Below, one piece after another: positions 1-48,336 of a stretch of DNA of 48,336 bases. The translations under genes and the position numbers were made by a program. The DNA comes from Patescibacteria group bacterium. GTDB taxonomy: Bacteria > Patescibacteriota > Minisyncoccia > Moranbacterales > GWC2-37-73. The number at the start of each line of letters is the position of its first letter. Position 1 is the stretch's first letter. The notes beneath the pieces were generated by a model. It did no database searches. It was not told the origin of the DNA and worked only from the letters and a program-made list of their open reading frames with translations. The stretch lies in contig JAKLIO010000004.1 in assembly GCA_022709565.1 (NCBI GenBank), forward strand, positions 1 through 48,336, in the 5' to 3' direction.

Positions 1-513
1 ATTGAAGATGCGATTCTAGATCTCTTGATTGCCAGCGAAGGGCGCGTGATAACTATGATGGATGTGCTGAGCGATAAAAATGTCGATAAAGGCGTGATTA
101 ATCCGTTTTCCATAATCTCATCGAACGGAGCCGGCTATAACCTAAGCCATCAGGAAACAGGCGAAGTTGTGCATCCTAGAAATTTCGGATCTTTTCCAAG
201 AGTCTTTGCCAAATACGTAAAAAGCAGAAAAGTTGTCAGCTGGGAAGAAGCAGTCAGAAAAATGAGCGGTTTTCCGGCAGAAAAATTCAAAATACAAAAA
301 CGCGGAATTTTAGCCTCAGGAAATTATGCGGATGTAGTTGTTTTTGATCCGCAAACAATCAGTGATATGGCCACAATTGAAAATCCATATCAATATTCCA
401 AAGGCATCGAGTGGGTTTTCGTCAATGGAAAACCGGCTATAAAAAATGGTGTCATGACGGGAACAAAAGCGGGGGAAGTGATCAGAAGAAAGGCATCATT
501 ATTTGAGTTTTAG
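1..513 (+). CDS. N-acyl-D-amino-acid deacylase (D-aminoacylase-like amidohydrolase), C-terminal part
   Basis: The reading frame is open from base 1, so the gene begins outside the window and only about the last 170 residues are visible. The text matches the C-terminal part of the amidohydrolase/D-aminoacylase family: a 'SNGAGYN' stretch, then HPRNFGSFPRVFAKY, then a closing beta-sandwich segment with 'GNYADVVVFDP' and 'VFVNGKPAIKNG'. Family members are metal-dependent hydrolases that remove acyl groups from N-acyl-D-amino acids or act on related cyclic amides; the metal-binding His residues would lie in the missing N-terminal part. It is followed by a repeat-rich spacer and murD. A link to peptidoglycan D-amino acid recycling is only suggested by that neighbour. 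The substrate cannot be decided from this fragment. Confidence 0.8.
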   Translation: MEDAILDLLIASEGRVITMMDVLSDKNVDKGVINPFSIISSNGAGYNLSHQETGEVVHPRNFGSFPRVFAKYVKSRKVVSWEEAVRKMSGFPAEKFKIQKRGILASGNYADVVVFDPQTISDMATIENPYQYSKGIEWVFVNGKPAIKNGVMTGTKAGEVIRRKASLFEF

Positions 514-538
514 ATTTCGGAGCTTTTGTGTATTTATA

Positions 539-666
539 ATGTCAAATTTCCAATTTCAAATGACAAATAAATATTAAAAGCCCAAATTTCAAATTATAAT
601 CTGATTGGCGTTTGACATTTTGATTTTGGACTTGATTTGTCATTTGGATTTTGTCATTATTTATTT
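539..666. repeat. Fold-back spacer repeat of the 'TGACAAAT' word type
   Basis: This intergenic stretch is built from short words such as TGTCAAATTTCCAA and CAAATGACAAAT on the left and their complements (GATTTGTCATTTGG, TTTTGTCAT) on the right, so the transcript could fold back on itself. The same words recur in the spacer at 34819-34946 and, in frame, inside the glycosyltransferase gene near 9695-9790. Confidence 0.6.
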
Positions 667-667
667 T

Positions 668-2065
668 ATGGATCTTGCTTTTTTTAAGGACAAAAAAATA
701 ACGGTTTTTGGCTTAGGTCTTCATGGCGGCGGTATTGGTACCGTTAAGTTTTTGGCGTCCAATGGGGCTATATTAACCGTCACTGATATTAAAAGCAAAG
801 AGCAACTAGCGCCAGCCTTGGAAAAACTCAAAGATCTAAAAAATATAAAATATATTCTTGGCCAACACAGAGTCGAGGATTTCATAAACGCTGACATGAT
901 AGTGAAATCCCCGCCGATTCCTTGGAGCGACAAGCATATTCAGCTGGCCATCGAAAAAAAGATTCCCATTGAAATGGATTCCAGTCTTTTTTTCAAGCTT
1001 TGTAAAAACCCCATAATCGGAGTTACCGGAACAAAAGGAAAAACAACAATAGCCACGCTGATTTATGAAATATTAAAATTAGCCGGCAAAAATCCAATGA
1101 AGGTTGGCATTGGACAAGTTTCGGTTTTGGACAAAATTTCTGCTATAAAAAGCGATTCAATTCCCGTCTTTGAGCTTTCGAGCTGGCGCCTTTCCGTGCT
1201 TGGACGCGAAAAACTTTGTCCACAGATCGCGGTTATAAGCAATATTTTTATAGACCATCTCAACTATTATAAAAAGATGGAAAAATATATTGAGGATAAA
1301 AAATATATTTTTTCAAATCAAAAACCGAAAAACTGGCTGATTGTTAACTGCGACAACGAAACGACTTGCAAAATGGCTGAGGAAGCAAAAAGCCAAATAA
1401 TCTATTTTTCCTACGAGCCTCTTGAAAAAAGTCCGGCTGTTTTTATTGAAAATGAAATAATTTATCTAAACGACGGAGTTGATGTCAGAAAACTTGTACC
1501 CATAAAAGATATAAAAATTTTAGGCAGGCATAATTTGGGCAATGTCATGGCCGCTATCGGCGCAGCCTATGCTTATGGTCTTAGCGCCGAAGAAATCAAA
1601 AAAACGCTGCCCCTGCTCAAAGGGAGCGCGCATAGGCTTGAATTTGTTAGCGAGATCAAGGGCGTGAAATATTATAACGACACGGCAGCCACAATTCCTG
1701 ACGCAGCCATATCGGGGCTTGATTCTTTTGAACAAAAAACAATTTTGATTGCCGGCGGCACTGACAAAGATTTAAATTTCGTGGAATTTGCCAAAAAAAT
1801 TCCGGAAAAAACAAAAAAAGTGATCTTACTCAAAGGCAATGCCACGGAAAAAATTTTGGATATTATGAAAAAAAATGCAGTGGCCGATTTTATGGAATCA
1901 GTAGAAGTTGTTGATTCTATGGAAAGAGCGGTGCTATTGGCCAGCGAAAGCGCTGAGGACGGGGATGTTGTTTTGCTTTCTCCGGGCGCTGCCAGTTTCG
2001 GATTATTTTTGAATGAATTCGACCGCGGGGATAAGTTCAAAGAAGCCGTCAAAAAACTCGAATAG
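668..2065 (+). CDS. murD: UDP-N-acetylmuramoylalanine-D-glutamate ligase MurD
   Basis: MurD adds D-glutamate to UDP-MurNAc-L-alanine in the cytoplasm, using ATP, in peptidoglycan precursor synthesis. The 465-aa product has an N-terminal Rossmann-like domain (VFGLGLHGGGIG), the Mur-ligase ATP loop GVTGTKGKTT at about residues 118-127, the central HNLGN and HRLE motifs, NDTAAT, and the C-terminal AGGTDKDL and LLSPGAASFG motifs expected of MurD. The length is normal. I chose the ATG at 668 because the upstream in-frame TTG at 605 adds 21 residues coded by the repeat-like spacer, and the fold begins right after 668. No Shine-Dalgarno sequence is visible. The next gene is a CAP-domain protein, so no classical division/cell-wall cluster order is kept. 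Confidence 0.95.
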   Translation: MDLAFFKDKKITVFGLGLHGGGIGTVKFLASNGAILTVTDIKSKEQLAPALEKLKDLKNIKYILGQHRVEDFINADMIVKSPPIPWSDKHIQLAIEKKIPIEMDSSLFFKLCKNPIIGVTGTKGKTTIATLIYEILKLAGKNPMKVGIGQVSVLDKISAIKSDSIPVFELSSWRLSVLGREKLCPQIAVISNIFIDHLNYYKKMEKYIEDKKYIFSNQKPKNWLIVNCDNETTCKMAEEAKSQIIYFSYEPLEKSPAVFIENEIIYLNDGVDVRKLVPIKDIKILGRHNLGNVMAAIGAAYAYGLSAEEIKKTLPLLKGSAHRLEFVSEIKGVKYYNDTAATIPDAAISGLDSFEQKTILIAGGTDKDLNFVEFAKKIPEKTKKVILLKGNATEKILDIMKKNAVADFMESVEVVDSMERAVLLASESAEDGDVVLLSPGAASFGLFLNEFDRGDKFKEAVKKLE

Positions 2066-2183
2066 TTCAAAACTCAAAATTCAAAGTTTAAAATTATGGA
2101 TTCCTGATTTGCAGGACGGCTAAAAAATATCGCGAAGCGATTCAGTAACTTTTCATTTTGATTTTTTAATTTTACACTTTCTA

Positions 2184-2969
2184 ATGCTTCACGTAACAAC
2201 AGCCAGAAAAACCAATCATCACAAAAAAGCCATTGCCGTGGAAATTTTTTTCGCGATTGCCATGCTGGCTGTTTTTTTTGTGCCGGCGTCGCAGGCCAGT
2301 GACATTACTTCAAATATGGTGATTCTTTTGGTCAACAAAGCCAGATCGGCTACGAATGTTACAGCTCTTAAGAAAAATGATCTTTTGCAACAAGCGGCCG
2401 AAGAAAAGGCTCAAGACATGATTAACAACAACTATTTTGCTCATGTCTCACCTCAAAAAAAATCGCCGTGGTACTGGATTGAAAAGAATGAATATGATTA
2501 TACATATGCCGGAGAGAATTTGGCTATCAATTTTACGAATTCTGAAGATCAGCAGGAAGCTTGGATGGAAAGTCCTTTGCACAAAAAAAATATTTTGAAT
2601 CCCAATTACGATGAAATCGGTGTGGCAGTCAAACAGGGAATTGTGGAGGGCAAAGAAACAACCGTAGTCGTGCAGATGTTCGGCGCGCAAGCCGGAAAAG
2701 AAATTGCAGGCGCAAGTTATGACAAAGAAAATGTCGACAATTCTGAAGCGCAAGCAAAGGTGGCTGGGTTGCAGTCAGAAAATGCAGACAATATTTCCGC
2801 GGAACAAAAGATGGATTTAAGCGTTTTCTTTAAAAATAATGCGCCAACTTTGATTGGATGGGGAGCTCTGTTTTCTTTGGCAATAGTTATCATAATAATT
2901 GATATTGCTGCGATTATTCACAAAAGACACAAACCCTTCTTTCTTTTGCGCGAAAACAAAACACATTGA
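2184..2969 (+). CDS. CAP (SCP/PR-1-like) domain protein with N- and C-terminal membrane segments
   Basis: The 261-aa product starts with a basic stretch and a hydrophobic segment (about residues 20-38) that fits a signal peptide or anchor. A CAP/SCP domain follows at about residues 45-170, with VNKARS, YFAHVSP, AGENLA and the pattern W..SP.H..NIL.P.YDEIGVAV. A Glu/Asn-rich linker leads to a second hydrophobic segment near residues 225-250 and a short basic tail, so the domain probably faces outward and is held in the membrane. Bacterial CAP proteins (YkwD type) are exported proteins of largely unknown activity. It stands alone between murD and a two-gene promoter unit, and no Shine-Dalgarno sequence is visible. 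Confidence 0.85.
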   Translation: MLHVTTARKTNHHKKAIAVEIFFAIAMLAVFFVPASQASDITSNMVILLVNKARSATNVTALKKNDLLQQAAEEKAQDMINNNYFAHVSPQKKSPWYWIEKNEYDYTYAGENLAINFTNSEDQQEAWMESPLHKKNILNPNYDEIGVAVKQGIVEGKETTVVVQMFGAQAGKEIAGASYDKENVDNSEAQAKVAGLQSENADNISAEQKMDLSVFFKNNAPTLIGWGALFSLAIVIIIIDIAAIIHKRHKPFFLLRENKTH

Positions 2970-3027
2970 TTCTGATTTAAATACTAATTTTAGGCTTAAA
3001 TAAGGCAATCAAAGCTATTTTTAATTG

Positions 3028-3056
3028 TTGACAAAAAGATAAAAATGAGCTAGACT
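3028..3056 (+). promoter_or_regulatory. Sigma70-type promoter
   Basis: TTGACA at 3028-3033, a 17-bp spacer and TAGACT at 3051-3056 form a good housekeeping promoter for the two small genes that follow. Transcription should start near 3063. Confidence 0.75.
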
Positions 3057-3106
3057 GAGACTTAGTTTTTTGTCAAAAAATATAAATTAGGGAGAGGAGA
3101 TATAAC

Positions 3107-3301
3107 GTGATAGTAGAAAAAATTGAAATCTTTGTTTTAGATGAAAACGGAGTTCATTTTTTTGGGAAAAAAGACCTGAAAAACATGCAGAATTTTGATA
3201 TAAAAAACCCTTACGAAAATGTGGTTTTTTTACTAAAAAAAGGAATAGAATTGTCGCAAAACAAGATAAGCAGAATTTTTTTGGAATCTGCGCAGAAATA
3301 A
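3107..3301 (+). CDS. Small protein of unknown function (64 aa)
   Basis: I do not recognise this protein. It starts with GTG behind a strong ribosome binding site (GGAGAGGAGA, 6 nt before the start), which makes it a convincing gene despite its size. The product is a mix of Lys/Glu and hydrophobic residues with two phenylalanine-rich patches and no membrane segment or cysteine. A sigma70-type promoter lies about 50 nt upstream, and the next gene follows after 15 nt with its own ribosome binding site. A hairpin terminator closes the pair, so both genes form one small transcription unit. Confidence 0.65.
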   Translation: MIVEKIEIFVLDENGVHFFGKKDLKNMQNFDIKNPYENVVFLLKKGIELSQNKISRIFLESAQK

Positions 3302-3316
3302 AAAAGGGGAGAACGT

Positions 3317-3697
3317 ATGAGCAAAAATGGAAGTCATTTGGGAAACAAAAAGTCACTGCACGATCGTCTTAATCATCCGTTTATCAATGCTGTTAACGCA
3401 GGTGTTATTAGAAGACATCGCGATAAAAATTACGGTGGCATTAGGCAGGATGTGCCCGAAACAGAGAAGAGGATTTGCATTATCAAAAGTGATAATGGCA
3501 GGGATCTGATTAAATCCTGGGTTGGTCATTTTCCCAATAATCCCGACAAATATCGAATTCATCGGGAGAAAGAGGGAGAAATAATAATCCTTACAAGGAT
3601 TGATGTTTGGCAAAAGACAGCCAACAAAAACATCTGGCCTGATTTTTTTAAAAAAATTGTCTCAGAATATGAGGCAAGAAAACAAGGTATTTTTTGA
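3317..3697 (+). CDS. Hypothetical basic protein (126 aa)
   Basis: Not recognised. The product is soluble and rich in Lys, Arg, Asn and His, with an N-terminal stretch of basic and His residues (HDRLNHPF, RRHRDKNYGG) followed by a compact part containing DLIKSWVGHFPNNPD and a possible C-terminal helix (IWPDFFKKIVSEYEARKQ). It starts at an ATG behind AGGGGAGA. It is the second gene of the promoter-terminator unit begun at 3028. Nucleic acid contact is possible from its charge but is not shown by any motif. Confidence 0.7.
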   Translation: MSKNGSHLGNKKSLHDRLNHPFINAVNAGVIRRHRDKNYGGIRQDVPETEKRICIIKSDNGRDLIKSWVGHFPNNPDKYRIHREKEGEIIILTRIDVWQKTANKNIWPDFFKKIVSEYEARKQGIF

Positions 3698-3703
3698 TTT
3701 TTC

Positions 3704-3744
3704 AATCGGCAGGTCTGAATCCAGATCTGTCGATTTTACTTTTT
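3704..3744 (+). terminator. Rho-independent terminator
   Basis: A 14-bp stem (AATCGGCAGGTCTG with CAGATCTGTCGATT, two G-U pairs) with a four-base loop AATC is followed by a T-rich tail. It sits directly behind the 126-aa gene. Confidence 0.75.
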
Positions 3745-3754
3745 AGCATCTAAC

Positions 3755-3782
3755 TTGAAAAAAAATTCCAGTCCTGTATACT
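3755..3782 (+). promoter_or_regulatory. Promoter of murA, predicted start at or next to the ATG
   Basis: TTGAAA at 3755-3760, a 16-bp spacer and TATACT at 3777-3782 resemble a sigma70 promoter. The murA ATG lies at 3789, about where transcription would begin, so the mRNA may be leaderless. No Shine-Dalgarno sequence is present. Confidence 0.6.
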
Positions 3783-3788
3783 TATGTT

Positions 3789-5069
3789 ATGGCTAATTTG
3801 GGGGAATACTTTCAAATAAAAGGCGGGAAAAAGCTTTCCGGCAGTATAGATGTGAGGGGGTCAAAAAACGCGACTACCCCGATTTTGGCTGCAACACTGC
3901 TGACCACCGAAACTTGCACAATTTCCAATATTCCTCTTATTGAGGACGTTTTTCGCATGCTTGAGATCCTGACGGGACTGGGAGCCGCTGTCGAATGGGC
4001 AGGCGAAAGAACAGTCAAAATCTGCGCCAAGGACATTGACCCGAAACGGCTGGATGTCTCTTTGGTAAAACAGCTGAGGTCTTCAATTTTGCTTTTAGGA
4101 TCGCTTAGCGCCCGTTTTGATTCTTTTTCTTTCTATCATCCCGGCGGATGTGTGATTGGCAAGCGTCCGGTCGGAACTCACTTTGACGCTTTGGAAAAAA
4201 TGGGCGTGCATATCACCAGCACCGATGCAAAAACATATGCAATTGATGCCAAAAATAAAAAAGCGGCCCAGGTTGTGCTGAGAGAATTTTCTGTGACAGC
4301 TACGGAAAATGCCATGATGCTGGCGGCAGCTTTGCCGAGGAAAACGACAATAAAAATTGCCGCGCAGGAACCCCACGTTGAAGATTTGGGGAGATTTCTA
4401 ATATCAATGGGAGTTGATATAAAAGGCTTGGGCACGCACACTTTGGAGATTGTCGGCAAAAAAGAGCTGCATGGCGCAGAGCATGAAATTATTCCAGATG
4501 CGAATGAAGCGGCGACATTTCTCATTATGGGCGTAGCCACAAAAAGTCCGATTGTCGTCAACAATGCCAGAGAAGAAAATCTGGATTTGGTTTTGGAAAA
4601 ACTCAGAGAATTCGGAGCTGATTTTAAAATTAAAAATAATTCTATAGAAATTGTTCCGACGGAAAAACTCAAAGCTATTGAAAAAATTGATACCAGAACC
4701 TATCCGGGAATTCCAAGTGACATTCAATCGCCGTTGGGCGTGCTGGCTTCGCAAGCTGAAGGAGAAACTATGATTTTTGACACTTTATTTGAAGGACGCT
4801 TTAATTATTTGACCGAATTGGAAAAAATGGGAGGACAATCAAAAATTCTTAATCCTCACCAGGCGGTTATTCATGGTCCGGCGCACCTAAAAGGCGGCGC
4901 GATAAAAAGTTTTGATCTGAGAGCCGGGGCATCACTCATAATCGCCGCGCTCTGCGCTGAAGGGATATCGACAATAGAAGAAATTTACCAAGTTGACAGA
5001 GGTTATGAAAAAATAGAAGAAAGATTGCAAAAACTGGGAGCAGATATACGCAGAATTTCTAAATCCTAA
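3789..5069 (+). CDS. murA: UDP-N-acetylglucosamine 1-carboxyvinyltransferase MurA
   Basis: MurA transfers enolpyruvate from PEP to UDP-GlcNAc, the first committed step of peptidoglycan synthesis, in the cytoplasm. The 426-aa product has the usual length. It shows the substrate-binding GSKNATTPILAA near residue 25, the active-site loop GGCVIGKRPVGTH with the catalytic cysteine at about residue 121, TYPGIPSDIQSP, EGRFNYLTELEKMGG, DLRAGASLIIAAL and the C-terminal VDRGYEKIEE. Because Cys is kept at the active site, fosfomycin sensitivity is expected from family knowledge. The gene follows a terminator and has its own promoter immediately upstream. A Nudix gene follows after 43 bp. Confidence 0.96.
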   Translation: MANLGEYFQIKGGKKLSGSIDVRGSKNATTPILAATLLTTETCTISNIPLIEDVFRMLEILTGLGAAVEWAGERTVKICAKDIDPKRLDVSLVKQLRSSILLLGSLSARFDSFSFYHPGGCVIGKRPVGTHFDALEKMGVHITSTDAKTYAIDAKNKKAAQVVLREFSVTATENAMMLAAALPRKTTIKIAAQEPHVEDLGRFLISMGVDIKGLGTHTLEIVGKKELHGAEHEIIPDANEAATFLIMGVATKSPIVVNNAREENLDLVLEKLREFGADFKIKNNSIEIVPTEKLKAIEKIDTRTYPGIPSDIQSPLGVLASQAEGETMIFDTLFEGRFNYLTELEKMGGQSKILNPHQAVIHGPAHLKGGAIKSFDLRAGASLIIAALCAEGISTIEEIYQVDRGYEKIEERLQKLGADIRRISKS

Positions 5070-5112
5070 TTTCTAATTTCTAAACAAATCAGAATTTATA
5101 AATAATAAAATT

Positions 5113-5559
5113 ATGAAACAGAAATTAAAAGTCGGAGAAGATTGTGTTGGTGTTGGAGGGGGCGTTTTAATTTTTAATAAAAAAAGGGAAATTTTTTTGC
5201 AAAAAAGAGGAAAAAAATCCAGAAATGAAGTAGGCAAATGGGAGAAGCCGGGTGGAAGAGTTGAATATGGAGAAACTGCTGTTATGGCAATGAAGAGAGA
5301 AGTAAAAGAAGAGACAGGATTAAATATAAATATATGGGGTTATCTTCCGCATACTGATCATATCATCAAAAAACAAAAACAACATTGGGTAGCTTTTAAT
5401 TATTTGGCTGATATTAAATCAGGAAAAGCTGAAAATAAAGAACCTCATAAATTTGATGAAATAGGCTGGTTTAATTTGAAAAACTTGCCTAAAAATATAG
5501 CTCAACCAACAAGAGAGGCGGTAAAGAATTTTAAAAATGGCAAATATATAAAATTATAA
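5113..5559 (+). CDS. Nudix hydrolase
   Basis: The 148-aa product carries a complete Nudix box at residues 48-70: G, five residues, E54, seven residues, then REVKEETGL. The family hydrolyses nucleoside diphosphates linked to another group, and the glutamates bind magnesium. The strand before the box (GVLIFNKKREIFLQKRG) and the PHTDHIIKKQKQHWVAFNYLAD stretch after it fit the general ADP-ribose/oxidised nucleotide group, but the substrate cannot be told. It lies between murA and mreB with short, repeat-like spacers and no Shine-Dalgarno sequence. It is one of three Nudix domains in the window. Confidence 0.88.
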   Translation: MKQKLKVGEDCVGVGGGVLIFNKKREIFLQKRGKKSRNEVGKWEKPGGRVEYGETAVMAMKREVKEETGLNINIWGYLPHTDHIIKKQKQHWVAFNYLADIKSGKAENKEPHKFDEIGWFNLKNLPKNIAQPTREAVKNFKNGKYIKL

Positions 5560-5619
5560 AATTTGTAATTAGAAATTGATTCGAAATTCAAAATTCGAAA
5601 TTCAAAATTCTTAGATGGT

Positions 5620-6627
5620 ATGTTTATACGCAGAATCGGAATAGATTTAGGCACGGCGAACACTTTGGTTTTCATACCGGGTAAAGGAGTTGTGCTCAAT
5701 GAGCCGTCAGTAGTGGCAATTTCTCCCATAGAGAATATTGTTTTAGCTGTGGGCAATCAGGCCAAAGAGATGTTAGGACGGACACCAGATTCGATTGTAG
5801 CTTCGCGGCCGATGAAAGACGGAGTGATTGCCGATTATCGCGTGACCGAGGCTATGCTGAAATATTTCATCAACAAAGTGACCGGCAAAGTGCGTTTGTT
5901 TCGTCCGGAAATCATGATTTCAATTCCGGCCGGAGTAACTTCGACTGAAAGGCGGGCCGTTATTGACGCGGCCGTCAAAGCTGGCGCAAAATCAGCCTAT
6001 GTTGTCAAAGAACCGCTACTCGCGGCGATTGGGGCCGGAATTCCGATTCACAACGCGCAAGGCAATATGATCATCAATATCGGAGGTGGAACATCGGAGA
6101 TCGCGGTTATTTCGCTGGGAGGCGTTGTGGCAGCGCATAGCGCGCGCGTAGGCGGCAATAAATTTGATCAGGCAATCTCGGACTATATCAAGCGCAAATA
6201 TGGCCTGGCAGTGGGCGACAGAACAGCTGAGGATATTAAAAAAGAAATCGGCAGTGCGATTGCACAAGTCAAGGAAGAGCATATGGATGTCCGCGGGCGA
6301 GATTTGATGGGCGGCCTGCCTAAGACAATCAAAATATCTTCCAATGAAATCACGGAAGCCCTGCAGGACGAGCTCAGAGAAGTTATCAACGCAATCAAAA
6401 AAGTTTTTCAAGAGACTCCGCCGGAACTGGCGGCTGACATTATGGATAAAGGTATGGTGCTTTCGGGCGGAGGAGCGCTTTTGAGCAATCTCGACCAGCT
6501 TATCAGCAAAACAATCGGCGTGCCTTGCTACGTGGCGGACGATCCGCTTTTCTGCGTGATCAAAGGAATTGGCATTGCACTCGACAATTTGGAAGTGTAT
6601 AAGCGGACAATAATGCTATCTAAGTAG
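5620..6627 (+). CDS. mreB: Rod shape-determining protein MreB
   Basis: MreB is the bacterial actin that forms membrane-bound filaments and guides cell wall elongation. The 335-aa product begins with the actin-fold phosphate loop IGIDLGTANTLVF and NEPSVVAI, and continues with IMISIPAGVTSTERRAVIDA, INIGGGTSEIAVISLGG, GGNKFDQAISDYI and the C-terminal LSGGGALL. Length and motif order match MreB throughout. An N-terminal sequence with several hydrophobic residues fits membrane contact. The usual partners mreC, mreD and mrdA are not next to it here. A rod-like cell is suggested, which is inference. Confidence 0.96.
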   Translation: MFIRRIGIDLGTANTLVFIPGKGVVLNEPSVVAISPIENIVLAVGNQAKEMLGRTPDSIVASRPMKDGVIADYRVTEAMLKYFINKVTGKVRLFRPEIMISIPAGVTSTERRAVIDAAVKAGAKSAYVVKEPLLAAIGAGIPIHNAQGNMIINIGGGTSEIAVISLGGVVAAHSARVGGNKFDQAISDYIKRKYGLAVGDRTAEDIKKEIGSAIAQVKEEHMDVRGRDLMGGLPKTIKISSNEITEALQDELREVINAIKKVFQETPPELAADIMDKGMVLSGGGALLSNLDQLISKTIGVPCYVADDPLFCVIKGIGIALDNLEVYKRTIMLSK

Positions 6628-6697
6628 CTTTTAGCTTTCAGCTTCTTAGCTTCTTAGGATTTTCTAAAAAGCTAAAAAGCTAACGCCTGACAAGCTG

Positions 6698-7852
6698 ATG
6701 AAAATTGGTATCGATGCTTCCCGGGCATTTCTAAAAGACAGGACGGGAATTGAAGAATATTCATATCAAGTTATAAAAAACCTTGCAAAAATAGAAGGAG
6801 AGCAGGCCCGCCTCGCGTCGACGAGCGGTCATCTCCGCGAGTCGAGGCGGGTTGTTTTATATTTGCGCAAAAATCAAGAAATAGATTTTACTTTGCCAAA
6901 TAATTGGAAAGTCAAAATTATAAAGTGGCCGAGGTTTTGGACGCAGTTTGGTTTGTCTTTAGAAATATTTTTGCATCCGGTTGATGCGCTTTTTATTCCG
7001 GCGCACACGGTACCATGCATTCATCCTGCCCGCACAATAGTTACGATTCATGGTTTGGAATATGAATTTTGTCCAGAGGCTTATTCTTTTTGGGAACGGT
7101 TGTATATGCGCTCAACGATCAAAAAATCATGCAAGTGGGCGAGCAAAATAATCGCTGTGTCTGAAAACACAAAAAAAGATTTGATAAAATTATACAAAGT
7201 ACCGGCAGATAAAATCGAAGTGATCTACGAAGGATATGAAAATAGTAATCAGCAACCAGTAATCAGTAACCAGAAAAATACAGAAAAAGAAAACAGTTAC
7301 GAGTTACGGGTTACGAGTTACGGGAGTTATTTATTATTCATTGGTCGTCTTGAGGAGCGCAAGAATATTGTCGGCATTATCAAATCTTTTGAAGTTCTGA
7401 AAGAGCGCTACAAGATTCCGCACAAACTGGTTTTGGCGGGGAAGCCGGGATTCGGATATGAAAAAATAAAAAATGAAATTGCCAATGTGAATTGCGTGAA
7501 AGATATCATTGAAACAGGATTTGTGAGCGCGGAAGAAAAAAATTATTTGCTAAATAATGCAGCTGTGTTTGTTTTCCCGACTTTATACGAAGGTTTTGGT
7601 TTGCCGATTTTGGAAGCGCAAAATGCCGGCGTGCCGGTAGTGGCTTCTATAGAAGCTTCTATTCCTGAAGTGGCAGGGGATAGCGCGCTGCTTGTTGATT
7701 CCAATAATGCCGAAGAAATTGCTGATGCGGTTTATAAAATTATTTCTGACAAAAATCTAAAAAAAGACCTTGTTCGAAAAGGCCTTGAAAATATCCAGCG
7801 TTTCAGTTGGGAAAAATGCGGAAAGGAAATCGCGGATATTTTAAAAAAGTAA
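6698..7852 (+). CDS. Family GT4 glycosyltransferase carrying repeat-derived insertions
   Basis: The 384-aa GT-B enzyme probably transfers a sugar from a nucleotide donor to a surface glycan at the inner face of the membrane. The N-terminal domain begins MKIGIDASRAF with RTGIEEYSY. The C-terminal donor domain has LLFIGRLEERKN and the GT4 signature EGFGLPILE followed by AQNAGVPVV. Two parts look foreign. Residues 37-52 are coded by a 45-bp hairpin element (6807-6851). Residues about 180-210, in the linker between the two domains, are coded by tandem words (GTAATCAGCAACCA and ACGAGTTACGGG). Both keep the frame and neither touches the core motifs, so the enzyme is probably active. Donor and acceptor are unknown. 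Confidence 0.88.
   Translation: MKIGIDASRAFLKDRTGIEEYSYQVIKNLAKIEGEQARLASTSGHLRESRRVVLYLRKNQEIDFTLPNNWKVKIIKWPRFWTQFGLSLEIFLHPVDALFIPAHTVPCIHPARTIVTIHGLEYEFCPEAYSFWERLYMRSTIKKSCKWASKIIAVSENTKKDLIKLYKVPADKIEVIYEGYENSNQQPVISNQKNTEKENSYELRVTSYGSYLLFIGRLEERKNIVGIIKSFEVLKERYKIPHKLVLAGKPGFGYEKIKNEIANVNCVKDIIETGFVSAEEKNYLLNNAAVFVFPTLYEGFGLPILEAQNAGVPVVASIEASIPEVAGDSALLVDSNNAEEIADAVYKIISDKNLKKDLVRKGLENIQRFSWEKCGKEIADILKK
6807..6851 (+). repeat. 45-bp hairpin repeat element, copy 1 (in frame inside a glycosyltransferase gene)
   Basis: The 45 bases fold as outer stem CCCGCCT/AGGCGGG, a five-base bulge CGCGT, stem CGAC/GTCG, tandem GA/GA mismatches, stem GCGG/CCGC and a six-base loop. A second copy lies at 42087-42131 in prmC, where the inner stem is GCAA/TTGC, so both sides changed together. 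The length is a multiple of three and adds 15 codons without a stop. Confidence 0.85.
7236..7325 (+). repeat. Tandem short-word repeat inside the glycosyltransferase linker
   Basis: The stretch contains repeated words of the type AGTAATCAGCAACC and AGTTACGAGTTACGGG. The AATCAG/AACCAG word also occurs in the spacer near 27665-27695 and twice within prmC (around 42078-42160 and 42571-42601). Here it codes for Asn/Gln/Ser-rich residues between the two domains of the enzyme. Confidence 0.6.
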
Positions 7853-7857
7853 AAAAC

Positions 7858-8127
7858 TTATTCGCTCAGAATATTGGATTTAGCGACCACTCCATAGAGC
7901 TGGTCGATTTCTTTAGTTAGGTCGGAAATTGTCTGACTTGTAGCTTTAATCACCACGGTAATAACTGCAACGCAGTTTTCTGGCGCGTTTTCTCCCAAAT
8001 GCAATCCCAGGCGCGCCAAAATAATGTTGCCATGCTTGGTCAGGATTTGATTGACTTCCGGCGCTTGCGCCGCGCGGTCTTTGATCAGAATTGAAATTGT
8101 CGCTAGATGCATTTTTTGTGTTTCCAT
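7858..8127 (-). CDS. ACT-like small protein resembling the TM1266 'iron-only hydrogenase system regulator' family
   Basis: The 89-aa product fits a single ferredoxin-like/ACT-type fold: a first strand ATISILIKDR, a helix with VNQILTKHG, a strand ILARLGLHLGENAPENCVAVITVVI, and a final helix ending SDLTKEIDQLYGVVAKSN. This order resembles the small family typified by Thermotoga TM1266, which is often annotated as an iron-only hydrogenase regulator although its real role is unclear. No hydrogenase gene is visible in the window, so that label should not be read as function. It lies tail-to-tail with the glycosyltransferase (5 bp apart) and is the last of three minus-strand genes. Confidence 0.65.
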   Translation of the reverse strand: METQKMHLATISILIKDRAAQAPEVNQILTKHGNIILARLGLHLGENAPENCVAVITVVIKATSQTISDLTKEIDQLYGVVAKSNILSE

Positions 8128-8163
8128 ATATTTTTTATTAAAAAATTTTATAATTTTAGCGAT

Positions 8164-8637
8164 TTATTCTGCGGAGTTGAATATTTCAATTGCTTTTTTC
8201 ATTATCAATCTGTCTTTTTCTTTTTCTCCCTCTGATAATTCGGCGTAAGGTTTGTTTTGCTCGGCTGGTGCCCAGCTTACATTGCGTTCGAACCATTTTA
8301 TATGCATTATTTCAGAAGCTTTTTCAATAAAGTCAGAGTTTAATTCCTGGCCGTTTTCAATAGCTTTGCAAATCTCATCCATAGCCACTTCAGCTGAAAT
8401 TTTATTTTCACCTTTCCAATCCTCTGGAAGGTTGGCGTAGTCGGTATTGGCAATATCTATCTCATCGGTTCCATTTTTTTCAGACCAGGCCTGATCCTTA
8501 GTCTTCTTGATGTGTGGTTCAAAAGTGCCATCATCTTTTTTTCGAGATGCCCGCCACTCGTCGTGCAGCAGGCCACTGAGTTTGGTTATCAAGCGACTCT
8601 TATCTTGCCCAGACGTTTTCTGAGACATTTTGCTCAT
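8164..8637 (-). CDS. Hypothetical protein with RyR-like C-terminal motif
   Basis: The 157-aa soluble product contains LLHDEWRASR near residue 23 and, towards its end, WAPAEQNKPYAELSEGEKEKDR. This last pattern (PY..L.E.EK..DR) is typical of the RyR repeat found in ryanodine receptors and in many small bacterial and phage proteins of unknown function. The middle part (DIANTDYANLPEDW, then KISAEVAMDEI) is not recognised by me. The start is the first of two close ATGs, and no clear ribosome binding site is seen. Its leader shares the 12-mer GTTAAGTGAAAT (minus strand, 8660-8671) with the next upstream minus-strand gene. Confidence 0.6.
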   Translation of the reverse strand: MSKMSQKTSGQDKSRLITKLSGLLHDEWRASRKKDDGTFEPHIKKTKDQAWSEKNGTDEIDIANTDYANLPEDWKGENKISAEVAMDEICKAIENGQELNSDFIEKASEIMHIKWFERNVSWAPAEQNKPYAELSEGEKEKDRLIMKKAIEIFNSAE

Positions 8638-8733
8638 AAAGGATTTAAAAATTTTTAAAATTTCACTTAACGCATCTGCTATAGATGACTTTTTAATGTT
8701 GTTTATTGCTCGTTATCAAATGTAATTAAAATT

Positions 8734-8985
8734 TTATTTCTGAATAGTTGGACTCTCTGTTTTGCAGTTAATCGTTTTACCCAAAAAACAATCTGGTTCA
8801 GATTTCCCGCCCATTTCCTGGAACAATGCATCAATAATGGGGAAACCTCTTGTACATGTGCATGTGGTGCAATCATCAGACAAAGCTGAACATTTCGTTT
8901 GTTTTTTTGGCAAAAAGAAATAACTAACCAATAAAAGGGTGGCTATAGAAATTATTATGATAGTAATCTTCGTTGTCTTGTTCAT
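8734..8985 (-). CDS. Small membrane-anchored, cysteine-rich protein (83 aa)
   Basis: Not recognised. The N-terminal 25 residues are a short basic start followed by a strongly hydrophobic segment (ITIIIISIATLLLVSYFFL), which fits a signal anchor or uncleaved signal peptide. The short outside part has six cysteines (about residues 32, 39, 42, 44, 66 and 74), including CTTCTC, which suggests disulfides or metal binding. There is no lipobox. The leader carries GTTAAGTGAAAT 13 bp before the start, shared with the downstream minus-strand gene. It is divergent from the glycosyltransferase at 9126. Confidence 0.5.
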   Translation of the reverse strand: MNKTTKITIIIISIATLLLVSYFFLPKKQTKCSALSDDCTTCTCTRGFPIIDALFQEMGGKSEPDCFLGKTINCKTESPTIQK

Positions 8986-9125
8986 AAAATTTTAATTATT
9001 TCACTTAACTTGTTTACATACAAAGTGTTTTCGTATAGGTCACACAATATTGTGATTATTGCGAATATTATGTACAATGAATATACCTTTATTCTAGCGT
9101 ATTTTGGATAAATTTACCAACAACT

Positions 9126-10292
9126 ATGGAAAAACCAAAAATAGCTTTGGTGCATGATTTTTTACTCTATCCTGGCGGGGCGGAGCGGGTTTTGAAGGTG
9201 CTTGCAGACATGTATCCCGAAGCGCCGATTTATACGTTGCTTTATAATGAGGAAAAAATAGGGGATATGTTCAAGGGCAAGGATATTCGGCCTTCATATT
9301 TGCAGAAATTTCCTAAATTTCTCAGAAAACACTACCGCTGGCTGTTGCCTTTTTTTCCGGTCGTACCGGAAACTTTTGATTTTCGGGAATATGATCTGGT
9401 CATTTCTTCTTCAGGCGCTTGGACCAAAGGAATTGTGACAAAACTGGACACGACGCATGTGGCCTATCTGCATTCGCCGATGCGTTTTGTTTGGGATTAC
9501 AATGAAAAATATTTGAAAGAGCAGAAAAAGAAACCCGGTTTTTTTCTGAAAATGATCCTAAATTATTTGCGGGTTTGGGATCGCTTGGCGGCGGAACGCC
9601 CGGACTATATTATTGCGAATTCGCGTTACACTCAGAAACGTGTTGCTAAGTATTATAGACGAGAAAGCGTTGTAATTTACCCCCCGGTAAATAACAATGA
9701 CAAATTTCCAATAACAAATGACAAATCAAATCATAATGACCAAATTTCAAATGACAAAAAAAATACGAAATACGAAATACCAGATACGAAATACTTTTTG
9801 ATAGTATCAAGGCTTTCTTCGTACAAAAAAGTTGATGTTGCCGTTGAAGCTTTCAATAAGCTGGGTTTGCCATTGGTCATCATTGGACAAGGAAGCCAAG
9901 AAAAATATTTGCGGAAAATTGCCGGTGAAAACATAAGAATATTGGGCTGGCAGAATGATGAAACTACTCGGAAATATTTTCAAAACGCGCGCGCTTTCAT
10001 TTTTCCTTGTGAGGATGATTTTGGCATTGCGCCGGTGGAAGCTATGGCTCACGGCGTGCCGGTCGTGGCTCTTCGAAAAGGTGGAGTTTTGGAAACGGTT
10101 CAAGAGGGAATTACGGGCGAATTTTTTGACGCGCAAACCCCGGAAGTTTTAGCTGACGGAGTGAGGCGTTTTATGTTGAATGAAAATAAATACGACAAGA
10201 ATGTCATTAAGGCGCGTGCGCAGGAATTTTCGGAAGAAAGATTCAAAAGAGAGTTTTCTGATTTTGTTGAGAAAATAACAAACAAAAAATAA
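9126..10292 (+). CDS. Family GT4 glycosyltransferase (WbaZ-like mannosyltransferase type)
   Basis: The 388-aa GT-B enzyme starts with IALVHDFLLYPGGAERVL and has the acceptor-side stretch YLHSPMRFVWDYNEKYL, typical of the WbaZ/mannosyltransferase branch of GT4. The donor domain shows FLIVSRLSSYKKVDVA and EDDFGIAPVEAMAHGVPVVA with the E-x7-E pair. Residues about 189-222, between the two domains, are coded by TGACAAAT-type words and CGAAATAC repeats also seen in spacers, so this linker is probably a repeat insertion. The enzyme likely adds a hexose to a lipid-linked surface glycan in the cytoplasm; the exact sugar is not known. It lies 117 bp before holB. Confidence 0.88.
   Translation: MEKPKIALVHDFLLYPGGAERVLKVLADMYPEAPIYTLLYNEEKIGDMFKGKDIRPSYLQKFPKFLRKHYRWLLPFFPVVPETFDFREYDLVISSSGAWTKGIVTKLDTTHVAYLHSPMRFVWDYNEKYLKEQKKKPGFFLKMILNYLRVWDRLAAERPDYIIANSRYTQKRVAKYYRRESVVIYPPVNNNDKFPITNDKSNHNDQISNDKKNTKYEIPDTKYFLIVSRLSSYKKVDVAVEAFNKLGLPLVIIGQGSQEKYLRKIAGENIRILGWQNDETTRKYFQNARAFIFPCEDDFGIAPVEAMAHGVPVVALRKGGVLETVQEGITGEFFDAQTPEVLADGVRRFMLNENKYDKNVIKARAQEFSEERFKREFSDFVEKITNKK
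9695..9795 (+). repeat. Spacer-type word repeat in frame inside a glycosyltransferase gene
   Basis: Words such as TGACAAATTTCCAA, ACAAATGACAAATC and ATACGAAATACGAAATAC match the fold-back spacers at 539-666 and 34819-34946. Here they are translated into an Asn/Asp/Lys-rich linker without a stop codon. Confidence 0.65.
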
Positions 10293-10408
10293 TTTTTGAA
10301 TTTTGTAATTTTATAATTTTTAAATAATGTTTTAATTTTTAATGTTTAAAAATTTAGAAATTAAGATTTATTTATAAAATTAAAAATTGGAAATTAAAAA
10401 TTTAAACC
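10293..10408. repeat. AT-rich fold-back spacer of the 'AATTTTCAATTTT/AGAAATTAGAAATT' type
   Basis: The spacer between the glycosyltransferase and holB runs from AATTTTTGAATTTTGTAATT words on the left to TTAGAAATTAAG, AAATTGGAAATTAAAAATT on the right. The same arrangement occurs at 36481-36616 and 46109-46249. No gene or promoter is evident in it. Confidence 0.5.
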
Positions 10409-11290
10409 ATGCTTTTCCTTGGCAATCAAAAAGTAACGAATTTATTAAAAAAATCACAGGGCAGTGGCAATATTAGTCATGCCTACATTTTTTCTGGGCC
10501 GGAGCATGTTGGAAAATTTACTTTGGCCAAGATGTTTGCTTTGCATTTAATTGAAGGTTCCAATCTAGATCTGGAAATGGAAAAAACCAGCAAGGATGCT
10601 TTGCTGGATCTGATTACCATTGCGCCGGAAATCACGGAAAAAAACGGGGTTGCCAAACAGCGCGATATTCCAATTGAATCCATAAGAGACGCGCAAAAAA
10701 GCCTCAGTCTTTTCCCCTATCATGGCAAGTATAAAATTTTGATAATTGACGATGCGCACAAACTGAATGTGGCCGCGCAAAACGCGCTTCTTAAAATTTT
10801 AGAAGAGCCAAATCCAACGACAATTATCATTCTCGTCACTTCCAATGAGGATAAAATTTTGCCAACAGTAAAATCACGCTGCCAAATAATAAATTTTGGT
10901 TTGGTCGATGATGCTGAAATGCTGGAGTTTTTTCCGCAAAATTTAGTTTCTCTTTCGGCCGGCCGGCCCGGTTTGGCTAAAATTATGGGTGAAAACGAGG
11001 ATGAAATGGTTTTTCGTTCAGAAGCTGTCGGTAATCTCAATAAAATAATTTCCGGATCGCTGAACGAGAGATTTTCCTTGGCCGAACAACTTTCTAAAGA
11101 TGTATCCAAAACTTCGGACATGCTGAACTGTTGGCTCTGGGAAATGAGAAAAAAAGCTTTGGTCTCTGAAGATAGCGAACGCAAAAATGTTTATGCCGGC
11201 ATGGAAAAAATCCAGAAAAGCCTGGAGACACTCAAAAATACCAATGCCAATGGACGACTGGTTCTGGAAACTTTATTTATGGATTTATAA
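10409..11290 (+). CDS. holB: DNA polymerase III delta-prime subunit (clamp loader, HolB-like)
   Basis: The product is part of the clamp loader that places the sliding clamp on DNA. The 293-aa protein has the AAA+ layout of delta-prime: the opening MLFLGNQKVTNLL, a Walker A region at residues 29-38 (SGPEHVGKFT), the QRDIPIESIRDAQKSL linker typical of HolB, Walker B ILIIDDAHKL, NALLKILEEP, and the SRCQ sensor motif near residue 153. The zinc-binding cysteines of classical gamma/delta-prime subunits are not visible, so the protein is somewhat reduced. It overlaps no neighbour, and ftsQ starts one base after its stop, so the two are probably co-transcribed. Confidence 0.88.
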   Translation: MLFLGNQKVTNLLKKSQGSGNISHAYIFSGPEHVGKFTLAKMFALHLIEGSNLDLEMEKTSKDALLDLITIAPEITEKNGVAKQRDIPIESIRDAQKSLSLFPYHGKYKILIIDDAHKLNVAAQNALLKILEEPNPTTIIILVTSNEDKILPTVKSRCQIINFGLVDDAEMLEFFPQNLVSLSAGRPGLAKIMGENEDEMVFRSEAVGNLNKIISGSLNERFSLAEQLSKDVSKTSDMLNCWLWEMRKKALVSEDSERKNVYAGMEKIQKSLETLKNTNANGRLVLETLFMDL

Positions 11291-11291
11291 T

Positions 11292-12176
11292 ATGGCTAGA
11301 CGCTATATCAAAAATTGCACGGGAGAAATGGATGAAAAAAGGGAAGTGATTTCAGACACGGCTTCGCGTTTTATTTTTCGCCTGCTTTTGGCGGGATTTT
11401 TCGCCGTAGCTGTCTATATCCTGTTTTTTTCTTCATATCTCAAAATTACAAATCTTGAAATAGCAGGAACCAATGAAATCAATAAAGAAGATATACGGGG
11501 AAAAATGCAGTCATTTTTAGACGGAAAAATTTTGAAAGCCATTCCGCAAAATAATTTTATTCTTATTTCTCACAAAAAAGTTTCTGATCTTCTTCAGAAT
11601 GATTTCAAAAAAATCCGTTCTGTTTCTGTCCAGAAAAAATTTCCTGATTTCATGAAAATAACTATTGAAGAAAGGAAAGCGATGCTGGTCTGGTGCGCGG
11701 GCGACAATTGTTTTTTGATTGATGAAAATGGCGTGGCCTACAATGTCGCGGATTTTAATTCTCAAGAAATATTGCAGAATCATTTGATTAGGATTAACGA
11801 TCAAAACGGACGCAACGTGGCATTGGGAGAAAAAATAATGGATTCTCCCTATGAGCAATACGTTTTAGGGATCAAAGACGCATTGAAAAACATTGACTTC
11901 GAAACGAGCGATGAAGCCTATGCAACGCCGACTAATGTGGCAGAAGAAGTTAATGTGAGGGTTAAAAAAGGTTTCCAGATTTATTTTTCCTCGCAATATT
12001 CTTTAGAGAAGGCTATTCATGCCATGGATGTTGTGCTAAAAAAAGAAATTCCTGAAGACAGCCAGGGAAAACTGGAATATATTGATCTTCGTAGTGAAGG
12101 CAAAGTTTTCTACAAGTTCAAGAATGAAGAAGAAAAACCGGAAGAAATAGACAAATCTAGTGAAACAAAAAACTAA
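11292..12176 (+). CDS. ftsQ: Cell division protein FtsQ-like (POTRA domain)
   Basis: The 294-aa product has a short cytoplasmic start, one membrane segment (about residues 27-48) and an outside POTRA-type domain beginning LKITNLEIAGTNEINKEDI, then a beta-rich domain with VSVQKKFPDFMKITIEERKA and FLIDENGVAYNVA, as in FtsQ/DivIB. These proteins link early and late divisome parts. The C-terminus is Glu/Lys-rich. I chose the ATG at 11292, one base after the holB stop, because a longer frame from 11187 would overlap holB by about 100 bases with unlikely sequence. Its position outside an mur-fts cluster is unusual compared with model bacteria. Confidence 0.82.
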   Translation: MARRYIKNCTGEMDEKREVISDTASRFIFRLLLAGFFAVAVYILFFSSYLKITNLEIAGTNEINKEDIRGKMQSFLDGKILKAIPQNNFILISHKKVSDLLQNDFKKIRSVSVQKKFPDFMKITIEERKAMLVWCAGDNCFLIDENGVAYNVADFNSQEILQNHLIRINDQNGRNVALGEKIMDSPYEQYVLGIKDALKNIDFETSDEAYATPTNVAEEVNVRVKKGFQIYFSSQYSLEKAIHAMDVVLKKEIPEDSQGKLEYIDLRSEGKVFYKFKNEEEKPEEIDKSSETKN

Positions 12177-12349
12177 AAAAAACTTAATAAAAAATATAAT
12201 TAGAAAATGACTAACAAGCAGAAAATTTTTTTGAATAATCCAGTGGTTGCTTTTTTATTGAGGAAATGTTTGCGGTGTAAAATTTAAAAATAAAAAAATC
12301 GCTATGTCTAAAACAAAAAGTTAAATTTTTTAAAACTACTTTAAAAGGC

Positions 12350-13300
12350 ATGAGTAAAAATAATAAAAATCAGATTATTGTAACTGGAGGAGTCGGCTTT
12401 ATCGGAATAAACTTAGTAAAGAAATTAATCAAACTTGGCTATTTTCCAATAATTATTGATAATTTTTCAAACAGCAATATTCATCAACTTAAAACTATTT
12501 CTAAAAATGATTATTTTCTTATACGTTCCGATATAAATAATGTAAGGAATATTCTCAAAAAAATTGAAGGTATATTTCCTCAAACAATAATTCATCTTGC
12601 AGCTTTGCATTATATTCCTTTTTGCACTAAAAATCCGACAAAGACAAAAATGGTTAATGTAAACGGAACGAAGTCAATTTTTGAAATAGTTAGAAAGAAA
12701 AAAATAAGGCATATGATTTTTACCTCATCTGGTGCTGTATATAAACCAAGCCGCAAAGCGCACAAAGAAAAAGATGTGTTACAGCCCATTGACATTTATG
12801 GAAAAACTAAAAAAGAAGCTGAAGAATTTTTGTTTAAAGAATGCAAACAATATCGAATTAATTTAACTATATTGCGCCTGTTTAATATTTATGGGAAATA
12901 TGACCTTACCCCTCATTTTATTCCGGAAATAATTAAAAGGATTGAGAAAGCAAGTCATATTAAAGTAGGAAACCTGAACACCGAAAGGGATTATTTATAT
13001 GTTGATGATTTGGTGGAAGTTTTTATTAAAATCTTAAAAATGAAAAAAAATCAGAATGGTATTTTTAACATTGGTACAGGAAAAGCACATAAGGGAATTG
13101 AAATTATTGAATTAATCTCATTGATTGCCAAGAAGCAGATACAGTTAATTGAAAATTCGACATTAAAAAGAAAAAACGATAGACCTATTTTATGCGCTGA
13201 TATTAAAAAAACGCTTAATGTACTACATTGGAAACCAAAGCATAATTTAAAAAATGGATTAGCAAAATTGTTGTATGAAAATAGCCAAAAGAAGAAATAA
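12350..13300 (+). CDS. NAD-dependent epimerase/dehydratase (extended SDR, UDP-glucose 4-epimerase-like)
   Basis: The 316-aa product is an extended short-chain dehydrogenase/reductase acting on a nucleotide sugar. It has the NAD-binding TGGVGFIG at residues 12-19, IHLAALHYIPFCTKNP, the catalytic Ser region FTSSGAVY and the YGKTK (YxxxK) pair at about residues 150-154, followed by LRLFNIYG and ERDYLYVDDLVEVF. A GalE-like epimerase or related 4,6-modifying enzyme is likely. The DNA is visibly more AT-rich than holB-ftsQ, with many AAA/ATA codons. It starts the accessory island, and the next gene overlaps it by 26 bp, so both are probably translated from one mRNA. Confidence 0.85.
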   Translation: MSKNNKNQIIVTGGVGFIGINLVKKLIKLGYFPIIIDNFSNSNIHQLKTISKNDYFLIRSDINNVRNILKKIEGIFPQTIIHLAALHYIPFCTKNPTKTKMVNVNGTKSIFEIVRKKKIRHMIFTSSGAVYKPSRKAHKEKDVLQPIDIYGKTKKEAEEFLFKECKQYRINLTILRLFNIYGKYDLTPHFIPEIIKRIEKASHIKVGNLNTERDYLYVDDLVEVFIKILKMKKNQNGIFNIGTGKAHKGIEIIELISLIAKKQIQLIENSTLKRKNDRPILCADIKKTLNVLHWKPKHNLKNGLAKLLYENSQKKK

Positions 13301-14546
13301 AAAAATCTGTTTAGGTATCATTATTGACACGGATTTAAGAATACCCCCATTCACCGGAGTTACATATAGACTTTATTATTTTTCACAACATTTAATCAGA
13401 TTTGGATTAGAAATAAAAATTTTTTTATGCAATCGTAATATTAGAAATAGTAAGGAGGAAAAAATCCTATATGATAAATCGGGAATAGAATTCAATGTTT
13501 TACCGGAGGATTTTTTTTACTCACCGAATAAAATGCTTAAGCTGATTCAAAAAAAATTTATCGATATTTTGCAGTTTGAGGATTCCGTATCAATTCTTAG
13601 GTATAAAGAAATATTTCAAAAATTAAATATACCGGCTTGTCTTGAAATACATGACGTTGAATCATCATTAAAAGAAATGCTTAATTATTGTTCTGATGAC
13701 ATTAAAAAAACCAATATAATAAGCAATAAGGCCTGCAAACTTGCCAATAAGATAATTTGTATGACGCCATTGGATTATTCTGAGTTAATCCATAAAATCG
13801 GGGCAGACAAAAAGAAAATATCAATCATCCCAAATCCCATTAACATAAAAGAATTTAAATTTTTTGGCCCATCGAAAAAAAGAAATAACATTATTTTTAT
13901 TGGCAACATGTTTTATTGGCCAAATGCAAATGCGGTTGAGGTGATAATAAAAACAATCGTGCCTACTGTCCATAAAAAAAATCCTGATACATTTTTTTAT
14001 TTTGTTGGAAAGGCGCCAGACAATTTGATCCAAATGGAAAGTGAAAAAATTATATTTACCGGGAAAGTTGATGACTTAAATAGTGTCTTAAAAAATGCGA
14101 CCATTGCTCTGTGTCCTATTTATGAAGGATCTGGGATGAAAGTTAAAGTATTAAACTATTGCGCATCAGGTTTGCCTGTTATAACAACTAGTATAGGAGC
14201 ATCTGGGTATGAAAAAGTCAAGAGTTTGCTTGTTGAAAATAACATTAATTGCTATCCTGTAATTATTAATGATCTACTTAATAAAAGAAAGAGGCTTGTA
14301 AAAATTGGCGAAAGAAACAGAAAATATATTGAAAAAAATTTTGATATTAATGTGCTTTCATTAAAGATGATTAAAATTTACAAAAAATTATTGAAACAAT
14401 CTGCTATTTCTAATAATAATTTTTTTAACACCGAAAATGTTCCACTGCCTTTGTGGTTAAGTGAAAAAAGAAATAACAAAATTAATAATAAAAATTATTA
14501 TATTATAAAAAATGGAAAAACAATTTTTAAAAAGAAAATTGCCTAA
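13275..14546 (+). CDS. Family GT4 glycosyltransferase of the AT-rich island
   Basis: This 423-aa GT-B protein has a diverged N-terminal acceptor domain (LGIIIDTDLRIPPFTG) and a clearer donor domain with NIIFIGNMFYWPN, FYFVGKAPDNL and the GT4-like stretch YEGSGMKVKVLNYCASGLPVITT. It lacks a membrane segment and probably works at the inner membrane face on a glycan whose sugar is prepared by the overlapping epimerase gene. The last 60 residues are Asn/Lys-rich and low in complexity. It starts at an ATG inside the end of the epimerase gene and in turn overlaps the next gene by 35 bp, so all three are tightly packed. Base composition is as AT-rich as the epimerase. Confidence 0.8.
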   Translation: MKIAKRRNKKICLGIIIDTDLRIPPFTGVTYRLYYFSQHLIRFGLEIKIFLCNRNIRNSKEEKILYDKSGIEFNVLPEDFFYSPNKMLKLIQKKFIDILQFEDSVSILRYKEIFQKLNIPACLEIHDVESSLKEMLNYCSDDIKKTNIISNKACKLANKIICMTPLDYSELIHKIGADKKKISIIPNPINIKEFKFFGPSKKRNNIIFIGNMFYWPNANAVEVIIKTIVPTVHKKNPDTFFYFVGKAPDNLIQMESEKIIFTGKVDDLNSVLKNATIALCPIYEGSGMKVKVLNYCASGLPVITTSIGASGYEKVKSLLVENNINCYPVIINDLLNKRKRLVKIGERNRKYIEKNFDINVLSLKMIKIYKKLLKQSAISNNNFFNTENVPLPLWLSEKRNNKINNKNYYIIKNGKTIFKKKIA

Positions 14547-15531
14547 CGTGGTAATTATTGAGGGTTTTTGGAATATCGGGAAAACCTCTGTTCTTAATTA
14601 TATTGCAAAATTAAACGGTTTTGAAAAGATAGAAGAACCAGATCATACAAAAAGTAACATAAAGAAAAATATAAGTGTTTGGTACAAAAAACAGCATCAA
14701 AAAAGAATGAAAATGGCGCTTAATTCCCTGAAACAAGGCAAGAAGGTTATTATGGAAAGATCAATTATTTCAAGTATTGCGTATAAATATGCAAACAGCC
14801 AAGAACTTTTGCAAGAGGATTTTCAAATTTTAAAAGAAATTGACAGTACAATGAACGGTATGTCTATCATTTTTTTTTATGGGAACAAAGCATTTATTCA
14901 TAGACAATTAGTTAATGTTGCCGACAGTGATACTAGAGAGCTGGTCCTAGACGATAATTTTTACAAAAAATATATGGAATTTTATAAAATAATTCTTCCA
15001 AAATATTTAAGCTCGGTAATAATGATAAAAGTAAATGACGGGAATATTTTCAAAGAAAAAAACTTAATATTAAAACAATTTTATAATTCTTTTTCCTTAT
15101 TGGGCAAAGAAAAAGTTGAATGTGCAAGCATTGTTCCTTTTTATAAAGATAAAATTCTACTTATGTATGATCATAAATATAAGCATTACATTCTTCCTCA
15201 AGGGCATAAAGAACAAAAAGAAAGCTTGGAAGAAACAGCAACAAGAGAAATGAGAGAGGAAACTGGTTTTAATAAATTAAGAGTTATAAAAAAAATAAAA
15301 AAATACCAGTATCATTATCCAGACAAAAGAAAAACTATTTATAAAACAATTCATGTTTTTTTGGTTGAAATTTTAAGTATAAGGCAGGAAAAGAAAAAAC
15401 TTGAAAAACATGAAAATTATTCAAATAGATTTTTTACAATTACTGGCGCGATAAATAAAGCTAGGTGGACACAAGATAAAAAAGTAATTGCTTCGTCTAT
15501 GCAATTGATAAAAAAATCCCCGCACTTTTGA
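14512..15531 (+). CDS. P-loop (thymidylate/deoxynucleoside kinase-like) - Nudix fusion protein
   Basis: The 339-aa product joins two domains. Residues 10-190 form a P-loop NTPase with EGFWNIGKTS (residues 17-26) and VIMERSIISSIAY, similar to the DR(Y/W)..S motif of thymidylate or deoxynucleoside kinases. Residues about 200-335 are a Nudix domain with a full box at 231-253 (G, five, E, seven, REMREETGF). No such fusion is familiar to me with an established role; phosphorylation plus hydrolysis of the same nucleotide, or of a nucleotide sugar, are possibilities. The gene overlaps the upstream glycosyltransferase by 35 bp. Its stop codon lies in the loop of a terminator hairpin that serves the opposite strand. 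Confidence 0.78.
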   Translation: MEKQFLKRKLPNVVIIEGFWNIGKTSVLNYIAKLNGFEKIEEPDHTKSNIKKNISVWYKKQHQKRMKMALNSLKQGKKVIMERSIISSIAYKYANSQELLQEDFQILKEIDSTMNGMSIIFFYGNKAFIHRQLVNVADSDTRELVLDDNFYKKYMEFYKIILPKYLSSVIMIKVNDGNIFKEKNLILKQFYNSFSLLGKEKVECASIVPFYKDKILLMYDHKYKHYILPQGHKEQKESLEETATREMREETGFNKLRVIKKIKKYQYHYPDKRKTIYKTIHVFLVEILSIRQEKKKLEKHENYSNRFFTITGAINKARWTQDKKVIASSMQLIKKSPHF

Positions 15532-15540
15532 AGTGCGGGG
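15510..15540 (-). terminator. Rho-independent terminator for the minus-strand pair, overlapping the end of the plus-strand gene
   Basis: The stem CCCCGCACTT/AAGTGCGGGG with a three-base loop is followed, on the minus strand, by seven T before TATC, a classical terminator. On the plus strand the same hairpin is followed by G-rich DNA (a run of ten G at 15537-15546), so termination in that direction should be weaker. Confidence 0.8.
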
Positions 15541-15554
15541 GGGGGGTAAAGTTG

Positions 15555-16313
15555 TTATTTAAGGTATAGCCACCATCTAGACAAAAAATCGCTTGAAAAG
15601 TTTCCAGTAGCGCTGAGCGCCGAAGCTACTTTCTCGATAAGACAATCACTAAGTTCAATTGTCTTGTCTGGATCGGTTTCGGCAAGAAATTGATTTGAAA
15701 TAGCGAATATGTTATCGCCAAAACTTGATTGAGAGCGTACATATTCAGGAAGCAGGATGCCGAATGGATATGGCCTACCTTCTGCTAGCATCAATAGCTC
15801 GAAGCACAATTTGACAATGTTTGACTTGAGCAAAATATTTGCCATATCACCCAGTCTTTTGACTGAATATCTCAGGTTGTGCCGTTCACCGCGCATTTCC
15901 AAATATTTTCTTCTGACAGTTTTCCTCAGACTTTTAACAAATTCCGCTCTCTGTTCCGCGAGAATCCGAGAGAAATCATTTCCATGCTCCTGAACTACCA
16001 CGGCATTCTCAAAAATCCAAAGCGCAACAGGAAGTCTTTTGCTGAAATTTTTCTCTAACCAGGCATAGCTTTTTACTCTGGCGAAGACCGGTGGATCATG
16101 ATCGTGGTCATCAACTATGAAATATTCACTATGAAGATAGGCGAACTCATATTTAAACCATTCACTATCCATGAGGATCATTAAATCCCAAACATGGTTT
16201 CCTTCATATGCGTTAAGAAGAATAGTTGTTTGCTCTATATATTCTTCCAACTCTATCCTACCCGCTAAGTTTTGCTTGATATATTGTCTGCAACTTTTGA
16301 CTGTATCATCCAT
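15555..16313 (-). CDS. Hypothetical protein (252 aa), helix-rich
   Basis: I do not recognise this family with confidence. The product is soluble and acidic, with DDHDHDPP near residue 68, a central stretch LPVALWIFENAVVVQEHGNDF and a long helical C-terminal half ending in NIVKLCFELLMLAEGRPYPFGILLPEYVR. That C-terminal half resembles the helical tail found behind some nucleotidyltransferase domains, but the GS...D.D catalytic pattern is missing, so no activity is claimed. It starts at an ATG behind GGAGG (6 nt spacing) and overlaps the upstream Nudix gene by 8 bp, so the two are one operon that ends at the terminator at 15510-15540. Confidence 0.6.
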   Translation of the reverse strand: MDDTVKSCRQYIKQNLAGRIELEEYIEQTTILLNAYEGNHVWDLMILMDSEWFKYEFAYLHSEYFIVDDHDHDPPVFARVKSYAWLEKNFSKRLPVALWIFENAVVVQEHGNDFSRILAEQRAEFVKSLRKTVRRKYLEMRGERHNLRYSVKRLGDMANILLKSNIVKLCFELLMLAEGRPYPFGILLPEYVRSQSSFGDNIFAISNQFLAETDPDKTIELSDCLIEKVASALSATGNFSSDFLSRWWLYLK

Positions 16314-17025
16314 TTTCAGCCTCCATCATCTGTGCTAAGGTTTTCAATCCAGCCTTATTGCCAGGATATTTGAGGTATTTATTCAAACACTCCTCCTCGC
16401 TTGCCCATTGCATGTCAGTATGCTCTTCGGAAAGCATGACTTCTATGTTTGACAACACTTCAATCGCGTAAACTTTTTCAAGCTGTTGGCGATTATCATC
16501 GAAAAATTCAAAAGAATATCCCGTATCAAATAGTCTGATATACTCTTTTATGCCAGTTTCTTCACAAAGTTCCCGAACAGCGGCTTGTTCAAAGGTTTCA
16601 CCAATTTCTACATTGCCGGTAATGGGCTGCCAGAAGCTACCTTTTTTGGCATTGCGCTTAAGCATTAGATATTTAATGCCGTCCTTAGTTTTCTTGAAGA
16701 GGATTACCTCCACTTGATTGTTAGTTTTTACTTTCATAAGTCCTCCAATTTTGTTGTTTATTAGTTGATATTCTCTTTCGAAATCCAAAGTTGTATCGGG
16801 GCAATGTATTAAAGTACGCAGTTGATCTTCGCTATATCGCATTCTAAAAAAACTCTTGATTTCTAACATCTTAATTATAGCGTTATTTCCTCGTACAACC
16901 CAAATCGGCATTGACTCTGAACAAAGATACATCCTGATTTCGTTAGAATAATCAATTTTTTCCCATTGATACAGCAGTTTTACGAAATCCAAATCCATAA
17001 AAATCTCAGCTCTGGAAATTATCAC
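16306..17025 (-). CDS. Nudix hydrolase preceded in frame by an NDK-like C-terminal segment
   Basis: The last 143 residues form a Nudix hydrolase (box at residues 137-159: G, five, E143, seven, RELCEETGI), similar to the dihydroneopterin triphosphate/dATP pyrophosphohydrolase group. Before it, residues 1-95 read like the C-terminal two thirds of a shortened nucleoside diphosphate kinase: PIWVVRGNNAI and LIHCPD, where His74 lies where the NDK active-site histidine is expected. A separate Nudix start at Met97 (16737) is possible, because GGAGG lies just before it, but these bases also code the Gly-Gly of the linker. The matching NDK N-terminus lies upstream in another frame (17006-17125), so the true gene may begin at 17125 with a frameshift. 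Confidence 0.75.
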   Translation of the reverse strand: MIISRAEIFMDLDFVKLLYQWEKIDYSNEIRMYLCSESMPIWVVRGNNAIIKMLEIKSFFRMRYSEDQLRTLIHCPDTTLDFEREYQLINNKIGGLMKVKTNNQVEVILFKKTKDGIKYLMLKRNAKKGSFWQPITGNVEIGETFEQAAVRELCEETGIKEYIRLFDTGYSFEFFDDNRQQLEKVYAIEVLSNIEVMLSEEHTDMQWASEEECLNKYLKYPGNKAGLKTLAQMMEAENG

Positions 17026-17125
17026 CAGTTCTTTTTTTTTTCAGAATTTCTTCTAATAAATTAAACAGGTCTAATCTTTTAAAGTCTGGTTTTAATATGG
17101 CTAGACTATAAATATTTTTGTTCAT
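17006..17125 (-). pseudogene. NDK-like N-terminal fragment ending in an A10 frameshift
   Basis: An ATG at 17125 follows AAGGAGAT with good spacing and opens 39 codons: MNKNIYSLAILKPDFKRL, then NLLEEILKKK. This resembles the start of nucleoside diphosphate kinase (..IIKPD.....L). The frame then runs into ten A (minus strand, 17041-17032) and stops at 17006. With nine A the frame would join the segment at 17025 (LVIISRAEIF...) and give one NDK-like/Nudix protein of about 272 residues. Real mutation, slippage on the A-run or a sequencing error are all possible. Confidence 0.6.
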
Positions 17126-17274
17126 TTTTATCTCCTTTTCTGATGTTATTATATATGTCAAAGAACAGCCCATTGACTTTTAAGTCTAGCATATATTAAA
17201 TAAAAAATCAAGATGGAGCATGACGAGTGGCATATGACAATAATAGCAAGATAATAAGTTTTTAACGAAAATAA

Positions 17275-17298
17275 AAAATCCCGTTTTTACGGGATTTT
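17275..17298 (-). terminator. Rho-independent terminator behind the GT-C gene
   Basis: AAAATCCCGT/ACGGGATTTT with a four-base loop, followed on the minus strand by a T-rich tail. It lies directly after the stop of the minus-strand glycosyltransferase at 17309. On the plus strand it is almost equally symmetrical. Confidence 0.75.
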
Positions 17299-17308
17299 AT
17301 CGCTTTTT

Positions 17309-19135
17309 TTATTGATTTACTGGAGGCTTATCCGCGTAATAAATCAAAATTGATTTTCCGATCATAGCTACTGGTTCGTATTCCAGCGTCCAGGCGTAGT
17401 TGTTTTTGACTGTGTTTTTGTCGCTATGGATGCTGCCTTGCAGGTAGTTGGTCGAAATGGCATACCAGCCGGTTTCAACCGGTCGCATGCTGTCATACCA
17501 AGGGATATATTTATCGCCAAGATAATATTTGACGTTTCCTCCACCGAAATAGTCAACGTGAATTTTTTCTATCTGTGGATGCTCATCAAGAAATTCTTTG
17601 AGGCGCTTCAAATCTTGTCCCCAGTCGGTATTGGAATCAGTCACATATTTATAACCATTTTCGCTGCCGCCGACGCTTTCATTGAAATATGATGTGTAAT
17701 TTGGATAAGCGGCGATTGGCGTGAAGATAATCCACAAAAGCAGAAACGATGAGGCAAGGCGGAATATCCGACGGGTAAGTGGATGTTTTTCGCGCAGGAA
17801 ATCAAAAACTTTTTTGCCGATGAGCAGATAGGCAAAAGGCAAAATCGGAAAGAGATGCCGGAAACCGATATTTAATCCGCCGGTAATGCTGGTGAAAGCG
17901 TAGAGGACGATGAAAATAAGCAACGTATATCCAACGACTGACTTGCGCAGAAATCCAGCAAAACGGCTGAAGATGTTTTTAAATTTTAAATTGAAAAATG
18001 TTTCTTTGAGTGTGTAAATTAGCGCAAAAAGAGCCAGAAAAATAAACGGCAAAGTTTCTTTGATCAAAAAGACCACTGGGAAATAGGCCGTAAACCCGTT
18101 GCCGACTTGTCCGAGGAAATATGCGCCGTTGCCGCCGGAAACTCGTTTGAACATCCAACAAGGTCCGAACGCGTAGGCAGCTAGCGGACGCGTGATGTTG
18201 TGTTCGTTTAATGTGTTCAAAATTTTATTGGTATAAATTGTCTTTATGTTGGTGTCGGTAGGCGAAAAGAAGAAATCAACAGTTGTGGCAAAAGTTTCTT
18301 TCGGCATTTTGAACATGCTGACTTCATAAACAATCCACACAACAATTGTCGCAACAACCAAAGCGACCAAGCCTTTTAATAAATACTGGCCCAAATTTTT
18401 GAGTCTGGTTTTCCAGTTGTTTTCTTCGCGGTTGTTTTTTACCAGCGCGTAGACAACCAGAACCAGTCCGTAAACAGGCAAGGCTAAAATTGACGAGAAT
18501 TTAGCAACCAAAACCAATCCCATAAAAATTCCGCCCAGCAGCACATTTTTCCAAGTCGGATTTTTAATAAATTTTAGGAAATAGTAGAAAGAAAAAGTGA
18601 GAAAAGCCGCAATGCCGATGTCGGTGGTCACGAAATGATTATGTCCCAAAATATTAGGATCGAAAGCATAGAGAAGCAGCACCAAGAGCCCAGCTCCAAT
18701 GCCGGCCAGTTCGCGTCCCCATTTGAAAAGGAAAAGCCCTAGAATAATGGAAATTAAAATAATTGGCAATCTTGACCAAAAAATAATTTGGTCAGGATCG
18801 TTGCCGGCTTCATAGAGAAGATGGCGACCGGCGGCCCATTGGCCCTCGTCCCACTTATTGGGCAAATCTCCTGTCCAGAATTTTTGTGTCGTGTCGAAAT
18901 TGAGATTCATGAAAGCCAGTGGAATTCCGGAAAGAAACTTAATGAGCGGTGGATGTTCCGGATTGATGCGGGTGTCGTGCTGGGTGACATAGCTGTAGGC
19001 GGCCGGGATGTGTGCAACCTCATCGAAAGTTGCCGCGTCATTTTTGGCATTAAACACGGAAACTACCGTGAAAAACGTCATGATTAAAATAATAATGACC
19101 TTGTAATACTTCTTTAAAAAAGCATCTACTTGCAT
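17309..19135 (-). CDS. GT-C membrane glycosyltransferase (PMT/ArnT-like, PMT_2 type)
   Basis: The 608-aa product has about ten or more hydrophobic segments and the layout of GT-C transferases, which use polyprenyl-phosphate sugars and act on the outer side of the membrane. The first loop carries the acidic pair in ATFDEVAHIPAAYSYV (about residues 35-50) and NPEHPPLIKFLSG, both typical of PMT/ArnT-like enzymes. Another loop has GHNHFVTTDIG. A soluble C-terminal tail (about residues 480-600) has YFNESVGGSENGY and TDSNTDWGQDLKRLKEFL. Acceptor (protein or lipid) is unknown. A second GT-C gene lies 27 bp upstream on the same strand, so both are probably one operon read leftwards. Confidence 0.82.
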   Translation of the reverse strand: MQVDAFLKKYYKVIIILIMTFFTVVSVFNAKNDAATFDEVAHIPAAYSYVTQHDTRINPEHPPLIKFLSGIPLAFMNLNFDTTQKFWTGDLPNKWDEGQWAAGRHLLYEAGNDPDQIIFWSRLPIILISIILGLFLFKWGRELAGIGAGLLVLLLYAFDPNILGHNHFVTTDIGIAAFLTFSFYYFLKFIKNPTWKNVLLGGIFMGLVLVAKFSSILALPVYGLVLVVYALVKNNREENNWKTRLKNLGQYLLKGLVALVVATIVVWIVYEVSMFKMPKETFATTVDFFFSPTDTNIKTIYTNKILNTLNEHNITRPLAAYAFGPCWMFKRVSGGNGAYFLGQVGNGFTAYFPVVFLIKETLPFIFLALFALIYTLKETFFNLKFKNIFSRFAGFLRKSVVGYTLLIFIVLYAFTSITGGLNIGFRHLFPILPFAYLLIGKKVFDFLREKHPLTRRIFRLASSFLLLWIIFTPIAAYPNYTSYFNESVGGSENGYKYVTDSNTDWGQDLKRLKEFLDEHPQIEKIHVDYFGGGNVKYYLGDKYIPWYDSMRPVETGWYAISTNYLQGSIHSDKNTVKNNYAWTLEYEPVAMIGKSILIYYADKPPVNQ

Positions 19136-19162
19136 ATGTTTTTTATAATAAATTAAAAATTT

Positions 19163-20734
19163 TTAGTATTTTAATGTATAAAATGTATCACCAAATTTGT
19201 TTTTGCGTTCTTCGAACTTAATATCCAGGAAATTGTTTCGGGTAGCGTTGATTTTTTCCCAATCGGCGCCAGTAAAGATTATTTCAAAATTATTTTTATC
19301 AGCAGGCTGGATTGAATTTATTTCCGATGGATACACATAGAAAGTGTTGGGAAGGTCTGGGTTGAGATATTTGATTGTCAGCCGCTGCATGGCACCAGTG
19401 ACGATATATTTTTGCCTGTCTTCCGGCAAAGTCCGAATATAATTGGAAACTTCTTTGAGGTTAGCTTCAAAGGCTTGATGCTGTTTGGGGTTATTGGCGA
19501 AAAAAACAAAATATTTTATTGAATCAGCCAAGCCCATGAAAGCAAAAATTGCAATCAGGACAGAAGCGGCAAAAATTTTGAAGGAATGGCCGAAAGCGTG
19601 ATATTTATTAACCAGCCACATCACCGGAATGATTGAAATTATTATAACAACCGGCAAAGTCCCAATGGCCCGAAGGGCATGCGGATTGCTTTCATAAGCC
19701 AGGAATTCCGGAATGAGCAAGGTGAAAAACCAAATCAGAAAAAATGAATACAAAACCAGCTTTTCATCGTGGATTCCTTTTCTGAAGCGAATATAAACAA
19801 GATAGAAAAATTTTATGAACACATAAACTAAGCCGACCAAAAAGGAAATCCCGAGCAGCGGATTAAGCAAGGGAAAACCGGAATAGTTGTGCCGCATATT
19901 TAAATCGCCCATGGCAAAATATTTCTGGATGCTGAGGCCGATTGTTTTTGACAGCAAAAGCGGCAGCTGTCCTTTGTTAACTTCGGGATTTAGAATTGAT
20001 ATATGCGAAGTTCTGGAAGCATAATGCTCCGGGTGAAAGTAGAAAAAATCCAAAAGCATTGGCGCAGCCGTTATAAACAGAGCGAACGCAAAAACCAAAA
20101 TATGCTTCCAATATTCTTTGAGAAAATGCTGACGGGTTATAATCAATGCAATTAATAATATGATTAAGACTAATGGGGAAACCCGAAAAGCGATGTAGGT
20201 GTGGAGGCCGAGTCCATAGATGAGTCCGGCCAGGACGAAATCGTGAATTTTCTTGGTGCGCAGACCCCGGAAGATAAAATAGAAAGCGAAAACTAAGATA
20301 AAAGGCACCATAATGGCGCGAAAGCCGATGCGCGAAAAATTAATGGCCCAGTATGAAAAAGCAATAAAATACGCGCCGATGAGCGCGGCGATATAGCTGT
20401 AGAAAAGTTCATAGATCAAAAGAAAAACTCCCAAGACTGTCAGGGTTCCGAAAATTATGGAAGGCAATTTCAAAGCGAAAGTTGTGTGGCCGAGATATTT
20501 GATGGAAAGCGCTTGGATATTAATAAACAAACCTTCGCGTCCCTGATTGTTTTCGTAGAAAATTTTATAGTTGCCGGTGGCGTTGGCTTCCTGCGCGTCG
20601 ATTCCATTTTGCGCTTCATCCGGATAGATGCTGTAGGGAATGTTTTCGATGTCATAAGCTCGCAAAGCAAAAGCCGCAATCAAGATGGCAAACAAAAGTC
20701 CCAGAACAATTTTCTTTGGTTTGTGGTGGATCAT
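19163..20734 (-). CDS. GT-C membrane glycosyltransferase (PMT_2 type), second copy
   Basis: The 523-aa product is a multi-pass membrane protein with the GT-C arrangement. After the first membrane segment come YSIYPDEAQNGIDA, with the catalytic-type Asp-Glu pair at about residues 39-40, and YENNQGREGLFINIQALS. About ten hydrophobic segments follow, then a short soluble tail (TLPEDRQKYIVTGAMQRLTIKYLNPDL). Enzymes of this group move a sugar from a polyprenyl-phosphate carrier to a protein or lipid acceptor outside the cytoplasm. The gene lies just upstream of the other GT-C gene and is divergent from the unit at 21013. No Shine-Dalgarno sequence is apparent. Confidence 0.82.
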   Translation of the reverse strand: MIHHKPKKIVLGLLFAILIAAFALRAYDIENIPYSIYPDEAQNGIDAQEANATGNYKIFYENNQGREGLFINIQALSIKYLGHTTFALKLPSIIFGTLTVLGVFLLIYELFYSYIAALIGAYFIAFSYWAINFSRIGFRAIMVPFILVFAFYFIFRGLRTKKIHDFVLAGLIYGLGLHTYIAFRVSPLVLIILLIALIITRQHFLKEYWKHILVFAFALFITAAPMLLDFFYFHPEHYASRTSHISILNPEVNKGQLPLLLSKTIGLSIQKYFAMGDLNMRHNYSGFPLLNPLLGISFLVGLVYVFIKFFYLVYIRFRKGIHDEKLVLYSFFLIWFFTLLIPEFLAYESNPHALRAIGTLPVVIIISIIPVMWLVNKYHAFGHSFKIFAASVLIAIFAFMGLADSIKYFVFFANNPKQHQAFEANLKEVSNYIRTLPEDRQKYIVTGAMQRLTIKYLNPDLPNTFYVYPSEINSIQPADKNNFEIIFTGADWEKINATRNNFLDIKFEERKNKFGDTFYTLKY

Positions 20735-20894
20735 AGTATGTTTTTATTTTTCTTTTAATTTTTTATATTTTTTCCAACTCTAAAAACCAAAAACTAAGAG
20801 CTAAAAACTAATTATATTGTACCATTTTTTTCTTTTTTAGGATAGAGCTATTTTTGGCTTGATTTAGGCGCAATTTTGGCAGATATTTTTACTC

Positions 20895-20923
20895 TTGACT
20901 TTTAGCCTTTTTTGTGCTAGAAT
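20895..20923 (+). promoter_or_regulatory. Sigma70-type promoter
   Basis: TTGACT at 20895-20900, a 17-bp spacer and TAGAAT at 20918-20923. It drives the two-gene unit 21013-22462, with a predicted start near 20930. Confidence 0.8.
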
Positions 20924-20930
20924 AGACGGT

Positions 20931-20978
20931 TATGAGATGGTCTCATAGCTTAGGCAAACTCAAAATCAAACTGAGCCT
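20931..20978 (+). promoter_or_regulatory. Leader hairpins in front of the two-gene unit
   Basis: Right after the predicted transcription start lies ATGAGA/TCTCAT with a TGG loop (20931-20945), then TTAGGC/GCCTAA around an 18-20 base loop. A 5' hairpin of this kind could stabilise the mRNA. The strong ribosome binding site AGGAGG follows at about 21001. Confidence 0.45.
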
Positions 20979-21012
20979 AACGGCTCTTTGACAAGTTAAT
21001 AGGAGGAATAAA

Positions 21013-21642
21013 ATGTTAGGAAAAAAATTGTCGAATATTCTTAAAGGCGGAGCTGGTGGTGGAATTTTGGTTGTTTTGTTGGGTAAAGCCTGGCAAATGG
21101 CCAAAGAGGAATTCATTGGCAAGATGGGCGGAAGCATTGTCAATACCATAATTAATCCCAAAGGGCGAGAGGATGAAAATTATTTTGGGGCGGATCTTTT
21201 GGAAGCAAATTTAACTCCTGATCAGAGAAAAATTGTTCAGGACGGAATTTTACTGGCCGAAGAATATGACAAAAAAAATGGAGAAAGATCGGCTCAAGAT
21301 TTCCGTATCATAGTAACCGTCCGTGACAAAGGTCTTCCTACCGGCACTGTTCGTCCAGGGATTAAAATCATTGAGGATGCGGGAAAAAAATGCAAAACCA
21401 AAGAAGAATTTTTCCTATTCATGCAGGCCGTTGGGGCTATGCATGGATCACTTTTGACGAAGGAGAAATTTTTCTATTTAGCAGAGACAAAGATTCTGCC
21501 ATTTCTCGAGACAAAGGGAATAGCAATCGCAAAATCTGTGGCAAATTCTGTCAAGAATACCGCAATTGCTGCAGAAAAAAAGTTAAAAAAGAGAATGGAT
21601 GACCACGACAAGCGTGGTTGGAAAAACTATTTCATAAACTAA
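21013..21642 (+). CDS. Hypothetical protein (209 aa)
   Basis: Not recognised. The N-terminus has a Gly-rich, mildly hydrophobic segment (ILKGGAGGGILVVLLGKAW, about residues 9-27) that could be a membrane contact or a glycine-rich helix. The rest is soluble and Lys/Glu-rich, with FRIIVTVRDKGLPTGTVRPG in the middle and an amphipathic, lysine-rich tail (AIAAEKKLKKRMDDHDKRG). It has a clear promoter, a hairpin leader and a strong ribosome binding site (AGGAGGAATAAA before the ATG), so expression is likely to be good. It is followed after 28 bp by a membrane protein gene with its own strong ribosome binding site, and the pair ends at a terminator. Confidence 0.7.
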   Translation: MLGKKLSNILKGGAGGGILVVLLGKAWQMAKEEFIGKMGGSIVNTIINPKGREDENYFGADLLEANLTPDQRKIVQDGILLAEEYDKKNGERSAQDFRIIVTVRDKGLPTGTVRPGIKIIEDAGKKCKTKEEFFLFMQAVGAMHGSLLTKEKFFYLAETKILPFLETKGIAIAKSVANSVKNTAIAAEKKLKKRMDDHDKRGWKNYFIN

Positions 21643-21670
21643 ATCAATAAAGCAAACAGGAGGGAAAATT

Positions 21671-22462
21671 ATGTTTGGAACGATATGGAACGCTTTATTC
21701 ACTGAACACGGCGAGTTGGCTCGTCTCAGGGAAGTACTTATTTCTGTTGTTGTTGCAACAATAGTTGGAATCTTGCCGATTCTGATGTTTCGTCCTTCAA
21801 TCGGGGTTTGCCTTTGGATCACTCTGATTCCGTGGATGTTCTCGGCCTATCGGCTGTTTTCAATCAATCGGTTAGTTGGAGTGCATCTGACAGGTGAAGG
21901 CTTGGAAGCTGCAGAAGCACTGGCAGAGGTACTGTTAAAAAAAGTTGATAGTTCTGTGCCAGATGTGCCGGCTGAAAAAACAGGAATATTTGATAATCCA
22001 CTCATCCGGATCTATTTGAGGATTATCTCTGGAATATTTTTTTTCCAGACAAGTTTGTTTCTGATGCTTCCGCTGTATGTGAACTATACAGTCGGTGGAT
22101 TCACAGCCATGATTTTGGTCACTATGATGTCGGCGATGATGATCATTATCAGCGCGAAGTTTTCCCAGAAGGCTTTAGTAGTTGCCTCAGTTGCAATGAT
22201 GCTGGTATATTCTGCGGGATTAATTCTTTATTTGTTCCCGCAGATAGGTTTTCATACCAGAGGACTAACGGAAAGGATTCACGTTGTTCCGGCCTCGACG
22301 GCGCAGATTGCCGAAGAGATCAAGGACCTCCAAGCTAAACAGCTGGAAGAAATTGATAACAAGTACCTAAATCAGGTGCTTGAGTGGCAGAAAGCCAATC
22401 CGGGAAAAGAACCCCCACAGTGGTTCAAAGATGCGCTCGCTAAAAAGCGATCGCTGATATAA
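21671..22462 (+). CDS. Hypothetical multi-pass membrane protein (263 aa)
   Basis: Not recognised. About five to six hydrophobic segments are visible: a first pair near residues 22-55 (VVVATIVGILPILMF, VCLWITLIPWMFSAY), and a second group near residues 115-195 (IYLRIISGIFFFQTSLFLML, AMILVTMMSAMMIIIS, LVVASVAMMLVYSAGLILY). Between them is a soluble loop with GLEAAEALAEVLLKK. The C-terminal 60 residues form a likely coiled coil (AQIAEEIKDLQAKQLEEI). It starts behind AGGAGGGAAAATT and is translated with the upstream 209-aa gene as one unit closed by the terminator at 22488. Confidence 0.72.
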   Translation: MFGTIWNALFTEHGELARLREVLISVVVATIVGILPILMFRPSIGVCLWITLIPWMFSAYRLFSINRLVGVHLTGEGLEAAEALAEVLLKKVDSSVPDVPAEKTGIFDNPLIRIYLRIISGIFFFQTSLFLMLPLYVNYTVGGFTAMILVTMMSAMMIIISAKFSQKALVVASVAMMLVYSAGLILYLFPQIGFHTRGLTERIHVVPASTAQIAEEIKDLQAKQLEEIDNKYLNQVLEWQKANPGKEPPQWFKDALAKKRSLI

Positions 22463-22487
22463 ATTTCACCTAAAAAAAGGTGATAAG

Positions 22488-22520
22488 AAGCTCAGAGAAG
22501 AATTTATTCTCTGGGCTTTT
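22488..22520 (+). terminator. Rho-independent terminator
   Basis: A 12-bp stem AAGCTCAGAGAA/TTCTCTGGGCTT (one G-U pair) with a seven-base loop, followed by TT and AT-rich DNA. It ends the unit 21013-22462. Confidence 0.75.
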
Positions 22521-22568
22521 AAATTTGCCAAAAAACTTATTCACAGCGTAGTATAAAATCTTTTTTTG

Positions 22569-22577
22569 TGGTATAAT
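22569..22577 (+). promoter_or_regulatory. Extended -10 promoter for the DHH/ATPase cluster
   Basis: TGGTATAAT is a perfect extended -10 box (TGnTATAAT). No good -35 box is seen, which fits an extended -10 promoter. Transcription should begin near 22584, giving a leader of about 95 bases before the gene at 22678. Confidence 0.6.
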
Positions 22578-22677
22578 TACGATATGCAAAACAGCAGAAT
22601 AACAAACCAATAAATATTATAGAAAATATTCATTTTTCGTTGATTTTTTATATATAAATAACAAGAGTCTTAAAAGG

Positions 22678-24462
22678 ATGGCTGGCAATAACACAATTCG
22701 CAATCAATTTGAAATTCCCGAAACAGGAGACAAATTTGTGTTGGACAGCAGGCTTCGCGAAGAATTCAAAAAAGACCGCAAAAGATCGGGAATAAAAACT
22801 GCCGAGAAAAAAGTGGAAGAATTTGAAGAAGATATAAGAAAAATAATCGCAAAGGATCCCAAAAAAAATCCCGACGAAATTTGCTATGAATATTTCAAGG
22901 AAGAATTAAAACACATACACAAAAAGAGTGTAAACAAAGAGAAAATAGAAATGATTGCTCAATTTTATGGGGATAAATTAACTGAATTTTCCCGTGCCGG
23001 TTCGGAAATAACGCTGGCTTTAGTTGGTAAGTATAAAGATCTCAATTCCGTAACTGATAAGGAAAAAAAGGAAGGGAAAGAGGGCGATGAGATTTTTATG
23101 AAAAAAACCAAAGAACTTTGGAAAAATTTTGCGGTGCATGGATTTTTAAAAAAGGATGAACAAACAGGAGAACCTTGTATTGACAATCGTACTGATTTGG
23201 ATGGAAAAGCCAGCGTAGAGCTTCTTAAAAGGGCAGGTTTTGATGAAAAATCTCTTAGTAGTAAAGAACAAGATAAAGAGGGCCTTCTTAAATTTATTGA
23301 GCAAGGGGATTGGGAGGAAGGATATATAAACATTGACACAAGCAATAAAAATGGGATCGTGGTCAAAGTTGACGAAGAAAGAAGAGCAAAAAAGGAAACA
23401 GGCAAAGACAAAGATTATGTGATAAAAAGATTCAGAGGGGCTTCTATCGACCATCATGATCCGGATTCGCCCTGGGGAACTTCAGCCACGAAATTTACCT
23501 ACAAAATGTTGGTTGACATGGGTCTTTTGGAAAAAACAGAGCAATTGGATAAGATGGTTGATTTTGTAAATAAAATGGATAATGGCGATTATCCAAAGAT
23601 AGAAGATTATTTCAAAAATTCTTGGAAAACACTGGCTGGTCTGCAGCGTTTTTTGGATGGACCAGATCTGGTCAAATTTTTCATAACAGATGAAAAAGAC
23701 GATGTTACTCGGGAATTAACCAATGACGAACTGCATAGATACGGCTTTATAAAGGAAGTTGAAGGTAAAAAAATCAATCGTGTTGTGGAACAAGAAAAAA
23801 TTGCAGATAAATCGCTGAAAAAACTCAAACAGAAAGAAAAAGAAGGATTTATTATCTCGTCTAAGCGTTATGGAAAAATTGCAATAAACATAAAAGATGG
23901 CAACAATGGAAATGATGTTAAGGGAAATTTTTTGGCGGCCAGGGCTTTCGGATGCGATGTCTATATTGTTTGGAATCCGCTTGAAAACGGATTTGCTATT
24001 TCATCAAAAAAACCGATAGAAGAAGAGTTTTCCCAAGGAAGGGGAATGCGTGAAACTATGTGGCTCAGACCTCCTGATCCGGCTGCAAAACCGAATATTC
24101 CGCTGGAGGAAATATTGAAAACAATGACCGACGGAGATTTGCATCCGGAAGGGAAACTTAAGGAATATTTGGATAATCCCGAAGCTTTCTTGAAAGAGAA
24201 AAAAATTGAAAACATTTTAGGCAAGGAAACTGTGGATAGAATAATAGTGATAATGCAAGAATTCAAAAAAGATTTATTAAGTGAATTGGCAAAGGATGAC
24301 GAGTGGAAAACATATAAGCAAGCTACCCAAGATGATATTTTAGAGAAAGATTTTAAAAAAGCACTGAGCGAAGCATTGGATATTTTTATCAAACAAAAAA
24401 ACATTACTAAAAAAATAAATAAAGAAGAATTTTTTGAATATGTTTCAAAAAAGATGTTATAA
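22678..24462 (+). CDS. DHH-family phosphoesterase-like protein
   Basis: The 594-aa product is mostly charged, but its centre shows three spaced motifs of the DHH phosphoesterase superfamily: TDLDGKAS (motif I, Asp173 and Asp175), INIDTS (motif II, Asp220) and SIDHHDPDSPWGTSA (motif III, Asp258-His259-His260). DHH proteins (RecJ, NrnA, GdpP) use these residues to bind manganese and cut phosphodiesters in DNA, short RNA or cyclic dinucleotides. The N-terminal 170 residues and the C-terminal part (GFIISSKRYGKIAINI, GNFLAARAFGCDVYIVW, QGRGMRETMWLRPP) are not familiar. It opens a cluster that ends with a VirD4/TraG-like ATPase. The substrate is unknown. The start follows AAAAGG closely. Confidence 0.7.
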   Translation: MAGNNTIRNQFEIPETGDKFVLDSRLREEFKKDRKRSGIKTAEKKVEEFEEDIRKIIAKDPKKNPDEICYEYFKEELKHIHKKSVNKEKIEMIAQFYGDKLTEFSRAGSEITLALVGKYKDLNSVTDKEKKEGKEGDEIFMKKTKELWKNFAVHGFLKKDEQTGEPCIDNRTDLDGKASVELLKRAGFDEKSLSSKEQDKEGLLKFIEQGDWEEGYINIDTSNKNGIVVKVDEERRAKKETGKDKDYVIKRFRGASIDHHDPDSPWGTSATKFTYKMLVDMGLLEKTEQLDKMVDFVNKMDNGDYPKIEDYFKNSWKTLAGLQRFLDGPDLVKFFITDEKDDVTRELTNDELHRYGFIKEVEGKKINRVVEQEKIADKSLKKLKQKEKEGFIISSKRYGKIAINIKDGNNGNDVKGNFLAARAFGCDVYIVWNPLENGFAISSKKPIEEEFSQGRGMRETMWLRPPDPAAKPNIPLEEILKTMTDGDLHPEGKLKEYLDNPEAFLKEKKIENILGKETVDRIIVIMQEFKKDLLSELAKDDEWKTYKQATQDDILEKDFKKALSEALDIFIKQKNITKKINKEEFFEYVSKKML

Positions 24463-24491
24463 TTTGCAATAAATAATCTGAATATAATTCA

Positions 24492-27314
24492 ATGACGCAT
24501 AAAGAAATATTAGAAAATGCACTTCAAAAAGTCCGAGATGCTGCTAACAGCAGTTCAAAGACTAATGCCAAAACTGCCGGACCAAAAGGTGCGCCTTTAA
24601 ATATTGTGCCTAATCCCAATGCGGACCCAAATGCGGCAAAAAAATTGTTGCAGACTGAGAGGTTTGACAAGATAAAAGATATTCAAAGTGTCAACGATGA
24701 AATAGACAATTTTTTTAATAGCTTTTATAAAAACCATAAAGATGATTTTGATGGAAAAAATATTAAGCTGGATGATTTTAAAAAAGGAATTTTGGAAAGA
24801 GTTTCGGGATATGGGTTAGATATTGCTGGGCTTAAGCCAATAAACGATATTCTTAATGATCCCAAAGCAAATGAAAAAGATTTGTTGGAAGTTGTTAAAA
24901 GAGTTGTTCATACTAAAGCAGATGAAATTCTAGAAATGCCATTGCTTAAAACAGGAGACAAAATTAAAGTTAAAGGAAAGGCAGGAGGCATAGAAGACGG
25001 ATGGGAAGTTGGGGTTATAGACTACAACAACAATAAAGTGCAAATTGTTAAGGTTGAAAAAGACAAGGACGGCAAGGACGTAAAATTAAGCAAATATGTG
25101 AAAATTAGTGAATTAGCCGAATGGAATGACGCTAAAAATTCAAATCCGCAAGAAGCTGGAAAAGCACTAAGTCCGGAAGAGCTGAAAAAGAAAGAAGAAG
25201 AAAAGCAAAAGCGGAAAAACGAGATTGAAGAAATTGAAAAAGAAGTTGCTACAGCTCGCAAAGAGTATTTGGAAGTTGATTACAAAAAAACAAATGCACT
25301 AAGCCGCATAAGAAAATTTTTTGGCAAAAATGACATTAGTAATGAGCAAGATCAGGATATCTCGTTTTATAAAAAAGAATACGAAGATAAGCTTGAAAAG
25401 TGGAGAAAGGCGCTTGTTGATGACGCTAAAATAGATGGGGCAAAGGATGAAAGGCTGGCTGAATTGTATAAAATATTCAGGCTTGAACAAAAAATAACAC
25501 TGGCCGATGAGCATGACAATATAAAAGCCGAACAGCAATTTGGAAATAATTTTGGCAAGATAGGAAAAGGGATAGAATATATTGTTAAAAAATATCAGTC
25601 GTTGCCGTTAAAAGGAAAATTGGCCGTTGCCGTCGTTTTTATGGCAGGCGGTGTCGCGGCAGCCGGACTGGGAGGAACCGCAGTTGGCGTGGCTTCTTTT
25701 GCTATAGCTGGCAGAAGAGTTTTCGGAGGTGCGGTTGCGGGCTATGGTGCTAAATGGGCGCTTGAAGCATATGGGCAAAAAAAAGCTCAAAAAGAAACTG
25801 AAAAAGAAAAGCTGGAATTTTTGGAGGAATTAAAAGATAAAGATGAAAATGATAAATTCGAGAAATTAAATGAAAAAATTAATAATATCATCAAAAAGGA
25901 TGAAGAAGGCGCTTTAAGAAAAATAAAAAATCAAGATATTTTGCAAACGGCAGCAGGTGCGGCTGTCGGAACATTTATTGGTAGTGGCATGATGGCTGAC
26001 TTTTTAAAGTGGGGCTGGCATGGAGCCGCGGAAAAATTTGGTTTTGGGACAGGGGTTGATCCAAAATTGAAAGGTACTTCATTTCCAAAACCGCCAAGTA
26101 CTGGAGGGATATTTGCAAATGCAGATCAGTTGGCAAGCAGCAACGCTAATGCTGCTGCGGTTTCCGGCAATTTAAGCCATCTTAATAACATCGGTCAGGA
26201 TATTGCGGAAGGAAAAAATGATATTATAACACCCATACCTGAAAATGTTCCCGGTGCGAATGCTGCTAACGTAGTGGATGTCAAAGGCAAAGGTTTCTGG
26301 GGGGCAATTCATGACAAACTCGATAAGCTTGAGCCGGGAGGAAAGCACAATGGGGAAACAGCAAAAATATTCAATAGAGCTGTTGGCGAATATGCGAAAA
26401 GTCATGGTATGACTGTAGCAGAAGCGACTGAAAAATTAAGCCATGTGGACAAGGGGACGAATTTTTCTATGACGCAAGACGCCAAAGGTGTTTGGCAGGC
26501 CAACTTTGATGATCAAAATATAAAATTCCTGCATGGCTTAGAACATCATGCGCCGAGTCATGCCGGTGTGCCATCACCAGAAATATTAACAGAAAATGTG
26601 CCACCGGAAATTCCAAAAGCCAGCAGTGTTATCGATCAACGCGGTAACCTTACGGCAAAAATAGAAGCTAACCTGGGCAGGATAGATGCGCTGGATCATA
26701 GGCAAGAAGAACTTCTCGGAGGTTTCGACAGGGGAATTGAAAATGCCACAAGCGATCCTAACGAACTGTTAAAAGTCCAGCAGGACATCGAACAATTAAG
26801 GGAAGAAGTGCGCGGTGATCGTTTAAAATTGAATAGTCTGATGGATATAGATAATGCTAAAGGAATAACCACTTCGGCTGTTGAAGCGCCATTTGAGGAT
26901 GTAAAATTAGCGAGTGGTTCCGCTGTTGGCGCTGGGGCGGCAATTATGGGTTCTAAGAAAATTTTGGATAAAAATAGAAAAAATGAAAATGCAATCGGCC
27001 TAGTTAAGATGCTCAAAGAAAATGTCAGCACGACAAAATTTTTACGCGCTACCTTAGAAAGAATAACAGGCGGGAGTTCACATCAGATTAGCTTCTGGAA
27101 GGAAATTAAAGACCAGCCGTTTGATGTTAAAAAATTGTCAAAAAACAATAAAAAGATTAAATTGAACATGGAAGATGTGATTTTGGAATTCAAGGAGATA
27201 TTGGGAAATGAAGCTTCGCCGAAAAAGAAAGCAGATGGAAAGATTGAAACTGTCAATGAATGGCTCAGAAGAGTAACGCAAAAATCCTTTGAGAAAAACA
27301 AACAATCAAATTAA
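24492..27314 (+). CDS. Large membrane-associated coiled-coil protein of unknown function (940 aa)
   Basis: Not recognised. An N-terminal soluble part (residues 1-230) includes a small beta-rich stretch KTGDKIKVKGKAGGIEDGWEVGVI in pieces. A Lys/Glu-rich coiled coil follows at about 230-260. A hydrophobic, Gly/Ala-rich segment at about 375-415 (VAVVFMAGGVAAAGLGG) and another near 490-510 (AAGAAVGTFIGSGMMADFL) suggest membrane contact. The C-terminal third has a helix bundle with RIDALDHRQEELLGGFDR and, near 810-820, AVGAGAAIMGSKK. It follows the DHH-like gene by 29 bp and precedes two small genes and the VirD4-like ATPase, so it may be a structural part of the same membrane machine; that is inference from position. 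Confidence 0.7.
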   Translation: MTHKEILENALQKVRDAANSSSKTNAKTAGPKGAPLNIVPNPNADPNAAKKLLQTERFDKIKDIQSVNDEIDNFFNSFYKNHKDDFDGKNIKLDDFKKGILERVSGYGLDIAGLKPINDILNDPKANEKDLLEVVKRVVHTKADEILEMPLLKTGDKIKVKGKAGGIEDGWEVGVIDYNNNKVQIVKVEKDKDGKDVKLSKYVKISELAEWNDAKNSNPQEAGKALSPEELKKKEEEKQKRKNEIEEIEKEVATARKEYLEVDYKKTNALSRIRKFFGKNDISNEQDQDISFYKKEYEDKLEKWRKALVDDAKIDGAKDERLAELYKIFRLEQKITLADEHDNIKAEQQFGNNFGKIGKGIEYIVKKYQSLPLKGKLAVAVVFMAGGVAAAGLGGTAVGVASFAIAGRRVFGGAVAGYGAKWALEAYGQKKAQKETEKEKLEFLEELKDKDENDKFEKLNEKINNIIKKDEEGALRKIKNQDILQTAAGAAVGTFIGSGMMADFLKWGWHGAAEKFGFGTGVDPKLKGTSFPKPPSTGGIFANADQLASSNANAAAVSGNLSHLNNIGQDIAEGKNDIITPIPENVPGANAANVVDVKGKGFWGAIHDKLDKLEPGGKHNGETAKIFNRAVGEYAKSHGMTVAEATEKLSHVDKGTNFSMTQDAKGVWQANFDDQNIKFLHGLEHHAPSHAGVPSPEILTENVPPEIPKASSVIDQRGNLTAKIEANLGRIDALDHRQEELLGGFDRGIENATSDPNELLKVQQDIEQLREEVRGDRLKLNSLMDIDNAKGITTSAVEAPFEDVKLASGSAVGAGAAIMGSKKILDKNRKNENAIGLVKMLKENVSTTKFLRATLERITGGSSHQISFWKEIKDQPFDVKKLSKNNKKIKLNMEDVILEFKEILGNEASPKKKADGKIETVNEWLRRVTQKSFEKNKQSN

Positions 27315-27331
27315 AAATAAAAAATAATATT

Positions 27332-27670
27332 ATGGAAAATCAAATCGATGTTAATGCGAGTTCTAATCCTCAATCAGCGGCCTTGGCGCAATTAGTCAAA
27401 GATCTGGGAATTGACACGCTTTCGCAGGATAAACAGAACGAACTGATCATTAAGATGACGGAAGTTTTGCTGAAGCGCATTTTTTTGGAAACAATGGAAA
27501 AGTTGGGCGATAAAGGCCGGGCAGAATATGAAAAGATTGCGGAAGACAAGGATATGACTCCGGAAAAAATGGAAGAATTTTTGAAAGGCCGCATTGCGGA
27601 TTATGATCAGATGGTGCAAAAAATTATTGAAGATTTTAAAGGGGAAATGATGAGCGCAAATGCTCAGTAA
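27332..27670 (+). CDS. DUF5663-like small protein (112 aa)
   Basis: The soluble, helical product has the pattern of the DUF5663 family that is common in Patescibacteria: LVKDLGIDTLSQDKQNELIIKM, then LLKRIFLETMEKL and a final YEKIAEDKDMTPEKMEEFLKG in pieces. I assign this from memory of the family, and its function is unknown. The gene lies 17 bp after the 940-aa protein gene and is followed by a spacer with the AATCAGTAACCA word and a second small gene. Co-occurrence with the VirD4-like ATPase is the only functional hint. Confidence 0.65.
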   Translation: MENQIDVNASSNPQSAALAQLVKDLGIDTLSQDKQNELIIKMTEVLLKRIFLETMEKLGDKGRAEYEKIAEDKDMTPEKMEEFLKGRIADYDQMVQKIIEDFKGEMMSANAQ

Positions 27671-27703
27671 TCGGTAACTAATAATCAGTAACCAAGAAAA
27701 TAT

Positions 27704-28150
27704 ATGGATCCAATTAAATCAAATCTTGAGCCGATCGAGGAAAAAGATCTGGATATGGAAGGCAAAATTAAGCACGGCGAAGCGGGCTTTACTAAGGTTA
27801 ATGAAAATGTCCAGTTTCATAAGGTTGAAAAGGAGATTCCGCAAGAAATAAGTGCCGGAGAAAAGGATAGCGCATACAACAAGATTTTGACCAAGGTTCA
27901 GACGCAAACCGATGAAAAAACGGATGATGCTGCTGTTGCGGATGATGCCAAAGTTGGCGCGCAAAAAACTGACGCGGAAACCCAAATTCAGCACCTGGTT
28001 GACCTGGCTCAGCAAAAGGGAATCATACACTCAGTTAAAGTCGCTAGGCACATGGAAGACAATTATATTTTAGACACATTTCATGATCGTTTGCTAGCCG
28101 ATGATCTTCACGACGCGCTGATCAAGAGAGGGATGATAAAAGAACTTTAG
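27704..28150 (+). CDS. Hypothetical protein of the VirD4-like cluster (148 aa)
   Basis: Not recognised by family name. The N-terminal 95 residues are highly charged and probably disordered (KSNLEPIEEKDLDMEGKIKH). The C-terminal 55 residues look folded and helical: HLVDLAQQKGIIHSVKVA, then MEDNYILDTFHDRLLADD. There is no membrane segment. A flexible tail with a small helical domain would suit an adaptor or substrate-binding part next to the ATPase encoded 53 bp downstream, but this is only inferred from position. Confidence 0.68.
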   Translation: MDPIKSNLEPIEEKDLDMEGKIKHGEAGFTKVNENVQFHKVEKEIPQEISAGEKDSAYNKILTKVQTQTDEKTDDAAVADDAKVGAQKTDAETQIQHLVDLAQQKGIIHSVKVARHMEDNYILDTFHDRLLADDLHDALIKRGMIKEL

Positions 28151-28203
28151 AGATTAAAAGATAAAGCTAAAAAATAAAAACGTAAAAATAGATATAAAAA
28201 TAA

Positions 28204-30690
28204 ATGAATGCTATAGATTTTAATGTATTTTTAGTTCCACTCGCTTGGATTTTTTCGGCCACAGCTTTTTTCAGTGGCCTTTTCTTGGTTGTGAAAAGTT
28301 TTCTTAATTATCGGGCGCAAATCAATCGTTCCATGAATATGGACCTGGAGATTGTGCGGGTTACTAAAATTTTTAAGGACAAGAATGAGGCTACCAGTTC
28401 CAACCCGGAAGCCTGGAAGGAAGAAATAGGAGCCATGGAACAGCTTTTTACGACTCTCTCAAATATAAATGAAAAAAAGTCTTTTCTGGATCGCTTGCTT
28501 TATAGCGAACCGTACATTGCTTTGGAAATTGCCAATCCATCCAACAATGAAGAAATATGTTTCTATCTTTCGGTGCCGAAAAAATTCCGGGAAAGCATTG
28601 AAAAACAGATCAATAGCTTTTTCCCTAATGCTTCGATTGAAAAAATTCCGGATTATACGGTTTTTTCTCCGGGCAGTTTCACTGCTTCAGCCACATTGAG
28701 ACTCAAAAAAAGTTATTCTTTGCCGATTCGTACCTACGAAGACATGAATGTGGATCCATTGCAGGAAATTTCCAATTCTCTTAGTAAACTAAACACCGAA
28801 AACGAGGGCGCGGCTATTCAATTGGTCTTGCGGCCGGCCGGCAAGGAGTGGAGAAACCAAGGCAGAAGCATTGCCCACAGGATGCAGCAAGGAAAACAGC
28901 TGAAAGACGCTCATTCCAGCTCGGTAGCTATTGAATTGGGTAAAGGCATGGTTCAGGTTATTCAAAACAAGCCGAATGAAAAAATAATGGAAAAGGAGGC
29001 AGTTCAACTGACGCCTGAGGAACAGGAATTAGTAAAAAGAATCGAAAGCAAATCCAATAAGGCCGGCTTCAATGTTAACATCAGATTGATAGCTTCGGCC
29101 ATGTCGCAGCAGCGTGCTGATGAAGTCCTATCACAGTTGGAAAATGCTTTTTCACAGTTTGAAAATCACGAAATAAATTATTTTATAGTCCAAAAGAGAA
29201 TCAAAGAAAAGAAAATAGTTTTTGATTATATTTTCCGCAATTTTGATGAAGAAAATGCTGAAATTTTATCTACCAATGAAATAGCCAGTATTTTTCATTT
29301 CCCAATTTCCACAACAGAAACTCCAAAGATAAAGTGGCTCAAAGCCGGAGCCGCGCCGCCGCCGCTAAATATTCCCAAAGAAGGCGGAATTAAGTTGGGA
29401 TACAATGAATATCGCGGCACTAAAACCGACATTCGTATTTCCGATGTTGATCGCCGCAGGCATCTCTACACTATTGGTCAGACAGGTGCCGGTAAATCGA
29501 ATTTCTTGCAGGAAATGGCCAAGCAGGACGCAATCAATGGTAAGGGTTTCTGTTTTATTGATCCGCATGGCGATGCGATTGAAGATATTTTGACGGCAAT
29601 TCCAAAAGAGCGCGCTGAAGATGTGATTATTTTTGACCCGTCCGATGTCGAAAGGCCTTTCGGGCTCAACATGTTGGAATATGATCCGGCCTTGCCGCAG
29701 CAAAAAACATTCGTGATTAATGAAATGATAGGAATATTTGATCAATTGTATGATCTCAAAGCGACTGGCGGTCCGATGTTTGAACAATATGTCAGAAACG
29801 CCATGCTGCTCATCATGGAAGACCCCGAATCTGGCTCGACATTGATGGAGATTTCCAAAGTCCTGGCTGATGAAGATTTCCGCCGCATGAAACTTTCCAA
29901 ATGCAATAATCCGGTGGTTGTTGATTTCTGGGTTAAGGAAGCAGAGAAGGCCGGGGGAGAAGCGGCGCTGGCCAACATGGTGCCATACATCACTTCTAAA
30001 CTCACAACCTTTGTTTCCAACGATATGATGCGTCCGATCATCGCGCAGCAGAAAAGCACGCTGAATTTTCGAGAAATCATGGATGGCGGAAAAATCTTCC
30101 TGGTGAAACTTTCTAAGGGAAAAATTGGAGAAATAAATGCGCATCTTTTGGGCATGGTCATTGTGGGCAAGATTTTGATGAACGCTTTAGCGCGCAGCGA
30201 CACGCCGGAAGATCAGCGCAAAGATTTCTATCTGTATTTGGATGAGTTTCAAAATGTCACGACCAATTCTATCGCGCAAATTCTTTCTGAAGCTCGAAAA
30301 TATCGCCTGTGCCTGACGATTGCGCATCAGTTTATTGGACAGCTCAAAGAAGAAATTTCCAAAGCTGTGTTTGGCAATGTTGGTTCGATGGTAGCGTTCC
30401 GAGTGGGTCCGGAAGATGGAGAATTTTTGCAAAAACAATTTGAACCGATTTTCACTTCCAATGATTTGGTGAATGTGGACAACTACAATTGTTTTGCGAG
30501 AGTTTTGGTGAACAGCGAGCTTTCCAAACCGTTCAGCATGAAAACCTTTCCGCCGACCAAGGGCAATCAGGAAGTTGCTAACTATCTCAAAGAACTTTCA
30601 CGCCTCAAATACGGCCGGGATGTTAATATTGTGAACAGAGAGATTATGGAACGGGCGAAGTTTGCAAGGCAAGCACCAGATAGCTTGTAG
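28204..30690 (+). CDS. VirD4/TraG-like type IV secretion coupling ATPase
   Basis: The 828-aa product has one membrane segment near its start (about residues 10-35), a 350-residue N-terminal part of unknown fold, and a RecA-like ATPase domain. The domain shows Walker A GQTGAGKS (about 425-432), FCFIDPHGDA, Walker B YLYLDEFQN (about 676-684), and SEARKYRLCLTIAHQFIGQL, typical of VirD4/TraG and of bacterial TraG-like ATPases that feed DNA or protein to a membrane channel. No VirB4, relaxase or pilin gene is visible in the window, so full conjugation is not shown. In Patescibacteria such ATPases are common chromosomal genes. It ends the cluster that begins with the DHH-like protein. Confidence 0.85.
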   Translation: MNAIDFNVFLVPLAWIFSATAFFSGLFLVVKSFLNYRAQINRSMNMDLEIVRVTKIFKDKNEATSSNPEAWKEEIGAMEQLFTTLSNINEKKSFLDRLLYSEPYIALEIANPSNNEEICFYLSVPKKFRESIEKQINSFFPNASIEKIPDYTVFSPGSFTASATLRLKKSYSLPIRTYEDMNVDPLQEISNSLSKLNTENEGAAIQLVLRPAGKEWRNQGRSIAHRMQQGKQLKDAHSSSVAIELGKGMVQVIQNKPNEKIMEKEAVQLTPEEQELVKRIESKSNKAGFNVNIRLIASAMSQQRADEVLSQLENAFSQFENHEINYFIVQKRIKEKKIVFDYIFRNFDEENAEILSTNEIASIFHFPISTTETPKIKWLKAGAAPPPLNIPKEGGIKLGYNEYRGTKTDIRISDVDRRRHLYTIGQTGAGKSNFLQEMAKQDAINGKGFCFIDPHGDAIEDILTAIPKERAEDVIIFDPSDVERPFGLNMLEYDPALPQQKTFVINEMIGIFDQLYDLKATGGPMFEQYVRNAMLLIMEDPESGSTLMEISKVLADEDFRRMKLSKCNNPVVVDFWVKEAEKAGGEAALANMVPYITSKLTTFVSNDMMRPIIAQQKSTLNFREIMDGGKIFLVKLSKGKIGEINAHLLGMVIVGKILMNALARSDTPEDQRKDFYLYLDEFQNVTTNSIAQILSEARKYRLCLTIAHQFIGQLKEEISKAVFGNVGSMVAFRVGPEDGEFLQKQFEPIFTSNDLVNVDNYNCFARVLVNSELSKPFSMKTFPPTKGNQEVANYLKELSRLKYGRDVNIVNREIMERAKFARQAPDSL

Positions 30691-30727
30691 ATTTTAGTTC
30701 ATGGATTATAGGCAAAATTCTTATACT

Positions 30728-30755
30728 AAAAAACGGCTTAATTTAGCCGTTTTTT
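30728..30755 (+). terminator. Rho-independent terminator of the ATPase cluster
   Basis: AAAAACGGCT/AGCCGTTTTT with a six-base loop TAATTT and a T-tract. It lies about 40 bp behind the VirD4-like gene. Confidence 0.85.
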
Positions 30756-30765
30756 AGGTGCACTA

Positions 30766-30794
30766 TTGACTTTTTGATGATTTTAGTGTATAAT
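30766..30794 (+). promoter_or_regulatory. Strong sigma70-type promoter without a gene
   Basis: TTGACT (30766-30771), a 17-bp spacer and a perfect TATAAT (30789-30794). No open reading frame follows; a terminator-like hairpin comes only about 35 bases after the predicted start. Confidence 0.7.
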
Positions 30795-30800
30795 TAAAAA

Positions 30801-30857
30801 GTAGTGTAAAATTTGAAAATAGATTTTAAGCCGCTGTAACTGTTCAGGCGGTTTTTT
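30801..30857 (+). ncRNA. Candidate very short RNA (about 57 nt)
   Basis: The predicted transcript from the promoter at 30766-30794 would contain about 30 AT-rich bases and then a hairpin (AAGCCGC/GCGGTTT, with CTG/CAG inside) followed by seven T. It has no start codon with a useful frame. It may be a small regulatory RNA or a decoy/attenuator unit. It is not similar to a known RNA that I can name. Confidence 0.4.
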
Positions 30858-30891
30858 TATTCTTAATTTTTCTTTCCGAAAATTCAATAAT

Positions 30892-31057
30892 TAACTTTTC
30901 TTTCTAGGATAAGAAAAGTTACAAAAGAAAGTCGCGCCGGATGAAGATACTGATGGCAAGCGCTTCGTTCTTCGCTAAAATTTCAATTCCGCTTCGCTCC
31001 TCACAAAATTTTTCAACGCTCATCACTCGCGCTTTGCCTACGTACTTCATATGGCGC
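30892..31057 (+). repeat. Structured repeat element, type A, copy 1
   Basis: It consists of a small hairpin (AACTTTTCTT/AAGAAAAGTT), a linker ACAAAAGAAAGTC and a long imperfect palindrome from GCGCCGGATGAAG (30934) to CTTCATATGGCGC (31057). The copy at 41744-41908 differs by one deletion and one substitution. The complement of the type B elements shares the core CGCTAAAATTT and ACGCTCA..CTCGC, so A and B belong to one family. The region 30756-31304 holds no convincing gene; it contains this element, a type B element and the short RNA candidate. Confidence 0.85.
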
Positions 31058-31092
31058 CTATAAAATGCGTCTTCTATATTTTGCATTTCTCT

Positions 31093-31273
31093 GCACCCTA
31101 TGAATTTCGTCAGCAAATTTAGGCAAGTGCGCGTTAAGAAATTTATCTGTCTGACCCCGACTTGTCGGGGGAGTTATAAATTTTAGCGAGCGAGCCTAGA
31201 ATTTGCCTCAGAAATTCATCGGGGTGCAAGTTTCTTTTCTGTCCACTTTTCTTTTGAAAGAAAAGTGGGCGAA
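31093..31273 (-). repeat. Structured repeat element, type B, copy 1 (opposite orientation to type A)
   Basis: A long palindrome runs from GCACCCTATGAATTTC (31093) to GAAATTCATCGGGGTGC (31227), with inner stems AGGC/GCCT and CCCCGAC/GTCGGGG. It is followed by the small hairpin CCACTTTTCTTT/AAAGAAAAGTGG (to 31273). Compared with copy 2 (41531-41716), several stem positions changed on both sides. Read on the minus strand, it has the same order as type A: small hairpin, linker, long palindrome. Confidence 0.85.
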
Positions 31274-31304
31274 TGACAGAAGAAAGGTGGAAAATAAAGT
31301 TTAT

Positions 31305-31336
31305 AAAAAAACAGACCTATCTGGGTCTGTTTTTTA
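31305..31336 (-). terminator. Rho-independent terminator of the PP2C-like gene
   Basis: AAAAAACAGACC/GGTCTGTTTTTT with a six-base loop lies 17 bp after the stop of the minus-strand gene at 31353, with T-runs on both strands. Confidence 0.75.
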
Positions 31337-31352
31337 AAGTCATAAATTAAAT

Positions 31353-34019
31353 TTACAAGCTGATGGCTAGAATTTCATTTAAAGTCGAAACATAGGCGGT
31401 TTTATTGGCTTCATCAATCGAGAGGGAAGTGCCATACTTGAATTCCTCACTGAAATATTGAGCCGTAATCCCGCCGTTTTCTTTGCTGTATTGAACTAAG
31501 CGGCTGTTTTTAGCATCCAGAACATAGAGCGACTGCGAATCGATGGTTGTGAAAATTTTGTCAAAATTAACCGGTGTGTTGGAATTTTCCAGATTAAATT
31601 CCTGTTTTTTGCCTTTGAATAATTTGAAAACCGTGTTGTTTTGAATGCAATAAATATTATCATCAATTGCTATATCGGAAATTCCGGCAAGCGAGGTTGC
31701 ATCCTTGAGCCAACTTGTCCTAGCTCCAAATCCGCCGGTTGCTCGCGGATAACGATAAATTTGGTTAGCTTGGCTGTCAAGAACATACAAATATGTCAGA
31801 TATGTGCCAATAAGATTTCCGGATGGATTGGCGGGCAGTTCGATGCTGTCTTCAGTGAATTTTGTAGATACAGGACTGAAAGAAATAATTTTGTTTTTGT
31901 CAGTCAGGATGAAGACAAGCGACAAATCTTTCATATATGAAACACGGACAGTCGCACCGGAATTTTCCGGGAAAGCATATTCCCGCTGATCGTTTTTGTC
32001 TACCATAAGGACACTATTTTTCGTGACAGCCGCCAAACCCTTGCCGGTAACAGTCATGTGGATTATGCCGCTTTGCTCAGCAAGTATCTGGATTTCGGGA
32101 GAAAGATTGATATTTTTTTCATTAGCCAGGATTTCGGACGGAGTGACAACCGGAGCAACTGGTGTTTCTGCTACCGGCTGCGATTCGGTTTTATTTAAGG
32201 AACGTGCGATGAAAATCGGGACGATAAAAATAAGGATAAGCGCGGCAATGGATCCCGCTTTTTGCTTCGTGTTTAATGACAGAAATTTTTCTTTGAGGCG
32301 GGGGATAAAAGAAACTTTTTCTTCCGCATCTTCTGTCCATCTTTCATATTCTGGTTCCTCTTCTGATTTTGACTTTTTGATTTTCTGGGCGATTGATTTG
32401 GTTTTCTCCAAAAATTGAGAAGAGAAGACGGATATTTTTTCTTTTATTTTAGCCAAAACAGGCATTATTTTTTCTTTCCAACTTATTTTTTCCGTCTCAG
32501 CTTCATTTGTGATTTCTGGTTCAGCGAGAGATTCGTCCGCGACATTTTGATCAGGTTCTTTTTTGTAGTGCCTCATGGCTAGATCAAGTTTTTCCTTAAA
32601 ACTGAGTCCTCCGCTTTGCGTCGGAAATTCTTCTGTCTGGTCGTCAAAAATTTCTTCATCGGTCGGCTCGGCTGTTTCCGGGATGACCAATTTTTCTGTT
32701 TCTTCTTCCGCTTTTTCCTGCAAAACTTTTTCTTCTTCCAGTTTTATTTGGCGTTCTTTTTCCAAAGCTTCTTCCCATTCTCGCAGTTTGGCTTCTTCCG
32801 CTTCTTTGGCTTTCTGCGCTTCCAAGCGCGTGGCTTCTTCGGCAGCTTTGTGCTCTTGTTCTTCAAGACGCAAAGCTTCCTGGGCGGCTTTTCTTTCCTG
32901 TTCAATAATTTTTTTCTCAGCCGCAATCTTAGCCTGTTTTTCTTTTTCGATGCGGCGCAGTTCCTTTTTCTTTTCAAGCTCTTTTCTATATAGCGCCATT
33001 TTTCTTCGCAGGCTGTTTTTTGCTGAATACCAAACTTGCAATATCTTTTCCTTAGTCATATCCCAATATATGTTGGCTTTCTCAATTTTACCGGATTCAC
33101 CCGCTTCGCCTTGAACGTAGATATGGCCCGTTTTCTCATCCGTATATTCCGAATTGTTTGCTTCGTCGGTTGTTTCTATTTCCAATTCTTTTTCAGGAAC
33201 AGCTGGCTGCTTCTTTGTTTTAGCATCGGTAAATGTTTTTTCACTAAAAGCGTTTAGGGCGGCGGCGGATTTTTTCTTTTGAATTGGCATTTTTACCTCA
33301 CTGGTATTTTTTGTTTCTTTCATTTCCACAATAATAGAGGCTATCAGTTCAAGCTGATTTGAAAGGGCTGTTTTTAAAAATTGGACAAATTTTTCGCCTT
33401 CAAAACGCTGGAAATTTTTCTTAATTTCAGCTTCTGAAAAAATATGGAAAATATCTTCGGAGGTTATGAGCATCCGATCATCTTTCTCCAATCTTCCGCT
33501 GGAAACATTCAAAAATGTCTTGAGAGGATGCGGCTCAAGCGAATCTGAAGCGAGACCGTCGCTTATGTTGGAAAGTGCGCCATTTCTAAAAATAAACATT
33601 TTGGCATTGCCGCTGACGCTGAAATGGGCGTTGTTTTTTTCCAGCACGCAAATGGCAGCATTGAGATTGCCGAGCCATTCCACGTTGCCCTGTTTGGCAA
33701 GTTCAGAAAGAGCAATGTTAACCTTGTGCAGAGCGCTGTCCAGACTTTCGGCAACTGGACGCTTGGGGTTTATGTAATATTCTTTCTTTAATACGGATGT
33801 TAAAAAATTTACAATATAGGCGGAATTTTCACTGTATTCTTTAACTTCGAAAAAACCAATGAGCGAGCCAAGCGGTTGCTGGTAGATGTTTTCAGGATAG
33901 TATTCAAAAAGCTCCACATATGGTTTTAATGAGGAATTGTTGACGACTAAAACGGGAGAAATTTTATTTTCTAATTCTTTGATCACGTCTTTTTTATTTT
34001 CATTATTTCTTGGGGGCAT
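31353..34019 (-). CDS. Membrane protein with degenerate PP2C-like domain, coiled coil and C-terminal propeller-like domain
   Basis: The 888-aa product has four parts. Residues 1-260 resemble a PPM/PP2C phosphatase fold (SLIGFFEVKEYSENSAYIV, LGNLNAAICVLEKN, VSGNAKMFIFRNG, DRMLITSED), but the GDSR-type metal motif reads GNAK, so activity is doubtful. A Glu/Lys/Ala-rich coiled coil follows (about 340-460), then a charged linker, one membrane segment near 600-620 (IAALILIFIVPIFIA) and an outside domain of repeated beta strands (YLYVLDSQANQIYRYPRA, SLYVLDAKNSRLVQYSKE) like a propeller. I chose the ATG at 34019, because the -10 box of its promoter lies inside the longer frame that starts with TTG at 34094. 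It is convergent with the VirD4-like cluster. Confidence 0.72.
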   Translation of the reverse strand: MPPRNNENKKDVIKELENKISPVLVVNNSSLKPYVELFEYYPENIYQQPLGSLIGFFEVKEYSENSAYIVNFLTSVLKKEYYINPKRPVAESLDSALHKVNIALSELAKQGNVEWLGNLNAAICVLEKNNAHFSVSGNAKMFIFRNGALSNISDGLASDSLEPHPLKTFLNVSSGRLEKDDRMLITSEDIFHIFSEAEIKKNFQRFEGEKFVQFLKTALSNQLELIASIIVEMKETKNTSEVKMPIQKKKSAAALNAFSEKTFTDAKTKKQPAVPEKELEIETTDEANNSEYTDEKTGHIYVQGEAGESGKIEKANIYWDMTKEKILQVWYSAKNSLRRKMALYRKELEKKKELRRIEKEKQAKIAAEKKIIEQERKAAQEALRLEEQEHKAAEEATRLEAQKAKEAEEAKLREWEEALEKERQIKLEEEKVLQEKAEEETEKLVIPETAEPTDEEIFDDQTEEFPTQSGGLSFKEKLDLAMRHYKKEPDQNVADESLAEPEITNEAETEKISWKEKIMPVLAKIKEKISVFSSQFLEKTKSIAQKIKKSKSEEEPEYERWTEDAEEKVSFIPRLKEKFLSLNTKQKAGSIAALILIFIVPIFIARSLNKTESQPVAETPVAPVVTPSEILANEKNINLSPEIQILAEQSGIIHMTVTGKGLAAVTKNSVLMVDKNDQREYAFPENSGATVRVSYMKDLSLVFILTDKNKIISFSPVSTKFTEDSIELPANPSGNLIGTYLTYLYVLDSQANQIYRYPRATGGFGARTSWLKDATSLAGISDIAIDDNIYCIQNNTVFKLFKGKKQEFNLENSNTPVNFDKIFTTIDSQSLYVLDAKNSRLVQYSKENGGITAQYFSEEFKYGTSLSIDEANKTAYVSTLNEILAISL

Positions 34020-34064
34020 AGGCCTTATAGCGTATATAAAAACACCCCGTTTTTCTTCCTTAAT

Positions 34065-34094
34065 AATATAGCAATTTTGCTCTATATGCAACAA
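34065..34094 (-). promoter_or_regulatory. Probable promoter of the PP2C-like gene
   Basis: On the minus strand TTGTTG (34094-34089), an 18-bp spacer and TATATT (34070-34065) precede the ATG at 34019 by about 45 bp. It is back-to-back with the promoter at 34106. Confidence 0.5.
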
Positions 34095-34105
34095 TTTTCA
34101 TCAGG

Positions 34106-34134
34106 TTGTCTTTTTTAGCGGGTAGTTGTATACT
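34106..34134 (+). promoter_or_regulatory. Promoter of the winged-helix regulator gene
   Basis: TTGTCT (34106-34111), a 17-bp spacer and TATACT (34129-34134), with a predicted start near 34141. A small hairpin CGGCT/AGCCG lies in the leader. Confidence 0.6.
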
Positions 34135-34210
34135 GGTTATGATAAATCAATTAACTTTAAAGGGGATTCTTGCCGGCTGAAAGCCGTTTGGATTCCTGAT
34201 GCTACTGGGT

Positions 34211-34816
34211 ATGACGGAAATTCTCGAAACACTTTTTGGGTCAAAAGCCAAAACAAGGATTTTAAGGTTTTTTTTGCTTAATCCGGAAAAAGAATATCGG
34301 ATTGCGGAAATTGCTCAAAAAAACATGCTTTCTTCCAGTACTGCCAAAAAAGAAATAAACGAACTGAGAAAAATAAAATTCATAACCCAGCATATCAAAA
34401 AAAGAGTGAAATATTTTTCACTTGATCAAAGTTTTTATTTTTATTTTGAACTCAAAAGTTTATTTGCTAAATCAGCCTCCTCGCCGCAATGCAAAAGTTT
34501 ATCCAAAATAAAAAGCATCGGAGACGTTAAGCTGGCTCTTCTTAGTGGCATTTTTCTTAATTATCCGAAAAGCAAAGTAGACATGATTTTAGTGGCTAAT
34601 AATGTCAGTCGCCGGAAACTGAAAAGCGTCATGAGTGGCTTGGAAGCCGAAGTTGGGAAAGAAGTAAGTTTTGTTTTGATGAATAGCGATGAATTTAAAT
34701 ATCGGATCGATATGCTAGACAGGTTCTTGTTGGATTTTATCGAAGGAACGCATTTGGAACTTATAGACAAAATCCCCGGCTTTAAAAGGTTTATCTTGGG
34801 GAGAAAGAAGTATTAA
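34211..34816 (+). CDS. Winged-helix DNA-binding protein (transcriptional regulator-like)
   Basis: The 201-aa product begins MTEILETLFGSKAKTRILRFFLLNPEKEY in two pieces, then IAEIAQKNMLSSSTAKKEINELRKIKFI, a typical winged helix-turn-helix in the first 80 residues. The C-terminal part (VKLALLSGIFLNYPKSKVDMIL, SRRKLKSVMSGLEAEVGKEV) resembles the nucleotidyltransferase-like half of similar archaeal and Patescibacteria regulators, but without clear catalytic residues. An ATG at 34199 would add four residues; I prefer 34211 because family members that I recall start MTEILETLFGS. It is divergent from the PP2C-like gene and may control it. That is inference. Confidence 0.72.
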   Translation: MTEILETLFGSKAKTRILRFFLLNPEKEYRIAEIAQKNMLSSSTAKKEINELRKIKFITQHIKKRVKYFSLDQSFYFYFELKSLFAKSASSPQCKSLSKIKSIGDVKLALLSGIFLNYPKSKVDMILVANNVSRRKLKSVMSGLEAEVGKEVSFVLMNSDEFKYRIDMLDRFLLDFIEGTHLELIDKIPGFKRFILGRKKY

Positions 34817-34818
34817 TA

Positions 34819-34946
34819 ATGTCAAATTTCCAATGACTAATGACAAATCAAATCCTAAATCCAAATGACAAATTTTTATTTATTTGAAATTTGGTTTTTG
34901 ACATTGATTTGACATTGGAAATTAGTCATTTGTCATTTTAAGATTC
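34819..34946. repeat. Fold-back spacer repeat of the 'TGACAAAT' word type
   Basis: Left words TGTCAAATTTCCAATGACT and CTAATGACAAATCAAATC face right words TTTGACATTGATTTGACATT and AATTAGTCATTTGTCATTT. It resembles the spacer at 539-666. No promoter or gene is evident in it. Confidence 0.65.
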
Positions 34947-34959
34947 ATTATATTTTAAC

Positions 34960-36045
34960 ATGCTAGCATATTTTATTTTTGCAATTGTAATTATTTTTCT
35001 GGCCATTATTCTTTGGCTTGTTTTTGATTTGAAGAAAAACATGCATGGCAGTGAAGAACGAGAAAAGACGGCTGTCATATTAGACAGGCTTAAAACTCTT
35101 AGCCAGCAAAATCAGGAATTGCGCCATGAAATAGACACGAAATTATCCGAATCGCATCGGGCGACCAATGAGCATATGGACCAGACCATCCGTACTGTGC
35201 AGGGAATTTCAGGGCAATCAGCTAAGCTTATCGGCGACGTGACCGAGAAATTGACCAAATTGGACGAAACCAACAGGCAAGTTGTCAATTTTTCCGCGCA
35301 ACTGCAGAATTTGCAGGATATTTTAAAAAATCCCAAACAAAGGGGGATTCTGGGTGAATATTATCTGGAAACTTTGCTGAAAAACGTGTTGGCTCCCGAC
35401 CAGTATAAAATGCAATATGAATTTAAAAATGGAGAAATCGTGGATGCCGTAGTTTTCGTGAAAGACAAGGTTGTGCCAATCGACTCAAAATTTTCATTGG
35501 AAAATTATAACAGACTGACCGAAGCCCAAGATCCGGTTGAAAAAGATCGCCTAGAGAAAGCATTCGTAAATGATCTCAAGCTGCGTATTGCGGAAACGGC
35601 TAAGTATATTCGTCCTGAAGAAAATACTATGGATTTTGCTTTTATGTTCATTCCTCACGAGGCCATCTATTACGATCTGCTTATTAATAAAATTGGCGCC
35701 ATAACCGAAGATACCGAAAATCTTATTCAGCGCGCGGCTGGAAAATATAAAGTCATTATTGTTTCGCCGACGTCATTTTTGGCCTATTTACAAACAGTTC
35801 TGCAGGGTCTTAGAGCCTTTAAAATCGAAGAAAATGCGAAAGAAATCCGAACCAATATTGAAAAATTGGGCAAGCACATAATTTCATATGAAGAATATTT
35901 CAAAAAATTGGGCGGCAGTTTGGGAACAACCGTGAGCCATTATAATACTGCCTACAAGGAATTGGGAAAAATAGACAAAGATGTTTCAAAAATAACTGAA
36001 AGCGAAAAAAGCATAGAGCCGCTGGTTTTGGAAAAGCCGCAGTAA
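34960..36045 (+). CDS. rmuC: RmuC-family DNA recombination protein
   Basis: RmuC proteins are membrane-anchored, coiled-coil proteins with a nuclease-like core that limit DNA rearrangement at inverted repeats. The 361-aa product shows an N-terminal membrane segment (residues 2-23), a coiled coil (about 35-125) and the RmuC core with PKQRGILGEYYLETLLKNVL, YEFKNGEIVDAVVF and VPIDSKFSLENY, then AFMFIPHEAIYYDLL and IIVSPTSFLAYLQTV. Length and motifs agree with the family. It lies behind a fold-back spacer and before a small membrane protein. An RmuC gene is of interest here because the window is so rich in inverted repeats, but a link is not shown. Confidence 0.92.
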   Translation: MLAYFIFAIVIIFLAIILWLVFDLKKNMHGSEEREKTAVILDRLKTLSQQNQELRHEIDTKLSESHRATNEHMDQTIRTVQGISGQSAKLIGDVTEKLTKLDETNRQVVNFSAQLQNLQDILKNPKQRGILGEYYLETLLKNVLAPDQYKMQYEFKNGEIVDAVVFVKDKVVPIDSKFSLENYNRLTEAQDPVEKDRLEKAFVNDLKLRIAETAKYIRPEENTMDFAFMFIPHEAIYYDLLINKIGAITEDTENLIQRAAGKYKVIIVSPTSFLAYLQTVLQGLRAFKIEENAKEIRTNIEKLGKHIISYEEYFKKLGGSLGTTVSHYNTAYKELGKIDKDVSKITESEKSIEPLVLEKPQ

Positions 36046-36066
36046 TTATCAATAACTTTTTTAGTG

Positions 36067-36480
36067 ATGATTGAAGATAACATTCAACCCTTGCTACCGC
36101 AAAAAGGGCTGAAAGCAAAACTTAAAAGTTTTTTTTCTCAGGAATTTTTTGCAAGCGGACTGGTACATTGGGTATTTATCGGTTCGTTTATTCTTAATGC
36201 TGTCAATTGGGGGTTGATAGCGTTCTTCATAAGACCGGTTGATTTTCCTATCATTCTCCATTACAATGTATATTTCGGGGTGGATGTCATTGGAGATTGG
36301 TGGCAGATCTATTATTTGCCTATCATCGGCCTGGTGATTTTAGCCGCGAACACCCTTTTGGGCTATCTTTTTTATCAGCAAAAAGAGCGGATTGTAGCTC
36401 ATTTATTGATGCTAGCGACCTTTATTGTCCAAATTGCGATCCTAGTGGCTGTAGCCTGTTTGCTGATGATAAACTACTAA
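36067..36480 (+). CDS. Hypothetical membrane protein (about 137 aa)
   Basis: Not recognised by name. Three hydrophobic segments are visible, at about residues 32-55 (WVFIGSFILNAVNWGLIAFF), 80-100 (YYLPIIGLVILAANTLLGYL) and 112-135 (LLMLATFIVQIAILVAVACL). The short N-terminal part is soluble, and the outside loop contains HYNVYFGVDVIGDWW. Similar small membrane proteins next to glycosyltransferase genes are common in this group of bacteria. A GTG lies one codon before the ATG at 36067, so the exact start is open by one residue. It follows rmuC by 21 bp, and a fold-back spacer separates it from the GT2 gene. Confidence 0.68.
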   Translation: MIEDNIQPLLPQKGLKAKLKSFFSQEFFASGLVHWVFIGSFILNAVNWGLIAFFIRPVDFPIILHYNVYFGVDVIGDWWQIYYLPIIGLVILAANTLLGYLFYQQKERIVAHLLMLATFIVQIAILVAVACLLMINY

Positions 36481-36616
36481 AATAATTTTCAATTCGCAAT
36501 TTTCAATTTTCAAACAATTTACAATTTTTCAATGTATCAATTTTTTTAAAATTTTAAAAATTTAATCATTAGAAATTGTTTAGAAATTAGAAATTAAAAA
36601 TTAGAAATTTACTATT
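36481..36616. repeat. AT-rich fold-back spacer of the 'CAATTTTCAATTTT/AGAAATTAGAAATT' type
   Basis: The left half has TTTCAATTCGCAATTTTC and CAATTTTTCAATG; the right half has AGAAATTGTTTAGAAATT and AAATTAAAAATTAGAAATTT. The order and many words match the spacer before tsf (46109-46249), so these are two members of one dispersed family. Confidence 0.7.
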
Positions 36617-38305
36617 ATGCCTTTTTCTTTTCCTAATCCGAAAACGACTGATCCAAAAGAACATAGAGTGCAAAGAGTGCTGGAAATGATTCCAGGCATT
36701 TTGTCATGGTCCACGCTTATCGGCGTGGTGGTGTTTTCATTTGTAAAACCAATCTGGATGGCAGTGTTTATCATCATGTTCGACATATATTGGATCTGCA
36801 GAACGATTTTCATTACCTATTATTCAATCAAAGCCTACAGGAAATTGAAAAGAGGCAAAAGGATTGACTGGTGGGAACGCTGTCAAAATATTGAGCGTCC
36901 GAAGGAATATGCACAGTCGATTTATGACAGAATAGAGAAAATGAAGGAGAGCCTGAAAGAGGTATCTTCATTTTTTGAAAGAAGAAAATTGAGAAAGGAA
37001 ATTAAAGTCCTGAAAAAATACAAAAAAGAAGTGCAACATATCGCGAATTTGGGGCATGAAATTTTGGACTGGCGAAAAATTGTCCATGTCGTGCTTTTGC
37101 CCACAGCCAATGAAGGAGCTGAAATAATCGAGCCGGCTATTCAGGCCATTGCAGACAGCAATTTTCCAAACCATCAAATGATAATTTTGTTGGCGACTGA
37201 AGAGCGAGAAGACAAAGAAAACAGGCTAAAGAAAGTGGATTATTTAAAAAATAAATTCGCAGGAGTTTTCAGAGATTTCTTGGTGACAACTCATGAAGTT
37301 GCGACTGGTGAAATAAAATGCAAGGCCTCCAATGCGGCTTACGCAGCCAGGAAGCTGATGACCTATCTCGATGAAAGAAATATAGATTATAAAAATGTCA
37401 TTTTTTCAAATTTCGATTGCGACAGTGTTTGCCATCCGCAATACTTCGGAGCCCTTACTTACGCCTATATAACAGATCCAAAGCGCCTGCAAAGGTCCTA
37501 TCAGCCCTTGCCTATGTATCATAATAATTTGTGGGATACTAATGCTTTCGTGCGCGTGATTGTGACCAGTTCATCTTTCTGGCACATGTTTCAGAGCACG
37601 AGGACGAAGATGGTGACCTTTGCATCGCATAGCGAGCCTTTTCATACCTTAGTGCGAGTAAATTTTTGGCCGGTCAATATGATTAGCGAAGATTCTATCA
37701 TCTATTGGAAATGCTACGCTTATTACCATGGCGATTACAAAGTCAAACCGATTTATCTGCCTCTTTCTTTGGATGCCGTGCTGGCGGAAACTTACTTCAA
37801 AACTATAAAAAATCAGTACAAACAAAAAAGACGCTGGGCCTACGGTATAGAAAATTTTCCAGTGATTGTCAGAGCTATTTGGCCTGACAAGAAAATAGGC
37901 TTTGCGAAAAAAATGGGAATCATATTTGAAATGCTTGAAGGACACTGGTCATGGGCGACTTCAGCCTTCATTCTGGCTTTGCTTGGCTGGCTGCCGCTTA
38001 TTTTTGGCGGAGCTGCTTTCAATCAGAGCAACGTGGCGCATAATTTGCCGATTGTGACCAGGTCGCTCATGATATTAGCGACCAGCGGTTTGGTTATTTC
38101 AATGTTTTTGAATTTTTTCTTATTGCCTCCAAGGCCGGCAAAATATTCGAAAAAAAGATATATCTACATGTTTTTTCAATGGTTTTTGGCTCCGATAATC
38201 GCTCCGACATTGGGCGCAATTCCGGCTATTGATTCTCAGACGCGTCTATTATTCGGAAAATATTTTGGAGAATTTTGGGTGACAGAAAAAATAAAGAAGC
38301 AATAG
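36617..38305 (+). CDS. Family GT2 membrane glycosyltransferase (cellulose/hyaluronan synthase-like)
   Basis: The 562-aa product is a processive-type GT2 enzyme. Two membrane segments lie near residues 30-70 and three or four more near 445-530. The cytoplasmic GT-A domain has IVHVVLLPTANEGAEIIEPA, the DCD motif in NFDCDSV (Asp267 and Asp269), the acceptor-site SEDS (357-360) and QKRRW (403-407), so all catalytic signature residues of the family are present. Such enzymes make a sugar polymer and may export it. Product sugar and polymer length are unknown. It lies between a small membrane protein and a WecA/MraY-like gene, which together with the other GTs points to surface glycan synthesis. Confidence 0.85.
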   Translation: MPFSFPNPKTTDPKEHRVQRVLEMIPGILSWSTLIGVVVFSFVKPIWMAVFIIMFDIYWICRTIFITYYSIKAYRKLKRGKRIDWWERCQNIERPKEYAQSIYDRIEKMKESLKEVSSFFERRKLRKEIKVLKKYKKEVQHIANLGHEILDWRKIVHVVLLPTANEGAEIIEPAIQAIADSNFPNHQMIILLATEEREDKENRLKKVDYLKNKFAGVFRDFLVTTHEVATGEIKCKASNAAYAARKLMTYLDERNIDYKNVIFSNFDCDSVCHPQYFGALTYAYITDPKRLQRSYQPLPMYHNNLWDTNAFVRVIVTSSSFWHMFQSTRTKMVTFASHSEPFHTLVRVNFWPVNMISEDSIIYWKCYAYYHGDYKVKPIYLPLSLDAVLAETYFKTIKNQYKQKRRWAYGIENFPVIVRAIWPDKKIGFAKKMGIIFEMLEGHWSWATSAFILALLGWLPLIFGGAAFNQSNVAHNLPIVTRSLMILATSGLVISMFLNFFLLPPRPAKYSKKRYIYMFFQWFLAPIIAPTLGAIPAIDSQTRLLFGKYFGEFWVTEKIKKQ

Positions 38306-38342
38306 CGAAAAATTTCCGGCATATTTTTTAAATTTAAAAGTT

Positions 38343-39389
38343 ATGGGTTATAGTTTTTTCGCAGGCCCATTCTTATTTTCTTTTTTTATAGCTGCGGCCA
38401 TTGGAGCAGTCTTAATTTTATTTGGCAAAAAAAACATTTTCAGTTCCGATCGTACTTCAGACAGGCACATCCATAGGCAGGGCATTTCAAGATTTGGAGG
38501 CGCGGCCTTGATCTTAGCTTTTGTTGTTACGATTTTTTTGGATAAGCGATTGGTAATGACGCTGCCTTTGGCGGGTGTTTTGACAGCTTCAGGGGCAATA
38601 TTGGTTTTTGGCATCATTGATGATATTAAACAGCTATCCTGGAAAACTCAGCTTTTTTTTCAAGTAGCCATAGTTTCTTTTGTTTATTTTCTAGGCGTTC
38701 GTCTTGATTATTTGAGCAATCCTTTCGGGGGAATTTTTGCGCTGGATAGTTCCATTGGCTATCTGGTTGGTTTTGTTATCGCAATTGTCTGGGTTGTTCT
38801 TCTGATAAATTCCATGAATTGGGTGGATGGCGTGGACGGCATTAGCGCTGGGATAGCTTTTATTTCCGGAGTAACTATTTTTTTATTAAGCTTGCGTCCG
38901 GAAGTTAATCAACCGCCGATAGGTATTATTGTGGCTGCGTTTTTGGGAGGTTTGGCAGCCTTTTTCCTTCTCAATTTTAATCCAGCTAAAATCTTGGCCG
39001 GCACGAGCGGCTCTATGTTTATGGGATTCATTTTGGCGGTGTTGGCTATTTTTTCCGGAGCTAAAATTGCCACAACGCTGTTGGTGCTGACAATTCCGGT
39101 TATCGATGCTTTATGGGTAATAGGCGAGCGGCTGAAAGCGAAAAAATCGATTTTTTCTGCCGATAGCCGGCATTTGCATCACAAGCTGCTGAAATTAGGC
39201 TGGTCGCAGAAAAAAATTTGCATTCTTTATTGTGCCATTACAACTCTCATTGCATTTATTTCGCTCAATACGAAAGATTTCAGCAAGGCAGTTGTCTTTT
39301 TTCTGCTTTGTGTTTTTATGCTTGGAATATTATTTGCAGTTAGTAAAAAAGCGGATAAATTGGAAAAAATTCAAACAAATGCTGAATAA
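38343..39389 (+). CDS. WecA/TagO/MraY-family phospho-sugar transferase
   Basis: The 348-aa product is a membrane enzyme that attaches a sugar-1-phosphate from a UDP-sugar to undecaprenyl phosphate. It has about ten hydrophobic segments and the family motifs DRHIHRQGISRFGG, GIIDDIKQL, NSMNWVDGVDGIS, NFNPAKILAGTSGSMFMG in pieces and DSRHLHHKLLKLG near the C-terminus. The HLHHKL ending is typical of WecA/TagO rather than MraY, which has other motifs, so a glycan initiator is likelier than the peptidoglycan enzyme. It follows the GT2 synthase. The next gene overlaps its end by 11 bp. Confidence 0.85.
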   Translation: MGYSFFAGPFLFSFFIAAAIGAVLILFGKKNIFSSDRTSDRHIHRQGISRFGGAALILAFVVTIFLDKRLVMTLPLAGVLTASGAILVFGIIDDIKQLSWKTQLFFQVAIVSFVYFLGVRLDYLSNPFGGIFALDSSIGYLVGFVIAIVWVVLLINSMNWVDGVDGISAGIAFISGVTIFLLSLRPEVNQPPIGIIVAAFLGGLAAFFLLNFNPAKILAGTSGSMFMGFILAVLAIFSGAKIATTLLVLTIPVIDALWVIGERLKAKKSIFSADSRHLHHKLLKLGWSQKKICILYCAITTLIAFISLNTKDFSKAVVFFLLCVFMLGILFAVSKKADKLEKIQTNAE

Positions 39390-39831
39390 AAAAAACATAA
39401 TCCTGGTGTTATTCGGAATGGCCGCCGTGATTCTGGCGTTTTTCTATACTTCTGCCAACATCTATTCAATCCATGGCAATAAGATAAAAAGAATTAGTAT
39501 TAACGGCAATATTTTTCGTGCAGAAATAGTTTCAAGTTCTGAAAAAATACAGAAGGGTCTAGGAGAAAGGAAAAAAATATGTCAAAAATGCGCGATGCTT
39601 TTTCAATTTCCTGATTCTAAAAAGCATCCCTTTTGGATGAAAGGAATGCTTTTTCCCTTAGACATCATCTGGATTTTAAATGGAAAGGTTGTTCATATCG
39701 AGAAAAATGTTTCGGAAAAATTATCTGGCGTGCTTTCTCCGCAAACCGAAGCGGATCAGGTTTTGGAAATCAATGGCGGTTTAGCAGATGGAATGGGCAT
39801 TAAAATAGGGGATAGCCTGGTTTTTCCATAA
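39379..39831 (+). CDS. DUF192 protein with N-terminal membrane segment
   Basis: The 150-aa product has an N-terminal hydrophobic segment (about residues 5-22, NIILVLFGMAAVILAFFY) followed by the DUF192 fold: FRAEIVSSSEKIQKGLGERK, AMLFQFPDSKKHPFWMKGM, LFPLDIIWILNGKVVHIEK and ADQVLEINGGLADGMGIKIG. The family is widespread and its function is unknown. The domain probably lies outside the cytoplasm. I chose the ATG at 39379, inside the end of the upstream gene, because the longer frame from 39232 would overlap it by 150 bases in a highly hydrophobic coding part. A terminator follows. Confidence 0.85.
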   Translation: MLNKKNIILVLFGMAAVILAFFYTSANIYSIHGNKIKRISINGNIFRAEIVSSSEKIQKGLGERKKICQKCAMLFQFPDSKKHPFWMKGMLFPLDIIWILNGKVVHIEKNVSEKLSGVLSPQTEADQVLEINGGLADGMGIKIGDSLVFP

Positions 39832-39855
39832 TTAAATTTTTGATACTTAAGCACC

Positions 39856-39883
39856 ATAAAACCCCGCAGTTGCGGGGTTTTAT
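39856..39883. terminator. Bidirectional Rho-independent terminator
   Basis: ATAAAACCCCGCA/TGCGGGGTTTTAT with a GT loop. It lies between the converging DUF192 gene (+) and the LysM-like gene (-), and is symmetrical enough to serve both. Confidence 0.75.
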
Positions 39884-39948
39884 GTATATTTAAAGAAAGT
39901 GAATTTCTTTTTCTAAAAAGAACTGCTAGAAATAATATTTGTCTATGA

Positions 39949-40548
39949 TCACGATAGTGAAGATACGCGAGCTGAGTATTTCTGAAGATTCTTAAGCTGT
40001 CTTTCATTCAGATTCTTAGACTGAGAAATAGCTTTTTCGATAAGATCCTTTGAAAATTCTACTGAAGTTCCAACGCGCACTCCTCCTGTGTGTCCAACAT
40101 TTTTTCGGAGGTAGTCTTCAATGTATATTTTGTGTTCTTTTGTCAGAGTAGAATCAGCGGTCTTTTCAAGATAATTTGCAAGAGATCTTCGGGCCAAAAC
40201 GGTAAGACCGTCGCCTCTGCCTGCAGTTTCAATAAAGGAATTTTCAGTTTCCTGGCTTGAAACAGAAGGAGTTTCTTTTTTCACATCGGTTGGTTTGCTT
40301 GTGTCAGTTGCTGATACTTGACCATCTGAAGCAACTTTTGAACCCTGTTCATCAAGAACAATGCTTTCAGCTGACGATTCTTCCTCGCTCACAACTGGAG
40401 AGGCGCTTCTTTTTGAATAAGAATAAATTCCTCCCGCGATAAGAACGACAATAATGACACTAACAATGATGCGCAGATTATCTTGGAACCATCTTTTAGC
40501 TTCCTCAGAATTTGACTCCTGCGATTCCTCTGGTGTATATTCTTCCAT
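39949..40548 (-). CDS. Membrane-anchored protein with LysM-like C-terminal region
   Basis: The 199-aa product has a charged cytoplasmic start, one membrane segment (about residues 25-45, IIVSVIIVVLIAGGIYSY), a Ser/Glu/Thr-rich linker of about 75 residues and a C-terminal domain with GDGLTVLARRSLANYLEK and HKIYIEDYLRKNVGHTGGV, ending FSKDLIEKAISQSKNL. The GDGLT..A......L and later VGTSVEF pattern resembles a LysM-type peptidoglycan-binding module with a long insertion. I judge this likely but not certain. The ATG at 40548 follows AAGGAAGGTG at good spacing; a longer frame to 40749 would run through an inverted repeat. The protein may link membrane and cell wall. Confidence 0.68.
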   Translation of the reverse strand: MEEYTPEESQESNSEEAKRWFQDNLRIIVSVIIVVLIAGGIYSYSKRSASPVVSEEESSAESIVLDEQGSKVASDGQVSATDTSKPTDVKKETPSVSSQETENSFIETAGRGDGLTVLARRSLANYLEKTADSTLTKEHKIYIEDYLRKNVGHTGGVRVGTSVEFSKDLIEKAISQSKNLNERQLKNLQKYSARVSSLS

Positions 40549-40643
40549 AAATGTCACCTTCCTTTCTAGTGTATCTCTGTGTCTAAATGACAACAGAAGA
40601 TGTAAATAATTAATTGTCAAAGGACGCTTACGTTGAAGCTTTA

Positions 40644-40760
40644 TCCCGCACCTTTTGAGTTCTGCGCGAAGCGCAATGCAATGCAAAAAATAAAATACAG
40701 GAACATCAATAATGTGAAACAGTAGTCTTGCTTCAAATATTGAACTCAAAAGGTGCGGGA
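40644..40760. repeat. Perfect 19-bp inverted repeat around a 79-bp loop
   Basis: TCCCGCACCTTTTGAGTTC (40644-40662) is repeated as its exact complement at 40742-40760. The loop contains the small hairpin TGCGC/GCGCA. It lies in the 734-bp region without larger genes (40549-41282), upstream of the LysM-like gene. It could be a small mobile element with terminal repeats, or a long RNA stem. Confidence 0.75.
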
Positions 40761-40959
40761 CTAGTTTCTCCTTTCGGTCTTTTTATTGTAGTTCAGCAGC
40801 CAAACAGCGTCAACTGGACAAAAAGCTGATTTTTTGGCGTAATAATAGCATATTTTTTTACTTTTTGTTTTTAGTAATTTGATGAAAATACATAGAACAA
40901 CAATACAAATTGATATATATAGCGTAAATATTTTTTTAAGGATAATTTATGTAAACTGT

Positions 40960-41039
40960 GCCGCGTAAAATAAAATTTTTTCTTAAAAAAATTTTATCAC
41001 GCGGCTACAGCGTAATCACCCGAGGTGATTTTACGCTGT
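40960..41039 (+). other. Two adjacent strong stem-loops
   Basis: The first runs from GCCGCGT (40960) to ACGCGGC (41005), with an inner ATAAAATTTTTT/AAAAAATTTTAT stem. The second is ACAGCGTAA..TCACC/GGTGA..TTACGCTGT (41007-41039). They lie just upstream of the promoter at 41056. The first lacks a T-tail on either side, so neither is a classical terminator. Confidence 0.55.
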
Positions 41040-41055
41040 GGATAACTTTTTTGCA

Positions 41056-41083
41056 TTGCTTTTTAAAAAATATCGTATATAAT
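41056..41083 (+). promoter_or_regulatory. Promoter of the histone-like gene
   Basis: TTGCTT (41056-41061), a 16-bp spacer and a perfect TATAAT (41078-41083). The predicted start is near 41090, giving a leader of about 190 bases before the ATG at 41283. Confidence 0.65.
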
Positions 41084-41138
41084 TAAAGACAGATGAAAGT
41101 TTTTTTGTAAAACAAAAAACAAAAATTAAAAATTAAAA

Positions 41139-41260
41139 AATTTGTTTTGAAAAAGTTCGAGACCTATCTTTCTTCCTGTACTTTTTCTTGAGATAAAAAT
41201 TAATCAAGAGAAAAAGTACGGGGCGAACGTGTCTCGTTTCAAACTTGAATAGAACAAATT
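41139..41260 (+). promoter_or_regulatory. Structured 5' leader of the histone-like gene
   Basis: Nested stems enclose most of the leader: AATTTGTT/AACAAATT outside, then TTGAAA/TTTCAA, CGAGAC/GTCTCG and an inner GTACTTTTTC..TTGA with TCAA..GAAAAAGTAC. The structure ends about six bases before the ribosome binding site GAGGGAGGTGA. This could be an autoregulatory or otherwise sensing leader, or an mRNA-protecting fold. I know no matching named RNA. Confidence 0.6.
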
Positions 41261-41282
41261 GCTAGAGGGAGGTGACTAACTC

Positions 41283-41393
41283 ATGGCTAAGAAAAAAGCA
41301 AAAAAGAAAGGCGTTAAAAAAGCTGCAAAAAAAGTTAAAAAAGCTGTAAAAAAGGCTCCAAAAAGAAAGAAAGCAGCTAAAAGAAAGAAATAA
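41283..41393 (+). CDS. Lysine-rich histone-like mini-protein (36 aa)
   Basis: The 36-aa product consists almost only of Lys, Ala, Arg, Val and Pro (MAKKKAKKKGVKK, later KKAPKRKKAAKRKK), like the tail of histone H1 or bacterial Hc1/Hc2 proteins. It probably binds DNA or RNA through charge alone and may compact the nucleoid or bind the ribosome. Support for a real gene is good despite its size: a TATAAT promoter, a structured leader, a very strong ribosome binding site (GGGAGGTGA, spacing 7) and a terminator behind it. It is likely to be highly expressed. Confidence 0.75.
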   Translation: MAKKKAKKKGVKKAAKKVKKAVKKAPKRKKAAKRKK

Positions 41394-41453
41394 TAACCTT
41401 TTTTAGATTACGTTTTTACTTTCTGACTTCATCGCAAGGAGGAAGGTATCAAC

Positions 41454-41487
41454 AAACTAAAACCCCGACATATCGGGGTTTTAGTTT
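41454..41487 (+). terminator. Rho-independent terminator of the histone-like gene
   Basis: A 15-bp perfect stem AAACTAAAACCCCGA/TCGGGGTTTTAGTTT with loop CATA. The remaining part of the region 41394-41945 holds only the type B and A repeat elements and no convincing gene. Confidence 0.85.
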
Positions 41488-41530
41488 TGTTATTGATTTG
41501 TATTTTGTGTCTAGTGTTTTGTATTTATCA

Positions 41531-41716
41531 GCACCCTATGAATTTCGTCAGAAAATTCAAGCGAGTGAGCGTTAAGAAATTTGCATGTTTGAGTCCCGAT
41601 TAATATCGGGACGAGTTTGTAAATTTTAGCGAGCGAGCTTAGAATTTGCCCCAGAAATTCATCGGGGTGCAAGTTTCTTTTCTGTCCGCTTTTCTTTTGA
41701 AAGAAAAGCGGGCGAA
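41531..41716 (-). repeat. Structured repeat element, type B, copy 2
   Basis: The long palindrome from GCACCCTATGAATTTC (41531) to ATTCATCGGGGTGC (41670) has inner stems AAGC/GCTT and TCCCGAT/ATCGGGA, and is followed by the small hairpin CCGCTTTTCTTT/AAAGAAAAGCGG. At each of these stems copy 1 (31093-31273) has a different but again complementary pair. Here the small hairpin faces the neighbouring type A element, whereas at the first locus the small hairpins point outward. Confidence 0.85.
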
Positions 41717-41743
41717 GATTTTTAGAAATTATAATGTGTCTAC

Positions 41744-41908
41744 TAACTTTTCTTTCTAGATAAGAAAAGTTACAAAAGAAAGTCGCGCCGGATGAAGATA
41801 CTGATGGCAAGCGCTTCGTTCTTCGCTAAAATTTCAATTCCGCTTCGCTCCTCACAAAATTTTTTAACGCTCATCACTCGCGCTTTGCCTACGTACTTCA
41901 TATGGCGC
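41744..41908 (+). repeat. Structured repeat element, type A, copy 2
   Basis: Almost identical to 30892-31057 over 165 bases. It has the small hairpin AACTTTTCTT/AAGAAAAGTT and the long palindrome GCGCCGGATGAAG (41785) to CTTCATATGGCGC (41908). It ends 37 bp before the stop of the minus-strand prmC gene. Confidence 0.85.
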
Positions 41909-41945
41909 ATTTAAAATGCAAAATCTAAATTTGAAGTGGTGTAAA

Positions 41946-42887
41946 TTATAAAACAATCTTGCAAATTCGCCATTTGCCGGCCAAGTCTTTTGCAAAAAAT
42001 ATTTTAGCCTGAGGAAGAATATTTCTGATTAATTTTTCCAGCGGCCGTTTTTGCTCGGGGCTGAATTCTAGTAATACAGTAATCAGCCCGCCTCGCGTCG
42101 ACGAGCAATCGTCTTTGCGAGTCGAGGCGGGCAACCAGCAATCAGCAACCAGTATTTTTTTTATTTGCTTTAATAATTTTGTGTAATGTTGCAAGCCTTG
42201 CTCGGAACTGTATAGGGCGGATTTTGGTTCGTATTTTTTGACATTAATCGGAGCTGACTTATAAATTTCTTTGGAAAGATAGGGAAGATTGGCCACAACC
42301 ACTAACGTGGAATTTTCGATTTTCAATTTACAATTTTCAATAAACGGCGATAATAAATCGCCGTTAAGAAACATTATTTTTTTATCCACATTGTGAATTT
42401 TAGCGTTCTTCTTGGCAATTTTCAAAGCTTCATGGCTAATATCAGTTGCAAAATATTTTATTGTTTTTTTGATGCATGCTGCATGTTGCATGCTGTATGC
42501 TATTGAAATGATTATATTTCCGCTTCCTGTGCCTACATCTATAATAGCGGTTTTTAAATTTCTTTTTTTGCTGATTGCTGATTGCTGATTACTGATTACT
42601 GTATCTACAAGCAGTTCTGTTTCTGGGCGGGGGATTAGGTTATTTTCATTTACCATAAAATCCAAACCGTAAAATTCTTTGTGTCCGACTATATACGCAA
42701 TCGGTTCCCCCTTCACTCTTCTTCTGATATTTTTGCTGATTATTGAATTTTGCCTGCTGTTTACTGAATATTCCGGATACGTTAAAATAAATTCTCTCGT
42801 TTTATTGAGAGAATGGGCTAATATAAGCTCCAAATCGATGTAGTCGATTTTGGCTGAATATTTTTTTATTATTTCCTGAATTTGCAT
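41946..42887 (-). CDS. prmC: Peptide chain release factor N5-glutamine methyltransferase PrmC, with repeat-derived insertions
   Basis: PrmC methylates the GGQ glutamine of release factors using S-adenosylmethionine. The 313-aa product has the N-terminal helical part, the hinge GEPIAYIVGHKEFYGLDF, the motif IIDVGTGSGNI and the catalytic-site NLPYLS (NPPY in most PrmC). The target prfA lies 75 bp upstream on the same strand. The protein is about 35 residues longer than usual, and the extra parts match repeats found elsewhere: about residues 96-107 (AATCAG words), 130-138 (GCATGC words), 181-193 (AATTTTCAATTTAC words) and 243-267 (AACCAG words plus the 45-bp hairpin element). All keep the frame and lie in probable surface loops. 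Confidence 0.9.
   Translation of the reverse strand: MQIQEIIKKYSAKIDYIDLELILAHSLNKTREFILTYPEYSVNSRQNSIISKNIRRRVKGEPIAYIVGHKEFYGLDFMVNENNLIPRPETELLVDTVISNQQSAISKKRNLKTAIIDVGTGSGNIIISIAYSMQHAACIKKTIKYFATDISHEALKIAKKNAKIHNVDKKIMFLNGDLLSPFIENCKLKIENSTLVVVANLPYLSKEIYKSAPINVKKYEPKSALYSSEQGLQHYTKLLKQIKKILVADCWLPASTRKDDCSSTRGGLITVLLEFSPEQKRPLEKLIRNILPQAKIFFAKDLAGKWRICKIVL
42087..42131 (+). repeat. 45-bp hairpin repeat element, copy 2 (in frame inside prmC)
   Basis: Same fold as 6807-6851: CCCGCCT, bulge CGCGT, CGAC, GA, GCAA, loop TCGTCT, TTGC, GA, GTCG, AGGCGGG. Relative to copy 1 the inner stem changed from GCGG/CCGC to GCAA/TTGC on both sides, plus one loop base. It lies in the opposite orientation to the host gene, unlike copy 1. 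AATCAG/AACCAG words flank it on both sides. Confidence 0.85.
42571..42601 (-). repeat. Tandem short-word repeat inside prmC
   Basis: The plus strand reads CTGATTGCTGATTGCTGATT and continues with ACTGATTACTG. This is the complement of the AATCAG/AGTAATCAG words seen in the glycosyltransferase linker (7236-7290) and in the spacer near 27670. It codes for SNQQSAIS. Confidence 0.65.
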
Positions 42888-42962
42888 ATAAAAAAGATTT
42901 AAGAATGAAGATTTATGATTTATAAAAAATTCTTAAATCATAATTCCTAAATCTTAAATCTA

Positions 42963-44027
42963 TTATTGTTTGTTCATCTTAAGCTTTGTGTCTTCTTGAA
43001 TCAGGGCATTAATAATCGGATCCAGATCTCCGCTAAGAATGGTTTCAATATTGCTCCAAGATTGTTTGATGCGATGATCAGTAATGCGATCCTGCGGAAA
43101 ATTATAAGTCCGAATCTTTTCGCTGCGATCGCCGGTGCCAACCTGGCTTTTGCGAGTGTCGCCCAGTTCTTTGGCTTTCCTTTCTTCTTCAGCTTGAACC
43201 AAGCGGGAGCGCAAAACTTTCATAGCCTTGTCCTTATTTTTGAGCTGAGATTTTTCATCTTGGCAGGAAACAATCATGCCGGTCGGCAAATAGGTAATGC
43301 GCACAGCACTCTTGGTTGTGTTGACCGATTGTCCTCCTGGGCCGGAAGAACAAAAAGTGTCGATGCGCAGATCTTTTTCGTTGATAACCAACTCCACCTC
43401 TTCGGCCTGTGGCAAAACGGCCACAGTTGAAGTTGAAGTGTGGACGCGGCCCATTTTTTCCGTTTCCGGCACTCTTTGCACCCTGTGGACTCCTGATTCA
43501 TATTTCATTTTGCTGAAAACATTAGTGCCGTTGATTTCAAAAACAACTTCTTTGAAACCGCCCAGTTCGGTGCGATTGGAATTAAGGACTGAAACGCTCC
43601 ATTTGTTTTTTTCAGCGTATTTGGAATACATCCTGAAAAGACTGGCTGCGAAAAGGGATGATTCTTCTCCGCCAGCACCGCCGCGAATTTCCACGATAAC
43701 ATCTTTGCTGTCATTCGGATCTTTAGGCAGAAGCAGCATTTCCAATTCTTTTTCTATTGCTTCTTTCTTTTTAGCCAATTCTATATTTTCTTCTGTGGCC
43801 ATGCTTTGCATTTCAGCGTCTTCTTCGGAGTTCATAATTTCAGCATTATTTTTCATATCATGTTGGATTTTTTCCAACTGATCAATAAGATTCATCGTGT
43901 TTTGTAGTTCGGATTGTCTTTTGCCAAGCTCTCCCATTTTTTTGGGATCAGAAAGAATCTCAGGGGAACTGAGCTCAGCGGTTATGGCTGCATATTCATT
44001 TTTAATTGATTCCAGTTGATTATTCAT
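42963..44027 (-). CDS. prfA: Peptide chain release factor 1
   Basis: RF1 ends translation at UAA and UAG. The 354-aa product shows the full family pattern: the N-terminal coiled coil, [20 protein letters not shown], the [19 protein letters not shown] stretch, and the GGQ motif in [17 protein letters not shown], whose glutamine is the target of the neighbouring prmC product. The C-terminal end has [20 protein letters not shown] and DHRI as in RF1. RF1 rather than RF2 is supported by the stretch after [11 protein letters not shown] and the total length; no programmed frameshift as in RF2 is seen. The genes prfA and prmC form the usual pair, read leftwards. Confidence 0.95.
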
Positions 44028-44096
44028 AGTTTTTATTATACAATCAATATATAATTATAGCTTGAATAAAGCAATAGGTCAACAAAACAAAAACAA

Positions 44097-44684
44097 ATGA
44101 AAAAAGAAAATAATTTAGAAGTATTGCAAGCCGAAATTCAGGTCGGCGTTTCCATTACGGCTTTTATGACGGCAGTTACTATTTTTTTTGTCGGTCTTCT
44201 GATAGCAAATTTTGATAAATATAACATTTCCATTAGGATTCCAATCCTGTTTTTAATTATCAGTACCTTTGGTTTTTTATATTCCACTTTGATTTATGGA
44301 AATGCTTTCGGACAAGTGGCTAGGCTGAAATCGGGAAACTTTAACAAGCACATGATTTTGGGAAATAGCATCTCGGAATATATAGGAGTATATTTGCTGA
44401 TATTATCTATGCCATTAGTTATAAACGTGATAACTGAAGATTTATTTTTAAGAATAGCTACGCTGGTTGCTGCTTTTACAGGTTTAATTATGTATCATGC
44501 TTCCGGTTTTTCGATAATGGAAAGAAATTATAAAAAGTCACATTATTTACTTTTGGGACTTATCATATTCTTAGAGATTGTTTTATTCATTCTTCAATCT
44601 CTGGGCTCATTTTTGGCGATGTATTTTGCGGTGGGATCAATCATTTTTTTTATCTTTTTGACATTTTTTGCAAGAAAAGAGTAA
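44097..44684 (+). CDS. Hypothetical multi-pass membrane protein (195 aa)
   Basis: Not recognised. Six hydrophobic segments are visible in two groups of three: about residues 20-40 (ITAFMTAVTIFFVGLLIA), 48-66, 92-112 (IGVYLLILSMPLVINVI), 117-135, 147-165 (LLLGLIIFLEIVLFIL) and 170-190. The N-terminal 15 residues (MKKENNLEVLQAEIQ) are a soluble amphipathic helix, and the C-terminus is a short basic tail. No transporter signature or conserved charged residue within the membrane is evident. It is divergent from prfA and ends at a hairpin shared with the converging rpmE gene. Confidence 0.68.
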   Translation: MKKENNLEVLQAEIQVGVSITAFMTAVTIFFVGLLIANFDKYNISIRIPILFLIISTFGFLYSTLIYGNAFGQVARLKSGNFNKHMILGNSISEYIGVYLLILSMPLVINVITEDLFLRIATLVAAFTGLIMYHASGFSIMERNYKKSHYLLLGLIIFLEIVLFILQSLGSFLAMYFAVGSIIFFIFLTFFARKE

Positions 44685-44705
44685 GAAAACAAGCCTTGAA
44701 AAATA

Positions 44706-44742
44706 TAAAAACCACCCCTATAAATAAAGGGCGGTTTTTTTG
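44706..44742. terminator. Bidirectional terminator between the membrane protein gene and rpmE
   Basis: AAAAACCACCC/GGGCGGTTTTT (one A-C mismatch) around an AT-rich loop, with T-runs on both strands. Confidence 0.65.
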
Positions 44743-44756
44743 TATAGAAATATTTG

Positions 44757-45029
44757 CTATTTTTTCTTGGATTTTTTGGCGGCTTTCTTTTCGGTCTTAT
44801 TCTTAGCCCCAACCTTTTTCTTGCCGGCTGATTTTTCGGCCAGTTTCTTAAAGCGGTCAACGCGGCCTGTAGAGTCAATAACCTTCTTCTTGCCGGTATA
44901 GAACGGATGGCAAGCACTGCAAATTTCCACGTGCATTTCTTTTTGGGTTGAGCCGGTAATAAGAGTTGCTCCGCATGAGCAAATAATCTTCGCATCGTTA
45001 TAATATTCCGGGTGTATAGCTTTTTTCAT
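44757..45029 (-). CDS. rpmE: 50S ribosomal protein L31
   Basis: L31 joins the two ribosomal subunits. The 90-aa product starts MKKAIHPEYYNDAKIICSCG and has the zinc-binding cysteines of the C+ form: Cys17 and Cys19, then Cys37 and Cys40 in ICSACHPFYTGKKK. STGRVDRFKKL follows as in the family. The last 25 residues form a Lys/Ala-rich tail that is longer than in E. coli and resembles the histone-like mini-protein at 41283. The gene stands alone and is read leftwards towards a shared terminator. Confidence 0.94.
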   Translation of the reverse strand: MKKAIHPEYYNDAKIICSCGATLITGSTQKEMHVEICSACHPFYTGKKKVIDSTGRVDRFKKLAEKSAGKKKVGAKNKTEKKAAKKSKKK

Positions 45030-45124
45030 ATTGTTTTAAATAGGCTAAAAATTAGGATTTTTAAACCCGTCCTAATTTCAGGCGGGCATAGAGTACCTAA
45101 ATACACTAGCATATATAAAGGAAA

Positions 45125-45152
45125 TTGACAAGGGGCAGGTTTCTGCTATACT
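45125..45152 (+). promoter_or_regulatory. Promoter of rpsB-tsf
   Basis: A perfect TTGACA (45125-45130), a 16-bp spacer and TATACT (45147-45152). The predicted start is near 45159. Confidence 0.75.
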
Positions 45153-45158
45153 GAAAAG

Positions 45159-45331
45159 CGTTATTATTAATTAACAAAAAACATACTTTTTCTGGCTTGT
45201 TCCTGCCTTGGTTGCATATGTAATCAGGTTTAGCAGCCATTTTAAGGGAAAAGTAGGTGGCCCAGCTGTTTTGAAGAGCTGTGGCGTAAAGGTAACACTA
45301 TGTTTTTCTTCCGCTTTTGCGGGGGTTCAAT
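45159..45331 (+). promoter_or_regulatory. Long leader of rpsB with hairpins
   Basis: The leader of about 170-185 bases contains GCC..CAGCT/AGCTG..GGC (around 45259-45285) and CCGC/GCGG followed by GGGGG just before the start codons (45311-45325). Ribosomal protein S2 is known to regulate its own operon through the leader in other bacteria, so a similar role is possible here. The first part is AT-rich and unstructured to the eye. Confidence 0.45.
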
Positions 45332-45343
45332 GTGGTAAAAAAT

Positions 45344-46108
45344 ATGCAAGAAAATGAAAAACAGGCTGCAGCAGTTGTTGCAACCGAAAAGGACGTTAAA
45401 AACGAGAATTACTTCTCAAATCTGGATTTGTCAAAAATAGACGGCAGTCTGGAAGAAATGATGAAAAACGGAGTTCACTTCGGGCACCAAAAGTCCAGAA
45501 GAAATCCTAAGATGGATGAATATATCTTTACGGTAAAGAAAGGTATCAACATAATTGATCTGGAAAAAACGCAGGAAAAAGTCAAAGAAGCTTTGCAATT
45601 TATTCAAGGCCTTAAAAAGGCTGGTAAAAATATTCTTTTTGTGGGTACAAAAATTCAGGCCAAAGATCTTGTGCAGGAAACTGCAGAGGCTTGTGGTATG
45701 CCGTTTGTGGTTGAGCGCTGGTTAGGCGGAACGTTCACAAATTTCAAAGTCATCCGTTCCCGCACACGCTACTTGGTTGACAGCCAAGCGATGCTTGAAA
45801 GAGGCGAATTCAAAAAATATACCAAATTTGAGCAGATGAAAAAGATTGAAGAACTGGAGAAAATGGAGAAACGCATGGGCGGCATTAAAAATATGACCGA
45901 ACTGCCGGCAGCAATTTTTGTTACCAGTGTTAAAGAAGATGCTTTAGCAATTGCTGAAGCTAGGAAAACCGGAGTACCAATCATTGCGATTGCGGATACC
46001 AATGTAGATCCTTCCATTATTGATTATCCTATTCCAGCCAATGATGACGCCATATCTTCCTTGCGTCTGATCTTGGCTTATGCATACAAGGGGATCATGG
46101 AAGCGTAA
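45344..46108 (+). CDS. rpsB: 30S ribosomal protein S2
   Basis: S2 is needed for small subunit assembly and binding of S1. The product (about 254 aa) has a charged N-terminal extension (MQENEKQAAAVVATEKD) followed by the family core MMKNGVHFGHQKSRRNPKM, FTVKKGINIIDLEKT, ILFVGTKIQAKDLV, VERWLGGTFTNFKVI and the C-terminal PIIAIADTNVDPSIIDYPIP with NDDA. I use the ATG at 45344. A GTG at 45332, six bases after GGGGG, and a TTG at 45317 are in-frame alternatives. The gene has its own promoter and long leader, and is followed by a fold-back spacer and tsf, the conserved order. Confidence 0.94.
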   Translation: MQENEKQAAAVVATEKDVKNENYFSNLDLSKIDGSLEEMMKNGVHFGHQKSRRNPKMDEYIFTVKKGINIIDLEKTQEKVKEALQFIQGLKKAGKNILFVGTKIQAKDLVQETAEACGMPFVVERWLGGTFTNFKVIRSRTRYLVDSQAMLERGEFKKYTKFEQMKKIEELEKMEKRMGGIKNMTELPAAIFVTSVKEDALAIAEARKTGVPIIAIADTNVDPSIIDYPIPANDDAISSLRLILAYAYKGIMEA

Positions 46109-46249
46109 AAACAAAATTTTCAATTCACAATTTTCAATTTTCAATCAAGATTTCATTTTTCAATTTTTCAATGTTTTAAATATTTAGTCATTAAAACATT
46201 GTAAATTGTTTAGAAATTAGAAATTGGAAATTAGAAATTTAAAAAAGTT
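46109..46249. repeat. AT-rich fold-back spacer between rpsB and tsf
   Basis: TTTTCAATTCACAATTTTC and CAATTTTTCAATG on the left, TTAGTCATTAAAACATTG in the middle and TTTAGAAATTAGAAATTGG on the right. The order is nearly the same as at 36481-36616. The fold-back could slow transcription or protect mRNA between rpsB and tsf. Confidence 0.7.
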
Positions 46250-46828
46250 ATGTTGGAACTTATTAAAAAAATCAGAGAAAGAACCGGCGCGGGCGTTGTG
46301 GCTGTTAAAAAAGCCTTGGATGAAGCCGGCGGCGATGAAGAAAAATGCATAGAAATATTGAGAAAAGCCGGACAAAGCAAGGCTGCCAAAAGAGCCGAAA
46401 GAAAAGCAAGCGAAGGCGTTGTTGTTTCTTATGTTCATTCCAATAACCGCGTAGCGACTCTCGTGAAACTTCTTTGTGAAACCGATTTTGTTGCCAGAAA
46501 TGAAGAATTTATTAATCTCGGCAAGGATATCGCAATGCATGTGGCCGCTATGGATCCGAAAGTCATCAAGCCGGAAGATGTGTCAGCTGAAATAGTTGAA
46601 AAAGAAAAAGAAATCTGGCGTGAACAATTGGCAAACGAAAAAAAGCCGGCGGAAATGATTGAAAAAATAATGGTTGGCAAAGAAAAGAAATTTCGCGAAG
46701 ATTTGGCTCTTCTGACCCAGGCGTTCGTGAAGAATCCTGAAATGACAGTTGGGGATTTGATTATTGAAAAAATCGGTAAAATAGGAGAAAATATCCAAGT
46801 GGGAGAAATTTCGCGCATTGAAATATAG
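46250..46828 (+). CDS. tsf: Elongation factor Ts
   Basis: EF-Ts reloads EF-Tu with GTP. The 192-aa product shows the N-terminal UBA-like part with IKKIRERTGAGVVAVKKALD, then CIEILRKAGQSKAAKRAER, SEGVVVSYVHSNNRVATLVK and the Tu-binding CETDFVARNEEF. The C-terminal part is short (ending LIIEKIGKIGENIQVGEISR), as in thermophiles and Patescibacteria, whereas the E. coli protein has about 280 residues. It follows rpsB across a fold-back spacer and precedes the PSP1 gene by 38 bp. No Shine-Dalgarno sequence is visible. Confidence 0.95.
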   Translation: MLELIKKIRERTGAGVVAVKKALDEAGGDEEKCIEILRKAGQSKAAKRAERKASEGVVVSYVHSNNRVATLVKLLCETDFVARNEEFINLGKDIAMHVAAMDPKVIKPEDVSAEIVEKEKEIWREQLANEKKPAEMIEKIMVGKEKKFREDLALLTQAFVKNPEMTVGDLIIEKIGKIGENIQVGEISRIEI

Positions 46829-46866
46829 GTCGAAGGTTGCAATGATTAATCAGGTTAGAAAAAGTT

Positions 46867-47640
46867 ATGCAAAAATATTCAGTTCTCGTATATAGCTGGG
46901 AACCATTAAGACAAGCTGCAAGCGATCTCGATCTTCAAAACGGAGATTTGGTTGTTGTGAAAGAAGATTCGTATAACGAAATCGGCATTATTGAATCATT
47001 TGAAAGCCTGACATCGGAAGACAAGAAAACAACGATTGTACGCAAAGCTACCAAACGAGATATTGAAACCAGTGAAAAGAATAAAGAAAAAAGAGCGGAA
47101 ATTTTACAATTGAGCAAAAGCGAAGTTAAGCGCCTGGGACTGAACATGAAATTGGTGGATGTGCATGTAAGTCTTGACGGCAGCAACGCCATTGTCCTTT
47201 TTACTGCCGATGAAAGGATTGATTTTCGGGAATTGGTGAAAAATCTTTCAAAAATTTTTCATCGCAGCGTGCGTCTGCATCAAGTCGGTTCGCGCGATGA
47301 AGCCAGAAAGATTGGCGGATGCGGAGTGTGCGGCAGAGATCTGTGCTGCCTGCGTTTCCAGGGAAGTTTGCCGAGCATTTCCATAGACATGGCCAGAGTC
47401 CAGCAAGTTGCTCATCGCGGAAGCGAGAGGATTTCCGGAGCCTGCGGCCGATTGATGTGCTGTCTTTCATATGAAGCGCAGCAATATAGGGAAATGCTGG
47501 AAGGATTTCCGGAAATGCATAGTGTTTTGACAATCAAGGAAGGCAAAGGGGAAGTTATTGAGCTTAATGCTTTGTCGGGAGATATAAAATTGCGCATGGC
47601 TGATGGAAGCATTGTAATTGTAAAAAAGGACAGCTTGTAA
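46867..47640 (+). CDS. PSP1 domain protein (RicT/YaaT-like)
   Basis: The 257-aa product has the PSP1 layout: an N-terminal beta part (LQNGDLVVVKEDSYNEIGII), a central VDVHVSLDGSNAIVLFTADE and FRELVKNLSKIFHRSVRL, then the Cys-rich stretch GGCGVCGRDLCCLRF and SGACGRLMCCLSYE. In Bacillus the family member RicT (YaaT) works with RicA and RicF in a complex with iron-sulfur clusters that assists RNase Y and affects mRNA processing. The Cys clusters needed for that are kept here. RicA and RicF genes are not visible. It follows tsf closely, so it is probably co-transcribed with the translation genes. Confidence 0.88.
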   Translation: MQKYSVLVYSWEPLRQAASDLDLQNGDLVVVKEDSYNEIGIIESFESLTSEDKKTTIVRKATKRDIETSEKNKEKRAEILQLSKSEVKRLGLNMKLVDVHVSLDGSNAIVLFTADERIDFRELVKNLSKIFHRSVRLHQVGSRDEARKIGGCGVCGRDLCCLRFQGSLPSISIDMARVQQVAHRGSERISGACGRLMCCLSYEAQQYREMLEGFPEMHSVLTIKEGKGEVIELNALSGDIKLRMADGSIVIVKKDSL

Positions 47641-47664
47641 AAATTTAAAAGTAAAATATATTTC

Positions 47665-48309
47665 ATGTTAAATTATATTCTGCCTCCAATTATAATAGTT
47701 ATCAGCGCTTCTGTGCTGATTGTCTTTCTTTTTCGCAAAACCAAACATATTCCGGCACAAAATTTAGTTTCTCAAGATGGAGAAATTAAACCGGAAAAAA
47801 AGAAAAAAGAGATTGCTTCAGCCCTGGGTCAATTTGGACTGAAGATTTTGGAAAAAATAATGCAGCGCCTGAAGCTGGCAGCTTTGAAATTTCACAATGT
47901 CAGCAACGACTGGTTTCATTCTATACGTGAAAAAAGACAAGAGCGCATGCTTATTGATCAGGAAAATATTGAAAAACAGAAAGTAGAAAAAAATATTGAT
48001 ATACGAGAATGGAAAAACAGCGCAAATGCCGAAAACAAAGAAGAAGCAATTAGGCCTTTGATCCGGGAAGAAGCAGTTCAGCCGCAAAAAAGCGGGCTGA
48101 AAGATAAAAATCAGCTTGAAGAAGCGTTGATAAGAAGAATAGCCGTCAATCCGCGGGATATAGAAGCCTATGAGAGACTGGGGGATTATTATTTGGAAAA
48201 AGAGTGTTTTAGTGATTCACACGAATGCTTCAGTCAAGTATTAAGGCTTAGTCCTATGCATCGTAAAGCAAAATTGAGGATCAGGAGACTTGAAATATTG
48301 ATAAAATAA
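47665..48309 (+). CDS. Membrane-anchored TPR protein (214 aa)
   Basis: The product has one N-terminal membrane segment (about residues 5-24, ILPPIIIVISASVLIVFLF), a long Lys/Glu-rich, probably helical middle part (about 30-145) and at the C-terminus a tetratricopeptide-like stretch: NPRDIEAYERLGDYYLEK, then FSDSHECFSQVLRLSP. The TPR part lies on the cytoplasmic side if the segment is a simple anchor. TPR domains bind other proteins; the partner is unknown. It lies 24 bp behind the PSP1 gene and just before a tRNA gene. Confidence 0.75.
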   Translation: MLNYILPPIIIVISASVLIVFLFRKTKHIPAQNLVSQDGEIKPEKKKKEIASALGQFGLKILEKIMQRLKLAALKFHNVSNDWFHSIREKRQERMLIDQENIEKQKVEKNIDIREWKNSANAENKEEAIRPLIREEAVQPQKSGLKDKNQLEEALIRRIAVNPRDIEAYERLGDYYLEKECFSDSHECFSQVLRLSPMHRKAKLRIRRLEILIK

Positions 48310-48316
48310 ATATTTC

Positions 48317-48336
48317 GCCGACTTAGCTCAACGGTA
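48317..48336 (+). tRNA. tRNA gene, 5' part only
   Basis: GCCGACTTAGCTCAACGGTA has the form of a tRNA acceptor strand followed by TA, the start of the D-stem (GCTC) and the D-loop with GG. The window ends here, so the anticodon is missing. The acceptor sequence resembles that of many tRNA-Thr genes, but the identity is not settled. Confidence 0.75.

Follow-up and report, generated by a model that had tools for sequence, protein, structure and literature searches.

A 36-45 bp palindromic element inserted in frame into genes of Moranbacterales and other CPR bacteria

In-frame palindromic inserts in protein-coding genes have so far been regarded as largely peculiar to Rickettsia and a few REP-rich genomes. 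The Rickettsia palindromic elements (RPEs) are 100-150 bp long and occur in Rickettsia and Wolbachia, where RPE-1 to RPE-7 are palindromic repeats that lie in frame in many genes and are translated, their hosts including a DNA polymerase III subunit, a recB-family exonuclease, and PheT (PMC3767692). The REPs, of which CGTC-tagged elements form one of two tag classes and GTAG-tagged elements the other (PMC3733652), are short hairpins with an unpaired motif, mainly intergenic and often dimeric, in which the tag is terminal and a CCA tail is present; members of the CGTC superfamily combine a terminal unpaired CGTC with an 8-9 bp stem starting with AT pairs, a 4-5 nt loop, and this tail. Some REPs are intragenic, and many of their hosts are genes of DNA repair or synthesis, such as uvrA, uvrB, uvrD, polA, and ligase genes, with tRNA-synthetase genes as further hosts (PMC3733652; Di Nocera 2013), and the bacteria with intragenic REPs include Opitutus and Rickettsia (PMC3733652). 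Inverted repeats within protein genes also appear in Nematomorpha mitochondria, where the coding palindromes are perfect inverted repeats of up to 284 bp (PMC6649704); these belong to animal mitochondria and are not a short dispersed unit like the element described here.

The element that we describe is, like an RPE, a single palindrome dispersed in many unrelated genes, in which the frame is kept and from whose homologues it is absent, and PheT is a host in this case as well. Unlike RPEs, its units are 36-45 bp long with near-invariant arms, and we set it apart from them on the published descriptions of size and taxon. As it has neither the size and taxonomic features of RPEs nor the terminal tag of the CGTC REPs, it is a new palindrome family with an RPE-like way of working, for which the evidence of translation is strong but indirect. 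The open-access literature yielded no report of the element in CPR or Moranbacteria, and the family has apparently not been described before.

The window, by which we mean the whole stretch of 48,336 nucleotides that was analysed, comes from a draft genome of 742 kb in 61 contigs that is 67.6% complete, and contains two 45-bp copies of the element on its plus strand. Copy 1 (6807-6851; CCCGCCTCGCGTCGACGAGCGGTCATCTCCGCGAGTCGAGGCGGG) lies at about residue 37 of a 384-residue GT4-like glycosyltransferase encoded on the plus strand (6698-7852), to which it adds ARLASTSGHLRESRR. Copy 2 (42087-42131), with the inner stem GCAA/TTGC, is read in antisense frame 0 as PASTRKDDCSSTRGG within the 313-residue product of prmC/hemK, a release-factor glutamine methyltransferase gene on the minus strand (41946-42887) that was identified by TIGR03534 (209.8 bits, over the cut-off) and by matches in the PDB to HemK homologues (1nv8 and others). 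The first-pass annotation had placed both copies correctly and had described them as in frame but in opposite orientations relative to their hosts; both open reading frames are real genes, copy 1 lying on the glycosyltransferase strand and copy 2 on the strand opposite prmC. Exactly five positions differ between the two: the inner stem has GG/CC in one copy and AA/TT in the other, and the loop has A in one and G in the other. With as many as 3 mismatches allowed, a 20-base core matched exactly twice in the window, where 100 shuffles led us to expect no match, and RNA folding of both copies was better than that of shuffled sequences (z -3.3 to -5.9). No Rfam family scored above its gathering score in the window.

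Further copies were readily found in the source genome, with 21 matches by BLAST and 24 with a covariance model. Applied to the order, this model detected the element in 45 of 128 genomes at 1 to 49 copies per genome, while several related genomes, including G009, were without any copy; every genome used is a draft or a metagenome bin. Beyond the order, 29 of 383 genomes in a class sample and 9 of 332 in a phylum sample matched the same model, whose matches are biased toward known arms, with one to four copies per matching genome. Close examination of 20 of these copies revealed that the arms CCCGCCTCGCGTCGAC and GCGAGTCGAGGCGGG are kept around a shorter tip and that most are 36-39 bp long; such shorter copies are rarer and occur in other families of the class and phylum. 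Among the matches listed from a scan with the core pattern, the organisms identifiable by name were all Candidatus Moranbacteria or Moraniibacteriota, the others being labelled only bacterium, Parcubacteria, or Patescibacteria, and viral contigs did not match the pattern. Conserved arms were a requirement of the pattern used to fetch the named loci, so their conservation in that set is in part circular.

Across copies, a 9-bp outer stem (CCCGCCTCG/CGAGGCGGG) is followed inward by a one-sided CGTCG, AC/GT, a GA/GA mismatch, an inner stem of the form GCNN/NNGC, and a tip that varies in length and sequence, with a short inner part conserved. The covariation of the inner stem that had been noticed between the two window copies is real. 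Over 59 distinct 45-mers, column pairs 21-30 (0.54) and 22-29 (0.52) exceed every other pair in mutual information, and sliding the partner lowers the count of two-sided inner-stem changes. GG/CC, GA/TC, and AA/TT types all occur, and thus the pairwise variation seen in two copies is general. Copies fall into subfamilies, among them a 42-bp form with 20 identical copies and a 44-bp form with seven, and the independent inner-stem changes are fewer than the copies. An alternative inner hairpin, in which columns 14-18 would pair with 23-27, was rejected, its covariation being below that of columns 19-22 with 29-32.

Comparison of the hosts with homologues revealed empty sites. Fetched loci are labelled here with L-numbers (such as L010 and L086), and the L086 glycosyltransferase, whose sequence at this point is EEYSYQVIENLRDKLNNQQ-VVLYVKK, is short of exactly 15 residues; the DNA junction is CAGCAGG^TTGTTTTATAT in both L086 and copy 1, which are otherwise identical there. 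For prmC, L073 lacks the element, and in L058 a copy that differs and is 42 bp long lies at nearly this position. Insert-free homologues were found for RecG, UvrA, UvrB, GlmS, MnmA, TatD, UvrC, RfbB, PNPase, PheT, and the glycosyltransferase, with exact alignment around a gap of 14-15 residues; examples that align on both sides are, besides the glycosyltransferase of L086, RecG of L099, UvrA of L076, UvrB of L085, GlmS of L123, MnmA of L078, TatD of L032, and RfbB of L132. Alignment of UvrB with PDB 9gy7 likewise leaves an exact gap of 15 residues directly before the DESH motif, and GatB has extra residues at the element relative to 3al0. At 16 empty sites, ten of them in genes, the alignment is gapless and precise, with neither duplication nor deletion. 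The base before the junction is a purine and the base after it a pyrimidine (R^Y) at 103 of 155 junctions, which show this preference only and no conserved target tetranucleotide. Classical MITEs, which are small, non-autonomous, and dispersed like the element described here, leave target-site duplications, whereas none is present at the 16 precise empty sites. The earlier proposal of an in-frame palindromic insertion that is tolerated as extra peptide is supported by the empty orthologous sites, the additional copies, and the pairwise variation of the inner stem. We conclude that the element is very probably a non-autonomous, hairpin-forming mobile palindrome of CPR that is most abundant in Moranbacterales and is kept in proteins as about 15 extra residues. 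Clean empty sites and the many CPR genomes make several questions testable: movement without target duplication, which positions in proteins are tolerant, and what makes uvrABC and related repair genes preferred hosts in lineages that are not related.

In our reading, the whole unit inserts blunt, without target-site duplication or loss and with a preference for R^Y, into intergenic DNA, often into other repeats, and into genes, where only frame-keeping insertions at permissive positions survive. Whole units insert precisely and without duplication, copies are near-identical across genera, and an asymmetric segment is conserved; these features point to recognition in trans, and an enzyme with specificity for the arms, folded or duplex, would account for mobility. 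In 1.0 Mb of fetched sequence we recognised no autonomous form whose arms were separated. Beyond the counted copies, the arms matched 59 times, and among the 40 matches listed all but one belong to complete units, the lone exception being a 3' arm near another copy.

Such an enzyme could be a Y1 (IS200-like, HUH) transposase that mobilises the hairpin in the manner of REP/RAYT systems by recognising single-stranded DNA that is folded and leaves a CGTC-like motif unpaired, an explanation that we consider unlikely. The folded unit does have a conserved asymmetric segment containing CGTC, its insertion leaves no target-site duplication, and Y1_Tnp is found in 35 of 45 element-bearing genomes of the order versus 36 of 83 others (odds ratio 4.6, with kinship ignored). 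However, Y1_Tnp was undetected in seven draft genomes carrying 3 or more copies, among them a genome with 20, and among the listed Y1 genes and listed copies of element-rich draft genomes, compared by eye, none are adjacent. The target also shows R^Y in place of a conserved tetranucleotide, and the tag, terminal in CGTC REPs, is internal here, at positions 10-13 of a longer hairpin in which the following stem starts with GAC and no tail is present. The element thus resembles REPs as a short hairpin with an unpaired motif, in its intragenic location, and in its categories of host, but it differs from these mainly intergenic and often dimeric repeats in that it forms single units, 18 of the 21 copies in the source genome lying inside genes.

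The hosts were characterised in a sample of 162 distinct copies. As a gene test, each element was excised in silico, and an ORF of at least 150 aa was then required across the joined flanks, an order of steps that avoids the circularity of demanding a read-through ORF; by this test 76 of the 162 copies lie in genes. NCBIfam names, obtained from representatives of 40 of the 49 host clusters, revealed that genes for DNA repair, recombination, and replication account for 22 of 74 insertions: uvrA and uvrC with four each, uvrB and recG with three each, and recJ, fpg, polA, ligA, topA, gyrB, holB, and a uvrD/pcrA-type helicase with one each. The uvrA, uvrB, and uvrC genes together hold 11 of the 74 insertions, at about 8 distinct sites, versus a coding share of 0.7% estimated from typical gene lengths (p ~4e-8 for 8 of 66 distinct sites, 66 being a rough count). 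Insertions are frequent, too, in genes for tRNA synthetases and for enzymes that modify tRNA. In L010 (2205-9573), uvrC, uvrA, and uvrB lie within about 8 kb with one element in each, and in L092 (3049-6042) a GyrB of 998 aa contains both an element and an intein-like region (NF052663, residues 453-777).

Selection, target preference, and tolerance are possible causes of this skew toward repair genes. Uptake sequences of Neisseria and Haemophilus are enriched in genome maintenance genes, and a role as a DNA-uptake or recombination signal, retained because it promotes the acquisition of DNA by natural transformation, would explain the excess of the element in uvrA, uvrB, uvrC, and the other repair-type hosts; the identity of the arms across genera is also in keeping with such a role. 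Uptake sequences occur roughly once per kb, though, and the copy number given above for the order is far below this, with several related genomes devoid of the element, so that we judge this explanation quite improbable. Returning to a mobile palindrome, we regard it as possible, if doubtful, that it belongs to a CPR-wide mobile hairpin system with a dedicated enzyme that would recognise the conserved arms, blunt R^Y insertion of the 36-45 bp unit, recurrent sites in orthologous genes, and a bias toward genes of nucleotide-excision repair and recombination that parallels that of unrelated REPs from other phyla. If this were so, it would mean a shared mechanism or a selective link between hairpin mobility and DNA repair.

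When the element was put back, 74 of the 76 ORFs were still open. Its length is divisible by three in 75 of the 76 gene copies, compared with 64 of 80 copies between genes (Fisher p = 1.4e-4). Of the six frames, two account for 64 of the 76 gene copies, with 42 in antisense frame 0, 22 in sense frame 2, and 12 in the other four together (p = 4e-21). Antisense frame 0 encodes PASTRGDDRSSTRGG and sense frame 2 xPPRVDERSSPRVEAG. As read from their sequences, the preferred peptides are hydrophilic with a net charge near zero and the avoided ones are more basic; selection on the translated peptide is therefore the simplest reason for the frame preference, and we infer that the cell translates the element and retains it as additional peptide. 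The openness of all six frames, seen in 131 of the 162 copies, is unremarkable, as it is also found in 40% of composition-matched shuffles. Outside the order, some 38-bp copies are found in genes that stay open, which requires an additional gain or loss of one or two bases. In three relatives from other families of the class (L158, L160, and L164), a 38-bp copy, whose length is no multiple of three, is found at one shared site of a gene whose reading frame is open both before and after it. A mini-intron or bypass element, removed from the RNA or skipped in translation, would likewise combine a stable hairpin with a location in conserved enzymes, but it would need neither a length divisible by three nor a preference for two frames, both of which are observed, and we give this explanation very little weight.

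Several insertion sites are recurrent. In TatD, L032 and L080 have copies at the same nucleotide position in opposite orientation, and L016 is empty there; a site in RfbB is common to L127 (45 bp) and L139 (42 bp) and empty in L132; and a codon boundary in UvrA is common to the source genome and L046 and empty in L076. The elements resemble each other more than their flanks do (42/45 versus ~60% for UvrA). These observations suggest that permissive or preferred positions received insertions repeatedly, or that copies converted one another, although inheritance with loss may be an alternative. A comparable pattern is reported for RPE-4, RPE-6, and RPE-7, and, as among RPEs, different groups of element can occupy one orthologous site (PMC3767692). 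That the element is ancestral protein sequence, or that its DNA match is a chance coincidence, is practically dismissed: the same site is filled in some orthologues of UvrA, UvrB, UvrC, TatD, RfbB, and HypD, but exactly these residues are absent at the empty orthologous sites, one DNA unit recurs in unrelated proteins in both orientations and several frames, and shuffles predict zero matches. For annotation and structure prediction it is relevant that some peptides in CPR proteins may be recent acquisitions and not ancestral.

A large number of copies lie inside other repeats. Arrays with a 7-bp period surround 8 of 75 gene copies versus 1.1% of random coding positions (p = 2e-6), and between genes copies are nested in CGAATTA-type arrays. 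In the window, a repeat with a 7-bp period (CAACCAGCAATCAGCAACCAGTA; 42132-42154, no strand assigned) adjoins copy 2, which is nested in it. Short repeats of this period, differing in sequence between genomes, occupy the C-terminal part of prmC (window 42132-42154; L058, L073, and L090), a pattern as if one permissive spot had been invaded again and again. The spacer upstream of the glycosyltransferase (window 6600-6697) consists of AGCTTTTAGCTTT-like short repeats, and like arrays flank the copy at L010:2205.

Some intergenic copies lie in or next to sequence resembling the 5' half of a tRNA, including the D-arm (L015:2340-2440, L108, L084, L125, L162, and L166), and in L015, L108, L084, L125, and L166 they are immediately followed by a small ORF judged by eye to be GIY-YIG-like. 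The copy at L136:270-314 splits a sequence like a tRNA D-loop (AGCTCAGTTGG^TTAGAGCG), where no complete tRNA was called. Interruption of tRNA genes was rejected, as ARAGORN called no tRNA across the junction of several intergenic copies with the element in or out. The uvrB gene of L010 (8353-10548) has two further in-frame insertions, one AT-rich with a 7-bp periodicity and about 28 aa long, the other a segment of about 108 bp with the inverted ends CCTGCCCGCAATGCTACGC/GCATAGCGTTGCAGGCGGG. Finally, a 650-aa ORF in L021 (1676-3628), probably an O-antigen-ligase-like membrane protein, contains several in-frame copies of a second palindrome, TGTTCCACGTGGAACA, which we take to be close to the parS consensus and which yields the peptides MFHVEHF and NVPRGTF; this locus also has two copies of the element, each at the centre of a TGTTCCACGTGGAACA palindrome.

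Follow-up and report, generated by a model that had tools for sequence, protein, structure and literature searches.

REP and REPIN elements are defined as palindromes of 20–40 bp tagged at one end with GTAG or CGTC; the CGTC REPs, too, apparently have no transposase of their own, and how repeats move without a RAYT is a question open for them as well (PMC3733652). The Moranbacteria family described here resembles REPs, BIMEs and REPINs in consisting of short non-coding palindromic spacer repeats, present in tens of copies, with inverted pairs and with subfamilies that carry complementary arm changes (PMC3733652, PMC3116915). Its unit, however, is several times longer (~165 versus 20–40 bp) and less numerous, and combines a side hairpin with a long bulged palindrome that has an invariant inner core. 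The unit ends are a TAAC... hairpin and ...GGYGC, with no GTAG or CGTC end tag seen and no linked RAYT. MITEs are likewise non-coding, non-autonomous, dispersed and palindromic, but no terminal inverted repeats were seen bounding the Moranbacteria unit, whose small hairpin lies at one end only. No target-site duplication was seen, the flanks being too diverged to read one, and no related autonomous element was found among the Y1, Y2 and IS110 families searched. Integron attC sites share the freedom of the arms and the retention of a fold and a few positions, whereas the present copies are scattered singly or in pairs, with no cassettes and no integron integrase in 39 genomes. The element works like a REP/BIME or a MITE, but it fails membership of the REPs.

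The window, a 48,336-nucleotide stretch of a genome of Ca. Moranbacteria, contains two loci with the repeat. Locus 1 (30892–31273) combines a plus-strand copy of type A with a minus-strand copy of type B, located at 30892–31057 and 31093–31273 as an earlier note had it. The A copy (A1) begins with a small hairpin, TAACTTTTCTTTCTAG-GATAAGAAAAGTTA (30892–30921), a motif found ahead of most copies. This is followed by a purine linker, CAAAAGAAAG (30922–30931), which holds extra palindromes in some copies, and by an imperfect palindrome of 126 nt (30932–31057) with arms GCGCC..GATGAAG and CTTCAT..GGCGC. Inside it are the two halves of the invariant core, CGCTAAAATTT (30973–30983) and AAATTTTTCAACGCTC (31006–31021), both of which belong to the order-wide consensus of 34 divergent representatives. 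After an AT-rich spacer (31058–31092), of which the flank motif occurs beside most copies, B1 runs on the minus strand as a 137-nt imperfect palindrome (31093–31229) whose apical loop contains an extra inner hairpin, CCCCGAC-TTGTCGGGG, together with a purine linker, ACAGAAAAGAAAC (31230–31242), and a small hairpin, CCACTTTTCTTTC-AAAAGAAAAGTGG (31243–31268). As also claimed previously, no protein gene fits the elements; the ORFs across them are short palindrome artefacts.

Locus 1 occupies the spacer between two convergent genes, one encoding a TraG/TrwB-like coupling ATPase (28204–30690) and the other a 913-aa protein without an assigned family (31353–34094). Terminator-like hairpins with T-runs, read from the sequence, lie between each flanking gene and A1 or B1 (~30728–30757, 30826–30860 and 31308–31340); a consensus scan did not flag them. 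Just upstream of A1, window 30766–30860 contains a near-consensus promoter (TTGACT-17-TATAAT) with a GC-rich hairpin and T-run ~30 bases further on, which may constitute a very short RNA gene.

The second pair, expected from the earlier note some 10 kb away, is at locus 2 (41517–41932), though with the order swapped. Here B2 comes first on the minus strand (41531–41711), with a 142-nt imperfect palindrome (41531–41672) and a small hairpin (41686–41711), followed on the plus strand by A2 (41744–41908), with a small hairpin (41744–41772) and an imperfect palindrome (41783–41908), so that the hairpins face inward. Because of this reversal, A and B do not form a fixed composite unit. Opposite-orientation pairs are frequent in the host but not obligatory: many copies are single, and paired copies may have their hairpins outward or inward.

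A covariance model (R1) built from 18 type-A cores only scores 143.2 bits on A1 and 145.4 bits on A2. It also matches B on the opposite strand, at 31093–31229 (55.6 bits, E ~1e-9) and 41531–41672 (61.4 bits), as well as type C copies in the host. Thus, A and B represent the two orientations of a single family, and this part of the earlier note is confirmed. The host genome, 67.6% complete, has at least 17 R1 matches in 742 kb, which disposes of the possibility that only the two loci exist and stem from one segmental duplication. Beyond the host, the suggested covariance-model search of relatives found copies at E ≤ 0.001 in 35 of 131 genomes of the order, including 18 of the 19 in the host's family, with the remainder in two other families; G012 has up to 17. 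The exact core pattern occurs on 36 contigs of GTDB genomes, of which the informatively titled ones are Moranbacteria or Parcubacteria/Patescibacteria and some are named only 'uncultured bacterium'. Among 287 genomes sampled across the phylum Patescibacteria the host is the sole carrier, with the exact core in none of the other 286. Viral contigs, phages and plasmids were searched and contained no copies, and a viral or plasmid origin was rejected. No Rfam family matched at its gathering score, and sub-threshold matches to miRNA models were taken as chance. The family is real and, as far as the literature searched on Moranbacteria repeats, Patescibacteria MITEs and the sequence words of the element shows, undescribed.

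In A orientation on the plus strand, or B orientation on the minus strand, the unit of ~165 bases comprises the small hairpin TTTTCTTT/AAAGAAAA, an AAAGAAA linker and an imperfect, bulged palindrome of 125–145 nt. The small hairpin has a purine/pyrimidine consensus, YACTTTTCTTT/AAAGAAAAGTR, although some genomes have another module, CCACATTTCTTTTTCCCGCAAAAAGAAACCTGGAGG, or none. The inner core, CGCTAAAATTT...AAATTTYTTAACGCTC, hardly varies. In a set of 34 representatives that share less than 75% identity, the near-invariant part extends over TCGCTAAAATTT ... AAATTTYTTAACGCTC and encloses an apical loop that varies, while the two arms are free in sequence; apical-loop modules are common to copies with different arms. 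In the host's family, most copies are followed by an AT-rich motif, AAATGC / AAATACGAAATAC, in the flank. It probably lies outside the unit, since two host copies with identical cores diverge right after GGCGC. Individual copies have other small palindromes (for example, TCATCCAGAGGATGATCACCCTTTGGGTG; CACCCTCCGGGTATATATTGTCTGGACAAAAT...) nested within their linker or loop, and these differ even between orthologous copies. Such inserts are found in the linkers of L141, L143, L167, L055 and L061, in the apical loops of L142:1111-1307 and L208, and in an arm of L049.

The arms of the palindrome change in sequence while their pairing stays. Folded as DNA, the elements of the window beat dinucleotide shuffles with z-scores of -2.2 and -2.5 for A and -6.1 (B1) and -5.4 for B. 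In an alignment of 94 distinct sequences, standard pairing occupies 93.1% of pair cells (72.1% when shuffled), 22 of 23 pairs have double-sided changes (0 of 500 shuffles) and the covariation score is 0.469 (0.135 shuffled, 0.03–0.09 in slid controls), values that lean toward structure as the alignment was fitted to the model, with kinship among the sequences inflating the shuffle test. Seven pairs with double-sided changes are already present in an unfitted MAFFT alignment. That pairing is kept while arm sequence is free implies that something reads the fold, and the fixed core is probably the contact of whatever does so.

The placement of copies is also uneven. Among 80 copies with both neighbouring genes called, convergent spacers hold 24, divergent spacers 3 and co-directional spacers 53. 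The ratio of 24 to 3 compares with 29 to 28 in the host background (Fisher p 0.0007; p 0.0023 once paired copies are removed). This background represents the host alone, the gene calls rest on a simple ORF rule, and some of the copies are orthologous to each other. Copies avoid divergent promoter spacers and prefer those beyond gene ends. Their neighbours are mostly housekeeping genes unrelated to each other, including Trp/Tyr- and Cys-type tRNA synthetases, RNase J, RecR, L21, Dus, an M24 peptidase and PrmC; given this diversity, with no consistent gene among them, a linked gene was rejected. Reading frames resembling GIY-YIG endonucleases, read from DNA, adjoin elements in genomes of genus g7 (L026, L135, L145). 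The split between replication strands, 53 to 31 (p 0.02), is confounded with gene orientation and orthologous copies, and a bias as in IS200/IS605 was dropped.

Several observations point to mobility. The A cores of loci 1 and 2 are 99.2% identical in non-homologous flanks, and ~30 copy pairs have cores 96.5–100% identical where the flanks tested are without homology. At the extreme, cores are identical over 127 of 127 positions within the host and over 142 of 142 between two species, G011 and G017, again in non-homologous flanks. Even congeneric species do not always have the same copies. At G014:C45:29707 the element and its flanks are shared by G014, G006 and G012, whose orthologous copies differ by nested small palindromic inserts, while the position is taken by different sequence in G010, G016 and G018. 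The presence of two G014:C8 copies varies in G010 and G012, one spacer being filled in G014 and G012 and empty in G010. In spacer G014:C12:14436, G014 has a plus-strand copy, G010 has a copy in the opposite orientation beyond a terminator-like hairpin, and G006 has none. The relatives, which are ~70–98% identical around the sites and have mostly turned-over empty spacers, provided no cleanly empty site that showed a target duplication. One site in G013 and G015 retains the 3' arm alone as a deletion scar, so that absence does not by itself prove insertion and some absences may be deletions. Judged from these sequence comparisons, the opposite-orientation case and the identical cores are stronger evidence of mobility than presence or absence. 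The proposal of REP/BIME-like or MITE-like elements mobilised in trans is supported by the copy number, the near-identical cores in unrelated flanks, the variable orthologous presence and the inverted copy; membership of REP/RAYT proper is not supported.

We consider it probable that the family is a short, non-coding, non-autonomous, structure-based mobile repeat of Ca. Moranbacteria, similar to REPs and MITEs. One strand would fold, either in single-stranded DNA, for which replication is the likeliest occasion, or as a cruciform. The fold and the core CGCTAAAATTT...AAATTTYTTAACGCTC would then be recognized by a trans-acting enzyme that copies or moves the unit, and copies would survive where they are harmless. 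A DNA element acting single-stranded is the best fit given the dispersal and the avoidance of promoter spacers. The strong compensatory change and the invariant core across families could instead reflect a host function. We regard it as unlikely that the family consists of dispersed structured RNAs, either small RNAs or 3'-UTR elements, with selection on the copies for an RNA function such as protecting or processing transcript 3' ends. The very strong covariation, the invariant core, RNA fold z-scores of -2.2 to -8.0, the siting beyond gene ends and the T-runs directly after some copies in another family all agree with this. Strong covariation does not discriminate, however, as it is also expected of a DNA element recognized by its structure. 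Wobble-type cells are rare (52 G-T and 29 A-C of 1977), so neither strand is clearly a folded RNA. Their asymmetry is weak and contradictory, with the outer stems slightly favouring the hairpin-first strand and the fold energies the other, and naming the folded strand in this way was dropped. Moreover, orientation relative to co-directional neighbours is only 32 to 21 (p 0.17), the element at locus 1 is beyond the terminator-like hairpins of both flanking genes (read from the sequence and not flagged by the consensus scan), presence varies between congeneric species and Rfam has no match. Fixed ancestral chromosomal sites, binding protein or organizing the nucleoid, kept alike by gene conversion and absent through loss, would account for apical-loop modules shared among copies with different arms and for the orthologous copies that persist between species. 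They hardly accommodate opposite-orientation copies in one spacer of sister species or identical cores at non-orthologous sites of different species, and we give this scheme little credence.

If the repeat moves, the enzyme is unlikely to be a Y1 (RAYT), Y2 or IS110 transposase, the three families searched alongside integron integrase. REP/REPIN elements proper, moved by a Y1 tyrosine transposase, would also be extragenic, palindromic, multi-copy and sometimes in inverted pairs, and the host does have a Y1 gene (G000:C23). Such repeats are expected often to flank that gene, but an element lies within 1.5 kb of only 1 of the 30 Y1 loci, and no Y1 was detected in G009, G011, G013, G015 or G017, which are 90–100% complete and have 2–10 R1 matches each; with the size and ends of the unit, this makes the REP reading very improbable and led us to reject Y1/RAYT mobilisation. 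Of 30 genomes, one has IS91-type Y2; this genome does not belong to the host's family, and Y2 was undetected in all 19 genomes of that family. IS110 exceeded the cut-off in 2 of 30 genomes and, in the host's family, only in G006 and G018. Scattered attC-like recombination sites, with the folded strand read by a tyrosine recombinase, would follow the same logic of free arms with fixed structure and core bases. Yet no TIGR02249 match to integron integrase reached the cut-off in 39 genomes, which have only generic tyrosine recombinases, as do all control genomes; no cassette arrays were seen and unrelated housekeeping genes flank the copies, so that we find such sites scarcely plausible.

For the preferred reading, a structure-based mobile repeat, a fuller version can be offered tentatively. 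The family may be lineage-specific mobile DNA that is read by its fold rather than its sequence, with arms drifting under pairing and the inner core fixed. In these ultra-reduced genomes, an enzyme outside Y1, Y2 and IS110, encoded by the host or unrecognized, might mobilise it, and its hairpins would repeatedly take in other small palindromes. CPR/Patescibacteria genomes are ~1 Mb, and to our knowledge few small mobile elements have been described in them. A repeat from this group that has no identifiable transposase, has persisted across an order and is maintained through pairing would offer a natural system for RAYT-free movement of structure-based repeats, and a defined core together with species that have full, empty and inverted sites makes the question directly testable.

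The window also contains other repeats. A second AT-rich palindromic family of ~115–130 bp, of AAATTCGAAATTC type and matching both strands, is found at 5536–5609, 10297–10406, 36482–36609 and 46115–46243, and at L107:4110-4235; ~20 copies were counted in 347 kb of host sequence, and genomes of genus g5 have dozens. Two GC-rich palindromes, GCCCGCCTCGCGTCGACGAGC...CGAGTCGAGGCGGG, 89% identical and 35 kb apart (6806–6851 and 42086–42131), both lie inside called ORFs (6698–7852 and the PrmC-like 41946–42887), and a relative from another family (L039) has a similar motif. Degenerate tandem repeats of short period, AAATGACAAAT, AAATACGAAATACC and GCTGATTGCTGATT, occur in several spacers and one ORF (538–665, 9696–9790, 34818–34939 and 42551–42769).

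Follow-up and report, generated by a model that had tools for sequence, protein, structure and literature searches.

Two hairpin pairs on one contig

The window, by which the whole 48,336-nt stretch of DNA analysed is meant, is one contig (C34) of a 742-kb draft genome that is 68% complete. It contains two loci at which a unit of type A and a unit of type B lie side by side on opposite strands, each composed of a large hairpin and a 3' tail with a small hairpin (Table 1). The coordinates of these units, and the difference in order and orientation between the loci that a sequence-only reading had described, were correct on re-reading of the sequence. The folding z-scores of the two loci against shuffled sequence are -8.2 and -7.6. 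The A copies are nearly identical, as had been claimed: across 164 nt they show one mismatch and an internal indel of one base. Between the B copies there are 28 mismatches in ~186 nt, several of them compensated. Genuine two-sided changes are found in the stem AGGC/GCCT, which became AAGC/GCTT, and in the tail hairpin, where an A-T pair became G-C. The change of CCCCGAC/GTCGGGG to TCCCGAT/ATCGGGA is likewise real, but it had been taken for compensation, and the apical module in which it sits is exchanged whole between copies; it is thus better read as module replacement.

Table 1. Units and parts of the two hairpin pairs in the window
Feature	Position	Strand	Details
Locus 1 pair	30893-31275		A (30893-31057, -) then B (31092-31275, +); small hairpins outward
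A 3' tail, locus 1	30893-30934	-	with small hairpin
A large hairpin, locus 1	30935-31057	-	
B large hairpin, locus 1	31092-31228	+	apical CCCCGAC/GTCGGGG
B 3' tail, locus 1	31229-31275	+	small hairpin CCACTTTTC..GAAAAGTGG
B tail outer arm, locus 1	runs on to ~31292		GACAGAAGAAAGGTGG
Locus 2 pair	41531-41908		B (41531-41716, +) then A (41745-41908, -); small hairpins facing
B large imperfect hairpin, locus 2	41531-41671	+	found by A-trained model; terminal stem GCACCC/GGGTGC; tandem-GA core GAGTGAGC/GCGAGCGA; apical hairpin TCCCGAT/ATCGGGA
B 3' tail, locus 2	41672-41716	+	small hairpin CCGCTTTTC..GAAAAGCGG
A 3' tail, locus 2	41745-41785	-	small hairpin AACTTTTC..GAAAAGTT
A large hairpin, locus 2	41786-41908	-	terminal stem GCGCC/GGCGC; stem 2 GGC[A]AAGCGC/GCGCTTGCC; tandem-GA ladder; stem 3 AAATTT/AAATTT

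Other features of the window lie on or near these loci. A listed 99-aa open frame (41511-41810, minus strand) overlies the hairpins of locus 2 and is most likely no gene, while a short lysine-rich open frame (MAKKKAKKKGVKKAAKKVKK...) of histone-H1-like composition is situated directly upstream of the same locus (41283-41394). A 46-bp GC-rich palindrome (GCCCGCCTCGCG...CGAGGCGGG) occurs at 6806-6851 and 42086-42131 in copies that are 89% identical. Both copies lie within long open frames, and the sequence has the look of a distinct palindromic repeat that has inserted into genes.

Copies and distribution of the family

A search with an A query found 12 type A copies in the host genome. A covariance model trained on A-type copies alone matched 19 places there, namely the 12 A copies and 7 B-like ones, including both B copies of the window (41547-41650 at locus 2, E 4e-8; 31112-31207 at locus 1, E 2e-5). 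Since a model built from A alone recovers them, A and B are two types within a single family. The model matches 17 of the 18 genomes in the host's taxonomic family. In other families of the order its matches are patchy, with six genomes matched more weakly, and no genome was matched in the class sample beyond the order. None of 378 further phylum genomes, in a sample that excluded the other known carriers, contained the exact core pattern, and exact matches to the 5' end of the element in named genomes all fall in Parcubacteria or Moranbacteria MAGs. The element has no match in phage, viral or plasmid collections. Among the Rfam 15 covariance models none matched at the gathering threshold, only weak, chance-level matches (E up to 1) being returned, and literature searches found no report of the family. 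Genomes of the Moranbacteria group are small; some nevertheless carry ten to twenty of these large hairpins.

The host genome has six single A copies, five head-to-head pairs and one tail-to-tail pair. All six internal B-like copies adjoin an A, five of them with the large hairpins adjacent. Two pairs (C1:112354-112750 and C2:4940-5340) have a 32-bp insert and a B tip in common, and the homology between them spans A, spacer and B and ends outside, which indicates that this pair was copied as a unit. The earlier proposal that units insert independently, rather than pairs being copied, therefore lacks support as a rule. Locus 2 is compatible with it; as the sole tail-to-tail pair, this locus may have been assembled separately.

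Anatomy of the element

The core of the element is a hairpin of ~125-155 nt, to which a leader and a tail hairpin are added. Its terminal stem is variable on the element strand (GCGCC/GGCGC, GCACC/GGTGC, GCAACC/GGTTGC, GTACC/GGTAC and others), and beyond it lie ATGAAG or TTGCG arms and then TRCGTA. Stem 2 reads GGC-R-AAnnnC/GnnnTTGCC, with one purine unpaired. The hairpin further contains a ladder of tandem G.A steps (GAGTGATGAGC/GCGAAGARCGAA) and an asymmetric loop, GTTAA/TA, which precedes stem 3 (RRAATTT/AAATTYT). The apical palindrome is exchangeable between copies, and the second hairpin in the 3' tail is of two types or absent. A GAGC/GCGA step and the AAATTT stem are common to A, to most B-like copies and to the order-level relatives that were read. 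Stem 2 has a conserved GTAGGC at its foot, an internal position at which the B copies carry CGTC or CGTA.

In copies L121, L049, L113, L088 and L090 and in copies of genomes G012 and G016, other palindromes (e.g. GTCGTCCCGGA..GGGAATGACA and GACCCTTCGGGTTATAAACTCC) have time and again taken the place of the tip, loops or linkers or inserted into them, so that one palindrome is nested in another. In two tail-less copies (L106, 1485-1607 and 5956-6098), the hairpin is extended into the flanks by 15-25 complementary bases that are specific to the site, as though the flanks had undergone inverted duplication. No copy that was read contains an internal gene, as an autonomous version would, and the split halves that were read contain another palindrome.

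Covariation and strand specificity of the fold

The sequence-only reading argued for selection on a folded form and looked to covariation in a larger alignment for support. Across 49 distinct A-type copies covariation is strong: standard pairs make up 98.9% of cells at the 21 core pair positions, 9 of which are changed on both sides, and covariation scores 0.301, where shuffled controls, which ignore relatedness, give 0.183 (sd 0.007) and slid controls, which account for relatedness in part, give at most 0.128. Covariation alone cannot tell selection from template switching between the arms, since switching during replication can likewise give rise to hairpins and keep them intact, as one study describes (PMC8794818).

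The departures from Watson-Crick pairing are more telling, as they are strand-specific. Among 46 unique copies, G.T occurs 70 times and A.C 7 times, and G.A occurs 217 times against no C.T. When counted by distinct position, state and genus, the figures are 21 against 5 (p 0.002) and 26 against 0. Homogenisation of the arms that is blind to strand would not by itself yield this asymmetry, and selection is accordingly favoured. Strand-biased mutation should not cause it either, because the elements lie in both orientations relative to GC skew, and inspection of 11 contigs by eye revealed no clear preference for one replication strand. Thus, covariation and the asymmetry of non-Watson-Crick pairs together support selection on the fold. 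The asymmetry further suggests that evolution has kept only one DNA strand foldable, and hence that the element moves or acts in single-stranded form. It also provides a simple test between selection on a single-stranded fold and mutational homogenisation of arms, a general difficulty with bacterial palindromes.

Filled and empty sites

For nine copies from two sister species, the flanking sequences were looked up in six genomes belonging to a single genus. At five sites the element is present in some genomes and missing from others, with presence and absence read without a rooted tree, such that some absences could be losses. It is found in G010 and not G004 at site S1; in G010 and G012 but not G004, G016 or G014 at S2; in G004 and G016 and not G010 at S3; in G010 and G016 but not G004 (where another repeat is found), G012, G009 or G014 at S4; and in G010 only at S5. 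Such filled and empty orthologous sites indicate movement. The inserted unit measures ~240-270 bp in these alignments, its junctions not being resolvable to the base, as the flanks diverge and carry other repeats. Some copies are kept at orthologous sites across species and genera, and at two of these, X1 and X3, the opposite orientation or another type is sometimes present. The flank of copy L035 (query 3900-3988) contains a second high-copy repeat, TTCTGTGACAAAAAGAAAAAGGCATTCGAACGATGCAC, which occurs at many places in G004, in the related genus, and is apparently unrelated to the hairpin family.

Gene context

Gene context was classified for 78 copies, of which 23 are convergent, 52 tandem and 3 divergent, these classes being approximate given that ORFs were called by length only. 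Compared with the shares expected from element-free gaps in 11 contigs, convergent regions are in excess (23/78 against 10.5%, p 3e-6) and divergent regions are avoided (3/78 against 14-19%, p <=0.003). This combination is the pattern of REPs, which are intergenic and lie downstream of genes. Within tandem regions, 23 copies are in sense and 29 in antisense; this lack of preference argues against reliance on read-through transcripts.

Candidate enzymes and explanations

HUH/Y1 transposases are the natural candidates for moving folded single strands. The corresponding domain, PF01797, has no match in G009, G010, G012, G014 and G016, which belong to one genus and each have 2-10 matches to the element model. 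RAYT-like PF01797 proteins are present in several genomes of the host family, where no consistent linkage of the element to a Y1/RAYT gene was found, and no transposase gene lies at the copies examined. Two other potential mobilisers were rejected. Reverse transcriptase (PF00078) is absent from several genomes, some of them element-rich, and integron integrase has no match above the TIGR02249 cut-off in the 18 family genomes.

The A and B units are probably best explained, taking the account as a whole, as a non-coding miniature mobile family confined to Moranbacteria-type genomes: a large REP-like element moved in trans, via a single-stranded form, by a putative enzyme. One strand would form a long hairpin in which the tandem-GA core is conserved while the stems co-vary freely. 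The putative enzyme would act in trans, recognising this folded strand, most probably in the form of single-stranded DNA and less so of RNA, and moving the element. Its copies would settle in intergenic space on the downstream side of genes, alone or in pairs with their large hairpins adjacent, and selection of the fold among active copies would give rise to strand-specific conservation. A bolder version, which can be offered only tentatively, makes this gene-less Patescibacteria element a new class, whose tandem-GA ladder would be recognised in the folded single strand by a mover other than a Y1 transposase or a reverse transcriptase, and whose tip would be a landing site for other palindromes.

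Several results count against the mobile-element explanation: PF01797 and reverse transcriptase are each missing from some carrier genomes, diverging flanks hide the exact ends and any target duplication, and neither replication strand is evidently preferred. A further one is the persistence of copies at orthologous sites, which also fits a function in place. The copies could accordingly be structured RNA elements acting in 3'-end stability, attenuation or as a small RNA, with the transcript under selection. A fold that is specific to one strand and contains G.U-type as well as tandem G.A pairs, placement downstream of genes, and the pairing kept by orthologous-site copies, such as the terminal stems at X1 in G010 and G014, would all suit a transcript. 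This reading is nonetheless unlikely in view of the random orientation in tandem regions (23 against 29), the opposite orientations at the same orthologous site (X1, X3), the lack of an Rfam match and a presence that is polymorphic between sister species.

It is less probable again that the copies are true REP/BIME elements moved by RAYT (TnpA-REP). The gene context, the head-to-head and tail-to-tail dimers, the complementary stem variants and the alternative loops are all REP-like (PMC3733652), RAYT-like PF01797 proteins do occur in several family genomes, and the foot of stem 2 carries a conserved GTAGGC. This GTAG is internal rather than terminal, however, and the core of ~125-155 nt compares with 20-40 bp in REPs; moreover, PF01797 is missing from the five genomes named above, and element and RAYT gene are not consistently linked.

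Slightly more improbable still is a neutral reading, in which template switching during replication homogenises the arms of inverted repeats and the compensatory changes are a product of mutation. Hairpins can arise and persist in this way, according to the same study (PMC8794818). Local inverted duplications in some copies (e.g. the L118 tip GCGCTGC, from GCAGCGC) and site-specific extended flanking stems are in keeping with it. Copying one arm onto the other would be expected to leave Watson-Crick arms without strand preference, and the asymmetry found (G.A 217 against C.T 0; G.T 70 against A.C 7) already weakens this explanation. Finally, attC-like integron recombination sites are scarcely credible here. 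Such sites are folded single-stranded DNA, and their strand-specific imperfect hairpins, in which one arm carries an unpaired purine and the tip varies, bear a general likeness to the element. Yet none of the family genomes has an integrase that passes the TIGR02249 cut-off for integrons, and the copies are scattered as single units or inverted pairs rather than in direct arrays.

Movement in trans of a folded single strand thus remains the preferred explanation. A mobile family in genomes that lack a recognised single-strand transposase allows a concrete search for its enzyme.

Comparison with known systems

REPs measure 20-40 bp, end on one side in an unpaired tag (GTAG or CGTC), lie downstream of genes and rarely in divergent regions, and show complementary stem variants and alternative loops (PMC3733652). 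The Moranbacteria element resembles REP, BIME and REPIN sequences in its intergenic placement downstream of genes, its rarity in divergent regions, its occurrence as singles and inverted dimers, its complementary stem variants and its exchangeable tips. It differs in a core that is several times longer, in a copy number of about ten to twenty where REPs number hundreds, in having an internal tandem-GA ladder and a second tail hairpin and no end tag, and in that several of its hosts have no RAYT.

ERIC, YPAL and the Rickettsia palindromic elements are short, non-coding, imperfect palindromes that are dispersed and MITE-like. Compared by description, the Moranbacteria element shares with them its non-coding, imperfectly palindromic nature and its dispersed sites, whereas simple terminal inverted repeats and a direct target duplication could not be shown for it. 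In the IS200/IS605 family, strand-specific folded hairpins with mismatches at the ends serve as recognition sites. The Moranbacteria element has single-strand-specific folded hairpins with mismatches of the same kind; unlike IS200/IS605, its copies have no linked TnpA, and no transposase or accessory gene was seen inside the unit.
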